Positions 1 to 64,000 of a stretch of DNA of 64,000 nucleotides are shown here, piece after piece. Position numbers and translations under genes: made by a program. Origin of the DNA: Micromonospora coxensis (lineage in GTDB: Bacteria > Actinomycetota > Actinomycetes > Mycobacteriales > Micromonosporaceae); assembly GCF_900090295.1 (NCBI RefSeq), contig NZ_LT607753.1:5518001-5582000 (forward strand), written 5' to 3'. The notes under the pieces are model-generated. The model made no database searches. It had not been told where the DNA came from and saw only the letters and a program-made list of their open reading frames with translations. Every line of letters starts with the position of its first letter. The first letter of the stretch is position 1.

Positions 1-1
1 C

Positions 2-154
2 CCGGCCGGTGACGGCACGGAACTCACCGTCCACCAGCGCCGGCTCCCACCGGAGCTCCGGACGGCCCAGGCTGCCGACGGACTCGCCTCGATCCTCGAC
101 GCCCTCGCCGCGCACCTGCGGCAGCAACCCACACCGGCACGGAGGACACCATGA
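2..154 (+). CDS. C-terminal end of a probable SRPBCC/AHSA1-like protein (partial)
   Basis: The frame beginning at base 2 is open to a TGA at 152-154 and gives the last 50 residues of a protein whose start lies before the window. The visible part has a strand-like stretch (GTELTVHQRRLP) followed by a long amphipathic helix (LASILDALAAHL), resembling the end of START/SRPBCC domains of the AHSA1 type. The stop overlaps the next start in an ATGA junction, so the two genes are probably translated together. The family call rests on a short tail and is tentative. Confidence 0.5.
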   Translation, partial: PAGDGTELTVHQRRLPPELRTAQAADGLASILDALAAHLRQQPTPARRTP

Positions 155-546
155 CCCAGCCGACCCAGCGTGACCTCGTCGCGGAGTACTTCGACGGATT
201 CCGGACCAGCGACCACCCACGCATCCTCGCGACCCTCACCGACGACGTCGAGTGGGTCATCCACGGCCACCGGACCACCCGGGGCAAGGCGCAGTTCGAC
301 GACGAGATCGAGAACCCGGCGTTCACCGGCAGCCCCGAACTCGACGTCCAGCGGGTCTACGAGGACGGCCCGGTCGTCATCACCGTCGGCGAGGGCCGGG
401 GCGTCAGCCTCGTCCACGGCCCGTTCCGGTTCGCCTTCAACGACCTGTTCACCTTCCGCGACGGGCGCATCGCCCGGGTCGACTCCTATCTGGTCCCGCT
501 GTCGTCGGCCGCAGCAGACCCCACCGGCGGGGACTCCGCGCCCTGA
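151..546 (+). CDS. NTF2-like / SnoaL-like protein
   Basis: 131 residues, the usual size of a single cone-shaped NTF2-like domain. The N-terminal helix (RDLVAEYFDGFRTSD) is followed by LTDDVEWVIHG, a typical SnoaL-like opening in which the aspartate and tryptophan line the pocket. The end (FNDLFTFRDGRIARVDSYLVPL) is the usual last pair of strands. Such proteins can be small-molecule isomerases, hydrolases or binding proteins; nothing here identifies the ligand. The ATG overlaps the stop of the SRPBCC-like gene (ATGA, 151-154), pointing to a two-gene operon. Confidence 0.8.
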   Translation: MTQPTQRDLVAEYFDGFRTSDHPRILATLTDDVEWVIHGHRTTRGKAQFDDEIENPAFTGSPELDVQRVYEDGPVVITVGEGRGVSLVHGPFRFAFNDLFTFRDGRIARVDSYLVPLSSAAADPTGGDSAP

Positions 547-592
547 GCGGACTCCGCTCCTCAGGGCCCGTCGCCCCCGGCGGGGCGACGGA

Positions 593-1801
593 TCAGCCCG
601 CCGCTCCCACCGACCGGTACACCTCGACCGTGCGGGCCGCGATCGCGTCCCAGGAGAAGTGCTCCACCGCCCGCCGACGGCCGGCGAGACCGAACGCCTC
701 GACCCGCTTCGGGTCGGCCAGCAGATCGTTGATCGTCGCGGCCAGGTCGGCCACGAAACGCCCCGGGTCCAGCGGCCGGCCGCTGCCGTCGGCGGCCTGC
801 TCGATGCCGACGAGCAGCCCGGTGTCGCCGTCCGCCACCACCTCGGGGATGCCGCCGGTCGCGGTCGCCACCACCGCCGTCTCGCAGGCCATCGCCTCCA
901 GGTTCACGATGCCCATTGGCTCGTACACCGACGGGCAGACGAAGATCGTCGCGTGGGTGAGCACCTGGATCACCTCGTGCTTGGGCAGCATCTCGGCCAC
1001 CCAGACCACCCCGGAGCGGTTCGCCCGCAGCTCGGCCACCAGGCCCTCCACCTCGGCGGCGATCTCCGGGGTGTCCGGCGCGCCGGCCAGCAGCACCAGC
1101 TGGGTGTCGGCGGGCAGTTCCCGGGCCGCGCGCAGCAGGTACGGCAGGCCCTTCTGCCGGGTGATCCGCCCGACGTACACCACGCTGGGACGGGACGGGT
1201 CGATGCCGAGCCGGTCCACCACGTCGGTGCCGGTGTCGGGGGTGTACTGCGCGGTGTCGATGCCGTTGTAGACCACCCGCACCCGGTCCGGGTCGACCGT
1301 CGGGTACGCGGTCAGCACGTCGCGCCGCATCCCCTCGCTGACCGCGATGATCGCGTCGGCCGCCTCGAACGCGGTCCGCTCGCACCAGGAGGAGAGCGCG
1401 TACCCGCCGCCGAGCTGCTCGGCCTTCCACGGCCGCAGCGGCTCCAGGCTGTGCGCGGTCGCCACGTGCGGCACCCCGTGCAACAGCTTGGCGGTGTGAC
1501 CGGCGAGGTTGGCGTACCAGGTGTGGCTGTGCACCACGTCGGTGCCGGCGCAGCCCGCCGCCATCTCCAGGTCCACGCCCATGGTCCGCAGCGCGGCGTT
1601 CGCGCCGGCCAGGCCGGCCGGCTCGGCGTACGCGGTGACGCCCGGCTCGGTGCGTGGCGCGCCGAAGCAGTGCACCCGTACGTCGGCGAGTCGGCGCAGC
1701 TCCCGGGCCAGGTACTCGACGTGCACCCCGGCCCCGCCGTACACCTCCGGCGGGTACTCCCGGGTCAGCAGGTCGACGCGAAGCGGTGCGGAGTCCGTCA
1801 T
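593..1801 (-). CDS. glgM: Alpha-maltose-1-phosphate synthase (GlgM; often annotated glycogen synthase GlgA)
   Basis: 402-residue GT-B glycosyltransferase. The N-terminal Rossmann domain begins LLTREYPPEVYGGAGVHVEY, and the C-terminal domain has YVGRITRQKG and the nucleotide-binding EPMGIVNLEAMAC. In mycobacteria the divergent partner of glgC (Rv1212c/Rv1213) transfers glucose from ADP-glucose to glucose-1-phosphate, making maltose-1-phosphate for GlgE-dependent alpha-glucan synthesis. The same divergent pairing here favours GlgM over a classical GlgA, though sequence alone cannot settle it. I start at the ATG at 1801: upstream in-frame sequence has no family similarity, and a TAGGGT hexamer lies 7 nt before this ATG. 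Confidence 0.9.
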   Translation of the reverse strand: MTDSAPLRVDLLTREYPPEVYGGAGVHVEYLARELRRLADVRVHCFGAPRTEPGVTAYAEPAGLAGANAALRTMGVDLEMAAGCAGTDVVHSHTWYANLAGHTAKLLHGVPHVATAHSLEPLRPWKAEQLGGGYALSSWCERTAFEAADAIIAVSEGMRRDVLTAYPTVDPDRVRVVYNGIDTAQYTPDTGTDVVDRLGIDPSRPSVVYVGRITRQKGLPYLLRAARELPADTQLVLLAGAPDTPEIAAEVEGLVAELRANRSGVVWVAEMLPKHEVIQVLTHATIFVCPSVYEPMGIVNLEAMACETAVVATATGGIPEVVADGDTGLLVGIEQAADGSGRPLDPGRFVADLAATINDLLADPKRVEAFGLAGRRRAVEHFSWDAIAARTVEVYRSVGAAG

Positions 1802-1808
1802 GTCCGGC

Positions 1809-1814
1809 ACCCTA
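1809..1814 (-). promoter_or_regulatory. Putative -10 hexamer (TAGGGT) of glgM
   Basis: TAGGGT on the minus strand ends 8 bases before the glgM ATG (7-nt gap), so transcription would start at or within a base or two of the start codon. No Shine-Dalgarno sequence is visible, consistent with a leaderless mRNA. Confidence 0.45.
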
Positions 1815-1885
1815 GTGCAGAAACACGGCCCGCACGCCGGTGCGGAACTGTGCCCGTACGAGTGGTGAAGTCGCGGCGGGATGGA

Positions 1886-1891
1886 TAGCGT
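1886..1891 (+). promoter_or_regulatory. Putative -10 hexamer (TAGCGT) of glgC
   Basis: TAGCGT lies 6 nt before the glgC ATG at 1898 and no good Shine-Dalgarno sequence is present. The position fits a leaderless transcript divergent from that of glgM, with both promoters inside the 96-base spacer. Confidence 0.45.
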
Positions 1892-1897
1892 CGGGAC

Positions 1898-3130
1898 ATG
1901 GCTGCCAAGGTGCTCGCGATCGTCCTGGCCGGCGGAGAGGGCAAGCGCCTCATGCCGCTCACCACGGACCGGGCCAAGCCGGCCGTCCCGTTCGGCGGGA
2001 TGTACCGCATGGTCGACTTCGTCCTGTCCAACCTGGCGAACGCCGGCTTTCTGAAGATCGTCGTGCTGACCCAGTACAAGTCCCACTCGCTGGACCGGCA
2101 CATCACCAAGACGTGGCGGATGTCGACGCTGCTCGGCAACTACGTCACGCCGGTGCCGGCGCAGCAGCGCCGCGGCCCGTGGTGGTTCGCCGGCTCCGCC
2201 GACGCGATCTACCAGAGCTTCAACCTGATCAACGACGAGCAGCCGGACTACGTGATCGTCTTCGGCGCCGACCACATCTACCGGATGGACCCCCGGCAGA
2301 TGGTGGAGGACCACATCGCCTCCGGCGCGGCGGTGACCGTCGCCGGCATCCGGCAGCCGCTGTCGATGGCCGACCAGTTCGGGGTGATCGAGGTCGGCGA
2401 GGACGGCCGGCGGATCCGGGCCTTCCGCGAGAAGCCCACCGACGCGGTCGGCCTGCCCGACGCCCCCGACCAGATCTACGCCTCGATGGGCAACTACGTG
2501 TTCAGCACCCGGGCGCTCTGCGAGGCCGTCGAGCGCGACGCGGAGGACAAGACCAGCAAGCACGACATGGGCGGCAGCATCATCCCGATGCTGGTCGAGC
2601 GGGGCGAGGCCAACGTCTACGACTTCAAGGACAACGAGGTGCCCGGCAGCACCGACCGGGACCGCGGCTACTGGCGTGACGTGGGGACGCTCGACTCCTT
2701 CTACGACGCCCACATGGACCTGATCAACGTGCACCCGGTGTTCAACCTCTACAACTTCGACTGGCCGATCTACACCGAGCAGCCGCCGTGGCCGCCGGCC
2801 AAGTTCGTGCACCAGTGGGGCGAGCGGGTCGGCCGGGCGGTCGGGTCGATGGTCTCGCCCGGCGCGGTGATCTCCGGCTCCCTGGTGGAGAACTCGGTCG
2901 TCTCGCCGAAGGTCAAGGTCCACTCCTGGGCGCACGTGGACGGCGCGGTGCTGATGGAGGGTGTCGAGATCGGCCGGCACGCCGTGGTCCGCCGGGCCAT
3001 CCTGGACAAGAACGTCTTCGTCCCCGAGGGGGCGGAGATCGGCGTCGACCTGGAGAAGGACCGGCAGCGCTACACCGTCTCCGACAACGGCATCGTGGTG
3101 ATCGGCAAGGGGCAGCGCGTCGAGCCGTAG
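1898..3130 (+). CDS. glgC: Glucose-1-phosphate adenylyltransferase
   Basis: 410 residues, normal for bacterial ADP-glucose pyrophosphorylase. The N-terminal nucleotidyltransferase signature is clear ([20 protein letters not shown], about residues 10-29), followed by [10 protein letters not shown] and the glucose-1-phosphate loop around FREKPTDA. The C-terminal left-handed beta-helix begins near [18 protein letters not shown]. It makes ADP-glucose from ATP and glucose-1-phosphate in the cytoplasm, the donor used by the divergent GlgM. pgm follows 42 bases downstream and would supply glucose-1-phosphate. Confidence 0.97.
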
Positions 3131-3158
3131 TCACGTCCCGCAGCAGCACACGAACCAC

Positions 3159-3164
3159 AGGAGG
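3159..3164 (+). promoter_or_regulatory. Shine-Dalgarno AGGAGG of pgm
   Basis: A perfect AGGAGG sits 8 nt before the GTG at 3173 and fixes that codon as the pgm start. It contrasts with the missing Shine-Dalgarno at the two glg genes next door. Confidence 0.75.
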
Positions 3165-3172
3165 ATCCCGCA

Positions 3173-4816
<1,644 letters not shown>

Positions 4817-4836
4817 GCACCCCGGCGCACGGCCGC

Positions 4837-5766
4837 TCACCGGGGCGGGGGCAGCTCCCTGCGGTGCAGCTGCTCCCGCAGCCCGTCCGGCAGCAGCTCC
4901 CGTAGCTGCTCGGGCAGCAGCGGCAGGTCCAGCAGGCTGAGCTTGAGCTGGTTGCGCTCCTGGTAGCGGCGCGGGTCGAGGCGGACCACCAGCCCGGCGT
5001 CACGCTGGTAGCGCACGTGCACCGCGCCCTCGGTCGCCGCGTCCCGGATCACCAGGCCGTCCATCTCCACGGTCACCGGCGCGGAGTCCGGACGCAGCTC
5101 GAGGTGGATGGTCTCCCCCGGGGAGAGCACCACCGAGCGGGAGATGCCGGCCATCGGCGCCGACGGCGTCACCACCACCGCCTGCGTCGCCGGGGAGACC
5201 AGCGGCCCGCCAGCGGCGTAGCTGTACGCCGTCGAGCCGGTCGGCGTGCTCACGATCAACGCGTCACAGCGGTAGTAGCCGTACCGCTGCCCGTCCACCG
5301 CGAGGGTGGCGGTGACGAAACCGGCGCCGGGCTGGCGGACCAGCGCCACGTCGTTGAAGGCCACCACGTCGTCGCCGCAGACGTCACAGGCCAGGCAGGC
5401 GTGCGACTCGACGGTGAAGTCGTGCGCCACCAGCCGGTCCAGCGCGCGCGGCAGGTCCGGCGGCTCCACCTCGACCAGGAACCCGACCCGCCCCAGGTGC
5501 ACCCCGAGCACCGGCTTCGGGGTGCGTACCGCCGAGCGCAGGGCGCCCAGCATGGTGCCGTCCCCGCCGATGCTGATCAACGCGTCCGCGTGGGCGGCCA
5601 GCTCCGCCGCCGGGACCGCCTGCACCGAGGCGGGCACCCGGTGCCGGTCCTCGACCCGGACGGCGAGGGTCTTGCCGTGCCGGACCGCCCACCGCTCGAT
5701 GATCCCGACCACCTCGGTGACGTCCCGGGTGGGATGCAGCACCAGACCGAACACGTACCCCGCCAC
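4837..5766 (-). CDS. nadK: NAD kinase
   Basis: 309 residues. The catalytic GGDGTMLGALRSA is followed by the nucleotide motif STPTGSTAYSYAAGGPLVSP. It phosphorylates NAD to NADP with ATP or polyphosphate. The loop before the conserved FNDVALVRQPG carries three cysteines in CLACDVCGDD, spaced CxxCxxC, which I do not expect in NAD kinases. The start is a GTG (MAGYVFGLVLHP). It faces pgm with almost no spacer. This may be a second NAD kinase; many actinobacteria have another near recN, which cannot be seen here. Confidence 0.9.
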   Translation of the reverse strand: MAGYVFGLVLHPTRDVTEVVGIIERWAVRHGKTLAVRVEDRHRVPASVQAVPAAELAAHADALISIGGDGTMLGALRSAVRTPKPVLGVHLGRVGFLVEVEPPDLPRALDRLVAHDFTVESHACLACDVCGDDVVAFNDVALVRQPGAGFVTATLAVDGQRYGYYRCDALIVSTPTGSTAYSYAAGGPLVSPATQAVVVTPSAPMAGISRSVVLSPGETIHLELRPDSAPVTVEMDGLVIRDAATEGAVHVRYQRDAGLVVRLDPRRYQERNQLKLSLLDLPLLPEQLRELLPDGLREQLHRRELPPPR

Positions 5767-5814
5767 CGGTACAGCTCACCACACCGCGCCACCGCCCGGC
5801 GGGCGTACGGCCCA

Positions 5815-5850
5815 GGTGCGGCGGCGGTGGGCCCCCACCGCCGCCGCACC
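5815..5850 (-). terminator. Strong hairpin downstream of the carboxypeptidase gene
   Basis: GGTGCGGCGGCGGTGGG (5815-5831) pairs perfectly with 5834-5850, giving about 16 GC pairs and a tiny loop. It begins 6 bases beyond the carboxypeptidase stop on the minus strand and 49 bases before the NAD kinase start. There is no T-run, so it fits a GC-rich actinobacterial terminator or mRNA-stabilising hairpin. Confidence 0.6.
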
Positions 5851-5855
5851 GGTGC

Positions 5856-7190
5856 TCACCGTCGGGCGAACAGGTGCCGCAGCGACCGGGCGACCAGGTC
5901 GTCCCGGGCCGCTGGGGCCAGCCCCTCCAGGCCGAAGCCGAGGTAGACGGTGTCGTCGGTGACCACCGCCGCCCCCTCCTCGAACGCCTGCTGGCTGCGG
6001 CTCCAGTCGTTGGCGCCCGTCGCGGAGCCGGCCGGCGGCCCGCTCACCGTCCAGCCGCCCAGGTCGGCGGACTCGAAGGAGGTCTCCGAGACCACCGTGC
6101 CGTCGACGAACACCCGGGCGTCGTCCAGGAAGACACCCAGGCCCTGGGTGCCCCAGTCGGAGACGTACGAGATGGAGACCTCGACCTGCTTGCCGGCGTA
6201 CGCCGACAGGTCGACCGAGAACTCCTGCCAGCCGCCGGACGCGCCGGTGGCCGCGTTCCAGGCGCCCGTGCTGCCGGTGGGGGAGCAGTCCGCGCCCTGG
6301 TAGTGGGTGAGGAACGGGTGCAGCGTCTCCGCCCAGCCCGAGGCGCAGCTCTCCCCGGTCGCCGTGCCGGTGCGGCCGTTGCGGTCCGGCAGCGTCGTCC
6401 AGGCGTCGCTGCCCACCTCGTGCGCCTCGACGATCAGGTAGTCCCAGTCCTGCTCGATGTCGTACGAGGTGAAGAAGCGCAGCTCACCGCTGGTGGCCGA
6501 GGTCAGGTCGACGGTCCGGGTGAGCCGCTTGTACGACTCGTCGGCCCGCCCGCTGTACAGGTACCAGTCCCCGGTGCGCGGGTCGAACGGGGCGGCGCCC
6601 GGCCGGCCCCAGTCCACCGTCGCCGAGCTGGCGAACTGCGGGAACTGCTCCGGCGGCAGGAAGCTCGACGTGGACAGGAACGACGCCGTGTGGTCCTGGT
6701 TGCCGGCGGAGCCCTCCGCGTTGAGCTGACCGGAGAACCCGGCGAACGCCCCGTCCGCGCCCCGCACCGGGTACGGCTCGCCCTCCGGGGCGCTACCGCC
6801 GTCGCTGACGTAGTTGTACGCCCCCAGGTAGTACTGCTGGAAGTCGTTGAACAGCGCCAGGCAGGTCACGTCGTCGGGGTCGGTGCACTCCGCAGGCCCG
6901 TTCGGCTGGTACACGTACGTGCCGTTCGCGGCCTGGGCGAAGAGCGCGTACTTGCCGCTGACCAGGAGCTTGCCGCCCTCGTTGAGGTAGTCGCGGACGG
7001 CCAGTTCGGTCTCCAGCGCGGCGCGGGCGGCGGTGCCGCCCACCTGGCCGGGGGAGCGCAGGATGATGTCGTCGCCGGTCTCCCAGACCACCGCCCGGTA
7101 GTGCGACAGGACGCCCAGGTGGTGCGGCGCCTTGCGGCCCATGACGTCGAAGTCGTACACGTCGCTGCTGCGGCCGGCCTTCGTCAGCGA
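5856..7190 (-). pseudogene. C-terminal part of the frameshifted M14 carboxypeptidase
   Basis: About 440 residues continue the carboxypeptidase in the -1 frame. The natural continuation LTKAGRSSDVYDFDVMG begins where the N-terminal frame hits its stop. The segment has DNA-independent extracellular character: AVVWETGDDIILR and GGKLLVSGKYALFAQ look like a glutamine-amidotransferase-like or Ig-like accessory domain, and ASGGWQEFSVDLSAYAGKQV is typical of immune-inhibitor-A-like MAM/jelly-roll domains. No start codon with a Shine-Dalgarno is seen at the junction; the first ATG in frame is at 7142. It is either the broken half of a dead gene or an artefact of one missing base. Confidence 0.7.
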
Positions 7191-8959
7191 GCGGCGATCT
7201 CGTCGGCGTACTTCGCGGTGGTGCCGGTCTGTGCCGGGCTCAGCCCGGTCACGTCCTCCATCGCCAGCACCAGCACGTCCCCGCCGACGTCGTCGTGCAC
7301 CCGGTAGGTGAAGCGTTCGCTGGCCACCGGGCCCTTGCGGGGCTTGACCCCGGTGAACCACACCTCGACCCGGTCACCCGGCTTCGTACCGGTCACCGTG
7401 CCGCGCAGCTCGGCGTAGTAGTCCGAGTGCGTGTCGCCGTACCGCTCACCGCCGCGCCACTCGCGGACCTTGACGGTCTTCGGCCGGCCGCCGTTGACCA
7501 CGTAGTGCATCCGGACGTCCTTCAGCGCCCGCCGGCTGATCGACGCGACCTGCTGGGTGCGCCCGTACGAGGTGTCGAAGGCGTCCACCACGAAGTCCGG
7601 GGTGCTGCGGCCGACCACCGACACCGGGTCGTCCGGGTCGGCCGCCGACTTCGCCACCGCCAGGGCGAACGGCAGGTTCTTCGCCACCTCCGCCGAGATC
7701 AGCTTCTCGTCGTCGGGGAAGATGAAGCCGCTGACGCAGTCCTCCGGCCGCCACTGGTCGTCCGGGTCGGACGCCGCCGCCGACTGGCAGGTGGACATCT
7801 CCGGGGTGAAGCCGAGGGTGCCGTAGCGGACCGTGGCGTGCGAGTCGGTGTCGCCGTTGGTGGTGTACAGCTCGGCGGAGATGTCCGGGTCGTAGCCGGG
7901 CACCGCCGGGTGGTCGTCGTCGCCGACCATCGTCTCGTAGATGACGTCGTCCGGGGTCGGCGTGCTCACCTGCCAGCCGACGCCGTAGAGCAGCAGTTGG
8001 GCGGCGGAGTGGTAGTTGACGAAGAACTCGAAGCCCACCCGCTTGAAGAGGCGGTCCAGCGCCTTCGTCTCCGGCTCCGAGTTCGGGCCGGGGCCCCGGT
8101 AGGTGTCGCTGTTCGGCTCCGGCGACGAGCCCTCGTCGTCGTACCCCCACTTGTAGCTGAAGTTGCGGTTGAGGTCGACGCCGTCGGCGGCGCTGATCTG
8201 CCCGTCGCCGTCGTTGTCCCGCAGGTTCTTGCGCCACAGCCGGTTGCCGGGGGTGAAGGTGTGGTCGTAGCCGTCCGGGTTCGCCACCGGCAGGAACCAC
8301 AGCTCGGTGCTGTCCACCACCCGGGTGATCTCCGGGTCGGTGCCGTAGTTGTCCAGCACGTGGTGCAGCAGCCGGCGGGTCATCTCCGGGGTGATCCACT
8401 CACGGGCGTGCTGGGCGCTGCCGTAGAGCACCGCCGGGCGCCGCCCGTCCGGCACGGTCCGCGCGTTCTTGGTGACCTTCACCGCGAGGATCGGCTTGCC
8501 CTGCACCGTCCGGCCGATGGTCTCCAACTTCGCCAGCTTCGGGTGCCGGGCCACGGTCGCGGTGATCTCGTCGCGCAGGCCGCCCGGCTCGCTGTACGAC
8601 CGGAACGCCGTCCAGCCCGCCGCCGCCTGCTCCCGCAGCGCCTGCGACGCTGCCTTGCCGCGCACCTTCTTGACGTCGAGCTTCACGCCCTGACCGGCCA
8701 GGCGGCGTGCCTGGCGCTCACTGAGCACGGTCTCCACGCGGGTCGCCCCGTCGCTGTCCGTGCCCCGGTGATCGTGGCCGAGGTCGACACCCACCGCGCG
8801 CAGCTTCTCCAGCTGCTGCGCGTCGAGGGTGCCGACGTACACCTCCAAGCTGTCGCGGCCGTCCGGGTCGGACGATGGCCGCGCGGTCGCTGGTGCGGTC
8901 AGCGCCAGCGCGCCGACCAGCGTGAACACGCCGGCGATCGCCAGCCGTGTCGGTCTCAT
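7184..8959 (-). CDS. Secreted zinc carboxypeptidase, M14 family (N-terminal part, frameshifted end)
   Basis: 591 residues. A Sec signal peptide (RLAIAGVFTLVGALALTAPATA) leads to a propeptide-like region and an M14 peptidase domain. The zinc motif is SAQHAREW (HxxE, about residue 186), with DLNRNF and YHSAAQLLLYG for zinc and substrate; the catalytic glutamate is probably in GFTPEMS (about residue 384). The frame ends abruptly in ADEIAAR, while its expected continuation (ALTKAGRSS) lies in the next frame. I prefer the ATG at 8959 to the one at 8965 because the AGGGGA Shine-Dalgarno overlaps the latter. Catalysis may survive without the accessory tail. Confidence 0.85.
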   Translation of the reverse strand: MRPTRLAIAGVFTLVGALALTAPATARPSSDPDGRDSLEVYVGTLDAQQLEKLRAVGVDLGHDHRGTDSDGATRVETVLSERQARRLAGQGVKLDVKKVRGKAASQALREQAAAGWTAFRSYSEPGGLRDEITATVARHPKLAKLETIGRTVQGKPILAVKVTKNARTVPDGRRPAVLYGSAQHAREWITPEMTRRLLHHVLDNYGTDPEITRVVDSTELWFLPVANPDGYDHTFTPGNRLWRKNLRDNDGDGQISAADGVDLNRNFSYKWGYDDEGSSPEPNSDTYRGPGPNSEPETKALDRLFKRVGFEFFVNYHSAAQLLLYGVGWQVSTPTPDDVIYETMVGDDDHPAVPGYDPDISAELYTTNGDTDSHATVRYGTLGFTPEMSTCQSAAASDPDDQWRPEDCVSGFIFPDDEKLISAEVAKNLPFALAVAKSAADPDDPVSVVGRSTPDFVVDAFDTSYGRTQQVASISRRALKDVRMHYVVNGGRPKTVKVREWRGGERYGDTHSDYYAELRGTVTGTKPGDRVEVWFTGVKPRKGPVASERFTYRVHDDVGGDVLVLAMEDVTGLSPAQTGTTAKYADEIAAR

Positions 8960-9289
8960 GCGCATCCCCTTCGGTGGAAGGACCTGTGTCGCGAGCCTTC
9001 CGTCCGACGGAGATGGATGTCAATGGGCGAGATGGGCGGGGTGCTGCTCCGCCATGTGGGTCCATCGCTGCGGTGACAGTGCCGGTCCGGGCCGGGACAC
9101 CTGCCGGCGTCACTGCTGGTGGAGCAGGTCGTTCACCAGATGACGACAGTGGACGCGGGCAGATCGAGGCTGCCGTGACGGGCCGCCGGGACCGATGTGA
9201 GGCGAGCCCTGGGCACTCGAGAAGCCAGAGCGGAAGTGCTACGGGGGTAAGGTCGTGCTCCACCACCAGCTTCGTCTCGGGACGCGGAC
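8960..9289. other. 330-base divergent spacer without a recognisable gene
   Basis: It separates the carboxypeptidase (minus) from the polysaccharide cluster (plus). I see no convincing open frame, hairpin or operator. Its base composition marks the edge of the lower-GC polysaccharide cluster, and it must hold the promoters of both flanking genes. Confidence 0.4.
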
Positions 9290-10507
9290 ATGACCCGCCT
9301 TGTGGTGACGGTCGAAGCGCGTTTCGTCCGGACACCGGACGGGGCGACATGGACCTGCGGTCCACCGGACCGAGGATTCTGGGACCGGTACCTCACCGTG
9401 TTCAGCGGGGTGCGGGTGGTCGCCCGCGTGACGGAGGCGCAGCGACGACCACCATCGGCTACCCGGGTGGACGGGGACCGCGTCGAGGTGTGGCCTGTTC
9501 CCTACTACGTCGGCAGCTACCAGTACCTCCTGCGGTCCAGGGCGGTCTCGCGGGCCGTGGTGGCGAGCGTGGGCGAGCGGGACGCCGTGCTGCTGCGGGT
9601 GCCGTCGTTGCTGGGCACCCTGCTGGCCTCTCGGTTGAGCCGGGTCGGACACCCGTACGCCCTGGAGGTGATCGGCGATCCGCACGGCGTGCTCGCGCCC
9701 GGCGTGGTGCGGCATCCGCTGCGCCCACTGCTGCGTCAGTGGTTCACCAGCAGGCTGCGCCAGCAGTGCAGATCCGCCTACGGGGTCGCCTACATCACGG
9801 AGCGCTACCTGCAGGAGAGCTATCCACCCGGTGCCGACTCCCTGACGACCACGTACTCCAGCGTGGACCTGCCGGCCGGCGCCTTCCGTGCTGAGCCGAG
9901 ATCGGGAAAGGTGGAGGGAGAGGTGCCGACGCTGATCTCCATCGGCTCCCTGGAACAGATGTACAAGGGTATCGACACCCTCATCGAGGCCGTGGCACTC
10001 CTCACCGACAGCGGTATGCCCGTGCGGCTCGTGCATGTGGGCGATGGTCGTTTCCGACCCCATCTGCTGGACCTCGCCACCCGACTGGGTGTCGCCGGCC
10101 AGATCACCTTCCGCGGTCTGCTGCCGCCCGGTGAGCCGATCCTGGCCGCCCTCGATGCGGCCGATCTGTTCGTCATGCCGTCCCGCACCGAAGGTCAGGG
10201 TCGGGCCATGATCGAGGCGATGGCGCGCGGCCTGCCCGCGATCGGCTCGACCGCCGGCGGTATCCCCGAGCTTCTACCGCCCGAGTACCTGGTTCCGCCG
10301 GACAACCCGGCGGGCCTCGCAGCCAGCATCAGGCAGCTCGTCACGAACCCGGATCGGATGGCTCAGGCATCGGCCCGCAACCTGAACCGTGCACACGACT
10401 TCTCCGCCAGCCTTCTGGCCGAGCGGCGTACCGCTTTCTACCAGGCGATCCGGATGGCCACGGAAGACCGAGCCCCGACGTCCGTCCGGCGCAGGGTCCG
10501 TCGGTGA
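9290..10507 (+). CDS. Glycosyltransferase family 4
   Basis: 405 residues with GT-B architecture. The C-terminal domain carries ISIGSLEQMYKGIDTLIEA, FRGLLPPGEPILAALDAAD and the donor-site motif MPSRTEGQGRAMIEAMARG (EX7E-type) followed by STAGGIPELLP. It should transfer a sugar from a nucleotide donor to a lipid-linked intermediate on the inner membrane face. The N-terminus has MTRLVVTVEARF rather than the usual GGxE opening. It is first in an operon with the flippase, whose GTG start overlaps its stop (GTGA, 10504-10507). The acceptor cannot be deduced. Confidence 0.85.
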   Translation: MTRLVVTVEARFVRTPDGATWTCGPPDRGFWDRYLTVFSGVRVVARVTEAQRRPPSATRVDGDRVEVWPVPYYVGSYQYLLRSRAVSRAVVASVGERDAVLLRVPSLLGTLLASRLSRVGHPYALEVIGDPHGVLAPGVVRHPLRPLLRQWFTSRLRQQCRSAYGVAYITERYLQESYPPGADSLTTTYSSVDLPAGAFRAEPRSGKVEGEVPTLISIGSLEQMYKGIDTLIEAVALLTDSGMPVRLVHVGDGRFRPHLLDLATRLGVAGQITFRGLLPPGEPILAALDAADLFVMPSRTEGQGRAMIEAMARGLPAIGSTAGGIPELLPPEYLVPPDNPAGLAASIRQLVTNPDRMAQASARNLNRAHDFSASLLAERRTAFYQAIRMATEDRAPTSVRRRVRR

Positions 10508-11913
10508 CGCGAGGCCTGACCGGTGGCTCGCGGCTCACGAGCGGCACCGGGCTGGTCAGCCCGGCAACGGCAGGCACGGCCGTAGGACGGCCGACCGATG
10601 CCGAGGTCGACGTCGAGCGGGTGGAGCCGGAGTCGAAGGCCGCCGTCTGGCGCCTGCTGGGCTTGGCCGTATCCGCGCTCACGCAGGGTGCGGTGATGGT
10701 CGTCCTTGCTCGTCGCGGCAGTGCGGAGATGGTCGGCCAGTACGCGCTCGGTCTGGCGGTCAGCGCGCCCGTGGTGCTGCTGGCCGGACTCGGGCTTCCC
10801 ACTGTACTGATGACCGACGTGGTGCAGCGGTTCAGCTTCCGCGAGTATCTGCGTCTCCGGTGTGCCGCGATGACCGTCGCGGTGGTGGTCATCGGCGCCC
10901 TCGCGGCCGGCCGAGGCGCGACCGCCGGCATGGTGATCATGCTTGTCGGGATTGCCAAGGCACTCGACGGTGTCGGGGAGATCTACTTCGCCCACTTCCA
11001 GCGGCGGTGGCGTACGCGAGCCATCTGCGTGGCGATGGTCATCAACAACCTGTGCACCCTGGTGCTGATGACCGCCCTCCTGGTGTGGACCGGGAACATC
11101 GTCATCACCGTTGTCGGATCGGTAGCCGGTTCCGCGCTCGGCTCGGGCCTCTTCTGCTGGTCGGTCGGTCGCAACATCGACGCAGACGCGAGCAGGCGCA
11201 CAGAGTCCGCGAGCGTGGGTCGGTCCCTCGGCCGGGCGGGAGCGCTGGCGGTCATCGCCTTGCCGGTTGGTCTCGCCTCGGCCCTCAACTCGTTCAACTT
11301 CAACGTGTCGAGGTACGCGTTGGAGCAGACGCACGGGACGGACGCGTTGGGCGTTTTCGCCGCTCTCAGCTACGTGCTGCTCGCGGCCAACACGGTCTTC
11401 TCCGCAGTCGCTCAGGCAGTCCTGCCGAAGATGACCAGACTGTACGCAGCCGGTAGCCTGCGGCCTCTGGCGAGCCTGACCATGCGGCTCGTTCTGGGCT
11501 GTGCTGCCGTCGGTGGCGTGGTGACGGGCGTGGCAGTCCTTGCCGGCGGGAACCTCTTGAACGTTGTGTACGGTCCGGCATTCGCGCCATACGACGAGAC
11601 GTTGACGGTGCTCACCCTCGGCGTCGCAATCGGCGGCGCTGTATTCATTCTCAACAGCGCATTGCTGGCAACTCGTCGCTTCGGCCGCCAATTCGTCGCC
11701 TCTGTGGTACTTCTGTTTCTGAGTCTCGTGGCCAGCATGGCGCTCGTGCCAGCCCGTGGAATCACGGGGGCTGCGTGGGCGCTCGTGCTGATTCTTGGTG
11801 CCGAGCTTCTTCTCAAGACTGTGATGCTCTGCCGTGCCATTGCGGTGGACGGTCGGCCCGCACGGCTGCTCGTCGAGGCTGGCGGACGACGACGGAAGGC
11901 AGATGTGACGTGA
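10504..11913 (+). CDS. Polysaccharide flippase, Wzx/MOP superfamily
   Basis: 469 residues, mostly hydrophobic, with roughly 12-14 membrane segments in the pattern of MATE/PST lipid-linked oligosaccharide flippases. The first is WRLLGLAVSALTQGAVMVVL, and the middle has VFAALSYVLLAANTVFSAVAQAVLPKM, a stretch typical of PST exporters. The first 40 residues are polar and rich in G, T and E. It probably moves undecaprenyl-linked repeat units across the membrane. It is joined to its neighbours by GTGA overlaps on both sides (10504-10507 and 11910-11913), so it is co-translated with the glycosyltransferase and the polymerase. Confidence 0.85.
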   Translation: MTRGLTGGSRLTSGTGLVSPATAGTAVGRPTDAEVDVERVEPESKAAVWRLLGLAVSALTQGAVMVVLARRGSAEMVGQYALGLAVSAPVVLLAGLGLPTVLMTDVVQRFSFREYLRLRCAAMTVAVVVIGALAAGRGATAGMVIMLVGIAKALDGVGEIYFAHFQRRWRTRAICVAMVINNLCTLVLMTALLVWTGNIVITVVGSVAGSALGSGLFCWSVGRNIDADASRRTESASVGRSLGRAGALAVIALPVGLASALNSFNFNVSRYALEQTHGTDALGVFAALSYVLLAANTVFSAVAQAVLPKMTRLYAAGSLRPLASLTMRLVLGCAAVGGVVTGVAVLAGGNLLNVVYGPAFAPYDETLTVLTLGVAIGGAVFILNSALLATRRFGRQFVASVVLLFLSLVASMALVPARGITGAAWALVLILGAELLLKTVMLCRAIAVDGRPARLLVEAGGRRRKADVT

Positions 11914-13418
11914 CGCTCATCGACGTGGCGAGGCGACCTCATGAGGCCGTCGTCGCTCCTGGCGGGGAAACCCCTGCCCGTCATCCGTCGGGCTCGACGC
12001 TGAACTGGGTCATCTCATGTTCGGTGGTGCCCATGACGAGCTTGGTGCTCGCAGGCTTCGATCCACGGCTGCGGCACTGGATGCTGATTCCGGTGACCCT
12101 GTGCGGACTGCTCATCGGGGTGGACGCCATAGAGTGGTTCCGGCGGCGCTCGGACGTCTTCGACCCGCAGGCGATCGTGGGTCTCTGCGGATTCCACTTC
12201 TTCTATTTGGCGCCGATCCTCCACGTCATGCTCGACTATTGGGCCTTTGACGGCCTTGCGCCGGCGGACTGGCGCAAGGCGCTCGGCTCGTTCGCCGTGT
12301 TGAACGCCGTGGGGCTGCTGGTCTACCGCATGATCCTTCCGGTGGCGCGCCCGGCTGCCGCGCTTCGACGGAAGCGGACGCGGACCGAACTGTCGGAGGA
12401 GGCGTTCTGCCGTACGGGTGTGGTCGCGTGCGGTCTGGGGATCATGGCGTTCCTCGCCGAGGTCTACCTGTTCGGCGGCCTCGACGGCTTTCTTTCGGTG
12501 ATGACCGAGAACCGGGAGACGCTGACCGGCATGGGGTGGCTCCTGGTCGTCGGTGAGTCATTTCCGCTCATCGCCACACTGGTGGTGCTCGTGCGCTGGC
12601 GGCACGTGCTGCGTAGGCGGAGAGCGCTCCTGGTGTTGATCATGGCTGCTCTCTTCGCCACTCAGTTTTTCGTCGCCGGGATGCGGGGCAGCCGTATCGG
12701 GACGCTCTGGCCCATGATCGCCGCATTGATGGTCATACACCTGCTGGTCGTTCGCATCACCCAGCGGACGGTCGCCGTTCTCGCCCTCGTCTTCGTGGTC
12801 TTCATGTACTCCTACGGGCTCTACAAGGGGTCGGGCGTGGAGGCGTTGGGCGCGCTGAAGGGACAGCGCAGCGTCAGCGAGCTCGCCAAGGAGAATCGCC
12901 GTGACCTGCCGTACGTCCTGTTGAGCGATCTGGGTAGGAGCGACGTCCAGGCACGAATCCTGCACAGCATCGGGTCCGGATCGGTCCGCCCCGCGTACGG
13001 GTCGACGTACCTCCACGGGTCGGCGTTCCTCGTGCCGCGGTATCTACTGCCGGAGCGCCCGGAGGGGACGAAGGTCGCTGTCGGCACCGACATCACCTAC
13101 GGCTCGGGTGCCTACCAGGCCGGATACCGATCGTCCCGGGTCTACGGGGTCGCCGGTGAAGGGGTGATGAACTTCGGCGCGCTGGGCGGCATCACCGCTC
13201 TCGTGGTCTTCGGCTTCCTTGTCCGCTTCGCCCGTCGCTTCTGGTCCGATGCCATAGACAACGCCGGCCTGGCCGTGAAGATCCTGGCTCCGTCGGTGGT
13301 TCTGGTGGTCGTGAACATGCTGATGTGGGACTTCGACAACACGTTGTGGTTCATTGTGAAGCACGTGGTCCCGACGTTCGTGGTGCTCTGGGTGGCATCC
13401 CTGTCAAGGGCGGAATGA
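11910..13418 (+). CDS. Wzy-like oligosaccharide repeat-unit polymerase
   Basis: 502 residues with about 12 membrane segments and a large polar loop in the C-terminal half (SELAKENRRDLPYVLLSD to VGTDITYGSGAYQAGYRSSR), the arrangement seen in O-antigen polymerases. Wzy proteins have little sequence conservation, so the call rests on topology and on its position directly after a Wzx-type flippase. I start at GTG 11910 (VTLIDVARRP), which overlaps the flippase stop; upstream in-frame residues overlap the flippase coding region and look like shadow. Expected role: extracellular-face polymerisation of lipid-linked repeats. Confidence 0.75.
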   Translation: MTLIDVARRPHEAVVAPGGETPARHPSGSTLNWVISCSVVPMTSLVLAGFDPRLRHWMLIPVTLCGLLIGVDAIEWFRRRSDVFDPQAIVGLCGFHFFYLAPILHVMLDYWAFDGLAPADWRKALGSFAVLNAVGLLVYRMILPVARPAAALRRKRTRTELSEEAFCRTGVVACGLGIMAFLAEVYLFGGLDGFLSVMTENRETLTGMGWLLVVGESFPLIATLVVLVRWRHVLRRRRALLVLIMAALFATQFFVAGMRGSRIGTLWPMIAALMVIHLLVVRITQRTVAVLALVFVVFMYSYGLYKGSGVEALGALKGQRSVSELAKENRRDLPYVLLSDLGRSDVQARILHSIGSGSVRPAYGSTYLHGSAFLVPRYLLPERPEGTKVAVGTDITYGSGAYQAGYRSSRVYGVAGEGVMNFGALGGITALVVFGFLVRFARRFWSDAIDNAGLAVKILAPSVVLVVVNMLMWDFDNTLWFIVKHVVPTFVVLWVASLSRAE

Positions 13419-13419
13419 A

Positions 13420-13466
13420 GGGCGGATCGGCCGCGTGGCCCGCTGGCCGACTCGGCCGATCCGCCC
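13420..13466. terminator. Bidirectional hairpin between wzy-like gene and fkbM
   Basis: GGGCGGATCGGCC (13420-13432) pairs perfectly with 13454-13466 across a 21-base loop that can itself fold. It lies 2 bases after the polymerase stop and 23 bases after the convergent methyltransferase stop, so it can end transcription from both sides. Confidence 0.65.
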
Positions 13467-13488
13467 TGCTGGTGCGACTCCACGCCCC

Positions 13489-14319
13489 TCACAGGGGGCG
13501 CAGCACGACGTCCTTGGTATAGCGCGACCAGCCATCCGCGTTCCCCTCCGCCACGGCCTCCCTCAGTCGTCGCGCGTCGACCTCGGTCTCGCTGTGGCCT
13601 TGGACGAGATACACGCGAAAGTTGCCGCACAGGAAGTCGAAGAACCGGGCGTCGCCGTTCTGGACCTCGCAGAGTCCCGCGAACGGCCGCCCCTTGAGCA
13701 GTCCCGACATGCCGTCGAGCACCGCCTGCTCGTGGCCCTCCACGTCTACCTTGAACAGGACCGTGTCGTTCTGATCGAGTTCGATGTGCTCATCGAGCCG
13801 AAAGGTTTCCACCGTGACCCCTCGCTCGCCCTCGGTCGCCAGTGACGAGGTGCCGGAGTGGTGTCCGGTCAGGTGGAGGCGTGCCGACCCTGCTCGGTCG
13901 CTGGCGGCTCCGGCATGCAGACGGACGCTCGGATACCGGTCACGGCAGCCGTCGATGGTACGCCTGAGCCAGGGCAGGACGGCGGGGTTCGCCTCGACCA
14001 GATGGAGTCGGGCTCCGTTCGGATACGTGGTGCAGAAGGCTACTTCACCGTAGTTGGCCCCTACGTCTATGACCACTGACGGTCTGAGTTGTGTGGCGAG
14101 GTGTCGCCAGACACGCACGGCCGCTCGGTCCAGCGCGCCGCCTTTCCGCGAGAGAAGGGCGGCGCGGTCGTCGGAGGGGTCGCCGTAAAGGACGATGCCG
14201 ATGTCGTTTCTGATGCGTCCCGATCTCAGTCGTAGGGACGTCTTGATGGTGACGATATGTGCGCGTCGAATTCCTGACGCGCGATAAACGCGGCGCAGTG
14301 CGCCTTGTGCTGAGGTCAT
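13489..14319 (-). CDS. FkbM-family methyltransferase
   Basis: 276 residues. The SAM-binding motif is VVIDVGANYGEVAF, followed by LHLVEANPAVLPWLRRTI and VRLHAGAASD, then the family-specific DTVLFKVDVEGHEQAVLDGM with the DVEGHE acidic site. FkbM proteins O-methylate sugars and polyketides. Its place among polysaccharide genes suggests methylation of a sugar of the repeat unit or of the chain end, but it is on the opposite strand and has its own promoter (TATATT, 8 nt before the ATG). The N-terminal 45 residues are basic and not part of the fold. Confidence 0.88.
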   Translation of the reverse strand: MTSAQGALRRVYRASGIRRAHIVTIKTSLRLRSGRIRNDIGIVLYGDPSDDRAALLSRKGGALDRAAVRVWRHLATQLRPSVVIDVGANYGEVAFCTTYPNGARLHLVEANPAVLPWLRRTIDGCRDRYPSVRLHAGAASDRAGSARLHLTGHHSGTSSLATEGERGVTVETFRLDEHIELDQNDTVLFKVDVEGHEQAVLDGMSGLLKGRPFAGLCEVQNGDARFFDFLCGNFRVYLVQGHSETEVDARRLREAVAEGNADGWSRYTKDVVLRPL

Positions 14320-14327
14320 AGGTCCTG

Positions 14328-14333
14328 AATATA
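14328..14333 (-). promoter_or_regulatory. Putative -10 hexamer (TATATT) of the fkbM gene
   Basis: TATATT on the minus strand lies 8 nt before the ATG at 14319 and is unusually AT-rich for this genome. A transcript from it would be leaderless or nearly so. Confidence 0.45.
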
Positions 14334-14603
14334 CGGCACCGCTGGTCGAGTTTCGGGAGCTCGCCGCGTGAAAGGCATTTCTCTTTGCGATGACGTGAAT
14401 CAGGCTCGGTGAAGTGGCGAATACTCAGAACCGAGTGTCCGGCGCGCCGCGCCGTGCGATCGGGGTGAGCGTGTCTCCGGCGTGGCTCGTGTCGTTGACC
14501 GTATGGCCGTCAACCATGTCGGGCGGTCAACTGGATTGCACGGAGAACGTGGTGCCCGGTCTGGCAGAAAATGCCCGCCGGACGGCAGTGAGGAGAGTTG
14601 CGC

Positions 14604-15827
14604 ATGCCGCTGTTCCGGGCCAGGGCTCGTCCCGATGCTGACAGTCCTCCTTGGCGAGCGGTGGCGGTCGGAGGATCACCGGTCCCCACCTCGCCCGGTC
14701 CGATGGTGGACAACGCGACGGTCGCCTTCGTGGCGGGAATCGGCATGACCCTGCAGAACATCGTCGCCCCGGTGGCTCGTGCGCTGTCCGCGTATCCGGT
14801 TCGCCGGATCGCCGTGGTGGGGCGAGGCAGTGTCGTGCCTGACCTGTATCGGGACTTCGACGAGGTCTACGAGATCGCCCCGTTCCGGCGAGCCGGCGCT
14901 GCATCCATGGCGGCGGCGTTCGCCGGCCTTCGGCGTATCGTCCGCCGTGAGCGTGTCGACCTGCTGCACCTGCACTCGCCGTTCGGCATCGCGCTCGGGC
15001 GCGCCGTCGCCACCGTGACAGGAACTCCGCACGTGGCGGTCGTCAGCGGGACGTTGTTCGGCAGCCCGACGTGGGCCGGGCGCCTGTTCAGCACGATAGA
15101 GGCGGCCTCGGCCCGTCTGACGCCGGCCTACATCACCCTCAACCCCGAGGACCGGGAGACCTATCGTCGCCTTGCTCCGCGCAGCCGCATCAACACGGCA
15201 CCGTGCGGGGCTGCCGGGATCGATCCGGAGCGCTTTGCGGTGACCCGCTCCCTGTCTGCCGCCTCGGATCGGCCGCCACGGCTGCTGTTGATGGGGCGCC
15301 TGACCACCGACAAGAACCTCGACCTGGCAGTGGCGGCGTGGCGGCTGGCACGGCGAGTGCTGCCGAACATCGAACTGCGGATCGTCGGATCCACGGCGCC
15401 CGGGGAGCCGGCGTGGGCGCCGCCGGTGGAAAGCGGGCTGACGGTGGAGGCGTGGACGCGGCAACCGGCGGCGGAGTTCGCGGCCGCGGACGTCGTGCTC
15501 TCCGCCAGTTCCCGAGAGGGCTTCCCGATGGTCCTGGTCGAGGCCCTGACCGTTGGAACGCCTGTCGTGGCGGTGTCCAACAGGGGTACCCGGGCCCTGG
15601 CACAGCAGGTGGAGGAGGGATTGACGCTCGTGCCGCCCGATGCGGAGTCGATGGCAGAGGCGTTGCTCGCCCGCTTGGACGGGCCGCCCGTCCGAGTCGC
15701 CCGCTCGGTGTTGGACTCGTGGAGCCTGGCTTCGGTCTCTGCCTTCCACGTCGAACAGATCCTCGGGAATCTCGCGAAAGCTCCCACGACGGAACTATTA
15801 GGGCAATACGCTTATAAGGCGCGGTAG
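14604..15827 (+). CDS. Glycosyltransferase family 4
   Basis: 407 residues. It opens VAFVAGIGMTLQNIVAPVAR and has LLHLHSPFGIALGRAVA in the acceptor domain; the donor domain has LLLMGRLTTDKNLDLAVAAW and SREGFPMVLVEALTVGTPVVA. The motif set is that of GT4 enzymes such as WcaL/CapM-like transferases. GAGGAGAG sits 6-7 nt before the ATG at 14604, which I prefer over a TTG two codons upstream; a later ATG at 14703 would remove a non-conserved 33-residue N-terminus and is possible. It is followed by the sugar-phosphate transferase gene after 32 bases. Confidence 0.85.
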   Translation: MPLFRARARPDADSPPWRAVAVGGSPVPTSPGPMVDNATVAFVAGIGMTLQNIVAPVARALSAYPVRRIAVVGRGSVVPDLYRDFDEVYEIAPFRRAGAASMAAAFAGLRRIVRRERVDLLHLHSPFGIALGRAVATVTGTPHVAVVSGTLFGSPTWAGRLFSTIEAASARLTPAYITLNPEDRETYRRLAPRSRINTAPCGAAGIDPERFAVTRSLSAASDRPPRLLLMGRLTTDKNLDLAVAAWRLARRVLPNIELRIVGSTAPGEPAWAPPVESGLTVEAWTRQPAAEFAAADVVLSASSREGFPMVLVEALTVGTPVVAVSNRGTRALAQQVEEGLTLVPPDAESMAEALLARLDGPPVRVARSVLDSWSLASVSAFHVEQILGNLAKAPTTELLGQYAYKAR

Positions 15828-15859
15828 CGGCAATATCTCAAAGGAGACCGAGTTCGATC

Positions 15860-16627
15860 ATGACTCTTCGCGAAGCTCCTGAGCGGGCTGCAGCGGCGAC
15901 GCCCGATGCCCTTCGCCTCAGTGCGAGCCGACGTCACGATCTCGCGAAACGCCTGTTCGACGTCGTCATCGCCGGACTGGCACTTGTCCTGCTGGCACCG
16001 CTCATGGCGGCAGTGGCGCTCCTTGTGCTGGTGGCGTTCGGTCGCCCGGTGCTGTTCCGGCACACCCGGCCGGGTCTGCATGGAGAGCTCTTCGAACTGG
16101 TCAAGTTCCGGACGATGCATCACGTGGACCCGTCCCGGGGGCGGGTCACCGACGCAGAACGGCTCACCCCGGTCGGTCGTTGGTTACGGGCGACCAGTCT
16201 CGACGAACTGCCGGAGTTGTGGAACGTCCTGCGGGGTGACATGAGTCTGGTCGGCCCGCGACCGCATCTTGTGCGGTACCTGGACCTCTACACCGAGGAG
16301 CAGGCGCGTCGCCATGACGTGCGTCCAGGAATCACCGGTCTCGCCCAGGTGCGTGGTCGTAACACCCTGTCCTGGGAAGACAAGTTCGCCTATGACGTCG
16401 AGTACGTCGACTCTCGTTCTTTCGCCCTCGATTTGCGGATCCTGGCCGAGACGATTCGGGTGGTCCTACGCCGTGAGGGCATCACGGCCCCGGGCTCGGA
16501 CACCTGGCACGAGTGGCAGGGGCCGACGCGATCGGTGCTGACGACCGGCGACGGCGACTCTTCGCGCGCAGTCGTCTCCGAGATCGCGCCGCCCGGCGGA
16601 CGCTGGCGCCCGTGCCACGAGAAATGA
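15860..16627 (+). CDS. Initiating sugar transferase (monotopic phosphoglycosyl transferase, WcaJ/PglC-like catalytic domain)
   Basis: 255 residues. A single N-terminal hydrophobic segment ([20 protein letters not shown]) behaves as the re-entrant helix of monotopic transferases. The core follows: [23 protein letters not shown], the catalytic DE pair in [20 protein letters not shown], and [16 protein letters not shown]. It lacks the four-helix N-terminal domain of WbaP/WcaJ, so it is the short form. It should load the first sugar-1-phosphate onto undecaprenyl phosphate. The best Shine-Dalgarno (AAGGAGA) lies about 13 nt from the ATG, which is long. Its stop overlaps the epimerase start (ATGA, 16624-16627). 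Confidence 0.88.
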
Positions 16628-17538
16628 ACGTCCTTCTGTTCGGTGCGTCCGGCTTTCTCGGACGGCACATCCGCCAGCGCCTCGCCGAGGAGATGACCGT
16701 CCACTCGCCCACGCGGCAGGAGTGCGACCTGGTCACTGTCGACGTTCGCGCTCTCACGGCGTTGCTGACGAAGACACGACCGGACGCGGTGGTCGTCGCG
16801 GCCGGGCGGATCGTGGGTTCCGGGCACGAATTCGTGTTGGCCCACACCGTCGTCGTCGCCAAGCTCGTCGAGGCGATGGCCCTCTCCACGCCCGGGGCGC
16901 GGCTGGTACGGATCGGCTCCGCCGCGGAGTACGGCGTGGTCCCGCACGGCCATGCCGTCCGCGAGGACGATGCGGCCGATCCGGTCGGGGAGTACGGAAT
17001 CAGTCACCTCGCGGCCACCCGACTGGTCGAACGTGCCGTCACGGCGGGCCAGCTGGACGCGGTGGTGCTGCGGGTGTTCAACCCGGTCGGACCGGGAATG
17101 CCCGCCGGCAATCTGCTCGGCCGTACCGCGACGAGGTTGCGCGAGGCGATGGCCCACGGCGTCGCGCGGCTGCCCTTGGGTCTGCACGACACGTGGCGCG
17201 ATTACGTCGACGTACGGGACATCGCCGCGGCGGTCAGCGCCGCATTGCGGCCGGCGTCGCCCGGAGCCGTCGTGTTCAACGTCGGCAGCGGCCGGGCGGT
17301 GGGCACGCCGGAGGTGGTACGGCTGCTCGCCGATGCCGCGGGCTTCCGCGGCGAGATCACCGAGGGCGATTTCGCGCCGGACGCCGCCCGCTCGGCGGCG
17401 GTGTCATGGATGTGCGCCGACCTCACCCGCACCGCCGATCTGCTCGGCTGGTCACCCCGGCACGCGTTGGCGGACTCCCTCGCGACGGTCTGGGCCGACG
17501 TCGACGGCTGTCCGCGCACCAGACCCGTCACCGTCTGA
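16624..17538 (+). CDS. NAD(P)-dependent sugar epimerase/dehydratase (extended SDR)
   Basis: 304 residues. The Rossmann motif LLFGASGFLGRHIRQRL starts at residue 4. The active site is recognisable as RIGSAAEYG and GEYGISHLAATRLVE, where the usual YxxxK appears as YGISH, so the lysine is not at the standard place. VFNVGSGRAVGTPEVVRLLA matches the C-terminal substrate region of NDP-sugar epimerases and reductases. It probably supplies a modified NDP-sugar for the repeat unit. The ATG overlaps the previous stop. The substrate is unknown, and the altered YxxxK makes a dehydratase or reductase role uncertain. Confidence 0.82.
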   Translation: MNVLLFGASGFLGRHIRQRLAEEMTVHSPTRQECDLVTVDVRALTALLTKTRPDAVVVAAGRIVGSGHEFVLAHTVVVAKLVEAMALSTPGARLVRIGSAAEYGVVPHGHAVREDDAADPVGEYGISHLAATRLVERAVTAGQLDAVVLRVFNPVGPGMPAGNLLGRTATRLREAMAHGVARLPLGLHDTWRDYVDVRDIAAAVSAALRPASPGAVVFNVGSGRAVGTPEVVRLLADAAGFRGEITEGDFAPDAARSAAVSWMCADLTRTADLLGWSPRHALADSLATVWADVDGCPRTRPVTV

Positions 17539-17868
17539 GACGCCTTCGTCGCGCCGGTACCCAGGTGGGTCGTGCGGGACGGCCAATCCCAAATCCCGCC
17601 AACGCTCCTCCGGCGGCGTCCGGACGCGAGGCACCGGCCTTGACATCCGGCACGGCGTCGATGCCACGCCGGGATCGTGACGGGTGCCGTCACGAACGTG
17701 CGACGGGTTGCCGCTACCTCCGTACGACATCGCCGGCCACCCTCGGTCGGTCGACATCGAGACCCGTCCCGACGAGACCCGGCACACCGCGGTCGGCTCC
17801 GCCCGCCGGTAGAGTTCTGCCGGCCGTGTCACCCCCGGCGCGGCACCCCTCCCCGGGAGGAGCCCCCG
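17539..17868. other. 330-base spacer before the DUF389 gene
   Basis: No convincing coding frame. It contains a TTGACA at about 17640 and a TAGAGT hexamer at 17810-17815 that could be the -10 of the DUF389 gene with a leader of about 50 nt. It marks the downstream border of the polysaccharide cluster. Confidence 0.35.
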
Positions 17869-18861
17869 GTGTTGCACCTCAGGGTCATTGCGCCGTCCGA
17901 CCAGTCGGACGCGGTGGCCGCCATGCTGGCCGCCGATCCCGGCGTGACCCATCTGGTGGTGCTGCCCGGCACGGCCCGCCAGCCGGCCGGGGACTACATC
18001 GTCTGCGACGTGGTCCGGGAGAGCGCCGACGCCGTGCTGCACCGGCTGCGCGAACTGGGCGTGGAGGCGCACGGCGGCATCGCCGCGGACGACGTGGAAC
18101 TGGCCCTGTCCGCAGCGGCCGAGCAGGCCGCCGAGGCGGCGCCGGGGCACGGCGAGGACGCCGTGGTCTGGGACGAGATCGCGGCGAAGACGGGTGAGCA
18201 GACGGTGCTCTCCGGCACCTTCCTGGTGCTGATCGTGGTGGCCACGATGATCGCCGGGATCGGCGTCCTGCTGGACCAGCCGATCCTGATCGTCGGCGCG
18301 ATGGTGGTCGGGCCGGAGTTCGGCCCGCTCGCCGCGCTCTGCGTCGCCCTGTTGCGCCGCGAGCCGGCGGTCGTCCTGCGGTCGGTGCAGGCGCTGGTGG
18401 TGGGGTTCCTGGTGGCGATGCTCGCCACCGTGCTCAGCACCTGGGCGCTGACCGCGGCGGACCTGGTCAGCCGGGACATGCTGCTGGCCGAGCGGCCGCT
18501 GACCGACTTCATCTGGCGTCCGGACGCGCTGTCGTGGGTGGTGGGCCTCCTGGCCGGCGTCGCCGGCATGCTCTCGCTGACCTCGAAGAAGTCCGGATCC
18601 CTGGTGGGCGTGCTGATCTCGGTGACCACCGTGCCGGCGGCGGCGAACGTGGCCGTGGCCGCCGCGTACGGGGTGTGGCACGAGGCGGCCGGCTCCGCCC
18701 TCCAACTGGTGATCAACCTGGTCGCGATCGTGGTGGCGGGCCTGCTCACCCTGGCCGTGCAGCACTGGTGGTGGCGGCGGGTGGAGCGCCGGGAGAGCCG
18801 GCAGGCACGCGCGGGCGTGGTCAGCGCCGGTCGTCGTCGCCGTCCGCCAGCCGCCGGTTGA
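17869..18861 (+). CDS. DUF389 family membrane protein
   Basis: 330 residues. An N-terminal ferredoxin-like domain (LHLRVIAPSDQSDAVAAML to GVEAHGGIAADDVEL) precedes about six membrane segments beginning TVLSGTFLVLIVVATMIAGI. The family-typical DQPILIVGAMVVGPEFGPLA follows, then SLTSKKSGSLVGVLISVTTV. The function of DUF389 proteins is not established. The start is GTG 17869 behind GGGAGGAG; upstream in-frame residues are unlike the family. Its last 41 bases overlap the end of a convergent gene. Confidence 0.85.
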   Translation: MLHLRVIAPSDQSDAVAAMLAADPGVTHLVVLPGTARQPAGDYIVCDVVRESADAVLHRLRELGVEAHGGIAADDVELALSAAAEQAAEAAPGHGEDAVVWDEIAAKTGEQTVLSGTFLVLIVVATMIAGIGVLLDQPILIVGAMVVGPEFGPLAALCVALLRREPAVVLRSVQALVVGFLVAMLATVLSTWALTAADLVSRDMLLAERPLTDFIWRPDALSWVVGLLAGVAGMLSLTSKKSGSLVGVLISVTTVPAAANVAVAAAYGVWHEAAGSALQLVINLVAIVVAGLLTLAVQHWWWRRVERRESRQARAGVVSAGRRRRPPAAG

Positions 18862-19255
18862 GCAGGGTCTGCAGCGGGATCGACTCGCCGTCCCGGCCGC
18901 CCTCGCCGACCACCAGCGGCGCCGCCGACGGCGCCGGCTCCGCGCCGAGCAGCCGCGCACGCAGGCCGGACGGCACAGCCAGCAGGTAGAAGCGGCCGTC
19001 GACGCCGACCGCACGGGTGCGGGCCCGGTCGAGGTACCAGCCGCGCAGCCGGGTGCGGTAGCGGCTACGGCCGTCGTACCCGAGGGCGGTCAGCCGGTCC
19101 GCGGGCAGGCCGCGCCGGGTCGCCTCGGCGACGAACGCCGCGACCAGCTCGGCGGCCTCGGCGTGCTCGGCGGCGCGGCGCGCGTCGGCCGCCGCCGCGT
19201 GCGCCCGCACTGCCCGCTGCCGCTGTTCCCGCCAGGTCCCGTCCGGGTCGTCCAC
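18821..19255 (-). CDS. Conserved actinobacterial protein of unknown function
   Basis: 144 residues from the GTG at 19255 (VDDPDGTWREQRQRAV); a longer form to 19408 is possible but adds only low-complexity sequence. It has a charged N-terminal helix (HAAAADARRAAEHAEAAELV), a middle with YRTRLRGWYLDRARTRAV and FYLLAVPSGLRARL, and a polar tail (GGRDGESIPLQTLLNRRLAD). I recognise the pattern as a protein common in Micromonosporaceae and Streptomyces but know no function. It ends inside the last 41 bases of the DUF389 gene on the other strand. Confidence 0.72.
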   Translation of the reverse strand: MDDPDGTWREQRQRAVRAHAAAADARRAAEHAEAAELVAAFVAEATRRGLPADRLTALGYDGRSRYRTRLRGWYLDRARTRAVGVDGRFYLLAVPSGLRARLLGAEPAPSAAPLVVGEGGRDGESIPLQTLLNRRLADGDDDRR

Positions 19256-19421
19256 ACCGAGACGGTACGCCCGTGCGCCCGCCCCGCCCCCGGTCGGGTC
19301 CCGCGCACGGGCGGGATCAGGGCGCACCGGCGTGGCGATACCGGGGTGCTCGTCGGCGGGCGACGAGGTGGTGGCCCGGGCGCTCGCCGCGCCAGGGCCA
19401 CCCGTCACGGCCGCTGCCGGC

Positions 19422-21920
19422 TCAGGCCAGGCCGGCCCGGCGCAGCGCCTCGGCCATCGCGTCGTTCACCGGCGCGGGCGCGCCCCGGCCCTGCCGCTGC
19501 TGCGGCCCGCCGCGCTGTCCGCCCCGGTCACCCCGGGCGCCACCGCGTCCACCCTGGTCGCCGCGCTGCCCACCGGCGCCGCCCCGGGCCGCGCCGCGTC
19601 CGCCCTGGTCCCCGCCCTGACCGCCGGAGCCGCCGCGGGCGCCGGAGCCGCCGCGCTGTCCGCCCTGCTCGCCGCGCGGGCCTCCGCGCTCCCGACGCCC
19701 GCCCTCGCCGGCCGGGCGACCCGCCCCGGCCGGGGCCTCGTCGTCCAGCCGCAGGGTCAGCGAGATCCGCTTGCGGGGCACGTCCACGTCGAGCACCCGG
19801 ACCTTGACCACGTCACCGGACTTCACCACGTCGCGCGGGTCCTTCACGAAGGTGTGCGACATCGCCGAGACGTGCACCAGTCCGTCCTGGTGCACACCCA
19901 CGTCGACGAACGCGCCGAAGGCGGCCACGTTGGTGACCACGCCCTCCAGCACCATGCCGGGGGTCAGGTCGCTGATCTTCTCCACCCCCTCGACGAAGGT
20001 CGCCGTCTTGAACTCCGGCCGGGGGTCACGGCCCGGCTTCTCCAGCTCGGCGATGATGTCGGTGACGGTGGGCAGGCCGAACGTGTCGTCGACGAAGTCG
20101 GTGGCCCGCAGTCCGCGCAGGATCGCCGACCTGCCGATCAGGGAGCGCAGGTCCTGCCCGGTGGTGGCGAGGATCCGCCGCACCACCGGGTACGCCTCCG
20201 GGTGCACGCTGGAGGAGTCGAGCGGGTCGTCGCCGCCGGGGATGCGCAGGAAGCCGGCGCACTGCTCGAACGCCTTCGGGCCGAGCCGCGCCACCTTCTT
20301 CAGCTCCGAGCGGGTACGGAACGGCCCGTTGGCGTCGCGGTGCAGGACGATGTTCTCGGCGAGCCCCGCGCCGATGCCGGAGACCCGGGTGAGCAGCGGC
20401 GCGGAGGCGGTGTTGACGTCCACGCCGACGGCGTTGACGCAGTCCTCGACGACCGCGTCGAGCGAGCGGGAGAGCTTCACCTCGGACAGGTCGTGCTGGT
20501 ACTGCCCGACACCGATCGAGCGGGGGTCGATCTTGACCAGTTCGGCGAGCGGGTCCTGCAGGCGGCGGGCGATGGAGACCGCCCCGCGCAGCGACACGTC
20601 CAGCCCGGGCAGCTCCTGCGAGGCGTACGCGGAGGCGGAGTAGACCGACGCGCCGGCCTCGGAGACCACCACCTTGGTCAGCTTCAGCTCCGGGTGCCGC
20701 TTGATCAGGTCACCGGCGAGCTTGTCGGTCTCCCGGCTGGCGGTGCCGTTGCCGATCGCGACCAGTTCGACGCCGTGTGCCCCGGCCAGCCTGGCCAGCG
20801 TGTCGACGGAGGCGTCCCACTGCCGGCGCGGCTCGTGCGGGTAGATCGTGTCGGTGGCGACCACCTTGCCGGTGGCGTCGACCACCGCCACCTTGACGCC
20901 GGTGCGCAGCCCCGGGTCCAGCCCCATCGTGGGCCGGGCTCCGGCGGGCGCGGCGAGCAGCAGGTCGCGCAGGTTGGTGGCGAAGACCCGCACCGCCTCC
21001 TCCTCGGCCGCCTGCCACAGTCGCATCCGCAGGTCCGCGCCGAGGTGGATGAGGATCCGGGTACGCCAGGCCCAGCGCACCGTGTCGGTCAGCCAGCGGT
21101 CCGCCGGGCGGCCGGCGTCGCTGACCCCGAAGCGGCCGGCGATCGCCGCCTCGTACCGGGTCGGGCCGGTGACCGGGGCGTCGACGTCACCGTCGGACTC
21201 CGGGTCCATGGTGAGGTCGAGCACGCCCTCCTTCTCGCCCCGGAACATCGCGAGGATCCGGTGCGAGGGCAGCCGGGTGTACGGCTCGGCGAAGTCGAAG
21301 TAGTCGGCGAACTTCGCGCCGGCGCTCTCCTGGCCGTCGCGTACCCGGGAGACCAGCCGGCCCCGCGACCACATCTGCTCGCGCAGGGTGCCGATCAGGT
21401 CGGCGTCCTCGGCGAAGCGCTCGACGAGGATGGCCCGCGCCCCTTCCAGCGCGGCGGCGGCATCGGCGACGCCCTTGTCGGCGTCCACGAAACCGGTCGC
21501 CGTCTGACGAGGGTCCTGCGTCGGGTCGGCCAGCAGCGTGTCGGCGAGGGGCTCCAGCCCGGCCTCGCGGGCGATCTGCGCCCGGGTCCGCCGCTTCGGC
21601 TTGTACGGCAGGTAGATGTCCTCCAGCCGGGACTTCGAGTCGGCCGCCATGATCTGCGCTTCCAGGGCCTCGTCGAGCTTGCCCTGGTTGCGGATGGACT
21701 CCAGCACCGCGGCCCGCCGCTCGTCCAGCTCCCGCAGGTAGCGCAGCCGCTCCTCCAGGGTGCGCAGCTGCGCGTCGTCGAGCAGGCCGGTGGCCTCCTT
21801 GCGGTAGCGCGCGATGAACGGCACGGTGGCGCCGCCGTCGAGCAGTTCCACGGCCGCCCGCACCTGGCGTTCGGCGACGCCGAGCTCGTCGGCGATCCGC
21901 TGATGAACAGACTGGGTCAC
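19422..21920 (-). CDS. tex: Tex-family RNA-binding transcription accessory protein
   Basis: 832 residues. The N-terminal helical Tex domain has [20 protein letters not shown]. The YqgF-like domain has [20 protein letters not shown] and [15 protein letters not shown]; the helix-hairpin-helix part has [17 protein letters not shown] and [14 protein letters not shown]; and an S1 domain begins [20 protein letters not shown]. After the S1 domain comes a glycine/arginine/glutamine-rich tail of about 90 residues (repeats such as [13 protein letters not shown]). I start at GTG 21920 ([15 protein letters not shown]); the longer reading adds low-complexity sequence. The protein binds RNA and is thought to influence transcription or RNA turnover. 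Confidence 0.93.
19452..19730 (-). repeat. RG-rich low-complexity coding repeat in tex
   Basis: The end of tex is built of imperfect units encoding GGxRG, GGQRG and GDQGGRG, giving an intrinsically disordered, positively charged tail before a short conserved end ([14 protein letters not shown]). At DNA level it is a degenerate GC-rich repeat prone to slippage. Confidence 0.7.
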
Positions 21921-22107
21921 GATCTTGATCCGCCTTCGCTGTGGGTTCCGTGCTGCATTCTGCCGCCCGCCCCCGACGCCGCCCACCACCCCCGCCGCCC
22001 CGCGCGGCGGCCCGCCCCCCGGGCTGTCCAGACCGGGACGTGCCGGGTCCGGGGACGCGGAACCGGCGGGCGGGACGGACCCGTCGCTGGCCGGGCGTCC
22101 GCTGCGC

Positions 22108-22113
22108 TAGCGT
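22108..22113 (+). promoter_or_regulatory. Putative -10 hexamer (TAGCGT) of the dGTPase-like gene
   Basis: TAGCGT ends 7 nt before the ATG at 22121 and no Shine-Dalgarno is visible, as at glgC and sdhC. This supports the ATG at 22121 and a leaderless transcript. Confidence 0.45.
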
Positions 22114-22120
22114 GGCGATC

Positions 22121-23632
22121 ATGGACCAACCTGCGGATCCGCGGGCCCGTCGGCTCTTCGGTGGCAGCGCCCGCGCGCTCGGTGACCTGGCCGCCAGCCC
22201 GTTCCGGGCCGACCGGGACCGGATCGTCGCCTCGCCCTTCTTCTCGCGGCTGGGCGGCGTCACCCAGGTGATCAGCCCGGGCGGATCCGGCCTGCTGGTG
22301 CACAACCGGCTCACCCACAGCCTCAAGGTCGCCCAGGTGGCCCGGGCCGTCGCCGAGCGGCTCACCGCCGACGACCGGCACAGCGACCTGCTGGAGAAGC
22401 TGGGCGGCTGCGACCCGGACGTGGTGGAGGCCGCCGCGCTCGCCCACGACCTGGGTCACCCGCCCTTCGGGCACCTGGGGGAGCGGGTGCTGGACCGGCT
22501 GGCCCGGCAGCGGCTCGGGCTGGCCGACGGCTTCGAGGGCAATGCCCAGTCGTACCGGATCGTCACCAGCACCGAGATCCGGGGAGCGGCCACCACCGGC
22601 CTCGACCTGACCGCGGCGGTCCGCGCCGCGATGTTGAAGTACCCGTGGACCCGGCTGGACCATCCCGACCCGCACCCCCGACACCTCGACCCCACGCCCC
22701 GGGGCGCCGCCGCCCCACCCGACGACCCGGAGAGCGGCTCGGCGAAGTTCGGGGCGTACCGCACCGAGCTGGCCGACCTGCGGCAGGCCCGGGAGCCGTT
22801 CGTCGGGCGCATCCCGGACTGGCAGCAGACCGTCGAGGCGTCGGTGATGGACACCGCCGACGACATCGCGTACGCCATCCACGACGTGGAGGACTTCTAC
22901 CGGGTCGGGGTGCTCCAGCAGGGGGCGGTGGCCGCCGAGCTGATGGCCTGGCAGCGCGAGGGCGGGCACCTGCGGGCGGTCACCGACGCGGCGCTGACCG
23001 GCGCGGCCCGCCGGCCCGGCTCGGCGATCGAACGGCTGCGCCGCCAGCTGCACCGCAAGGACTCGTGGATCGCCGACGACGAGGCGTTCGCCGCTGCCGT
23101 CGAACACGTCCGCCAGGAGTTGGTCGAAGGGTTGCTCGCGCTGCCCTTCGACGGCTCGATCGAGGCGGAGCAGTACGTGGCCCGCTTCTCCGCCCGCTGG
23201 ACCACCCGCTTCGTCGACGCGATCGGGGTGACCGCCGAGCCGGACGTCCGCTCCGGCCACGTGCAGTTGGCCAAGGCGCAGTGGCACGAGGTGCAGGTGC
23301 TCAAGTTCGTCCACCACCGGTTCGTGCTGGCCCGCCCCGACCTGGCCCTGCACCAGCGCGGCCAGGCCCGGCTGCTGGGCACCCTGGTCGAGGCGCTCTG
23401 GGAGTGGCTGCTCGACCCGGAGGAGGAGTCCCGGCTGCCCCGCCGGCTGCACGATCTGGTCGAGCTGGCCGAGGCGGAGCTGCACCCGCGTACCCCGGAC
23501 CGGATCGGCCGGGCCCGGGGCCGGGCCATCGTCGACTTCGTCGCCCAGCTCACCGACTCGCAGGCGGTGGCGATGCTGGACTCGCTCTCCGGCCGCTCCG
23601 GCGCCCTCTGGACGGACGCCTTCGTGCTCTGA
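22121..23632 (+). CDS. dgt: Deoxyguanosinetriphosphate triphosphohydrolase-like HD protein
   Basis: 503 residues, long for the actinobacterial type (about 420), partly because of a proline-rich insert near residues 180-200 (HPRHLDPTPRGAAAPPDDPE). The HD metal site is visible: NRLTHSLKVAQVARAV (first His), HDLGHPPFGHLGE (HD pair) and SVMDTADDIAYAIHDVED (later Asp). It should remove triphosphate from dGTP or other dNTPs. The start ATG lies 7 nt after a TAGCGT hexamer. It is divergent from tex and its end faces the secreted repeat protein. Confidence 0.93.
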   Translation: MDQPADPRARRLFGGSARALGDLAASPFRADRDRIVASPFFSRLGGVTQVISPGGSGLLVHNRLTHSLKVAQVARAVAERLTADDRHSDLLEKLGGCDPDVVEAAALAHDLGHPPFGHLGERVLDRLARQRLGLADGFEGNAQSYRIVTSTEIRGAATTGLDLTAAVRAAMLKYPWTRLDHPDPHPRHLDPTPRGAAAPPDDPESGSAKFGAYRTELADLRQAREPFVGRIPDWQQTVEASVMDTADDIAYAIHDVEDFYRVGVLQQGAVAAELMAWQREGGHLRAVTDAALTGAARRPGSAIERLRRQLHRKDSWIADDEAFAAAVEHVRQELVEGLLALPFDGSIEAEQYVARFSARWTTRFVDAIGVTAEPDVRSGHVQLAKAQWHEVQVLKFVHHRFVLARPDLALHQRGQARLLGTLVEALWEWLLDPEEESRLPRRLHDLVELAEAELHPRTPDRIGRARGRAIVDFVAQLTDSQAVAMLDSLSGRSGALWTDAFVL

Positions 23633-23704
23633 CCGCCCGTCGCGTCGTCCGGACCGCGCGGCGGGGTGTTCCTGCTGACCGACGCCGCCCGGATCCGCCG
23701 CAGG

Positions 23705-24514
23705 TCACCAGGGCTCCGGGATGGTGATCGCCGCGCAGCGCCGGGCGCCGGGGACCGGCTGGTAGCAGGCGGACGCCTCCAGGTTGTTGGTCAGGTCGAA
23801 CCGGTGGAAGGACGTGCTGCCCCCGTTGACGCAGGTGCCGCCGCTGGTGGTCACCCCGCCGGTGACGGATGCCGTGGCGCAGCCGACCGTGGTGGCCGTC
23901 TTCTGCACCGTGTTCAACGAGGAACGCTCGTCGGTCCCGTTGTGGGTGCCGTACCCGGTCAGCCGGACGCCGGGGCGGGTCACCGTGTACTGGAACGCCG
24001 TGGGGGTGTAGTACGACCAGCTGCCGCCGGTGCCGACGGTGCGCAGCTCCGGATCCGCCGACGAGCCGGGGATGTACATGGCGAAGCCCTTGTCCTGGGT
24101 GTTCGTGCCGGGGAGCATCCGGTAGACGATCACCAGCAGGCCCTGGCCGAAACTGCCGGTCGAGTACGTCAGGTAGCTGCCGTTGACGCAGGTGGTCCGG
24201 TCGGCGACGTAGCCGACACCGTAGGCGTAGAGCAGGACGCGGGCGCAGCGGCCGTCGTCGGCGGTGTCCTCGATGGTGCCGACCGTGGTGCTGGTGCCTG
24301 CGGTGTCGGTGGCGTAGCCGGTCAGCCGGACGCCGGGCAGGGTGCCGGCGTACTGGTAGGCGGTGGGGTGGTAGTAGCTCCACGAGCCCGACCAGCCGGT
24401 GCCGGAGGGCAACGCGAGCGCGGGCGAGGCGGGCAGCAGGACGGTGACCAGTGCGGTGACCATGGCCGCGGCGAGCAGCGCGCCGGTCGACCGCCATCGG
24501 GGGTGGGTCCTCAT
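23705..24514 (-). CDS. Secreted protein with two internal repeats, unknown function
   Basis: 269 residues. A signal peptide (STGALLAAAMVTALVTVLLPASPALA) is followed by two homologous units: GSWSYYHPTAYQYAGTLPGV and GSWSYYTPTAFQYTVTRPGV. Each continues with RLTGY, a serine/threonine-rich strand and a disulfide-compatible cysteine pair (GRCAR...TTCVNG and VGCAT...GTCVNG). The end (ASACYQPVPGARRCAA) has two more cysteines. I do not recognise the family. The pattern suggests a duplicated extracellular beta-domain stabilised by disulfides. The ATG at 24514 begins a clean signal peptide, whereas the upstream extension is not secretory. Confidence 0.78.
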   Translation of the reverse strand: MRTHPRWRSTGALLAAAMVTALVTVLLPASPALALPSGTGWSGSWSYYHPTAYQYAGTLPGVRLTGYATDTAGTSTTVGTIEDTADDGRCARVLLYAYGVGYVADRTTCVNGSYLTYSTGSFGQGLLVIVYRMLPGTNTQDKGFAMYIPGSSADPELRTVGTGGSWSYYTPTAFQYTVTRPGVRLTGYGTHNGTDERSSLNTVQKTATTVGCATASVTGGVTTSGGTCVNGGSTSFHRFDLTNNLEASACYQPVPGARRCAAITIPEPW

Positions 24515-24665
24515 CGGCTCTCCGATCTCCACGACGGGCGGACGCCCGGCGTCACGGATCAGACTGGCCGAGAGGACCGCCGGCCACGACCGCTCAGTCC
24601 CGAAGTGGACAGCCGGCGCGATGTCCGTCGGGCCGGCACGGGCCGCGGTCTCCCTCCGAGGTACG

Positions 24666-25823
24666 TCAGGCGACCGCCTGCCACCAGCCGTCCACCGGCG
24701 GCGGGTCGTCGACCACCACCCGCTCGCCGGGTCGGGGCACCGCCAGGCGGACGTCACGGGCCTTCGCCTCGGCCCAGAGCCGGTCCACCGGTTCGGCCCA
24801 GTCGTGCAGGGCCAGGTTGAACGTCGCCCAGTGCACCGGGAGGAACAGGCCGCCCCGCAGGTCGAGGTGGGCGGCGACGGCCTCCTCCGGGAACATGTGG
24901 ATCGCCGGCCACGCCCGGTCGTACGCGCCGATCTGCATCAGCGTCACGTCGAACGGCCCGTGCTCGGCGCCGATCTCGGCGTACCCGTCGAAGTAGCCGG
25001 AGTCACCGGTGTAGAAGACCCTCCGGTGCGCCCCGGCGATCACCCAGGAGCTCCAGAGCGTGCCGTCGCGGCGCAGCCCTCGGCCGGAGAAGTGCTGGGC
25101 GGCGGTGGCGATGATCTCCAGCCCGCCCACCCGGTGGCTCTCCGACCAGTCCAGCTCGACGATCCGCTCCGCCGGTACGCCCCAGCGGTCGAGGTGGGCG
25201 CCGACGCCGAGCGGCACCAGGAACGGCGCGGACTGCCGCCGGGTCAACTCCTGCACGGTGGCCATGTCGAGGTGGTCGTAGTGGTCGTGCGAGATCAGGA
25301 TCGCGTCGAGCGGGGGCAGTTCGTCCAGGCGGACCGGGGGTTCGTGCAGCCGCCTCGGCCCCACCGACGCCGACGGCGAACAGCGGTCGCTCCACACCGG
25401 GTCGAGCAGCACCCGGTGTCCCTCGATCTCGATCAGGGTCGAGGCATGGCCGTACCAGACGACGTCGAGCTGGCGCTCGGTGGCGGTCGACGCCGTGGGC
25501 GCGGGGCGCAGCAGCGGCACCGGTGCGGTCGGGCGGCGGCGCTGCTTGCCGAAGATCAGCTCCCGGACCAGGTTGCGGCCGGGTTCGCCGGTGGTCATCG
25601 TCCGGATCGGCTCCCGGTTGTGGAAGGTGCCGTCGCGGAACTGCGGGGAGCGGGCGGCCCGTTCCGCCCGGGCGCCGGTGAGCCGACCGCCGAGCGCCGC
25701 CGGCACGTCCCGCGCCGCCCACGCCAGCCCGGCCACCGCGGCCAGTCCCGCCATCCGCCACAGCCGCCCGCCGGCCGCCCGGCTCTGCGCCCGGTCCTGT
25801 GCCGGGTCCGCTGGTGCCCCCAT
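24666..25823 (-). CDS. MBL-fold metal-dependent hydrolase (UlaG/NAPE-PLD-like)
   Basis: 385 residues. An N-terminal basic and hydrophobic stretch (RMAGLAAVAGLAWAARDVPAAL) may anchor it to the membrane. The beta-lactamase fold follows: VVWYGHASTLIEIEG, the metal motif ISHDHYDHLD, VFYTGDSGYFDGYAEIG and LPVHWATFNLALHDW. This combination is typical of the group annotated as L-ascorbate-6-phosphate-lactonase-like or N-acylphosphatidylethanolamine phospholipase-D-like hydrolases. The substrate is unknown. The ATG at 25823 follows a purine-rich GGAGGGG stretch. Confidence 0.85.
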   Translation of the reverse strand: MGAPADPAQDRAQSRAAGGRLWRMAGLAAVAGLAWAARDVPAALGGRLTGARAERAARSPQFRDGTFHNREPIRTMTTGEPGRNLVRELIFGKQRRRPTAPVPLLRPAPTASTATERQLDVVWYGHASTLIEIEGHRVLLDPVWSDRCSPSASVGPRRLHEPPVRLDELPPLDAILISHDHYDHLDMATVQELTRRQSAPFLVPLGVGAHLDRWGVPAERIVELDWSESHRVGGLEIIATAAQHFSGRGLRRDGTLWSSWVIAGAHRRVFYTGDSGYFDGYAEIGAEHGPFDVTLMQIGAYDRAWPAIHMFPEEAVAAHLDLRGGLFLPVHWATFNLALHDWAEPVDRLWAEAKARDVRLAVPRPGERVVVDDPPPVDGWWQAVA

Positions 25824-25934
25824 CGCCTTCGTCCCCTCCCGCCGTCCTCCGCCGTACACGGTATCCACCGCGTCACCCCGGCCGCCGGGCTCCGCCCCCA
25901 CCACCCACGCACCCGTGTCACCCCGCTCCACACT

Positions 25935-25984
25935 TTCAGAGAATGAGGGCGTGTTCCGCGCGGAATGGGCCCTCATTCTCTGAA
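25935..25984. repeat. Dispersed palindrome, copy A
   Basis: Arms of 16 bases, TTCAGAGAATGAGGGC (25935-25950) and its exact complement (25969-25984), surround an 18-base centre that contains the self-complementary TTCCGCGCGGAA, so the whole 50 bases can form one hairpin or cruciform. It lies between two minus-strand genes. Its outer sequence is shared with copies B (44481-44530) and C (45534-45599), including CACTTTCAGAGAA on the left. Confidence 0.85.
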
Positions 25985-26040
25985 TCTGCGCGCAGAGGAG
26001 GGCGGGAGGGGCGGGCGGGCGGACGGGCGCGGTCGGGTGG

Positions 26041-26985
26041 TCAGCGGAGGCGGCGCAGGACCGCCGCGCCGGCCGAGGCGGCCGTGTCGCCGACGGTGCG
26101 GACCAGCGCCGGCAGGTCGGGCAGCCAGCCGCCCCGGACCGCCTCACCGGCCGGGTTCGGTCGGAAGACCACCCCCTCGGTCGGCGGGGTCGGCCGGTTC
26201 GTCAGCCCGCCGAGCCGCATCAGCGGCCCGACCAGCACGTCGTAGAACGCCGGTAGCGCGGTGAAGCCGACCCGCATGACCACGTTGAGCCGGCCCACCG
26301 AGATCTCCCGGCGGGGGCGGTCGGCGCAGTCGACGATGGCCCGGGCCACCCGCTGTGGCGTGGTGATCGGCAGCGGCGGCCGGCCGATCCGGCCGAGGTA
26401 GTTCGCCGCCTGCTGGTAGACCGGGGTGTCCACGCTGCCCGGGGTGATCAGGCAGACGTGCGTCCCGGGCAGGTCCCGGGACTCCTGCCGCAACGCCCGG
26501 GCCAGCCCGTGCAGCCCCCACTTGCTGGTGACGTAGCCGCTCATGTAGGGCGCGGTGATGTGCCCGAGCACCGAACCGGTGAGGATCAGCGTGCCGCCGC
26601 CGGCGGTCCGGAAGTGCCGCAGCGCGACCCGGGCGGCCCCGGCGGCGGCCAGCAGGTCGGTCCGGACCACCTGCTCGAAGACCTCCGCCGGGATCTCCTC
26701 GAAGCGCCCGTACGCCATGACCGCCGCGGTGTGCACCCAGACGTCGATCCGGCCGAACCGGGCGAGCGCGGCGTCGGCCAGCGCGTCGAGCGCGCCGGGC
26801 GCGGTGACGTCGCTCGGCACGTCGTGTGCCTCGGCGCCCGCCTCCTCGCACTCCCGGCGCACCTGCGCCAGGGTCCCGGGGGAGCGGGCCGCGAGGACCA
26901 GCCGGTCCCCGCGACCGGCGAACTCCCGGGCGGCCGCGCGGCCGATGCCGCTGGTGGCCCCGGTGATCACCACCACCCGACTCAC
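26041..26985 (-). CDS. Short-chain dehydrogenase/reductase
   Basis: 314 residues. The cofactor motif VVVITGATSGIGRAAAREFA opens the protein. The catalytic serine is in LTGSVLGHITAPYMSGYVTSKWGLHGL, where the YxxxK is YVTSK, and CLITPGSVDTPVY follows. The last 90 residues extend beyond the classical SDR core. The GTG start at 26985 overlaps the stop of the alcohol dehydrogenase gene (GTGA), so the two are translated as a pair. Together they suggest a redox module for an alcohol/aldehyde couple of unknown identity. Confidence 0.88.
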   Translation of the reverse strand: MSRVVVITGATSGIGRAAAREFAGRGDRLVLAARSPGTLAQVRRECEEAGAEAHDVPSDVTAPGALDALADAALARFGRIDVWVHTAAVMAYGRFEEIPAEVFEQVVRTDLLAAAGAARVALRHFRTAGGGTLILTGSVLGHITAPYMSGYVTSKWGLHGLARALRQESRDLPGTHVCLITPGSVDTPVYQQAANYLGRIGRPPLPITTPQRVARAIVDCADRPRREISVGRLNVVMRVGFTALPAFYDVLVGPLMRLGGLTNRPTPPTEGVVFRPNPAGEAVRGGWLPDLPALVRTVGDTAASAGAAVLRRLR

Positions 26986-28166
26986 GGGGCGAGCACGACC
27001 TTCACGCAGCCGTCCTCCTTCTTCTGGAACATCTCGTACGCCTTCGGCGCGTCGCCCAACGGCACCCGGTGCGTCCGCAGGTCCGCCACGCCCAGCGGGT
27101 CGTCGTCGCCGGAGAGCAGCGGCATGATCTCGTCGGTCCAGCGGCGCACGTGGCACTGCCCCATCCGCAGCTGGATGCCCCGGTCGAACATCTCCATCAG
27201 CGGCATCGGGTCCACCTCGCCGCCGTACACGCCGGAGATGGAGACGGTGCCGCCCCGGCGGACCGCCTTGAGCGCGGCCTTGAGCACCACGAGGCGGTCC
27301 ACGCCGACCCGGTCGGTCATCGCCTGGGCCAGCTTGTCCGGCAGCAGCCCGGCAGCGGTCTGCGCGACCTTGCCGAGCGGGGCGCCGTGCGCCTCCATGC
27401 CCACCGCGTCGATCACCGCGTCGGGCCCGCGCCCGTCGACGAGGTCGATCAGCGTGCCCGGCACGTCGTCGAGTTGGCTGACGTCCAGCGTCTCGATGCC
27501 GTGCCGGCGGGCCATCTCCAACCGCTCCGGCACCAGGTCCAGCCCGATCACCCGGTCGGCGCCGAGGTGGCGGCCGATGCGGGCGCAGAACTGGCCGACC
27601 GGGCCGAGGCCGAAGACGGCCAGCGTGCCGCCGCGCGGGGTGTCGGCGTACTTCACCGCCTGCCAGGCGGTGGGCAGGATGTCACTGAGGTAGAGGTAAC
27701 GCTCGTCGGGGCCGGTCTCCGGGACCTTGATCGGGCCGAACTGGGCCTGCGGGACCCGCAGGTACTCGGCCTGACCGCCGGGCACCGAGCCGTAGAGCGA
27801 GGTGTAGCCGAACAGCGCCGCGCCCTTGCCCTCGGCGGTGACCTGGGTGGTCTCGCACTGGGCGTAGAGCTGCCGCCGGCACATCCAGCAGTCGCCGCAG
27901 GAGATGTTGAACGGGACGACCACCCGGTCGCCGGGCTTGAGCCGGGTCACCCCGGAGCCGACCTCCTCGACGATCCCCATCGGCTCGTGACCGAGGATGT
28001 CGCCCGGCCTCAGGTACGGGCCGAGCACCTCGTACAGGTGCAGGTCGGAGCCGCAGATCGCGGTCGAGGTGATCCGGACGATCGCGTCCGTCGGCTGCTC
28101 GATGCGGGGGTCCGGTACGTCCTCCACCCGGACGTCCCGCTTGCCGTGCCAGGTCAGTGCCTTCAT
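26982..28166 (-). CDS. Zinc-dependent alcohol dehydrogenase
   Basis: 394 residues of the medium-chain dehydrogenase family, class resembling glutathione-dependent formaldehyde dehydrogenases. Catalytic zinc ligands are in STAICGSDLHLYE and ILGHEPMGIVEEVG; the structural zinc cluster is CGDCWMCRRQLYAQC; the Rossmann motif is LAVFGLGPVGQFCARIG. It oxidises alcohols with NAD(P). The ATG at 28166 follows GGAGGGGAC. It is the first gene of a pair with the SDR. Its upstream side borders the satellite element at 28292-28806. Confidence 0.9.
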   Translation of the reverse strand: MKALTWHGKRDVRVEDVPDPRIEQPTDAIVRITSTAICGSDLHLYEVLGPYLRPGDILGHEPMGIVEEVGSGVTRLKPGDRVVVPFNISCGDCWMCRRQLYAQCETTQVTAEGKGAALFGYTSLYGSVPGGQAEYLRVPQAQFGPIKVPETGPDERYLYLSDILPTAWQAVKYADTPRGGTLAVFGLGPVGQFCARIGRHLGADRVIGLDLVPERLEMARRHGIETLDVSQLDDVPGTLIDLVDGRGPDAVIDAVGMEAHGAPLGKVAQTAAGLLPDKLAQAMTDRVGVDRLVVLKAALKAVRRGGTVSISGVYGGEVDPMPLMEMFDRGIQLRMGQCHVRRWTDEIMPLLSGDDDPLGVADLRTHRVPLGDAPKAYEMFQKKEDGCVKVVLAP

Positions 28167-28291
28167 GCCGGAATGTCCCCTCCTCGGTGTCCTTCATCGG
28201 ACTGCTACCCGCGAGGGGGCGGTTGAACCGGCCACCGGCGCCCGTGCCCGGGCCGCCCGTGTCCGGCTGCCGTGCCTCGGGGATGCTGTCT

Positions 28292-28324
28292 GGTCGCTAC
28301 AGACTTGATGACACAAATGGCTCA
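28292..28324. repeat. Left 33-base inverted repeat of the satellite element
   Basis: The 33 bases beginning GGTCGCTACAGACTTGATGA and ending in TGGCTCA match the reverse complement of 28774-28806 with about three mismatches. It sits between the alcohol dehydrogenase promoter and the satellite. There is no obvious target duplication outside the two arms. Confidence 0.85.
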
Positions 28325-28773
28325 GGACCGCTGCCGCTGGCCACTGGCCACTGGCCACTGGTCACTGCCGCTGGCCGCTGGCCGCTGCCGTTGGCCGCTG
28401 GCCGCTGGCGCTGCCGTTGGCCGCTGGCCGCTGGCGCTGCCGTTGGCCGCTGGCCGCTGGCGCTGCCGTTGGCCGTTGCCGTTGGCCGTTGGCGCTGGCC
28501 GTTGCCGCTGGCCGTTGGCGCTGGCCGTTGGCGCTGGCCGTTGCCGCTGGCCGTTGCCGCTGGCCGTTGCCGCTGGCCGCTGCTACTGGCCACTGGTCGC
28601 TGCCGTTGCCGCCGGTCGTTGCCGCCGGTCGTTGCCGCCGGTCGTTGCCGCCGGTCGTTGCCAATGGCCGTTGCCGCTGGCCGCTGCCGCTGCCGTTGCC
28701 GCTGGCCGCTGCCGCTGCCGTTGCCGCTGGCCGCTGGCCGCTGGCGCTGCATCGGCGTTCAGCGCTGCCATGG
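28325..28773. repeat. 13-base-unit tandem satellite
   Basis: About 450 bases made almost only of 6- and 7-base words such as GCCGTT, GGCCGCT, GGCCACT and GGCGCT. The words combine into 13-base units: four perfect GCCGCCGGTCGTT copies occupy 28608-28659. They also form a 26-base higher-order period: CTGCCGTT recurs at 28385, 28411, 28437 and 28463. Because 13 is not a multiple of three and the unit lacks stop codons, several frames on both strands stay open; I regard none as a gene. Confidence 0.9.
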
Positions 28774-28806
28774 TGAGTCATTTTTGTCGTCAAGTCTGTA
28801 GCGACC
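28774..28806. repeat. Right 33-base inverted repeat of the satellite element
   Basis: This arm (TGAGTCATTTTTGTCGTCAA at its inner end, then GTCTGTAGCGACC) is the complement of 28292-28324. Its AT-rich inner part is out of character for this genome. The two arms enclose 449 bases; the whole element is 515 bases. Confidence 0.85.
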
Positions 28807-28861
28807 CAACAAGGTACGAGTCGGCCCTGGCGCCGGCGGTGCGCGTACCTCTGGAAAAGGG

Positions 28862-28897
28862 CGACCGCCGCGCCCCGGGAGTGGGGCGCGGCGGTCG
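28862..28897 (-). terminator. Intrinsic terminator of sdhCAB
   Basis: CGACCGCCGCGCCCC (28862-28876) pairs perfectly with 28883-28897 around a 6-base loop. On the minus strand the stem is followed by CCCTTTTCC. It starts 31 bases after the sdhB stop, which makes it a convincing operon terminator. Confidence 0.8.
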
Positions 28898-28927
28898 TGG
28901 GCCGACGGCGGGTGGTCCGCCGTGGGA

Positions 28928-29685
28928 TCAGGAGCCCGGGGTGTTGCCCCGCTTCGTCGTCGCCAGCAGGTAGTCGCGGTTGAGCCGGCCGATGGTGTCC
29001 AGCGGGATGCCCTTCGGGCAGACCGCGGTGCACTCACCGGCGTTGGTGCAGCCGCCGAACCCGGCCTCGTCGTGCGCGTCCACCATCCCGATCACCCGGG
29101 TGTAGCGCTCGGGCTGGCCCTGCGGCAGCAGCGAGAGCTGGGTGATCTTGGCGGCGGTGAACAGCATGCCGGAGCCGTTCGGGCAGGCCGCCACGCAGGC
29201 GCCGCAGCCGATGCAGGCGGCCGACTCGAAGGCGGCGTCGGCGTCGGCCTTGGGCACCGGGGTGGAGTGCGCCTCGGGGGCGCTGCCGGTCGGGGCGGTG
29301 ATGTAGCCACCGGCGGCGATGATCCGGTCGAAGGCGTTGCGGTTGACCACCAGGTCCTTGATGACCGGGAAGGCCCGGGCCCGCCACGGCTCGATGTCGA
29401 TCGTCTCGCCGTCGGAGAACTGCCGCATGTGCAGCTGGCAGGCGGTGGTGCCGCGCTGCGGCCCGTGCGCGTCCCCGTTGATCATGAGGCCGCACATGCC
29501 GCAGATGCCCTCACGGCAGTCGTGGTCGAACGCGATCGGCTCCTCCCCCTGGAGGATGAGCCGCTCGTTGAGCACGTCGAGCATCTCCAGGAACGACATG
29601 TCCGGGGAGACGTCGTCGACCTGGTAGGTCACCATCCGACCCTTGTCCTCAGGGCCCTTCTGGCGCCAGATGCGCAGGGTCAGAT

Positions 29686-29689
<4 letters not shown>
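28928..29689 (-). CDS. sdhB: Succinate dehydrogenase iron-sulfur subunit
   Basis: 253 residues. The N-terminal 2Fe-2S domain has [15 protein letters not shown]; the C-terminal domain has [15 protein letters not shown] for the 4Fe-4S centre and a later [10 protein letters not shown]. It carries electrons from SdhA to the membrane quinone site. The ATG at 29689 overlaps the sdhA stop by four bases. Type and order (CAB, one membrane subunit) match the actinobacterial succinate:menaquinone reductase. It is the last gene before the terminator at 28862-28897. Confidence 0.95.
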
Positions 29690-31623
<1,934 letters not shown>

Positions 31624-31625
31624 GG

Positions 31626-32315
31626 TCAGCGCACCAATCCGATGAGTACGGCGAACGGGACCACCAGGTAGCCGACGGTCAACGCGACGGCGAAGACCAG
31701 CGCGAGGCTGCGCGCCCGGCGCTCACCCTTCGGCGTCTGCTGGCCCAGGCTGCGGAACGCGCTGAAGGCGCCGTGCCGCAGGTGGAAACCGAGCGCGACC
31801 ACCGCGAGGGTGTAGAAGAGGGTCACGTACCAGCGTTCCGGGGCGAAGTCCGCCACCACGTTGGCCTGCGGCCGGGTCGGGTCGCCGACCGGGTTCAGGT
31901 GACCCGTGGTCAGGTCGAGGATGTGGTAGATCACGAAGAGCCCGATGATCACACCACCCCACCGCATGGTGCGCGCGGCGTAGCTGCCCTGGACCTTCTT
32001 GCGGTGGGCGTACTTCACCGGGCGGGCGGCCCGGGCGCGCATCGCCAGCACCGTGGCGGCGGCGATGTGGCCGATCAGGGCGACCAGCAGGACACCGCGC
32101 TGCAGCCACAGGTACCAGCCCGGGGCCAGCAGTGGCGTGCCCAGGTCGCGCAGCCAGTGCGCGTAGTGGTTGAAGGCCTCGGCGCCCGTGAAGATCTTCA
32201 GGTTGCCGAGCATGTGCGCGATGAGGAAGAGCACCAGGAGAATGCCCGTCACCGCCATGACGGCCTTGAGGCCGACGTTCGAGCGGATGGGCGACCGAGT
32301 TTTCGTGATTACCAC
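31626..32315 (-). CDS. sdhC: Succinate dehydrogenase cytochrome b subunit (single membrane anchor)
   Basis: 229 residues with five hydrophobic segments: [77 protein letters not shown] and [20 protein letters not shown]. Histidines in the first four are the expected ligands of two b hemes. No SdhD is present, as in one-anchor di-heme enzymes of the menaquinone type. I choose GTG 32315 ([10 protein letters not shown]) because a TAGCGT hexamer lies 7 nt upstream with TTGGAC 18 nt before that, which would place the longer start outside the transcript. Confidence 0.9.
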
Positions 32316-32322
32316 CCGATCG

Positions 32323-32328
32323 ACGCTA
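32323..32328 (-). promoter_or_regulatory. Promoter of sdhCAB: -10 TAGCGT with -35 TTGGAC
   Basis: On the minus strand TTGGAC, an 18-base spacer and TAGCGT precede the GTG by 7 nt. This is the best complete promoter in the window and predicts a leaderless sdhCAB mRNA. It lies about 45 bases from the LysR-type palindrome at 32374-32388. Confidence 0.6.
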
Positions 32329-32373
32329 GGAGGACTTTGATCAGTCGTCCAATGCATCGACCTCGCAGTCTTG

Positions 32374-32388
32374 ATAGCCGTAAGCTAT
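32374..32388. promoter_or_regulatory. LysR-type operator (ATAGC-N5-GCTAT)
   Basis: ATAGCCGTAAGCTAT is a perfect 5-base inverted repeat and fits the T-N11-A rule of LysR regulators. It covers the putative -10 (TAAGCT, 32381-32386) of the lysR gene and lies upstream of the divergent sdh promoter, as expected for autorepression plus control of the divergent operon. Confidence 0.6.
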
Positions 32389-32392
32389 GTAG

Positions 32393-33322
32393 ATGCAGCT
32401 CCATCAGCTGAAGTACTTCGTCGCGGTCGCTGAAGTACGACATTTCACCCAAGCCGCCGACATCGTCGGCATAACCCAGCCGTCGCTGAGTAAGCAAATT
32501 CACGCCCTGGAGACCGACCTCGGGGCCCCGCTCTTCGAACGGGTAAGGGGCAACATCACCCTCACCGCGGCGGGCGAGGTGCTGCTGCCGCTGGCCAAGC
32601 GGATCCTCGCCGACGTGGACACCGCCACCCGGGAGGTGCAGGAGCTGGTCGGCCTGCGCCGGGGACGGGTACGCCTCGGCGCCACCCCCAGCCTCGCCAC
32701 CTCCCTGGCCCCGCCGGTGCTGCGCCGGTTCCGCGACGCCCATCCGACCGTCGACCTGCGGGTGGAGGAGGGCGGCTCGCAGGACCTGGTCCGCGACCTG
32801 CTCCGCGGCGACCTCGACCTCGCGTTGATCATCATGCCGGCCCAGGGCGCCGACCCGGGGCTGCGCCTGGACCCGATCCTGCGCGAGAGCCTGGTGCTCG
32901 CCTCCGTCGACCCGTTGCCCGCCGCCGCCCCGAACGGCCAACTGCGCATCACCGACCTGCGCGGGCAGCCGCTGGTCATGTTCCGCGAGGGCTACGACCT
33001 GCGCGACGCCACCCTCCAGGCCTGCCGGGACGCCGGCTTCGAGCCGACCGTCTCGGTCGACGGCGGCGAGATGGACGCCGTGCTCAGCTTCGTCGAGGCG
33101 GGACTGGGCATCGCCCTGGTGCCCGGCATCGTGGTCGCCCGCCGGCCCGGGGTGCGGGTCACCCGACTCGCCCCGCCCGGCGTACGGCGGACCATCGCGG
33201 TGGCCCGGCGGCGCGACGTGGTGCCCACCCACGCCGGCCGGGAGCTGCGCCGGATACTGCTCGACTACGTCGGCGACGCCACCGCCAGCGACGACCTGCC
33301 CCCGGGCGTGGAGCCGCTCTGA
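32393..33322 (+). CDS. LysR-family transcriptional regulator
   Basis: 309 residues. The N-terminal winged helix-turn-helix is classical: MQLHQLKYFVAVAEVRHFTQ, AADIVGITQPSLSKQIHALE, LGAPLFER. A periplasmic-binding-like effector domain starts near VRLGATPSLATSL. The divergent orientation relative to sdhCAB with an operator between them suggests it controls succinate dehydrogenase, as similar gene pairs do in streptomycetes. The effector is unknown. The ATG is 6 nt after TAAGCT, so this message is probably leaderless too. Confidence 0.92.
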   Translation: MQLHQLKYFVAVAEVRHFTQAADIVGITQPSLSKQIHALETDLGAPLFERVRGNITLTAAGEVLLPLAKRILADVDTATREVQELVGLRRGRVRLGATPSLATSLAPPVLRRFRDAHPTVDLRVEEGGSQDLVRDLLRGDLDLALIIMPAQGADPGLRLDPILRESLVLASVDPLPAAAPNGQLRITDLRGQPLVMFREGYDLRDATLQACRDAGFEPTVSVDGGEMDAVLSFVEAGLGIALVPGIVVARRPGVRVTRLAPPGVRRTIAVARRRDVVPTHAGRELRRILLDYVGDATASDDLPPGVEPL

Positions 33323-33371
33323 GCCCGCCGGTCGCGCACTCTGGAAGACGCGCCGCCGCCCCCGCCCTGCC

Positions 33372-33377
33372 TACGCT
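33372..33377 (+). promoter_or_regulatory. Putative -10 hexamer (TACGCT) of the FAD oxidoreductase gene
   Basis: TACGCT ends 6 nt before the ATG at 33384. No Shine-Dalgarno lies in the short interval, consistent with leaderless initiation independent of the upstream lysR gene. Confidence 0.45.
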
Positions 33378-33383
33378 GCCGAC

Positions 33384-34745
33384 ATGGCAGCAAGCGGACG
33401 CGCCGTGGTGGTCGGCGCCAGTATGGGCGGCCTGCTCGCCGCCCGCGCCCTGAGCGACGCGTACGACGAGGTGCTGCTGCTCGACCGGGACGCCCTGCCG
33501 GCGACCCCGACCAGTCGCCGCGGCGTGCCCCAGGGCCGCCAACTGCACGTGCTGCTGGACCGGGGACGGCAGGTGCTCGCCGAACTGTTCCCCGGCATCG
33601 GGGAGGAGTTGACCGCCCGGGGCGCCTGCCCGGTCGACCTGCACGGCGAGGTGCACTGGTACAACGACGGGCACCGGATGCGCCGGGCCCCCTCCGACCT
33701 GATCGCGTACGGCATGAGCCGGCCGCTGCTGGAGCAGGTGGTACGGGAGCGGGTCGCCGCCCTGCCCGGCGTACGGGTGCTGGCCGGGCACGAGGTCACC
33801 GGCCTGCTCACCGTCGGAGACGGGTCCCGCGTCACCGGCGTGCGGGTGGTCCCCGGCGGGGACGACCGCACCGAGATCGCCATCGACGCCGACCTGGTGG
33901 TCGACGCCGGCGGGCGGGGCAGCCGCAGCCCGGTCTGGCTCGCCGAGCTGGGCTACCCGACCGCCCCCGAGGAGCGGGTCGAGATCAACGTCACCTACGT
34001 CACCCGCATCTACCGGCGGGAGCCGGGCCAGCTGGAGGGGCTGCTCGGCGCGCTGGCCAACGCGATGCCGGGCCAGCCGCGCGCCGGCATCGTCGCCCCG
34101 CACGAGGACGGCCGGTTCGCCGTGGTGCTCAGCGGCGTGCTGGGGGAGCAGCCGCCCACCGACGACGAGGGCATGGCCGCGTTCGCCGGCTCGCTGTTCG
34201 CCCCGCAGATCGGTGAGCTGCTGCGTACCGCGCTGCCGGCGAGCGAGCCGGTCCGGATGCGCTACCCGGCCAGCGTCCGTCGCCGCTACGAGCGGCTGCG
34301 CCGGCTGCCCGAGGGGTACCTGGTCTTCGCCGACGCGCTGTGCAGCTTCAACCCGATCTACGGGCAGGGCATCACGGTGGCCTCGCTGGAGGCGCTGCTG
34401 CTGCGCCGGCTGCTCGCCGAGGCCGGCACCGGGCTGGCCCGGCGCTTCTACCGGGGCGCGGCCCGGCTGATCGACGCGCCGTGGCAGATCTCGGTCGGCA
34501 CCGACCTGCGCTTCTCCGAGATCCCCGGCCGGCGCACCCTCAAGGTGCGGCTGGTCAACGCCTACATCGCCCGGCTGCACGCGGCGGCCACCACCGACGC
34601 GGGACTCGGCGCGGCCTTCCTACGGGTGATCAACCTGGTCGACCCGCCGACCCGGCTGCTCACCCCCGGCCGGATGCTGCGCGTGCTGCGCGGCCCGCGC
34701 CCGGCCCCGACGCCGGTCCGGCAGGTGCAGCGTCACCCGGCCTGA
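33384..34745 (+). CDS. FAD-dependent oxidoreductase (aromatic-hydroxylase / geranylgeranyl-reductase-like)
   Basis: 453 residues. The dinucleotide-binding motif AVVVGASMGGLLAARALSDA starts near residue 6, the conserved LVVDAGGRGSRSPVWLAELG is mid-protein, and GYLVFADALCSFNPIYGQGI is the second FAD motif (GD replaced by AD). This is the p-hydroxybenzoate-hydroxylase fold, shared by monooxygenases, halogenases and isoprenoid reductases. I see no K-x-x-x-G halogenase pattern. The substrate is unknown; its neighbours (LysR, HrpA) give no help. Confidence 0.82.
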   Translation: MAASGRAVVVGASMGGLLAARALSDAYDEVLLLDRDALPATPTSRRGVPQGRQLHVLLDRGRQVLAELFPGIGEELTARGACPVDLHGEVHWYNDGHRMRRAPSDLIAYGMSRPLLEQVVRERVAALPGVRVLAGHEVTGLLTVGDGSRVTGVRVVPGGDDRTEIAIDADLVVDAGGRGSRSPVWLAELGYPTAPEERVEINVTYVTRIYRREPGQLEGLLGALANAMPGQPRAGIVAPHEDGRFAVVLSGVLGEQPPTDDEGMAAFAGSLFAPQIGELLRTALPASEPVRMRYPASVRRRYERLRRLPEGYLVFADALCSFNPIYGQGITVASLEALLLRRLLAEAGTGLARRFYRGAARLIDAPWQISVGTDLRFSEIPGRRTLKVRLVNAYIARLHAAATTDAGLGAAFLRVINLVDPPTRLLTPGRMLRVLRGPRPAPTPVRQVQRHPA

Positions 34746-34775
34746 CCGACCCCCACCCCAGCTCCGGCCCGGCCC

Positions 34776-34794
34776 TCCCGACCGGCGGTCGGGA
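34776..34794. terminator. Short hairpin between convergent genes
   Basis: TCCCGACC pairs with GGTCGGGA across a GGC loop, 30 bases after the FAD oxidoreductase stop and 12 bases beyond the hrpA stop. It could serve both genes; it is small and lacks a T-run. Confidence 0.45.
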
Positions 34795-34806
34795 CCGGCA
34801 GGCGGG

Positions 34807-38868
<4,062 letters not shown>

Positions 38869-38927
38869 GTCGTCGCCAAGGATAGGCAGCCCGACGACGG
38901 ACCGCCCCCGGGTTACGCCGCCCGCCG

Positions 38928-38975
38928 CCTGCTGCCTGCTGCCTGCCCCGTCACCCGCTGCCTGCTGCCCGACGC
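38928..38975. repeat. Short CTGCCTG-type repeat upstream of hrpA
   Basis: The words CTGCCTG and GCTGCC recur several times in about 50 bases between hrpA and the divergent deaminase gene. It looks like slippage-generated simple sequence; no function is apparent. Confidence 0.5.
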
Positions 38976-39076
38976 CCATCTCCGCCGCCCGCCGGGCACG
39001 CCACACCCCGTGGCTGCCGGGGGTGGCGCGCCGGTCGGGCTAGAGTTTCGCCCACCGACACGACCGGGGGGCCGAC

Positions 39077-39550
39077 ATGACGATGCTGGACACCGACCGC
39101 GCTCTGGTGCAGGCCGCCACCGCGGTCGCCAAGCTGCGCTGCCGCAGTGACAACCACACCGTCGCCGCCGCCGCCCGCACCGCCGACGGCCGGGTCTTCA
39201 CCGGGGTGAACGTCTACCACTTCACCGGTGGCCCGTGCGCCGAGGTGGTGGCGATCGGCGCCGCCGCGACCCAGGGCGTCGGTGAGCTGGAGGCCATCGT
39301 CGCGGTGGGGGACCGGGGCCGGGGGGTGATCCCGCCCTGCGGCCGGTGCCGCCAGGTGCTGCTCGACTACTTCCCGTCGATCAAGGTCATCCTCGGGCCG
39401 ATGGACGCCCTGCGGCCGGTGCCGGTGCGGGAGCTGCTGCCCGAGACGTACGTCTGGGCCGACCAGCAGCTCGACCCGTCGGCGATCGTCCGGACCGGGC
39501 AGTGGCCGATGCCGACCGTGCCGAGCAGCCGTCCGGCCTCGGAGGACTGA
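39077..39550 (+). CDS. Cytidine/blasticidin-deaminase-like protein
   Basis: 157 residues. The zinc site of the cytidine deaminase fold is complete: GGPCAEVVAIGAAA (CxE) and IPPCGRCRQVLLDYF (PCxxC). The N-terminal domain contains NHTVAAAARTADGRVFTGVN. Sequence flavour is closer to blasticidin-S-deaminase-like and other small deaminases than to housekeeping Cdd. A TAGAGT hexamer at 39041 and a GGGGGG stretch before the ATG indicate an ordinary leadered message. Substrate not determined. Confidence 0.85.
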   Translation: MTMLDTDRALVQAATAVAKLRCRSDNHTVAAAARTADGRVFTGVNVYHFTGGPCAEVVAIGAAATQGVGELEAIVAVGDRGRGVIPPCGRCRQVLLDYFPSIKVILGPMDALRPVPVRELLPETYVWADQQLDPSAIVRTGQWPMPTVPSSRPASED

Positions 39551-39559
39551 GCCGCTCGG

Positions 39560-39637
39560 TCGCCGGCCGTCGTTCAGTCGTCGGCCGTCAGTCGCCGGCC
39601 GGCCGTCGCTCGGTTGCCGGCCGTCAGTCGCCGGCCG
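39560..39637. repeat. Direct repeats between convergent genes
   Basis: CGGCCGTCAGTCGCCGGCCG occurs at 39582-39601 and again at 39618-39637, with related fragments before and between. The second copy runs into the end of the YciI-like gene. It could fold into hairpins and end transcription of both genes. Confidence 0.6.
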
Positions 39638-39983
39638 CCGCCTCCAGCATCGAGCGGGGCACGGCGACCTCGCCGTAGCGCACGTTGCCCTCGGGCACCA
39701 GCCAACTCGTCACGTGGGCGACCAGTTGGCCGGAGCGCACCGCCGGGTCGTTCGCGTACAGCTCGCGGGCCTCGGCCGGGCTGATCGGCAGCACGGCGAG
39801 GCCGCGCAGCGTCTCGTCGTCCGGGTCCAGGAACGGCCCGGCGGCCAGCACGAGCCCCTGCTCCACCAGTCCCTTCTGGTGCGCCAGGTGGGCGTCGTGC
39901 AGCAGGTCGGCGGCGTCGCGCGGCAGCTCCGGCGCGTCCGCCGGGCGGACCAGGAGGACGAGGGTGTGCTGGTCGAATCGCAT
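39624..39983 (-). CDS. YciI-related small protein
   Basis: 119 residues. HTLVLLVRPADAP, DAHLAHQKGLVEQGLVLAAGPFLDPD and LPISPAEARELYANDPAVRSG follow the dimeric alpha/beta barrel of the YCII family, with the conserved HxxH-like DAHLAH and the late aspartate in NDP. The C-terminal 30 residues extend beyond the domain. The function is unknown. A TAGGCT hexamer lies 6 nt before the ATG at 39983, suggesting a leaderless transcript. Confidence 0.8.
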   Translation of the reverse strand: MRFDQHTLVLLVRPADAPELPRDAADLLHDAHLAHQKGLVEQGLVLAAGPFLDPDDETLRGLAVLPISPAEARELYANDPAVRSGQLVAHVTSWLVPEGNVRYGEVAVPRSMLEAAAGD

Positions 39984-39989
39984 ACCTGG

Positions 39990-39995
39990 AGCCTA
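39990..39995 (-). promoter_or_regulatory. Putative -10 hexamer (TAGGCT) of the YciI-like gene
   Basis: TAGGCT on the minus strand is separated from the ATG by 6 nt and no Shine-Dalgarno is present. Confidence 0.45.
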
Positions 39996-40143
39996 GGCAC
40001 TGCGGCGCGTGCTTCGTCCCGCTCTCACTGGACAGGTGCCTTTCATCCTGCTTCCCGGCCGGTCGCCGCCCGGCCCGGCGGGTCGGCCCTGCTCACGGCC
40101 CGGGCGGGCGGCCGATGCGCGGGCGTCTATCGAGCGGGGCCGG

Positions 40144-40186
40144 TTAGGTAAGCCTAAGCTCATCCGCTAAGGTAAGGCGAACCTTA
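40144..40186 (+). promoter_or_regulatory. Two adjacent IdeR/DmdR-type iron boxes of the siderophore uptake operon
   Basis: TAAGGTAAGGCGAACCTTA (40168-40186) matches the 19-base consensus TTAGGTTAGGCTAACCTAA at 15 positions, and a second site beginning TTAGGTAAGCCTAA (40144-40162) matches at 15. They lie directly before the first permease gene (GTG at 40205) and should impose iron-dependent repression. Confidence 0.85.
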
Positions 40187-40204
40187 GCCCAGCTCAGGAG
40201 CATC

Positions 40205-41245
40205 GTGACCACCCTCGCCGTACGCCCCGTGGCCGCCCCGCGCGGCGGGCACCGGGGTCGCCGCACGGCGATCGCCGTCGCTGCCGGGCTCGCGCTGGCG
40301 CTCGTCGTGCTGGCCAGCCTCGCCCTCGGCAGCCGCCCGCTCGCCCCCGGCCAGGTGTGGGCCGCGCTCATCGCCCCGGACGGGGGCACCGCCAGCACCA
40401 TCGTGCGGGAGCTGCGACTGCCGCGTACCGCGCTCGGCCTGGTCGTCGGCCTGGCCCTGGCCGTCGCCGGCGTGCTGTTCCAGGCGCTCACCCGCAATCC
40501 GCTCGCCGAGCCCCGCATCCTCGGCATCAGCGCCGGCGCGTCGTTCGGCGTCGTGCTGGCCATCGCCGTCCTGGGCGTCAGCAGCCTCGCCGGGTACGTC
40601 TGGTTCGGCGTCGCCGGCGCCCTCGGCGCCGGGCTGCTCGTCTTCGCCGTGGCCAACCGCACCCGCGAGGGCGCCAGCCCGGTCACCCTCGCCCTGATCG
40701 GCGCGGCGCTCGACGCCAGCCTCGCCTCCGCCGTGTACGCGCTGCTCAGCATCGACGCCCGCACCTTCGAGGAGTACCGGTTCTGGGTCGTCGGCGGGCT
40801 CACCGGCCGGGACCTGACGGTCACCGGGCAGGTGCTGCCCATCGTCCTCGCCGGCCTGGTGCTGGCCGTACTGGTCGCCCGTGGCCTCGACGCGCTCGCC
40901 CTCGGCGACGACGTGGCCCGGGGACTCGGCCACCGCATCGGTCTGGTCCGCCTCGGCGGCGGCGCGGCGGCCGTGCTGCTCACCGGCGCCGCGGTCGCCG
41001 CCGCCGGGCCGGTCGCCTTCGTCGGGCTCGCCGTGCCGCACCTGGCCCGGGCCCTGGTCGGCGCCGACCACCGCTGGACGTTGGCCGTCTCCGCCCTGCT
41101 CGGGCCCGCCCTGCTGCTCGGCGCGGACATCGTCGGACGGCTGATCGCCCCGCCCGGCGAGGTGCCCGCCGGGATCATCACCGCGCTGATCGGCGCGCCG
41201 CTGCTGGCGTACCTGGTGCGCCGGGCGAAGGTCGTGACGGCGTGA
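40205..41245 (+). CDS. Iron-siderophore ABC transporter permease (FecCD family)
   Basis: 346 residues, hydrophobic, about ten membrane segments. Family signatures: GVLFQALTRNPLAEPRILGIS in the N-terminal half (the RNPLAEP loop), the cytoplasmic loop around LGDDVARGLGHRIGLVRLGG, and VGLAVPHLARALVGADHRW. It imports ferric siderophores with the second permease and the ATPase. A CAGGAG Shine-Dalgarno is just before the GTG. The next gene starts in its stop codon (GTGA, 41242-41245). Confidence 0.92.
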   Translation: MTTLAVRPVAAPRGGHRGRRTAIAVAAGLALALVVLASLALGSRPLAPGQVWAALIAPDGGTASTIVRELRLPRTALGLVVGLALAVAGVLFQALTRNPLAEPRILGISAGASFGVVLAIAVLGVSSLAGYVWFGVAGALGAGLLVFAVANRTREGASPVTLALIGAALDASLASAVYALLSIDARTFEEYRFWVVGGLTGRDLTVTGQVLPIVLAGLVLAVLVARGLDALALGDDVARGLGHRIGLVRLGGGAAAVLLTGAAVAAAGPVAFVGLAVPHLARALVGADHRWTLAVSALLGPALLLGADIVGRLIAPPGEVPAGIITALIGAPLLAYLVRRAKVVTA

Positions 41246-42528
41246 GCGCGGGACACGAGCCGGGACTGCGCGCCGTCCGGGCGCAGGACGAGGTGGCGCC
41301 GGTGACCCCGGGGAACGGGCCGGATGCGCCGGCCCCCCAGCCGCGCGCCGCGGTCGCGCAGCCCGACGCGGACAGTACGCCGGGTGCCGCGCGGTCCGAA
41401 TCCGAGTCGGCGCCGCCCGGCGCGGGCGGTGCGCCTCACGGGCGCGTCGCGCGGTCGCGGACCGAGGTGTCGCCGGTGCGCGCGACCGGCCGCCGCGCCG
41501 GGCTGCCCGGGCGGTCGTTGCTGCGGGTCGGGCCGGTCAGCCTCCAGATCCGCCGTCGCGCCGTGCTGGTGGCGCTCGCCTCCACCGGGCTGCTCGCCGC
41601 CGCCGCGGTGCTCAGCCTCTCGCTCGGCACCCCGTACGTCGCCCCGGCCGACGTGCTGCGCGCGCTCTCCGGCGCCGGCACCCCGTACGACCTGGTCGTG
41701 CTCGACCTGCGGCTGCCCCGCCTGGTGCTCGCGGCGGTGGCCGGCGCGGCCTTCGGCCTCGCCGGCACGCTGATCCAGAGCGTCGCCCGCAACCCGATCG
41801 CCAGCCCGGACGTCGTCGGCATCACCCAGGGCGCGGGACTGGCCGCCACGGTGGCCATCACCACCGGGGCCGCCGCCGTCCTGGTCGCCCCGGCGGCGCT
41901 GCTCGGCGGGCTGGCCGCCGCCCTGCTGCTGCTCGCCCTGGGCGCCCGGCACGGGCTGGCCGCCCAACGGTTCGTGCTGGCCGGTGTCGCCGTCGCCTTC
42001 GCCCTGCGGGCGCTGACCGAGGTGGTCATGCTCTCCGCCGACCCGATCGACGGGCTGCGGGCGCAGGTCTGGCTCATCGGCACGCTGGCCGGCAAGGGCT
42101 GGACCGAGAGCCTCTGGATCGCGTTCACCCTGGCCGCGCTCCTGCCGGTGCTGGCCTGGGCCGGCTGGGCGCTCAACAGCGCCGCGCTCGACGACGACAC
42201 CGCCCGGGGCGTCGGGCTGCGCCCGGTGGCCCGCCGGATCGGGCTGGCCGCCACCGGTGTGGTGCTCGCCGCGACGGTCACCGCCCAGGTCGGCGCGGTG
42301 GACTTCGTCGCCCTGGTCGCCCCGCAACTGGCCCGCCGGCTGGTCCGGGCCGAGCGGCCCCCGCTGGTCTGCGCCGCGCTGCTCGGCGCGCTGCTGCTGG
42401 TGCTGGCCGACCTCGCCGGCCGGCGGCTGCTCGCCCCCACCCAACTGCCGGCCGGCGTGCTGACCGCCGCCATCGGCGGGCCGTACCTGATGTTCCTGCT
42501 CGTCCGTGGCCGACGGCGGTCCGCGTGA
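41242..42528 (+). CDS. Iron-siderophore ABC transporter permease (FecCD family) with long N-terminal extension
   Basis: 428 residues. The permease domain starts near residue 97 and carries GTLIQSVARNPIASPDVVGIT, LDDDTARGVGLRPVARRIGL and FVALVAPQLARRLVRAERPP. The first 95 residues are low-complexity (proline, alanine, glutamate, arginine; DSTPGAARSESESAPPGAGG) and belong to no domain I know. The GTG at 41242 overlaps the previous stop, which favours this early start, but a start nearer the permease domain cannot be excluded. It pairs with the first permease. Confidence 0.88.
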   Translation: MSAGHEPGLRAVRAQDEVAPVTPGNGPDAPAPQPRAAVAQPDADSTPGAARSESESAPPGAGGAPHGRVARSRTEVSPVRATGRRAGLPGRSLLRVGPVSLQIRRRAVLVALASTGLLAAAAVLSLSLGTPYVAPADVLRALSGAGTPYDLVVLDLRLPRLVLAAVAGAAFGLAGTLIQSVARNPIASPDVVGITQGAGLAATVAITTGAAAVLVAPAALLGGLAAALLLLALGARHGLAAQRFVLAGVAVAFALRALTEVVMLSADPIDGLRAQVWLIGTLAGKGWTESLWIAFTLAALLPVLAWAGWALNSAALDDDTARGVGLRPVARRIGLAATGVVLAATVTAQVGAVDFVALVAPQLARRLVRAERPPLVCAALLGALLLVLADLAGRRLLAPTQLPAGVLTAAIGGPYLMFLLVRGRRRSA

Positions 42529-42554
42529 CGACCATCCCCGCCCGAGGAGACGCC

Positions 42555-43469
42555 ATGCTCGCCACCCGCGACCTGGTCGTCGGCTACGACGAACGGACCG
42601 TGCTCGACGGGCTCGACCTGGCGCTGCCCGCCGACGCGTTCACCGTCATCGTCGGGCCGAACGCCTGCGGCAAGTCCACCCTGCTACGGACCATGGCCCG
42701 GCTGCTCACCCCCCGGCGCGGCGCGGTGCTGCTCGACGGCACCGCGATCCGGGACCTGCCCACCCGCGAGGTGGCCCGACGGCTCGGCGTGCTGCCGCAG
42801 AGCCCCCTGGTGCCCGAGGGGGTCACCGTCGCCGACCTGGTCGGTCGCGGACGGCAGCCGTACCAACGGTGGTGGCGGCAGTGGTCCGAGCAGGACGCCG
42901 AGGCGGTGGACCGGGCGATGGCGCTCGCCGACGTCGCGGGGCTGGCCGACCGGCCGGTCGACACCCTCTCCGGCGGGCAGCGGCAGCGGGTCTGGATCGC
43001 GATGACCCTCGCCCAGGACACCGAGGCGCTGCTGCTGGACGAGCCGACCACGTTCCTGGACCTGGCGCACCAGGTGGAGGTGCTGGACCTGCTGCACCGG
43101 CTGCGCGCCGAGCGGGGTCGCACCGTGGTGGCGGTGCTGCACGACCTCAACCAGGCCGCCCGGTACGCCGACCACCTCATCGCCATGCGGGCCGGGCAGG
43201 TGGTCGCCACCGGGGCGCCGCGCGACATCCTCACCGCCGATCTGGTGCGGGACGTCTTCGGCCTGGACTGCGTGGTGGTGCCCTGCCCGGTGACCGGCGC
43301 GCCGCTGGTGGTGCCCGCCCTCACCTGCCCGTCCCTGGCCCCGGCGGCTCCCACCGGCTCCGCCCCGGCCGACCTCGACCCGGTGGGCCCGACCGCTCCG
43401 GCGGCCCGCCCCTCCGCCGATGACGCGACAGACCCGCGCTTCGGCACGTACCCCTCGAAAGGACTCTGA
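42555..43469 (+). CDS. Iron-siderophore ABC transporter ATP-binding protein
   Basis: 304 residues. Walker A VGPNACGKSTLLRTMARLL, Q-loop LPQSPLVPEGVTV, signature DTLSGGQRQRVWIAMTLAQD, Walker B ALLLDEPTTFLDL and the H-loop AVLHDLNQA are all intact. This is FecE/FepC-type. The C-terminus has a non-domain proline/alanine tail of about 40 residues. I take the ATG at 42555, which has GAGGAG 6 nt upstream; a GTG at 42525 overlapping the permease stop (GTGA) would add ten residues. Confidence 0.92.
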   Translation: MLATRDLVVGYDERTVLDGLDLALPADAFTVIVGPNACGKSTLLRTMARLLTPRRGAVLLDGTAIRDLPTREVARRLGVLPQSPLVPEGVTVADLVGRGRQPYQRWWRQWSEQDAEAVDRAMALADVAGLADRPVDTLSGGQRQRVWIAMTLAQDTEALLLDEPTTFLDLAHQVEVLDLLHRLRAERGRTVVAVLHDLNQAARYADHLIAMRAGQVVATGAPRDILTADLVRDVFGLDCVVVPCPVTGAPLVVPALTCPSLAPAAPTGSAPADLDPVGPTAPAARPSADDATDPRFGTYPSKGL

Positions 43470-44413
43470 TGCGTCGTCTCGCCGCCACCCTCACCGCGGC
43501 CCTCGCCCTCGGCGTGGGCCTGACCGCCTGCGGGGAGAGCGACCCGGTCGCCGGCACCTCCGCCGGTGAGACCCGGGAGATCACCCATGCCATGGGCACC
43601 ACCAAGGTGCCGGCCGCCCCCGAGCGGGTCGTGGTGCTCGACACCGATAAGATCGACACCGCGCTCTCGCTCGGCGTCACGCCGGTCGGCGCCGCCACCG
43701 CCGGTGAGGCGCGGAGCTGGCCGACCTACTTCGGCGCGGAGAAGCTCGCCGGCATCACGGAGGTCGGCGTGCTCACCGAGCCCGACCTCGAGGCGATCAC
43801 CGCGCTGAAGCCGGACCTGATCCTCGGCAGCAAGTTCCGCCAGGAGAAGTTCTACGACGAGCTCAGCGCCATCGCCCCGACCGTCTTCACCGAGAAGGTC
43901 GGCATCACCTGGAAGGAGAACCTCCTCCTCGACGGTGCGGCGCTGGGCAAGGAGCAGCAGGCCAAGGACCTGCTCGCGGCCTACGAGAAGCGGGCGAGGG
44001 ACTTCGGCGCGAAGCTGGGCGACGCCGCGTCGCGGGAGATCTCCATCGTGCGCTTCATCCCGGGCAACATCCGGGTGTACGGCCCGGACTCCTTCTCCGG
44101 CATCGTCATCGGCGACACCGGGCTGGGCCGCCCCGAGCGGCAGCGCCTGGAGGGCAAGGAGGACAGGCGCTTCGACCTGGTCAGCGCCGAGCGGATCAAC
44201 GAGGTCGACGGTGACGTGATCTTCGTGACCGCGTACGGCGAGAAGGCCGCCGCCGAGCAGGCCAAGGTCACCGCGGGCAGCCTCTGGCAGGGCCTGTCCG
44301 CCGTCAAGGCCGGCAAGGCGCACGTGGTCTCCGACGAGGTCTGGATGACCGGCATCGGCGTCGGCGCCGCCAACAAGATCCTCGACGACCTCGAAAAGCA
44401 CCTCGCCCCCTAA
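43469..44413 (+). CDS. Siderophore-binding lipoprotein (FecB/DesE-like)
   Basis: 314 residues. A lipoprotein signal peptide ends at the lipobox LTAC (cysteine about residue 21). The binding domain has the two-lobe pattern of class III binding proteins: PERVVVLDTDKIDTALSLGV, LEAITALKPDLILGSKF and SAVKAGKAHVVSDEVWMTGI. It captures ferric siderophores outside the membrane for the permeases just upstream. It begins within the ATPase stop codon (TGATG). In Streptomyces the equivalent gene, desE, is next to desABCD; here about 6 kb intervenes. Confidence 0.92.
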   Translation: MRRLAATLTAALALGVGLTACGESDPVAGTSAGETREITHAMGTTKVPAAPERVVVLDTDKIDTALSLGVTPVGAATAGEARSWPTYFGAEKLAGITEVGVLTEPDLEAITALKPDLILGSKFRQEKFYDELSAIAPTVFTEKVGITWKENLLLDGAALGKEQQAKDLLAAYEKRARDFGAKLGDAASREISIVRFIPGNIRVYGPDSFSGIVIGDTGLGRPERQRLEGKEDRRFDLVSAERINEVDGDVIFVTAYGEKAAAEQAKVTAGSLWQGLSAVKAGKAHVVSDEVWMTGIGVGAANKILDDLEKHLAP

Positions 44414-44480
44414 CCCACCCCCCGCACGCCGCGCCGCCCCCCCGCACGCCGCGCCGCCCCCCGCCGCCGGCCGGCGCACT

Positions 44481-44530
44481 TTCAGAGAAAGAGTGGCTAT
44501 TCCTCGTCGAATAGCCACTCTTTCTCTGAA
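44481..44530. repeat. Dispersed palindrome, copy B
   Basis: Arms of 22 bases are perfectly complementary: TTCAGAGAAAGAGTGGCTAT then TC (44481-44502) against 44509-44530, with a 6-base loop CTCGTC. It lies between the lipoprotein gene stop and the DUF559 gene stop. It can act as a bidirectional terminator, but its shared sequence with copies A and C shows it belongs to a repeat family. Confidence 0.9.
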
Positions 44531-44547
44531 GGAGGGTGCTACAGGGG

Positions 44548-45450
44548 TCAGGAAGGGCGACGGGAGCGGGAGCGAAGGGCGGCGTGGACCTCGGCGAGGA
44601 AGCCGTCGAAGTCCTCGCGCATGCGTTGGCTCGTGACGTGGAGGACGATCCACTCGTCGCCGAGGAGCTTGTTGAGGCGTTGGCGGTCACGGTGCAGTTG
44701 GGCGGGGTCGTGGTGCCAGAGCCCGTCGTACTCGATGGCGATCTTGAGTTCCGGCCAGGCCAGGTCCACCCGGGCGATGAAGCGGCCAGCCCGCTCGACG
44801 ACATGCTGGGTGGCCGGGCGGGGTAGGCCCGCCCGGACGAGACGGACGCGAAGCCGTGACTCGGGCAGCGACTCGGCGCCGCCGTCGCTCAGGGCGACCG
44901 CTTCGGCGAACTTGCGCCAGCCTCGTTCGCCACGGTGCTGCGAGAGGTAGTGCTCCAGTTCGGGCAGGGTGACCGCATGGACGTGGCGGAGCGAGTCGAT
45001 CAGGGCCACCGCGTCGACGAGGTCGAGCCAGTTCGCGAGGTCCCAGCAGGTGCGGACAGGTGTGGTGACGGCGCACCCGTCCCGGCGCTGCACCTCACCC
45101 TCGCGCCACGCGGCGACATGGATGAGGAATCCCGCCAATGGCCCGAACCGTGACTCCGGCCGGACGACCACCTCGACCGGGTCGTCCGGATGAGGAGCCA
45201 CGCCGCCGTGCAGAGCCACCGCCGACCTGCCGGCGATCGCACAGCCGGGTGGGAACAGCCACGACGCGGCGGCCCGGCACCGCGCCCGATGTGTCAACGT
45301 CAGGCGGGCGTCCGCGTACACGTTGTGGAAGATTCGTCGCCAGGCGCTGGTACGGAGGTCGTTCTTCGTCAACAAGCCGCGATGAATCGCCTCGCGTGCG
45401 AAGAAGACCCGCCCGACCAGTTCCGCCGGCCGTCGAGGTGTCCGAGCCAC
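44548..45450 (-). CDS. DUF559 endonuclease-like protein with AbiEi-type N-terminal region
   Basis: 300 residues. The N-terminal part (FFAREAIHRGLLTKNDLRTS then WRRIFHNVYADARL) resembles the AbiEi/type IV antitoxin-like helix-turn-helix region; the C-terminal part has the Vsr/PD-(D/E)XK-like site: RVDLAWPELKIAIEYDGLWH, then RDRQRLNKLLGDEWIVLHVT. Such proteins are abundant and often multicopy in actinobacteria; their function is not established. I start at GTG 45450; the longer frame reads through palindrome copy C. It lies inside the siderophore region, bracketed by palindrome copies B and C. Confidence 0.8.
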   Translation of the reverse strand: MARTPRRPAELVGRVFFAREAIHRGLLTKNDLRTSAWRRIFHNVYADARLTLTHRARCRAAASWLFPPGCAIAGRSAVALHGGVAPHPDDPVEVVVRPESRFGPLAGFLIHVAAWREGEVQRRDGCAVTTPVRTCWDLANWLDLVDAVALIDSLRHVHAVTLPELEHYLSQHRGERGWRKFAEAVALSDGGAESLPESRLRVRLVRAGLPRPATQHVVERAGRFIARVDLAWPELKIAIEYDGLWHHDPAQLHRDRQRLNKLLGDEWIVLHVTSQRMREDFDGFLAEVHAALRSRSRRPS

Positions 45451-45533
45451 CCCTACACCCTGGCACCCCCACCCCCCACCCATAACCCCCTGTGGACAAC
45501 GCCCGCCCCTCCCCACCGACGGGCCGCTCCCTG

Positions 45534-45599
45534 GCTGCACTTTCAGAGAAAGAGTGGCTGTCCGACGAGAAATGGCCACTCTTTCTCTGAAAGTGCAGC
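45534..45599. repeat. Dispersed palindrome, copy C
   Basis: Arms of 25 bases, beginning GCTGCACTTTCAGAGAAAGA (45534-45558) and perfectly complementary to 45575-45599, with a 16-base centre. It shares TTTCAGAGAAAGAGTGGCT with copy B. It is 84 bases upstream of the DUF559 start, so the gene and its promoter region lie exactly between copies B and C. Confidence 0.9.
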
Positions 45600-45692
45600 C
45601 GCGGCGCGGCGCGGCGCGCCGCGGGGCGGCGCGGCGGGGGCGGGGCGGGCGGGGGCGGGGCGGGCGGGGGCGGGCGGTGGGGGCGGGGGAGG
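45600..45692 (+). repeat. G-rich simple-sequence tract
   Basis: After copy C the plus strand runs through GCGGCGCG words into repeated GGGGCGGGGCGGGCGGGGGC blocks up to the end of the acyltransferase gene. Many runs of four or more G with single C spacers make it a strong G-quadruplex candidate on the plus strand. No gene is visible in it. Confidence 0.7.
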
Positions 45693-45695
45693 GGG

Positions 45696-46253
45696 TTACG
45701 GGTGGGTGGGGCGGGAGTCGAAGTGGGAGCGGGTGAGGAAGGCGAGTTGGGCGCGCTTGTCGGGCATGTCGATCTCCTCGTCGAAGGTGAAGCCCTCCCG
45801 GCGCAGCCGGCGCAGCGCGATCTCGTTGCGCACGTCCGGTTCCACCACGATCCGCTGCCGGGTCGGGTCGGTGAACAGGAAGCGGGCCAGGGCGGGGCCG
45901 ACGGCGGTGGTGAGCCCGCGCGGTGGGCGCCGCCCCGGGGCGAGCAGCAGGTGCATGCCGATGTCGCCGGGGCGTACCCGGTAGCGCTCGCCCACCGGGT
46001 CGGCCTCGGGCCGGTACGTCTGGAACAGCCCGATCGGCGTGCCGTCCAGCGTGATCAGGTACGCGTGGTGGGTGGTCAGGCCGTCGAGGTACGCGTACAC
46101 CTCGCGCACCTCGTCCACGGTGTACGAACCCATGCCCCAGAACCTGGCCCGGGGCTCGGTCACCCAGCCGTGCAGCAGGTCGGCGTGGACGGCCGGGTCC
46201 ACCGGGACGAGCCGCAGCTCGCCGAGGCCGGGGATCGTCTCCTGGTAGGTCAC
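45696..46253 (-). CDS. Siderophore-type acyltransferase, second copy (AlcB/IucB-like, DesH-like)
   Basis: 185 residues of the GNAT fold. [40 protein letters not shown] and the ARFWGMGSYTVDEV opening closely parallel those of the DesC protein encoded at 53374-53949 ([30 protein letters not shown]). The two are therefore paralogues using acyl-CoA. Its GTG overlaps the stop of the penicillin-acylase-like gene (GTGA, 46250-46253), so the pair is co-translated. I recall the names desG/desH for such a pair in some Streptomyces des clusters, proposed to act on aryl-acyl ferrioxamines; the role here is inference. Confidence 0.82.
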   Translation of the reverse strand: MTYQETIPGLGELRLVPVDPAVHADLLHGWVTEPRARFWGMGSYTVDEVREVYAYLDGLTTHHAYLITLDGTPIGLFQTYRPEADPVGERYRVRPGDIGMHLLLAPGRRPPRGLTTAVGPALARFLFTDPTRQRIVVEPDVRNEIALRRLRREGFTFDEEIDMPDKRAQLAFLTRSHFDSRPTHP

Positions 46254-48352
46254 GGGTGCCTCGTCTCGTACGGGTCGGGGGTGAGGTGGCGCCAGTCGGT
46301 GGTCACCGGGATCAGCTCGCCGGTGGCCCACCGGGGCAGCTGGTCGTCGAAGTGCGGGTCGCCGGGGCGTCCGGAGGCGCCGAACGGGACGATCCAGCGG
46401 CTGCGGTCGCGGTCGCCGAGGTCGAAGACGTACCGGGCGACCGGCCCCCGCCGGCAGGCGTCGGAGGTCCCGGGGACGCTGGAGGTGGCGAGCACGCAGT
46501 CGGTGTCCCCGGCGAGGGCGGTCCGCCGGCGCATGGCGGCGACCGCCTCGTCGACGGCCGGCGCGACGCCGAGGTGCACCGGGTGCAGCGCGTGCCGCTG
46601 TCCCCACGCCTGCGGCGGCGCGGTCGCGGCGTCCTCCAGCGCCGCCGCCGCGACCGGCGCCACGTCCGCGCCGAGCCGGTGCAGCCCGGCGACGACGCCG
46701 TCGAGGGCGTGGCCGATGCGGGCCAGCGGGTCCGTCCACGGCCGGAACAACCCGTCGTACGCGCTCGGGGCGCGCAGCGGGCGCAGCCGGGGGTGCTCGT
46801 GCAGCCGGCGGGCCAGCGCGGCACGCCACGCGGCGAAGGCGCCGGCGTCGAGGCTGTCGGCCCGCATCCGCCCGTCCCAGGCGGTGAGTCGCTCCCGCAG
46901 CGCCCGGGCGGGCGGGGTGAGGACGGCGGGGTCGAGCCGGTGCAGGGCGTCGCGCAGCGGTGTCCGGGCGAGCCGGGTGTCCATGTGGACGGTCTCCGGC
47001 GAGACGCCCTCGGCCAGCAGGGCGCGGATGCGGGCGGCGCGGTACGGCGGGGCGAAGTCGTCGCCGAGGTCGGCCACGTCGTCGCGGCGGTCGTTGGCGC
47101 AGACCGCGAACCCGTCCGCCGCGACGGGCTTGGACTCGGCGTAGCCGCCCTGCCAGCGGTAGCGGGGGTCCCAGCCGGGCACCGGTTCACGCCGGCACCG
47201 CTCGTCGCGGGTGGGGACCAGGCCGGCGACCAGGCGGTGCACGGCTCCGCTGGTGTCGGCCACCAGGACGCTGTTCACCGGCTCCACCCAGGCCCGCAGC
47301 GCGTCGGCGACGTCGTCGACGGTACGGGCGCGCAGCAGGGGCAGCAGCGCGTCGAAGCCCAGGCTCCCCTCGACCCGGGCCGGCGTGCGCAGGCTGATCG
47401 CCTCGCCGGTGCGGCGGTCGTGGTCGATGACCGGTCCCCGGGGGGTCTCGACGACCTCCACGGTTTCGGTGGCGCCGCCGCGGACCGGGATCCGCTCGAC
47501 GTGGCGGTGGGCCGGCGTCCAGCCGTCGGCGTCACGGACCAGCACCCGGTCGCCGTCGTGGCGCAACTGCTCCCGGTAGAGGTCCTGGTAGTCGGCCATG
47601 GCGTTGGTGACGGCCCAGGCGACCTCGCCGGCGTGGCCGAAGTGGGGCAGTCCCGGCACGCCCGGGAAGGCGAGGCCGACCACGTCGAACTCGTCGCAGG
47701 CGAGGCGGACCTGCTGGTAGATGCCGGGCAGTTCGAGCAGGCGGTGCGGGTCCCCGGCGATGACCGGGGCACGCCCGGTCACCGGGTCGGCGGGCACCGC
47801 CCAGGCGTTGCTGCCGGCGCCACCCGGCCCTTCGACGGCGAACAGGTCGACCGCCTCGGGGCCGAGGGTGGCCGTGACGTGGGCCCGCCACAGCTTGTTC
47901 GGGAAGGTGGCGAAGAGGATGTGTTGCACGAGGAACACGCCCAGCGGCGACCACGGCCGCCACCGGCCGGGCGCGCAGCCGGCGGCGGCGAACTCGGGCG
48001 CGCCGGCCGCGCCCTCGGCGAGGGCGTCGTTGACCCCGTCGGTGTACGCGGTGACCCAGCGCCGGGTGGCGGGGGAGAGCCGGTGGAAGCTGCGCCGCGC
48101 GGTGTCGTCGAGGCGGGCGCGGCGGGCGAACCGGTCCCAGTCGAGGGCTTCGGGGCCGAGGTGCGCGGCGAGCCGGCCCTCGGAGCGCCAGCGTTCGGTC
48201 TCGATCTGCCAGGCCCGGTCGAGGGCGGCCACCCGCCCCTGCCACCGGGCCAGCTCGTCGACGCTGTCGGCGCGCAGGTGCGGCACGCCCCAGGCGTCGC
48301 GATGGATGCCGGTCACGGTGCGGTCCCGCCGGGACACGCCCGAGTCGGGCAC
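46250..48352 (-). CDS. Penicillin-acylase-family Ntn hydrolase (DesG-like)
   Basis: 700 residues. The Ntn-hydrolase cleavage site is GPGGAGSNAWAVP, where the serine (about residue 180) becomes the new N-terminal nucleophile of the beta subunit. The alpha part has IHRDAWGVPHLRADSVDELA and GRVAALDRAWQIETER, standard for this family; later IAGDPHRLLELPGIYQQ and GLAFPGVPGLPHFGHAGEVA are typical of the beta subunit. There is no signal peptide, so it would act in the cytoplasm, unlike classic penicillin acylases. Start GTG 48352. An iron box lies 16 bases upstream, shared with the divergent reductase gene, tying it to siderophore metabolism. Confidence 0.9.
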   Translation of the reverse strand: MPDSGVSRRDRTVTGIHRDAWGVPHLRADSVDELARWQGRVAALDRAWQIETERWRSEGRLAAHLGPEALDWDRFARRARLDDTARRSFHRLSPATRRWVTAYTDGVNDALAEGAAGAPEFAAAGCAPGRWRPWSPLGVFLVQHILFATFPNKLWRAHVTATLGPEAVDLFAVEGPGGAGSNAWAVPADPVTGRAPVIAGDPHRLLELPGIYQQVRLACDEFDVVGLAFPGVPGLPHFGHAGEVAWAVTNAMADYQDLYREQLRHDGDRVLVRDADGWTPAHRHVERIPVRGGATETVEVVETPRGPVIDHDRRTGEAISLRTPARVEGSLGFDALLPLLRARTVDDVADALRAWVEPVNSVLVADTSGAVHRLVAGLVPTRDERCRREPVPGWDPRYRWQGGYAESKPVAADGFAVCANDRRDDVADLGDDFAPPYRAARIRALLAEGVSPETVHMDTRLARTPLRDALHRLDPAVLTPPARALRERLTAWDGRMRADSLDAGAFAAWRAALARRLHEHPRLRPLRAPSAYDGLFRPWTDPLARIGHALDGVVAGLHRLGADVAPVAAAALEDAATAPPQAWGQRHALHPVHLGVAPAVDEAVAAMRRRTALAGDTDCVLATSSVPGTSDACRRGPVARYVFDLGDRDRSRWIVPFGASGRPGDPHFDDQLPRWATGELIPVTTDWRHLTPDPYETRHP

Positions 48353-48367
48353 GGTACGAATATCAAC

Positions 48368-48400
48368 TTAGGTTACCCTCCCCTAACTAAGGTGAACCTT
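48368..48400. promoter_or_regulatory. Iron box between desG-like and the siderophore reductase gene
   Basis: TTAGGTTACCCTCCCCTAA (48368-48386) matches the IdeR consensus at 15 of 19 positions, and an overlapping weaker site centres on TAAGGTGAACCTTA (up to 48400). Placed in the 63-base divergent spacer, it should repress both operons when iron is plentiful. Confidence 0.8.
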
Positions 48401-48415
48401 ACTGGAGGGGGTCGC

Positions 48416-49126
48416 GTGAAGCGCAACTGGGAAGCCCTGGTGCTCAAGGCGATGGGTGGCCGGGACTTCCGGCTCACCGTGCTCGACGCCGAGTCGGTGG
48501 GTGGGGCGTACCGGCGGCTGCTGGTGGACGGCGGTGGGCTGTTGGAGTCCTGCGGAGTGCACCCCACCATGTGGATCCGGCTGTGGTTCGACGACGGCGG
48601 CCGGGCGCACCAGCGCGCGTACACGCTGGTCGACCCGGACCCGGCGACCGGACGGTTCCACCTGGAGTTCGCCCTGCACGACGGGTGCGCCGCCCGGTGG
48701 GCCGTCGCCGCCCGGGCCGGTGACACCATCGACGCCACCGTGCAGGGCAGCGCCTTCCACCTGCCGGACCCCGCGCCACGGCACCTCTACCTGATCGGCG
48801 ACGCCGCCTCGCTGCCGGCGGTCAACAGCCTGCTCGACGCGGCCGCCGACATCCCGGCGACGGTCTGGCTGGAGTACGCGAACGAGGACGAGCAGGCGCT
48901 GCCGGCGCGCGCCCGGGCGCACCACGAGGTCACCTGGGTGCCGCGCAAGGACGAGGGGCGGTACCTGGTCGAGACGGTGTGCGCCGCCCTGCCCGCCGCC
49001 GCCGACGCGCACTACTGGATCGCCTGCGAGGCGGCCAGCACCCGCGCCGTCACCCGGCACGTCCGCCGTACGCTGGGCGTCGGCAAGCACCAGGTGACCT
49101 CGCTGGGCTACTGGAGCGCCCGGTGA
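48416..49126 (+). CDS. desF: Siderophore-interacting protein / ferric-siderophore reductase (DesF-like)
   Basis: 236 residues of the SIP/ViuB family. The FAD-binding region is reduced to QRAYTLVDPDPATGRFHLEF, the NAD(P)H domain has HLYLIGDAASLPAVNSLL, and the C-terminal SIP signature is AHYWIACEAASTRAVTRHVR. It releases iron from imported ferrioxamine by reduction. The GTG at 48416 has GGAGGGGG 5 nt upstream. The GTGA overlap at 49123-49126 couples it to the MFS gene. I name it desF by context with desABCD. Confidence 0.88.
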   Translation: MKRNWEALVLKAMGGRDFRLTVLDAESVGGAYRRLLVDGGGLLESCGVHPTMWIRLWFDDGGRAHQRAYTLVDPDPATGRFHLEFALHDGCAARWAVAARAGDTIDATVQGSAFHLPDPAPRHLYLIGDAASLPAVNSLLDAAADIPATVWLEYANEDEQALPARARAHHEVTWVPRKDEGRYLVETVCAALPAAADAHYWIACEAASTRAVTRHVRRTLGVGKHQVTSLGYWSAR

Positions 49127-50367
49127 GGGGTCCCCTCGGCGCGCTCGGCGCGCTCTACGTCACCCAGTACCTCGGCATCGGCTTCATCACCGTCGGCCTG
49201 ACCGCGATCCTGCGCGACGGCGGCACCTCCCTGGACACCCTGGCGCTGTTGCAGGTCGTCGGCCTGATCTGGCCGGTGAAGTTCCTCTGGGCGCCGATCC
49301 TCGACCGGTACGGCTCCCGCCACCGCGGCCACTACCGCTCCTGGCTGCTGGTGCTGCAGGGTGGCCTGGTGCTGGCCCTGCTGGCCCTCGTCCCGTTCGA
49401 CGACCCGGGCGGCCGGCTCGGCCCGCTCGTCGCGATCTGCGCCGGGTACGTGTTCCTCTCCGCCACCCAGGACATCGCCGTCGACGCGGTCGCGGTGCGG
49501 TTGCTCGCCGAGCGGGCGAGGGGCGCCGGCAACGGCATCCAGGTCGCCGCCGGCTACCTCGGCAACCTGATCGGCGGCGGCGCGTGCGTGCTGGTCTACG
49601 ACCGGTACGGCTGGCGGGCGGCGATCCTGCTGCTGGCCGCGTCGACGTCGCTCGGTCTGCTGGTGGTGTGGCGGCTGCGCGAGCCGGTCCGCACCGACCG
49701 GGTGGAGTCGACGCGGGCGGCGTACCGGGCGTTGCTGTCGGTGTTCGGCCAGCCCGGGTGCCGGTGGTGGACGTTCGTGGTGGTGCCGCTGGTCTACGTC
49801 GGTGCCGGCGCGGCGTACGCGCTGGTGACCCCGGCGCTGGTGGACGCGGGCTGGTCGCTGGCCCGCATCGGCGTGGTGACCGGGGTGGTGACCAGCGCCC
49901 CGGCGATCGTGGCCGGCCTGCTCGCCGGGGTGGCGATCGGACGGTTCGGGCGTGGCCCGGTGCTCGTCGCGGCGGGCGTCGCTCTCGCGGTCGCCACGGC
50001 GATGCTGCTGCCGTTGCTGACCGGACGGGCCCCGCTGGGCGCGACGGTCACCGCGCTGTGCGGCTTCATGGCCGCCTACACGGCCGCCAACGTGGTGCTC
50101 TACACGGTCGACATGGACTACTCCCGGCCGGGCACCGGCGGCACCGACTTCACGGTGCTCTCCTCGTTCGGACTGGTCTGCTCCTTCGTGGCGGCCTCGG
50201 TCGGGCTGGCCGTCGCCGACCGGGTGGGCTACCCCGCCGTCGCGGTGGCCGCCGTCGTGCTGGTCGTGGCCGGTGTCGTGGCGGGCGTCGCACACCAGCG
50301 GCGGTTCCGGCCAGCCTCTCGGTTCGGCCAGGTCCGCCCGGCCGAACCGGTGACCGTGTCGCGCTGA
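49123..50367 (+). CDS. MFS transporter linked to the siderophore locus
   Basis: 414 residues with 12 predicted membrane segments. The first is ALYVTQYLGIGFITVGLTAI; the MFS motif-A region is weak, and VFLSATQDIAVDAVAVRLLA places it near the AmpG/PAT-like branch. It is translationally coupled to desF (GTGA). It may import a ferric siderophore or export the free one; AmpG-type similarity with a reductase partner slightly favours import of a siderophore complex, but this is inference. The next operon starts after an iron box. Confidence 0.85.
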   Translation: MRGPLGALGALYVTQYLGIGFITVGLTAILRDGGTSLDTLALLQVVGLIWPVKFLWAPILDRYGSRHRGHYRSWLLVLQGGLVLALLALVPFDDPGGRLGPLVAICAGYVFLSATQDIAVDAVAVRLLAERARGAGNGIQVAAGYLGNLIGGGACVLVYDRYGWRAAILLLAASTSLGLLVVWRLREPVRTDRVESTRAAYRALLSVFGQPGCRWWTFVVVPLVYVGAGAAYALVTPALVDAGWSLARIGVVTGVVTSAPAIVAGLLAGVAIGRFGRGPVLVAAGVALAVATAMLLPLLTGRAPLGATVTALCGFMAAYTAANVVLYTVDMDYSRPGTGGTDFTVLSSFGLVCSFVAASVGLAVADRVGYPAVAVAAVVLVVAGVVAGVAHQRRFRPASRFGQVRPAEPVTVSR

Positions 50368-50403
50368 CCGCGACACGCCGGGCCCGGTGACGCCGCCCGG
50401 AAG

Positions 50404-50422
50404 TTAGGTTAGGGTAACCTAA
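50404..50422 (+). promoter_or_regulatory. Near-perfect IdeR/DmdR iron box of desABCD
   Basis: TTAGGTTAGGGTAACCTAA agrees with the 19-base consensus at 18 positions and is the best iron box in the window. It lies 84 bases before the desA start and is flanked by further symmetric bases (AG on the left, CT on the right). Confidence 0.92.
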
Positions 50423-50506
50423 CTTCGCGATCACCGCCGGAGCTCCGGTGGGCGGCGCCCGCTCCGTCGTCCCCTCATCTCCACTCTCCGACCACTGAGG
50501 ACCAAC

Positions 50507-52066
50507 ATGAGTCTGTCCGGACCACCTGCCGCGGCCCTGGCGCCCGCGGCGGTCCGCGCCCCGGCGGCCAGCGGCCGGGCCCACCTGTTCCACGCCGGCT
50601 CGGTGGAGCACTACCGCCGGGTGCTGGCCGACGGGATCGACCGGGTCGCCGGCCGGGTGGCCGCCGCCGCGACGCCGTTCACCGGCGTGACCCCCGAGCA
50701 GCTCGCGCCCCGGATCGACGGCATCGACCTGGACCGGCCGCTGGGCGACACCGGGGCGGCCCTGGACGAACTCCAGGACGTCTACCTGCGCGACGCGGTC
50801 TACTTCCACCACCCGCGCTACCTGGCCCACCTGAACTGCCCGGTGGTCATCCCCGCCCTGCTCGGCGAGGCGGTGCTCAGCGCCGTCAACTCCTCGATGG
50901 ACACCTGGGACCAGAGCGCCGGCGGCACCCTGATCGAGCGCCGGCTGATCGACTGGACGGCGCAGCGGATCGGGCTCGGGCCCGCCGCCGACGGCGTGTT
51001 CACCAGCGGCGGGACCCAGTCCAACCTGCAGGCGATGCTGCTGGCCCGCGAGGAGGCCTGCGCCCGCGCCGGGGGCTTCCCGGGACCGCGCCCGTCCCGT
51101 CCCGAGCTGCTGTCCCGGCTGCGCGTCGTCACCTCGGTGGCCGGGCACTTCAGCGTGCAGAAGGCGGCGAAGCTGCTCGGCCTCGGCGCGGACGCGGTCA
51201 TCACCGTCGCCACCGACGCCGACCGCCGGATGCGTACCGACGAACTGGCCCGCGCGATCGAACGGTGCCGGCGCGACGGGCTCGTCGTGATGGCCGTGGT
51301 GGCCACGGCCGGCACCACCGACTTCGGCAGCATCGACCCGCTGCCGGCGATCGCCGACGTCTGCGCGGCGGCCGGCGTGTGGCTGCACGTCGACGCCGCG
51401 TACGGCTGCGGCCTGCTGGTCTCGCCGACCCGGCGGCACCTGCTCGACGGCGTCGAGCGGGCCGACTCGGTCACCGTCGACTACCACAAGTCGTTCTTCC
51501 AGCCGGTCAGCTCCAGCGCCCTGCTGGTGCGCGAGGCCCGGGTGCTGCGGCACGCCACCTGGCACGCCGACTACCTCAACCCGGCCCGGGCCGTCGCGCA
51601 GCGCATCCCCAACCAGGTCGACAAGAGCATCCAGACCACCCGTCGGTTCGACGCCCTGAAGCTCTGGCTGACCCTGCGCATCATGGGTCCCGAGTCGATC
51701 GGCGCGCTCTTCGACGAGGTCGTCGACCGCGCCGACGCCGCCTGGCGGCTGCTCACCGAGGACCCCCGCTTCGAGGTGGTGACCCGCTCGCAGTTGAGCA
51801 CCGTGGTCTTCCGCTACCTGCCGACCGGCGTCGGCCGGCGGCTCGTCGACGACGCCAACCTGTACGCCCGCGAGGCCCTCGCGGCGTCCGGGGCCGCCCT
51901 CGTCGCCGGCACCACCGTCGACGGCGCGCACTACCTCAAGTTCACCCTGCTCAACCCCGAGACCACCGTGGACGACGTCGCCCACGTGCGCGATCTCGTC
52001 GCCGAACACGCCGGCTGGTACGTGCGGACCCGCACGGCCGGCGAACTGTCCTGTCCCGTCGGCTGA
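50507..52066 (+). CDS. desA: Lysine decarboxylase of desferrioxamine biosynthesis
   Basis: 519 residues, PLP-dependent group II decarboxylase. TSGGTQSNLQAMLLAREEAC binds the cofactor phosphate, GLVVMAVVATAGTTDFGSID and HVDAAYGCGLLVSP surround the pyridine ring, and SVTVDYHKSFFQPVSSSALL holds the Schiff-base lysine (about residue 327). It makes cadaverine from lysine, the first step. GAGG precedes the ATG by about 6 nt. It heads the desABCD operon 84 bases behind the strong iron box. Confidence 0.95.
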   Translation: MSLSGPPAAALAPAAVRAPAASGRAHLFHAGSVEHYRRVLADGIDRVAGRVAAAATPFTGVTPEQLAPRIDGIDLDRPLGDTGAALDELQDVYLRDAVYFHHPRYLAHLNCPVVIPALLGEAVLSAVNSSMDTWDQSAGGTLIERRLIDWTAQRIGLGPAADGVFTSGGTQSNLQAMLLAREEACARAGGFPGPRPSRPELLSRLRVVTSVAGHFSVQKAAKLLGLGADAVITVATDADRRMRTDELARAIERCRRDGLVVMAVVATAGTTDFGSIDPLPAIADVCAAAGVWLHVDAAYGCGLLVSPTRRHLLDGVERADSVTVDYHKSFFQPVSSSALLVREARVLRHATWHADYLNPARAVAQRIPNQVDKSIQTTRRFDALKLWLTLRIMGPESIGALFDEVVDRADAAWRLLTEDPRFEVVTRSQLSTVVFRYLPTGVGRRLVDDANLYAREALAASGAALVAGTTVDGAHYLKFTLLNPETTVDDVAHVRDLVAEHAGWYVRTRTAGELSCPVG

Positions 52067-52084
52067 CCGCACCTGGAGATCCCC

Positions 52085-53377
52085 GTGTCGACCCACGACT
52101 TCATCGCCGTCGGGCTGGGCCCGTACAACCTCGGCCTGGCCTGCCTCACCGAGCCGATCGGCGACCTCGACGGCCTGTTCCTGGAGGCGCGCGACGCCTT
52201 CGACTGGCACCCCGGCATGCTGCTGGAGTCGACCCACCTGCAGACGCCGTTCATCGCCGACCTGGTCACGCTGGCCGACCCGACCTCCCCGTACTCCTTC
52301 CTGAACTACCTCAAGGAGTCCGGCCGGCTCTACCCGTTCTACATCCGGGAGAACTTCTTCCCGCTGCGCGCCGAGTACAACGACTACTGCCGCTGGGCCG
52401 CCGCGAAACTGCCCGGCGTGCGCTTCGGCCACCAGGTCACCGCCATCGAGTACGACCCCGGCGACGAGCGGTACGTCGTGCACGCCACGGTGGCCGGCGA
52501 CCGGGTGACCCACCGTGCCCGGCACCTGGTGCTCGGCACCGGCACCCCGCCGCACCTGCCCGAGGCGTGCCGGGGGCTGGGCGGCGACCTGATCCACAAC
52601 TCGCGGTACCGGGAACACCGGGCGGCGCTGCGGGCCAAGCGCCGTATCACCGTGGTCGGCAGCGGGCAGAGCGCGGCCGAGATCTACCACGACCTGCTCG
52701 CCGACATCGACACGTACGGCTACCAGCTCACCTGGGTGACCCGCTCGCCGCGGTTCTTCCCGCTGGAGTACACCAAGCTCACCCTGGAGATGACCTCCCC
52801 GGACTACGTGGACTACTTCCACGCCCTGCCCGAGCCGACCCGCTACCGGCTGGAGTCGGCGCAGAAGGGCCTGTTCAAGGGGATCAACGCCGACCTGATC
52901 AACGCGATCTACGACCTGCTGTACGCCAAGAACGTGGCCGGTCCGGTGCCGACCCGGCTGATGACCAACACCACGCTGCGCACCGCCGCGTACGACGCGT
53001 CGACCGGGACGTACACCCTCGGGCTGCGGCACGAGGAGCAGGGCCGCGACTTCACCCTGGACACCGAGGGGCTGATCCTGGCGACCGGCTACCACTACCA
53101 GGCGCCCGAGTTCCTGACCCCGATCCGGGACCGGCTCCGCTGGGACTCCCACGGCCGCTTCGACGTCGCCCGCAACTACAGCGTCGACCACACCGGCCGG
53201 GGCGTCTTCCTCCAGAACGCCGCCACCCACGCGCACAGCGTCACCTCGCCCGACCTGGGCATGGGCCCGTACCGCAACTCGTGGATCATCCGGGAGCTGA
53301 CCGGACGGGAGCACTACCCGATCGAGACGCGCATCGCCTTCCAGGAGTTCGGTGTGCCGGCCGGGACGGCCTCGTGA
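52085..53377 (+). CDS. desB: Cadaverine N-monooxygenase
   Basis: 430 residues of the lysine/ornithine N-hydroxylase family. FAD motif [16 protein letters not shown] at the N-terminus; NADPH motif [18 protein letters not shown] (about residue 193); [20 protein letters not shown] and the C-terminal [12 protein letters not shown] are diagnostic. It makes N-hydroxycadaverine. GTG start 18 bases after desA with CTGGAG before it; its own stop overlaps the desC start (GTGA). Confidence 0.95.
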
Positions 53378-53949
53378 CCGCGCCGACCTTCCGTCGCGTC
53401 GACGAGCGGCTCGGGGAGTTCACCCTGCGTCCGCTCGACCCGGACGGCGACGCGGCGCTGCTGCACCGCTGGGTCACCCACCCCAAGGCCGCGTTCTGGA
53501 TGATGCAGGACGCCGACGTGGCCCGGGTCGCCGAGGCGTACCGGCGCATCGCCGCGCACCCGCACCACGACGCCTTCCTCGGCGCCTGGCGCGGCCGGCC
53601 GACGTTCCTCGCCGAGCGGTACGACCCCGCCCACGTCGAACTCGTCGGCCGGTACGCCCACGCCGACGGCGACGTCGGCATGCACTTCCTGTGCGCGCCG
53701 ACCGACACGCCCGTGCCCGGCTTCACCCGCGCGGTCATCACCACCGTGCTGGCCTGGCTCTTCGCCGACCCCGCCACTCGCCGGGTCGTGGTGGAGCCGG
53801 ACGTGCGCAACACCGCCGTGCACGCGCTCAACGCGGCCGTCGGCTTCACCGTCGTCGGCCCGATCCGCAAGCCGGAGAAGGACGCCCTGCTCAGCGTCTG
53901 CACCCGCGACCAGTTCCGGACCGCCACCCGAGGAGCCGTGCCCGCGTGA
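53374..53949 (+). CDS. desC: N-hydroxycadaverine acyltransferase
   Basis: 191 residues, AlcB/IucB-type [44 protein letters not shown] and [20 protein letters not shown] are characteristic. It acylates N-hydroxycadaverine with succinyl-CoA or acetyl-CoA, giving the monomers that DesD joins. It is coupled to desB and desD by GTGA overlaps on both sides. Compare with the paralogue at 45696-46253. Confidence 0.94.
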
Positions 53950-55730
53950 ACGCGACCGCATCCGTGGACCACCTGAACCCGCCGCGCTGGGACGCGGCCA
54001 ACCGGCTGCTGGTCCGCAAGGCGCTGGCGGAGTTCGCCCACGAGCGCCTGATCGTCCCCGAGCCGCTGGGCGCCGACCGCTACCGGGTCCGCAGCGACGA
54101 CGGCACGGTCGAGTACCGGTTCAGCGCCCGCCGCTTCGCCCTCGACCACTGGCAGGTCGACGCCGCCGGCATCACCCGGCACGCCGGGGGACGCGAGCTG
54201 CCCCTCGACGCCGTCGACCTCTGCCTGGAGCTGCGCGGCGCGCTCGGCCTCTCCGACGAGGTGCTGCCGGTCTACCTGGAGGAGATCAGCTCGACCCTGG
54301 CCGGGACCGCGTACAAGCTCGGCAAGCCGGAGGTGGCCGCCGCCGACCTGGTCAAGGCGGAGTTCCAGGAGATCGAGACGCAGATGACCGAGGGCCACCC
54401 CTGCTTCGTGGCCAACAACGGCCGGATCGGCTTCGGGGTGCACGAGTACCACCGGTACGCCCCGGAGGCCGCCCGGCCGGTACGGCTGCTCTGGCTGGCC
54501 GCGCACCGCGACCACGCCACCTTCAGCAGCTCCGCCGACCTGGACCACGACACGCTGCTGGGGGCCGAACTGGGCGCGGACACCCTCGCCGGCTTCGCGC
54601 GCACCCTCACCGGCCTCGGCCTCGACCCGGCCGACTACCTGCTTATCCCGGTGCACCCCTGGCAGTGGTGGAACAAGCTCGCGGTCAGCTTCGCCGGCGA
54701 GATCGCCCGGCGCCGGCTGGTGTGCCTCGGCGAGGGGCCGGACGAGTACCTCGCCCAGCAGTCGATCCGCACCTTCTTCAACGTCACCGACCCGACCCGG
54801 CACTACGTCAAGACCGCCCTGTCGGTGCTGAACATGGGCTTCATGCGGGGCTTGTCCGCCGCGTACATGGAGAACACCCCGGCCATCAACGACTGGCTCG
54901 CCGACCTCGTCGCCACCGACCCGGTGTTCCGGCGCACCCGGCTGTCGATCATCCGGGAGCGGGCCGCCGTCGGGTACCGCCACCGCCAGTACGAGGCGGC
55001 GACCGACCGGTACTCCCCGTACCGCAAGATGCTGGCGGCGTTGTGGCGGGAGAGCCCGGTCCCCGGTCTGGAGCCGGGCCGGCGGCTGGCGACCATGGCG
55101 TCGCTGCTGCACGTCGACCGGGCCGGCCGCTCGTTCGCCGGCGCGCTGGTCGCCCGGTCCGGGCTGGCCCCGCAGGTGTGGTTGCGCCGCTACCTCGACG
55201 CCTACCTGGTCCCCCTGCTGCACAGCCTCTACGCCCACGACCTGGCCTTCATGCCGCACGGGGAGAACGTCATCCTCGTCCTGCACGACGGGGTGGTCGA
55301 GCGGGTGATCTTCAAGGACATCGCCGAGGAGATCGCGGTGCTGGACCCGGAGGCCGACCTGCCCGAGCCGGTACGCCGGATCCGGGTCGCCGTGCCCGAG
55401 GACGAGAAGATCCTGTCGATCTTCACCGACGTCGTCGACTGCTTCCTGCGCCACCTCAACGCCATCCTGGTCACTGAGGGCGTCCTCGACGAGGACACGT
55501 TCTGGCGCACCGTCGCCGCGACCGCCTCCGACTACGCCGACAGCGTCCCGCACCTGGCCGACCGGCTGCGCCGCTACGACCTGTTCGCCGCCGAGTTCCC
55601 GCTGTCGTGCCTCAACCGGCTGCAACTGCGCAACAACCGGCAGATGGTCGACCTCGCCGACCCGTCGGCCGCGCTCCAGTTCGTCGGCACGCTGGCCAAC
55701 CCGCTCGCCCGCTTCGCCCCGCAGCGGTGA
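53946..55730 (+). CDS. desD: NIS synthetase, desferrioxamine-assembling
   Basis: 594 residues, IucA/IucC family. GHPCFVANNGRIGFGVHEYH and LIPVHPWQWWNKLAVSFAGE form the ATP and acyl sites; FNVTDPTRHYVKTALSVLNM and FMPHGENVILVLHDGVVERV are the conserved C-terminal part. It uses ATP to condense N-hydroxy-N-succinylcadaverine units and cyclise them to ferrioxamine E-type products. GTG start overlapping desC; its own stop overlaps the MFS start (GTGA). Confidence 0.96.
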   Translation: MNATASVDHLNPPRWDAANRLLVRKALAEFAHERLIVPEPLGADRYRVRSDDGTVEYRFSARRFALDHWQVDAAGITRHAGGRELPLDAVDLCLELRGALGLSDEVLPVYLEEISSTLAGTAYKLGKPEVAAADLVKAEFQEIETQMTEGHPCFVANNGRIGFGVHEYHRYAPEAARPVRLLWLAAHRDHATFSSSADLDHDTLLGAELGADTLAGFARTLTGLGLDPADYLLIPVHPWQWWNKLAVSFAGEIARRRLVCLGEGPDEYLAQQSIRTFFNVTDPTRHYVKTALSVLNMGFMRGLSAAYMENTPAINDWLADLVATDPVFRRTRLSIIRERAAVGYRHRQYEAATDRYSPYRKMLAALWRESPVPGLEPGRRLATMASLLHVDRAGRSFAGALVARSGLAPQVWLRRYLDAYLVPLLHSLYAHDLAFMPHGENVILVLHDGVVERVIFKDIAEEIAVLDPEADLPEPVRRIRVAVPEDEKILSIFTDVVDCFLRHLNAILVTEGVLDEDTFWRTVAATASDYADSVPHLADRLRRYDLFAAEFPLSCLNRLQLRNNRQMVDLADPSAALQFVGTLANPLARFAPQR

Positions 55731-57226
55731 GCGCCACCGCCCCGCCGGCCGTACGGGCGAACGGGCCGGCGGCGCCGGTGCGGCACCGCTGGCTGATCCT
55801 GGCGGTGCTCTGCCTCGCCCAGGTGACCGTGGTGCTGGACAACACCGTGCTGACCGTGGCGATCCCGGTGCTCACCACCGAACTCGACGCCACCACCGCC
55901 GACGTCCAGTGGATGATCAACGCGTACGCCCTGGTGCTCTGCGGCCTGCTGCTCAGCGCCGGCAGCGCCGCCGACCGGTACGGCCGCCGCCGGATGCTGC
56001 TGGCCGGGCTGGTCCTGTTCGGGGCCGGCTCGCTCGCCGCCGGGCTGGCCCGCACCGGCGGCCAGTTGATCGCGGCCCGGGCCGGCATGGGCGTCGGCGG
56101 GGCGCTGCTGGTCACCGCCACCCTCGCGGTGGCGATGCAGGTCTTCCACGGGGCGGACCGACAGCGGGCGATCGGCCTCTGGGCGGCGACCAGCGCACTG
56201 GGGTTCGCCGCCGGCCCGCCGGTCGGCGGGGCCATCCTGGCCCACCTGCCGTGGCAGGCCGTCTTCCTGGTCAACCTGCCGGTGGTGCTGGTCTGCCTGC
56301 TGGCGGTCCGGGCGCTGGTCCCGGAGTCGCGCGAGGAGCGCGCTGGCCGTCCGGACCTCGGCGGCGTGCTGCTCTCCACGGCCGGGCTGACCGGGATCGT
56401 CTGGGCGATCATCGCCGGGCCGGACCTGGGGTGGCGCGCTCCGGCGGTGCTCGGCGCGGCCGGCGGCGGGATCGTGCTGCTGGCGGGCTTCGTGCTGTGG
56501 GAGCGGCGGATCCCCGATCCGATGCTGGACATGGACCTGTTCCGGCACCGGCGGTTCGTCGGCGCGGTCAGCGGGGTCGTGCTGATCACCTTCGGGGCCA
56601 CCGGGGCGCTGTTCCTGCTCACCCAGCACCTGCAGTTCGTCCGCGGCTACACCGCCTGGGAGGCCGGCCTGCGGATGGTGCCCTTCGCGCTCTCCATCGT
56701 GCTGCTCAACGTCGCCGGCGTCGCCGCCGCGCTGATCCGCCGGCTGGGGGTGCCGGCCGCGATCGCGGTCGGCATGGTGCTGCTGGCCGCCGGGCTCACG
56801 TTGGTCACCCACGCGCCGGGGGACGGCTATCCGGTGCTGCTCGCCGGGCTGCTGGTGATGGGCGCCGGCTGTGCGCTGGCCAATCCGGCGATCGTGGAGG
56901 CGGTGCTGAGCGCGATCCCGGCGGAGAAGGCCGGCGCCGGGGCCGGGGTGGACGGCACCATGACCGAACTCGGCGGCAGCCTCGGTATCGCCGTGCTGGG
57001 CGCGGTGCTCAACGCCCGGTTCGGCGCGCTGCTGCCGGCCGCGCTGGCCGGCGCCGGGTCGTTCCCGGCGGCGCTGGCCGCCGCCCGCACCGAGGAGGAA
57101 CGCGGGCTCGTCTCCGACGCCTTCCGGGTGGCGCTGGAGACCGGGCAGACGGTCGGCGCGGTCGCCGTCCTCGTCGGCGGACTCGTCGCGGCCGGACTGA
57201 TCCACCGCGCCGAGCGCGCCGCCTGA
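55727..57226 (+). CDS. MFS exporter, DHA2 family (14 membrane segments)
   Basis: 499 residues with about 14 hydrophobic segments. Typical DHA2 signatures: LAQVTVVLDNTVLTVAIPVL (first segment with the D/N motif), LLSAGSAADRYGRRRMLLAG (motif A) and VHP-like LWAATSALGFAAGPPVGGAI (motif C). The overlap with desD places it last in the des operon, so export of the finished desferrioxamine is its most likely job. I found no separate promoter before it. Confidence 0.9.
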   Translation: MSATAPPAVRANGPAAPVRHRWLILAVLCLAQVTVVLDNTVLTVAIPVLTTELDATTADVQWMINAYALVLCGLLLSAGSAADRYGRRRMLLAGLVLFGAGSLAAGLARTGGQLIAARAGMGVGGALLVTATLAVAMQVFHGADRQRAIGLWAATSALGFAAGPPVGGAILAHLPWQAVFLVNLPVVLVCLLAVRALVPESREERAGRPDLGGVLLSTAGLTGIVWAIIAGPDLGWRAPAVLGAAGGGIVLLAGFVLWERRIPDPMLDMDLFRHRRFVGAVSGVVLITFGATGALFLLTQHLQFVRGYTAWEAGLRMVPFALSIVLLNVAGVAAALIRRLGVPAAIAVGMVLLAAGLTLVTHAPGDGYPVLLAGLLVMGAGCALANPAIVEAVLSAIPAEKAGAGAGVDGTMTELGGSLGIAVLGAVLNARFGALLPAALAGAGSFPAALAAARTEEERGLVSDAFRVALETGQTVGAVAVLVGGLVAAGLIHRAERAA

Positions 57227-57295
57227 TCCGCCGCCCGCGCCTGCGCGCCGAGCCCCTCGAACGGCCGTGCGTGCCCGCTGGGCCGGTCCGCGGTG

Positions 57296-57343
57296 TGCGG
57301 CATGTCGCGGTGTCCCGAGCGGAGGACACCGCGACATGCCGCA
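57296..57343. terminator. 20-base perfect hairpin after the des operon
   Basis: TGCGGCATGTCGCGGTGTCC (57296-57315) pairs perfectly with 57324-57343 around an 8-base loop. It lies between the MFS exporter and a convergent gene, 69 bases after the stop. It is probably a bidirectional terminator; its length and perfection also suit a repeated palindromic element. Confidence 0.65.
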
Positions 57344-57399
57344 AACGGAGATGAGAATGTCCGGTCCGGTCCGACCGGGCGGGGACGGGGGTCGGTGGG

Positions 57400-58047
57400 T
57401 CAGGCGGCGGTGGACCAGATGGCGCGGAAGGCGGCGGCCTCCCCGGCCAGCCAGCGCTCCACCTGGTCGGGCTTGGCGTCGGTCGGCATCCGGTGGGCCG
57501 TGCCGCGCCGCACGTCGACCAGGACCGGTTCGGCGTGCGGCAGCACCGCGTCCATGTGGCGGGCCATCAGGTGCAGGGTCGCCAGCGTCGCCTCCTCGCT
57601 CGGCGGCGTCTCGTCGAAGTGCAGGCGGACCGCCTCGGCGCGGCCGTCGGCGTACCGGACGCCGAAGTGCGGGTTGATCTTGACGGGCAGGTCGCCCAGC
57701 ATGGCGAGCGCGTCGCGGGTCTGGGCCAGCTCGACCGAGCGCGGGTCGCCGAGGGACTCCAGCCAGGCGGTCGCCCCGGGGACCAGCGCCTGGTAGAGCG
57801 GACGCCAGCGCGGCTTGACCAGATCGGCCACCTGCGCGAGGTGGGTGCCGCCGGTGTGGAAGGCGACGTCGGCCTTGAGCGCCTTGACGAACTGGCCGTG
57901 CGGGTTGAAGCCCGAGCGGCTGGCCCGCTGCTTGCGCAGCCCGCCGACGAAGGTGGCCTTGGTGGGGCCGGTGCGGTCGACGTACCGGGTGAAACCGAGG
58001 AGGGTGGCGTAGGGGGTGAGCGGGGTCGCGGAGGTGGGCGCGGTCAC
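57400..58047 (-). CDS. Conserved protein of unknown function
   Basis: 215 residues. Conserved-looking blocks are GPTKATFVGGLRKQRASRSG, FNPHGQFVKALKADVAFHTG, KPRWRPLYQALVPGATAWLE and LPVKINPHFGVRYADGRAEA. The last 30 residues (PDQVERWLAGEAAAFRAIWS) form a helix. I recognise it as a recurrent actinobacterial protein but know no function. GGGAGG lies 6 nt before the GTG at 58047 and directly abuts an ATG at 58053, so I choose the GTG. A palindrome upstream may be an operator. Confidence 0.78.
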   Translation of the reverse strand: MTAPTSATPLTPYATLLGFTRYVDRTGPTKATFVGGLRKQRASRSGFNPHGQFVKALKADVAFHTGGTHLAQVADLVKPRWRPLYQALVPGATAWLESLGDPRSVELAQTRDALAMLGDLPVKINPHFGVRYADGRAEAVRLHFDETPPSEEATLATLHLMARHMDAVLPHAEPVLVDVRRGTAHRMPTDAKPDQVERWLAGEAAAFRAIWSTAA

Positions 58048-58071
58048 GAGCATCCTCCCAGGTCAGGAACT

Positions 58072-58095
58072 CGATTAGTACATACATTCTAATCG
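58072..58095. promoter_or_regulatory. Candidate operator CGATTAG-N10-CTAATCG
   Basis: A 7-base inverted repeat with a 10-base AT-rich centre (TACATACATT) lies 24 bases before the gene starting at 58047. Its length and symmetry suit a TetR- or MarR-type site overlapping a promoter; the minus strand also offers TATGTA as a -10. No regulator gene is adjacent. Confidence 0.45.
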
Positions 58096-58121
58096 ACGGG
58101 CCTGACATCGCCCAGGGAACG

Positions 58122-58156
58122 AAAAGGGCCGACCGGGCATCCCGGACGGCCCTTTC
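58122..58156 (-). terminator. Intrinsic terminator of the Ski2-like helicase gene
   Basis: AAAGGGCCGACCGGG (58123-58137) and CCCGGACGGCCCTTT (58141-58155) pair with one mismatch and a 3-base loop. On the minus strand the stem ends in TTTT. It begins 11 bases after the helicase stop. Confidence 0.8.
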
Positions 58157-58166
58157 CGAGAAGGTC

Positions 58167-60671
58167 CTACAGCTGTCCCACGTCCGTGATCCGGACGACC
58201 GCGGCACCCGTCTCGTCGGAGGCGGCCAGGTCCACCTCGGCGCTGATGCCCCAGTCGTGGTCGCCGTCGGGGTCGTCGAGGATCTGCCGGACGGTCCACC
58301 GCTCCCGGCCCTGCTCGATCATCAGCAGCGCCGGCCCGCGCGCGTCCGGCCCCACCCCGATCGCGTCGTACGACTCGAAGTACGGCTCCAGCGCGTCGGC
58401 CCAGGCGTCGGCGTCCCAGCCGTCGGCGGCGTCCAGCTCGCCGAGCAGGTCCCAGCGGCGCAGCGCGGCCAGCTCGACCCGACGGAACAGCGCGTTGCGC
58501 ACCAGCACCCGGAAGGCCCGGGCGTTGCGGGTCACCGCCGGCGGCCGGTCGTCCAGGCTGGCGGCGACCTCCGCCACGTCGGACGGGTTGCGCAGCCGCT
58601 CCCACTCGTCGATCAGGCTGGAGTCGACCTGGCGCACCAGTTCGCCCAGCCACTCGATGAGGTCGACCAGTTCCTCGGTCTTGGCGTCCTCGGGCACGGT
58701 CTGCCGCAGCGTCTTGTACGCGTCGGCGAGGTAGCGCAGGACGAGGCCCTCCGAGCGGGACAGCCCGTAGAACTGCACGTACTCGCCGAAGGTCATCGCC
58801 CGCTCGTACATGTCCCGGACCACGGACTTGGGGGAGAGCTGGTGGTCGGCGACCCACGGGTGCCCCTGCCGGTACATCTCGTACGCGTTCTCCAGCAGCT
58901 CCGCCAGCGGCTTGGGCCAGGTCACCTCGTCGAGCAGTTCCAGCCGGGCCTCGTACTCGATGCCCTCGGCCTTCATCGCGGCGACCGCCTCGCCGCGGGC
59001 CTTGAACTGCTGTGCGGAGAGCACCTGGCGCGGGTCGTCCAGGATCGACTCGATCACCGAGAGCACGTCCAGGGCGTACGACGGCGACGCCGTGTCCAGC
59101 AGCTCGATCGTGGCCAGCGCGAGGGGGGAGAGCGGCTGGTTGAGCGCGAAGTCGAGCTGGAGGTCGACGGTGAGCCGGACCCGCCGGCCCTCCTCGTCCG
59201 GCTGGTCGAGCTGCTCGACCACGCCACCGGCCTTGAGCGCCCGGTAGATGGCGATGGCCCGGCGGATGTGCCGGCGCTGGGCGGCGCGCTCCTCGTGGTT
59301 GTCGGTGAGCAGGTGCCGCATGGCGGCGAACGCGTCGCCCGGCCGGCCGATGACGTTGAGCAGCATCGAGTGGCTGACCTGGAAGCTGGAGGTCAACGGC
59401 TCCGGCTCGGCCTCGACCAGCCGCTGGAAGGTCGGCTCGCCCCAGCCGATCGAGCCCTCCGGCGGCTTCTTCTTGACCACCTTGCGACGCTTCTTCGGGT
59501 CGTCACCGGCCTTGGCGAGCGCCTTCTCGTTCTCGATGACGTGCTCGGGGGCCTGCACGACGACCCGGCCGAGGGTGTCGAAGCCGGCCCGGCCGGCCCG
59601 GCCGGCGATCTGGTGGAACTCACGGGCCTTGAGCAGTCGGGTCCGGACACCGTCGTACTTGCTCAGGCCGGTGAAGAGCACGGTGCGGATCGGCACGTTG
59701 ATGCCGACGCCGAGGGTGTCGGTGCCGCAGATGACCTTGAGCAGGCCGGCCTGGGCCAGCGTCTCCACCAGCCGGCGGTACTTGGGCAGCATGCCGGCGT
59801 GGTGCACGCCGATGCCGTGCCGCACCAGCCGGGACAGCGTCCTGCCGAAGCCGGAGGTGAACCGGAAGTTCCCGATCGCCTCGGCGATCAGGTCCTTCTC
59901 CGCCCGGGTGCAGACGTTGACGCTCATCAGGGCCTGGGCGCGTTCCAGCGCGGCGGCCTGGGTGAAGTGCACGACGTACACCGGGGCCTGCTTGGTGGCC
60001 AGCAGCTCCTCCAGCGTCTCGTGCAGCGGCGTCATCGCGTACGAGAAGAGCAGCGGAACCGGCCGCTCGGCCGAGCGGACGACGGCGGTCGGCCGCCCGG
60101 TGCGCCGGGTCAGGTCGTCGACGAACCGGGTGGTGTCGCCGAGCGTGGCGGACATCAGGACGAACTGCGCCTGCGGCAGCTCGATCAGCGGCACCTGCCA
60201 GGCCCAGCCCCGGTCCGGCTCGGCGTAGAAGTGGAACTCGTCCATGATCACCTGACCGACGTCGGCCCGGGTGCCCTCGCGCAGGGCGAGGTTGGCCAGG
60301 ATCTCCGCGGTGCAGCAGATGATCGGGGCGTCGGCGTTGACGCTGGCGTCGCCGGTGAGCATGCCGACGTTCTCCGCGCCGAAGACCTCGCAGAGGGCGA
60401 AGAACTTCTCCGACACCAGGGCCTTGATCGGGGCGGTGTAGAAGGTCGTCCGGTCGTCGGCCAGGGCCGCGAAGTGCGCCGCGATGGCGACCAGGCTCTT
60501 GCCGGACCCGGTCGGGGTGTTCATGATCACGTTCGCGCCGGAGACGATCTCGATGACCGCCTCCTCCTGGTGGGGGTAGAGGTCGAGGCCGCGCTCCTTC
60601 GCCCAGCCGGCGAACGCGTCGAAGAGGGTGTCGGGGTCGGCGCTTCGAGGCAGCGCGGCAGTGAGAGTCAT
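58167..60671 (-). CDS. Ski2-like DEAD/DEAH-box RNA helicase with DUF3516
   Basis: 834 residues. Walker A NVIMNTPTGSGKSLVAIAAH (about residue 55), Walker B VIMDEFHFYAEPDRGWAWQV (DEFH form), QFVLMSATLGDTTRF and EFHQIAGRAGRAGFDTLGRV. A lysine-rich stretch (DDPKKRRKVVKKKPPEGSIG) follows the core. The C-terminal half matches the DUF3516 extension found in actinobacterial members. It is expected to remodel RNA, related to the Mtr4/Ski2 group. The ATG at 60671 follows GGGAG. It has its own terminator. Confidence 0.92.
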   Translation of the reverse strand: MTLTAALPRSADPDTLFDAFAGWAKERGLDLYPHQEEAVIEIVSGANVIMNTPTGSGKSLVAIAAHFAALADDRTTFYTAPIKALVSEKFFALCEVFGAENVGMLTGDASVNADAPIICCTAEILANLALREGTRADVGQVIMDEFHFYAEPDRGWAWQVPLIELPQAQFVLMSATLGDTTRFVDDLTRRTGRPTAVVRSAERPVPLLFSYAMTPLHETLEELLATKQAPVYVVHFTQAAALERAQALMSVNVCTRAEKDLIAEAIGNFRFTSGFGRTLSRLVRHGIGVHHAGMLPKYRRLVETLAQAGLLKVICGTDTLGVGINVPIRTVLFTGLSKYDGVRTRLLKAREFHQIAGRAGRAGFDTLGRVVVQAPEHVIENEKALAKAGDDPKKRRKVVKKKPPEGSIGWGEPTFQRLVEAEPEPLTSSFQVSHSMLLNVIGRPGDAFAAMRHLLTDNHEERAAQRRHIRRAIAIYRALKAGGVVEQLDQPDEEGRRVRLTVDLQLDFALNQPLSPLALATIELLDTASPSYALDVLSVIESILDDPRQVLSAQQFKARGEAVAAMKAEGIEYEARLELLDEVTWPKPLAELLENAYEMYRQGHPWVADHQLSPKSVVRDMYERAMTFGEYVQFYGLSRSEGLVLRYLADAYKTLRQTVPEDAKTEELVDLIEWLGELVRQVDSSLIDEWERLRNPSDVAEVAASLDDRPPAVTRNARAFRVLVRNALFRRVELAALRRWDLLGELDAADGWDADAWADALEPYFESYDAIGVGPDARGPALLMIEQGRERWTVRQILDDPDGDHDWGISAEVDLAASDETGAAVVRITDVGQL

Positions 60672-60798
60672 GGCGCTCCCATCGTGCCCGCCCCGGGGCC
60701 CCGCGCGCCAACCGGCCCCGCCCACCCCGGGCCCCCGCGCGCCGACCTTCCCGACGCGCAGGAGCGCCCGCCCACCGCGCGGGGCGGTCGGCGGGGCG

Positions 60799-61512
60799 TC
60801 AGGGACGGCGGACGTGGACCAGGTCGACGACCGGGCGGCCCGCGGTGAGGGCGCGGCGCTCGAACTTCGTCACCGGGCGGTGCGCCGGGCGGGGCGCGTA
60901 CCCGCCGTGCACGTCGACCAGCTCCGGGTCGGCGGTGAGCGTCTCGCGCATCGACTCGGCGTACTCGGCCCAGTCCGTGGCGCAGTGCAGCGTGCCGCCC
61001 GGGCGCAGCCGGGAGCGCAGCAGCGCCACGTGCCGGGGCTGGATGATCCGCCGCTTGTGGTGGCGGGCCTTCGGCCACGGGTCGGGGAAGTAGACGTGCA
61101 CCGCGTCCAGGCAGCCCTCCGGCATCGCCCGGACCAGGTCGAGCGCGTCACCCCGGGCCACCCGGACGTTGCCCAGCCCGTGCCGCTCCACCAGCTCCAG
61201 CAGGTTGCCGATTCCGGGCGTGTGCACCTCGACCGCCAGATAGTCTCGGTCCGGGTCGGCGGCGGCCATCGAGGCCGTGGCGTCGCCCATGCCGGAGCCG
61301 ATCTCCAGCACCACCGGAGCGCCGCGACCGAAGAACGCGCCCGGGTCGAACGGCCCGTCCAGCCCGGCCACGTCGAGGCCGTACGCGGGCCAGAGCCGCT
61401 CCAGCGCGTCGGTCTGCCGGCTGCTCATCCGGCCACGGCGGGGGTGGAAGGTACGGATCCCGGCGGGGTGCGTCGCCGCCGGGTCGGCGGGGGTCTGGTC
61501 GGTGGAGGTCAC
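60799..61512 (-). CDS. trmB: tRNA (guanine-N7)-methyltransferase
   Basis: 237 residues. SAM motif VVLEIGSGMGDATASMAAAD, then YLAVEVHTPGIGNLL and the TrmB signature VHVYFPDPWPKARHHKRRII. The tail KFERRALTAGRPVVDLVHVR is typical. It methylates G46 in the variable loop of tRNA. GTG start at 61512, with TACGCT 9 nt upstream on the same strand. Confidence 0.94.
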   Translation of the reverse strand: MTSTDQTPADPAATHPAGIRTFHPRRGRMSSRQTDALERLWPAYGLDVAGLDGPFDPGAFFGRGAPVVLEIGSGMGDATASMAAADPDRDYLAVEVHTPGIGNLLELVERHGLGNVRVARGDALDLVRAMPEGCLDAVHVYFPDPWPKARHHKRRIIQPRHVALLRSRLRPGGTLHCATDWAEYAESMRETLTADPELVDVHGGYAPRPAHRPVTKFERRALTAGRPVVDLVHVRRP

Positions 61513-61521
61513 AGCGACCCG

Positions 61522-61527
61522 AGCGTA
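61522..61527 (-). promoter_or_regulatory. Putative -10 hexamer (TACGCT) of trmB
   Basis: TACGCT on the minus strand precedes the GTG by 9 nt, leaving at most a two- or three-base leader. Confidence 0.35.
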
Positions 61528-61645
61528 CGCGACGGTTCCGGCGTATCGGATGTGATGTACGCCCGGGGGTGAGACGATTCATCCCGTACGGCAGGCCGGT
61601 GCTCCACCGCCCCGGCGCTGCCCGAGGGCGCCGAGAGGGGGCAGG

Positions 61646-62251
61646 GTGTCGGTCACGCTCCAGCGCACCGCCGTGGCGGTCGCCTTCGGTGCGCTCGCCC
61701 CGGCGCTGCTCGCCGCCGCGCCGGCCGAGGCCACCCGTCCCGTCACCGCCCCGCCGCCCGTGCTCGCGCCGGCCCCGGGTGACCCGTCGGGGGGCTGGCC
61801 GGACCAGGGCGGCAACCCGCAGCCACCGCCCGGCAACCTCGTCTTCGTCGAGGTGCGCCCGAGCGTCGTGAGCCCCGGCTATCTGGTCGGCCTGCGGGCC
61901 AGTTGCAAGGACAACTCGATCCCGGCGACCGTCGTCTCGGACGCCTTCGGCCGGGTCCAGGTGCATCCGCAGTACGGGCTGCTGACCGCCTCGGCGATGG
62001 TCAGGGAGCGCACCCGGCCCGGCAACTACCGGGTCAAGCTGGAGTGCCGCGACGGGGCCACCGCGTCGACGATGCTCCAGGTGGTCAAGCACGTGAAGCC
62101 CAGCCCCGGCCCGCACACCGGCTTCGGCGGGGCGGCCGGCGGTCTCGGTCTCGGTGGGCTGCTGGTCCCCGGTGGTCTGGCGCTGACCATCGTCGGGGCG
62201 ATCGTCGGCATCGTCGCCGCCCGCCGGCCGCGCGGCGCGGCCAGGGGCTGA
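61646..62251 (+). CDS. Exported protein with C-terminal membrane anchor, possible sortase substrate
   Basis: 201 residues. Signal peptide (RTAVAVAFGALAPALLAAAPAEA), a proline-rich linker, a small Ig-like domain with a cysteine pair (LRASCKDNSIPATV and VKLECRDGATAST), then PGPHTGFGGAAGGL, a hydrophobic segment (GLLVPGGLALTIVGAIVGIV) and basic end AARRPRGAARG. PHTG followed by a membrane segment and arginines resembles an LPXTG-like sorting signal with a degenerate first position. The sortase gene follows after 5 bases, which supports enzyme and substrate. GTG start. Confidence 0.78.
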   Translation: MSVTLQRTAVAVAFGALAPALLAAAPAEATRPVTAPPPVLAPAPGDPSGGWPDQGGNPQPPPGNLVFVEVRPSVVSPGYLVGLRASCKDNSIPATVVSDAFGRVQVHPQYGLLTASAMVRERTRPGNYRVKLECRDGATASTMLQVVKHVKPSPGPHTGFGGAAGGLGLGGLLVPGGLALTIVGAIVGIVAARRPRGAARG

Positions 62252-62256
62252 GCGAC

Positions 62257-62943
62257 GTGCCGGCCCCGCAGCCCTCCGCCGCGCCGGCCGCTCGGCGTGA
62301 CCGGCGGCAGTCCCGCAGCCCGTGGTCGACGCCACTGGCCGTGCTGCTGGTGCTGATCGGCGTCTTCGCCACCGGCGCCGGGCTGGGCCGGACGGCCGGG
62401 CCGTTCGACTGGGCCGCCGGCCCCGGTACGACGGCGAGCGCCGAGCCGCAGGCCGCCCGGGGCGGTGCCGGCGGGTTGCCGGCGAGCCGGCCGGTCAGCC
62501 TCGCCGTCCCGGCGATCCGGGTGGACGCCCCGGTGGCGCCGGTCGGTCAGGCCCGGGACGGGTCGATCGACGTGCCGCCGCTGAACCGGCACCACGAGAC
62601 CGGCTGGTACGACCGCGGCCCGACCCCGGGGGAGCCGGGCCGGGCGATCATCGTCGGGCACGTCGACTCCAAGAGCGGCCCGGCCGTCTTCTACGACCTG
62701 CGCAAGCTCAAGGCCGGCGACCGGATCGAGGTGACCCGCGACGACCGGCGGGTCGTCGTCTTCACGGTCGACTCGGTGGAGTACTTCGACAAGGCGAACC
62801 TGCCGGCCGACCGGGTGTACGGCCACGACGGACCGCCCGCGCTGCGGCTGATCACCTGCGGCGGCGCCTGGGTCGGCGGGAACACCGGCTACGAGGACAA
62901 CGTCATCGCCTTCGCCTCGCTGGCCGACACCCGGGAGCCCTGA
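62257..62943 (+). CDS. Sortase, class F-like
   Basis: 228 residues. An N-terminal membrane segment (STPLAVLLVLIGVFATGAGL) is followed by the sortase barrel: VSLAVPAIRVDAPVAPVGQA, NRHHETGWYDRGPTPGEPGR, catalytic histidine in AIIVGHVDSKSG (about residue 133) and cysteine in LRLITCGGAW (about residue 200). After the cysteine comes VGGNTGYEDNVIAFASL; no arginine occurs in the following 22 residues, although sortases use one there. It should anchor surface proteins such as its neighbour. GTG start at 62257. Confidence 0.9.
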   Translation: MPAPQPSAAPAARRDRRQSRSPWSTPLAVLLVLIGVFATGAGLGRTAGPFDWAAGPGTTASAEPQAARGGAGGLPASRPVSLAVPAIRVDAPVAPVGQARDGSIDVPPLNRHHETGWYDRGPTPGEPGRAIIVGHVDSKSGPAVFYDLRKLKAGDRIEVTRDDRRVVVFTVDSVEYFDKANLPADRVYGHDGPPALRLITCGGAWVGGNTGYEDNVIAFASLADTREP

Positions 62944-63039
62944 GCCGGCGGCGCGTCGTCGTGCCGCCGGTGCGGCACTCACCGGCCGACACCCGTCCCG
63001 CCGTCAGCCCGTCGAGGCCGGCCGGGTCACGCCGCCCGA

Positions 63040-63110
63040 CGCCGGCCAGGTCACGCCGCCCGACGCCGGCCCGCCCGACGCCGGCCCGCCCGACGCCGGC
63101 CCGCCCGACC
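63040..63110. repeat. 15-base tandem repeat
   Basis: GACGCCGGCCCGCCC is repeated three times in tandem (about 63062-63106), preceded by two longer related units (GCCGGCCAGGTCACGCCGCC). It fills the gap between the sortase gene and the convergent monooxygenase gene. No gene is evident. Confidence 0.65.
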
Positions 63111-63137
63111 CGCTCGGCGCGGCCCGGGTGGCGCGGG

Positions 63138-63449
63138 TCAGCCCTTGCCGGGGACGTGCTGGACGACCTCGAACTCCAGCAGGGTCGCGCCGGAGGCCAC
63201 CGGCCGACGCTGCTCGCCGCCGGCGTGCGCGGCCCGCGACGGGCCGGCCGCCCACGCCTGGTACGCCTCTTCGCTCTCCCAGCGCGTGTACACGAAGTAG
63301 CGCTGCTCCCCGGCCACCGGCCGGAGCAGTTCGAAGCCGAGGAAGCCGGGGGAGTTCTCCACCGCGCCGGCCCGGGCGGCGAACCGCTTCTCCAGCTCCT
63401 CGCCGGCGCCGGGCGGGACGTCGATCGCGTTGATCTTCACGACTGCCAT
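63138..63449 (-). CDS. Antibiotic-biosynthesis-monooxygenase-fold protein, MhuD/HmoA-like
   Basis: 103 residues, one ferredoxin-like ABM domain. VVKINAIDVPPGAGEELEKR, ENSPGFLGFELLRPVAGEQR and YFVYTRWESEEAYQAWAAGP match the heme-degrading group (MhuD, HmoA, IsdG), with the NSPGF asparagine region and a mid-chain histidine (SRAAHAGGEQ). It may free iron from heme, which would fit the iron-scavenging content nearby, but ABM proteins vary. No iron box precedes it; a TAGGGT hexamer lies 6 nt before the ATG. Confidence 0.8.
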   Translation of the reverse strand: MAVVKINAIDVPPGAGEELEKRFAARAGAVENSPGFLGFELLRPVAGEQRYFVYTRWESEEAYQAWAAGPSRAAHAGGEQRRPVASGATLLEFEVVQHVPGKG

Positions 63450-63455
63450 GGCTCC

Positions 63456-63461
63456 ACCCTA
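63456..63461 (-). promoter_or_regulatory. Putative -10 hexamer (TAGGGT) of the MhuD-like gene
   Basis: TAGGGT on the minus strand with a 6-nt gap to the ATG; same arrangement as at glgM. Confidence 0.45.
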
Positions 63462-63487
63462 GTCACCCGCCGGCGCCGGTGGCCCGG

Positions 63488-64000
63488 TCAGAACGACTCG
63501 ACGGCCGGCACCAGGTCGGCGTCCACCACGATCGGGGCGTGGTCGGAGGGGCCCTTGCCCTTGCGCGCCTCCCGGTCGACGTACGCCGAGCGGACCGCGC
63601 GGGCGAACGCCGCCGAGGCGTACACCAGGTCGATGCGCATGCCCTTGTTCTGGTGGAACATGCCGGCCCGGTAGTCCCAGTAGGTGTAGGGGTGCGGGCC
63701 CTTCATCGGGGTCGGCACCACGTCGCTGAGCCCGAGGTCGCGCAGCGCCGCGAGGGCGGCCCGCTCGGCCGGCGTGACGTGGGTGGAGGTGACGAAGAGC
63801 GCCGGGTCCCAGACGTCGTCGTCGGTCGGCGCGACGTTGAAGTCCCCGCAGACCGCCACCGGCCCGCCGGAGTCCAGCTCCGGCTCCAGCGCGTCGCGCA
63901 GGGCGGCGAACCAGGACAGCTTGTACGCGTAGTGCGGGTCGTCGGGGGCCCGGCCGTTCGGCACGTACACCGACCAGACCCGTACCCCGTCACAGGTGGC
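63488..64000 (-). CDS. xth: Exodeoxyribonuclease III (partial, N-terminus beyond the window)
   Basis: The frame is open to the window edge, giving 170 residues of the C-terminal part. GVRVWSVYVPNGRAPDDPHY, VAVCGDFNVAPTDDDVWDP (catalytic Asp and Asn), HPYTYWDYRAGMFHQNKGMR, RIDLVYAS and GPSDHAPIVVDADL (the final Asp-His pair) are all diagnostic of the ExoIII/APE1 family. It cuts DNA at abasic sites and removes 3' ends. The stop is at 63488. Confidence 0.93.
   Translation of the reverse strand, partial: ATCDGVRVWSVYVPNGRAPDDPHYAYKLSWFAALRDALEPELDSGGPVAVCGDFNVAPTDDDVWDPALFVTSTHVTPAERAALAALRDLGLSDVVPTPMKGPHPYTYWDYRAGMFHQNKGMRIDLVYASAAFARAVRSAYVDREARKGKGPSDHAPIVVDADLVPAVESF

Follow-up and report, generated by a model that had tools for sequence, protein, structure and literature searches.

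Target-site duplication is a criterion for MITEs, core-site boxes and an integrase characterize the attC sites of integrons, and the middle of BOX elements is formed by a family-specific repeat, boxB. REPINs and REP-BIMEs are mobilized by RAYT (PMC3116915, PMC3733652). The authors of PMC3733652 place REPs mostly downstream of genes, between co-directional or convergent genes, and describe bacterial MITEs (RUP, NEMIS/CREE, ERIC, Bcr1) as elements of ~70 to 300 bp with terminal inverted repeats of 15 to 30 bp and no coding capacity, and CGTC-tagged REPs as dispersed palindromes of 20 to 40 bp, found mainly in alphaproteobacteria and apparently without a dedicated transposase. According to PMC2649163, CREE has a conserved core and many positions common to related genomes, while PMC3049150 depicts the BOX of pneumococcus as having conserved ends and a middle of variable length, occurring in one species and its close kin, and being thought parasitic.

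A repeat family detected in 118 of the 160 Micromonospora genomes searched, with neither of its two arm types (A and B) seen in the other 42, can now be named and set beside these systems. It came to light in a window, i.e., the whole 64,000-nucleotide stretch of DNA analyzed here, which is part of the 6.77-Mb single-contig genome of Micromonospora coxensis (hereafter, the host). Like REPINs, its members have a short conserved sequence, inverted, on either side of a variable spacer and are hairpin-capable, extragenic, numerous, and species-typical. They differ in an arm of 28 nt and in the absence of the RAYT gene (Y1_Tnp, PF01797) from the host (0 in G000) and from G043, G056, G093, and G121. 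As for the GTAG/CGTC tag of REPs, type A arms end in CTAC/GTAG with the GTAG outward, by eye on the other side of the core, and type B arms are without it. Like the MITEs so described, the elements are short, dispersed, devoid of coding capacity, and bounded by terminal inverted repeats (the 28-nt arms; no Pfam family in the open reading frames [ORFs] of the window copy), and they share positions between genomes as CREE does. In contrast to MITEs, the collected elements show no target duplication at offsets of 0 to 40 nt; and in contrast to the conserved core given for CREE, their interiors are unrelated. No parent IS was found for them among four transposase families, and their lengths run from 60 to 505 bp (median, 96.5), the window copy lying beyond the ~70- to 300-bp range. 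Conserved ends, a variable-length middle, and a narrow host range recall BOX as outlined in its source, but the middles are unrelated from copy to copy and the units of their arrays all differ. CGTC-tagged REPs, in the description cited, likewise have no apparent dedicated transposase but do not have the two-armed 28-nt design, and the arm ends do not, by eye, fit attC boxes. The family is thus like MITEs and REPINs and a member of neither, because each comparison fails at one defining point (target duplication and RAYT, respectively). Searches of the literature on Micromonospora repeats and nonautonomous elements yielded no description of this family; the statement in the first-pass annotation that no described element has this design was nevertheless too strong, REPINs, BOX, and CREE being similar in design.

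The studied copy occupies positions 28292 to 28806 of the window, between an sdhB-like and a zinc alcohol dehydrogenase (adh)-like gene (Table 1). Its arms extend over 38 nt (28287 to 28324 and 28774 to 28811), are 87% complementary, and lie 449 nt apart; the 33-nt arms with about three mismatches originally reported were confirmed (91% match, three mismatches). Only 28 nt of the arm are shared across the family. The CG directly outside them is kept in 93 to 96% of 32 host arms, and a further 16 to 18 outer nucleotides may belong to the element. As the first-pass annotation had it, the arms enclose a satellite of 13-base units, here a tandem array of 423 bases (32.5 copies, 83% matches) whose score of 417 is the highest of the 68 tandem-repeat rows across the window. 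The 26-base higher period noted earlier holds for part of the array (family D2), with agreement of ~81% at 26 bases apart and 63 to 69% at 13. The same early reading was right in seeing neither a plausible gene nor a target duplication at this copy: four long ORFs across it had no Pfam family at an E value of ≤0.001, for which a coding role was rejected, the unit of 13 is no multiple of 3, which counts against coding, and an Rfam search over 27900 to 29200 returned nothing at an E value of ≤1. Two other repeats were seen in the window, a 96-base G-rich tract at 45600 to 45695 (nearly pure G/C, several TRF rows), unrelated to the element, and a perfect 15-base tandem repeat of 3.6 copies inside longer repeats at 63013 to 63126.

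Table 1. Coordinates of the element and neighboring features in the window
Feature	Position	Strand	Basis
Left 28-nt arm, type A (CTACAGACTTGATGACACAAATGGCTCA)	28297..28324	+	Sequence read; consensus from family arms
Right 28-nt arm, type A, inverted	28774..28801	-	Sequence read; inverted-repeat and arm-site searches
Left outer flank that may belong to the element	28279..28296	+	CG kept; PLK6-60 homology at least 16 nt outside arms
Right outer flank that may belong to the element	28802..28817	-	CG and PLK6-60 homology; GTACC-like end as in PLK6-60 copies, by eye
Tandem array of 13-bp units, with a higher period of 26 bp in part of it; private to the window copy	28328..28750	.	Repeat search; comparison of copies
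Terminator-like hairpin of the sdhB-like gene (3' end), outside the family	28862..28897	-	Inverted repeat I2; minus-strand T-run
Flanking gene, succinate dehydrogenase iron-sulfur subunit-like	28928..29689	-	ORF and Pfam
Flanking gene, zinc alcohol dehydrogenase-like	26982..28166	-	ORF and Pfam

The 13-base satellite is filler within the window copy. The whole window element is single copy in the host genome, which leaves the satellite outside the definition of the family, and a functional part for it was rejected because it is private to this copy. Interiors of 20 to 119 nt had a tandem array in 0 of 83 cases (equal-length flanks, 14 of 165), while longer interiors had one in 13 of 18, with a different unit in each (equal-length flanks, 12 of 30; P = 0.04), 5 of these 18 having been fetched because of their widely spaced arms. 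The proposal that the satellite was a defining part or a protein-binding array consequently found no support, short interiors having no array and long ones as well as flanks often having unrelated ones. The array itself may have arisen by replication slippage. A conspicuous satellite can thus be incidental, with the real signal in short ends.

That signal recurs in the host. CGCTACAGACTTGA has 15 exact occurrences in the 6.77 Mb (~0.05 expected at equal base frequencies), and with up to two mismatches allowed it has 40 sites, its reversed control 12. Thirty-four of these 40 lie inside the 18 loci read, which hold 17 two-armed elements and one lone arm; the remaining 6, all with two mismatches, lie outside. 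Measured from CTAC to GTAG, the host elements are 60 to 505 bp long, and their interiors are unrelated apart from a few (L042, L049, and L053, with a common loop). It is therefore the paired inverted arms that define the family. The first-pass annotation had proposed a MITE-like element without a transposase, looking to several copies as the mark of a mobile or functional family and to a single occurrence as evidence against one; the return of the arms as inverted pairs at 17 host loci, with differing interiors and lengths, supports the proposal, and that interpretation as a whole is partly supported. At L039 (1151 to 1609), a third arm follows a host element, the end of the element and ~30 nt of flank being seemingly duplicated.

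Across Micromonospora, 128 distinct elements were collected (60 to 505 bp; median, 96.5), 94 of them from a two-arm pattern that is biased toward short canonical copies and itself accounts for part of the arm conservation. Type A arms (28-base consensus CTACnRACYTGAnnnCnnnnnYGRnTCR; an early count of consensus columns left out 40 arm candidates, mostly real, which later analyses include) occur in at least 39 of the 160 congeneric genomes, with 1 to 100 arms each, and type B arms (consensus CTKTSGASCTGAnnnCGnnnACGAnTCA; CTKTSGASCTGA...) in at least 111, in a set with one genome per species where exact-pattern counts are lower bounds; the reversed control gave 0 in all genomes for type A and 0 for type B. 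Matches to GGTCGGTACCGCCTTGATGAC (G008, G016, G038, G044, and others) resemble the start of a coding gene, and their 31 of 160 genomes were for this reason discarded as a carrier count. Several genomes rich in type A are nearly without type B (A/B arms: G000, 33/0; G043, 56/0; G056, 46/0; G121, 100/0; G093, 94/3). The types are not mutually exclusive, since G111 (44/9), G095 (21/19), G060 (12/38), and G080 (10/51) hold both, and type B was also seen 44 to 50 nt beside type A elements at five loci. Arms are typical of their own genome and differ by species; in G093, for instance, which has 105 arms by a looser pattern, GAGAGC is present in 95 of the 100 arms listed. In type B, the inner core of the partner arm is flipped relative to an unchanged outer box in 29 of 47 rows and not in the other 18 (both-arm views and two loci fetched twice are included, and 20 of the 67 matches had no partner within 700 nt), from which we take the core to be near-symmetric and the outer box to be directed.

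In the sets searched, the family is restricted to one genus. All 96 stretches that matched the two-arm pattern in a collection of species genomes were in Micromonospora records, and a relaxed pattern, which does not detect the arm variant of the host and gives too low a count within the genus, matched 73 of 106 Micromonospora genomes versus 1 of 194 from other genera in the Micromonosporaceae; this lone outside match is at chance level, because the reversed control also matches once in 300. Viral carriage was rejected on 0 matches in three scans of viral contigs. Tandem arrays of arms were observed in L212 and L213 (G019), L209 (G029), and L217 (G045), with an arm at the start of every unit; the arrays comprise five 89-bp units, three 92-bp units, and the like. 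At two MP36 loci (L103, 20 to 560; L115, 5250 to 5660), adjoining type B and type A elements form a composite, and each composite adjoins a 7-base simple repeat.

No enzyme could be matched to the arms among the four transposase families searched. The host has no Y1_Tnp, DDE_Tnp_1, or IS110 and four copies of rve, and G121, with the most arms, has none of the four. DDE_Tnp_1 is present in G043, G093, G056, and G009, rve in G043, G093, and G009, and IS110 in G043, G093, and G056, so that no family is common to all six genomes searched. Y1_Tnp was found in 45 of the 160 genomes (12 of 39 type A carriers versus 33 of 121 others; P = 0.69), and a REP/RAYT system was rejected given its absence from the host and this lack of association with carriers. 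The arms seem unlikely to be IS ends of the four families, being near only 1 of 70 of their loci (L263), ~1 kb off; L270 and L304 gave weak two-mismatch matches. No autonomous copy was found, the ORF enclosed by a G029 pair 1.7 kb apart being phosphotransferase-like by eye.

Near-identical copies are dispersed in one strain, PLK6-60, where 27 of the 36 elements examined have a length of exactly 101 bp; the most similar pairs are identical at 97 to 98 of 101 positions, at different loci and in either orientation. Homology between these copies outside the arms stops at varying distances, with no clean common ends. Target duplications were absent from the collected elements at outer offsets of 0 to 40 nt per side, and the sole clear offset excess (4-mers at 2/2, 9 versus 1.0) equals the palindromic CGCG of nine PLK6-60 flanks. 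Any spread was not by clean cut-and-paste with fixed ends.

We lean, at somewhat better than even confidence, toward a noncoding, nonautonomous MITE/REPIN-like dispersed repeat spread in waves by a trans-acting enzyme; the two-armed family is real, restricted to one genus in the sets searched, and probably mobile. The two inverted 28-bp arms, each an oriented outer box with a near-symmetric inner core, would be the recognition ends on which a putative trans-acting recombinase or transposase acts. Copies would spread in successive, species-typical waves into intergenic DNA, those in genes and promoters being avoided or lost, and the interior would be free to change, in the window copy through filling by slippage of the 13-bp unit. 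We favor the mobile repeat because the 17 host elements have unrelated interiors, because near-identical 101-bp copies are dispersed in PLK6-60, because arms are typical of their genome (as in G093), because type A and type B occur in many genomes of the genus against controls of 0, because none of the 128 elements lies in a called gene and convergent gaps are preferred to divergent ones, and because clear vertical pairs keep their arms while L052 fits an older wave (see below). It is opposed by the lack of a target duplication, clean ends, or any gene-bearing copy, by Y1_Tnp being absent from the host and unassociated with type A and G121 being without all four families, and by shared positions in excess of random insertion. 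More tentatively, the arms may be species-coded recognition sites through which an undescribed trans-acting system spreads or keeps the pairs without the four tested transposase families, with a core that can flip behind an oriented box and a change from type B to type A in several whole genomes. With arms changing from one genome to the next where the tested transposases are lacking, the family offers a testable case of dispersed sites that follow a protein.

Both flanks are common, in order, to 42 cross-species element pairs with different interiors, 6 of which link the host (17 elements) with Micromonospora halophytica (13 elements examined). In the 31 pairs aligned, identity was 76% in the arms, 57 to 59% in the near flanks, and 44% in the interiors (shuffled control, 54%). 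The arm value does not exceed that of unrelated arms, which between different genomes are identical at 21.2 of 28 positions, the arms having been selected by pattern; these gaps thus contain elements in both species, and descent in place is unsupported for most pairs. Clear vertical pairs do keep their arms (L052/L098, 25 and 26 of 28; L077/L108, 25 and 27 of 28), and the host element L052 carries the arm signature of M. halophytica, as an older wave would predict. In L050/L086, by comparison, the flanks agree at 95% and the arms at 18.5 of 28, each being nearer to the arms of its own genome (22.0 and 23.5). Overall, likeness to the own genome exceeds likeness to the ortholog in 24 of 40 pairs, and in 5 of 54 further loci, which are mostly type B, both flanks match those of a type A element. 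In our reading of the shared positions, one wave after another entered a restricted number of permissive gaps; the main rival is recoding in place. In that rival, the arms are fixed cis-acting sites inherited in place and bound by a host DNA-binding protein (e.g., a chromosome organizer or a protein acting at transcript ends), whose shift in specificity recodes a genome's sites together. Such sites would account for the 42 shared pairs, including those with M. halophytica, for L050/L086 and the 24 pairs nearer their own genome, and for loci common to both types, as in the sdhB-adh gap and the 5 of 54 loci. They appear unlikely in view of the dispersed near-identical copies, the 42 genomes with neither arm type, the arms retained in vertical pairs, and a shared-flank arm identity at the level of unrelated arms; a limited number of permissive gaps would yield the shared positions equally well.

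Agreement between the two arms of one element exceeds chance in the host and in a mixed genome set (0 of 2000 permutations each) but not in PLK6-60 (0.99), MP36 (0.98), or M. halophytica (0.09), a difference that the mobile repeat leaves unexplained. Inside single arms, pairing of positions 16 and 21 was seen in 143 of 204 cases versus 100.5 expected; dyad covariation was rejected, as other position pairs score as high and relatedness may explain it. Arm likeness in the host, strong stems, the ragged homology between copies, and the tandem arm arrays in four loci (L209, L212, L213, and L217) would all suit palindromes that have no dedicated protein and are homogenized in each genome by ectopic gene conversion and hairpin template switching. 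We hold this to be distinctly improbable, for sequence-specific arms persist hundreds of nucleotides apart, host interiors are not shared, and flipped cores stand behind an outer box of unchanged direction.

The elements are intergenic and biased toward 3' ends. None of the 128 lies within a gene as called by a home-made codon-usage gene finder; 46 are in convergent, 62 in co-directional, and 11 in divergent gaps, with 9 at locus edges, compared with 81 convergent, 214 co-directional, and 110 divergent among all gaps of >60 nt in the same loci, convergent gaps being over-used and divergent ones under-used (Fisher P = 3e-7). The median distance is 157 nt to gene ends (154 distances) versus 285 nt to gene starts (84 distances). 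Genes flanking the host elements had no common theme when their translations were judged by eye. Folded as DNA, two short copies, with near-perfect stems, gave z scores of -13.7 and -13.9 and a longer copy -7.3, so that of the early suggestion of an RNA folding into a long stem, folding is possible for short members, while the strand asymmetry of mismatches expected of RNA is weak (z = 2.2). Transcribed 3'-end hairpins acting as bidirectional terminators or mRNA stabilizers, to which the nearness to gene ends, the excess of convergent gaps, and the strong stems would point, are highly improbable, a terminator-like hairpin already preceding the window copy, the strand asymmetry being weak, Rfam giving no match, and arms lying up to 450 nt apart.

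The sdhB-adh gap was compared in 36 genomes including the host, on the basis of sequence for the window and 30 loci, among which L160 breaks off at the end of its contig, and of coordinates for two genomes (G046 and G098), with G058, G100, and G132 left out. Type A is present in the window and in G009, G048, G099, and G127, as read, and in G046 and G098, by coordinates; type B is present in L157, L170, L171, and L178, L159 and L169 being similar by eye. Ten loci have a gap of only 152 to 187 nt, and L156, L162 to L165, L167, and L175 contain quite different palindromes. The gap (28167 to 28927 in the window; L153 to L182) is a hot spot with unrelated palindromes in other species, among them GCTTTGCTCTGCTGCC in L162, L165, and L167, GGGGCTGGGGGCGACCGTGCCCGG and CCGCTGGCCGGCACCCC in L156, L163, and L164, and GATCTTGG in L163 and L175.
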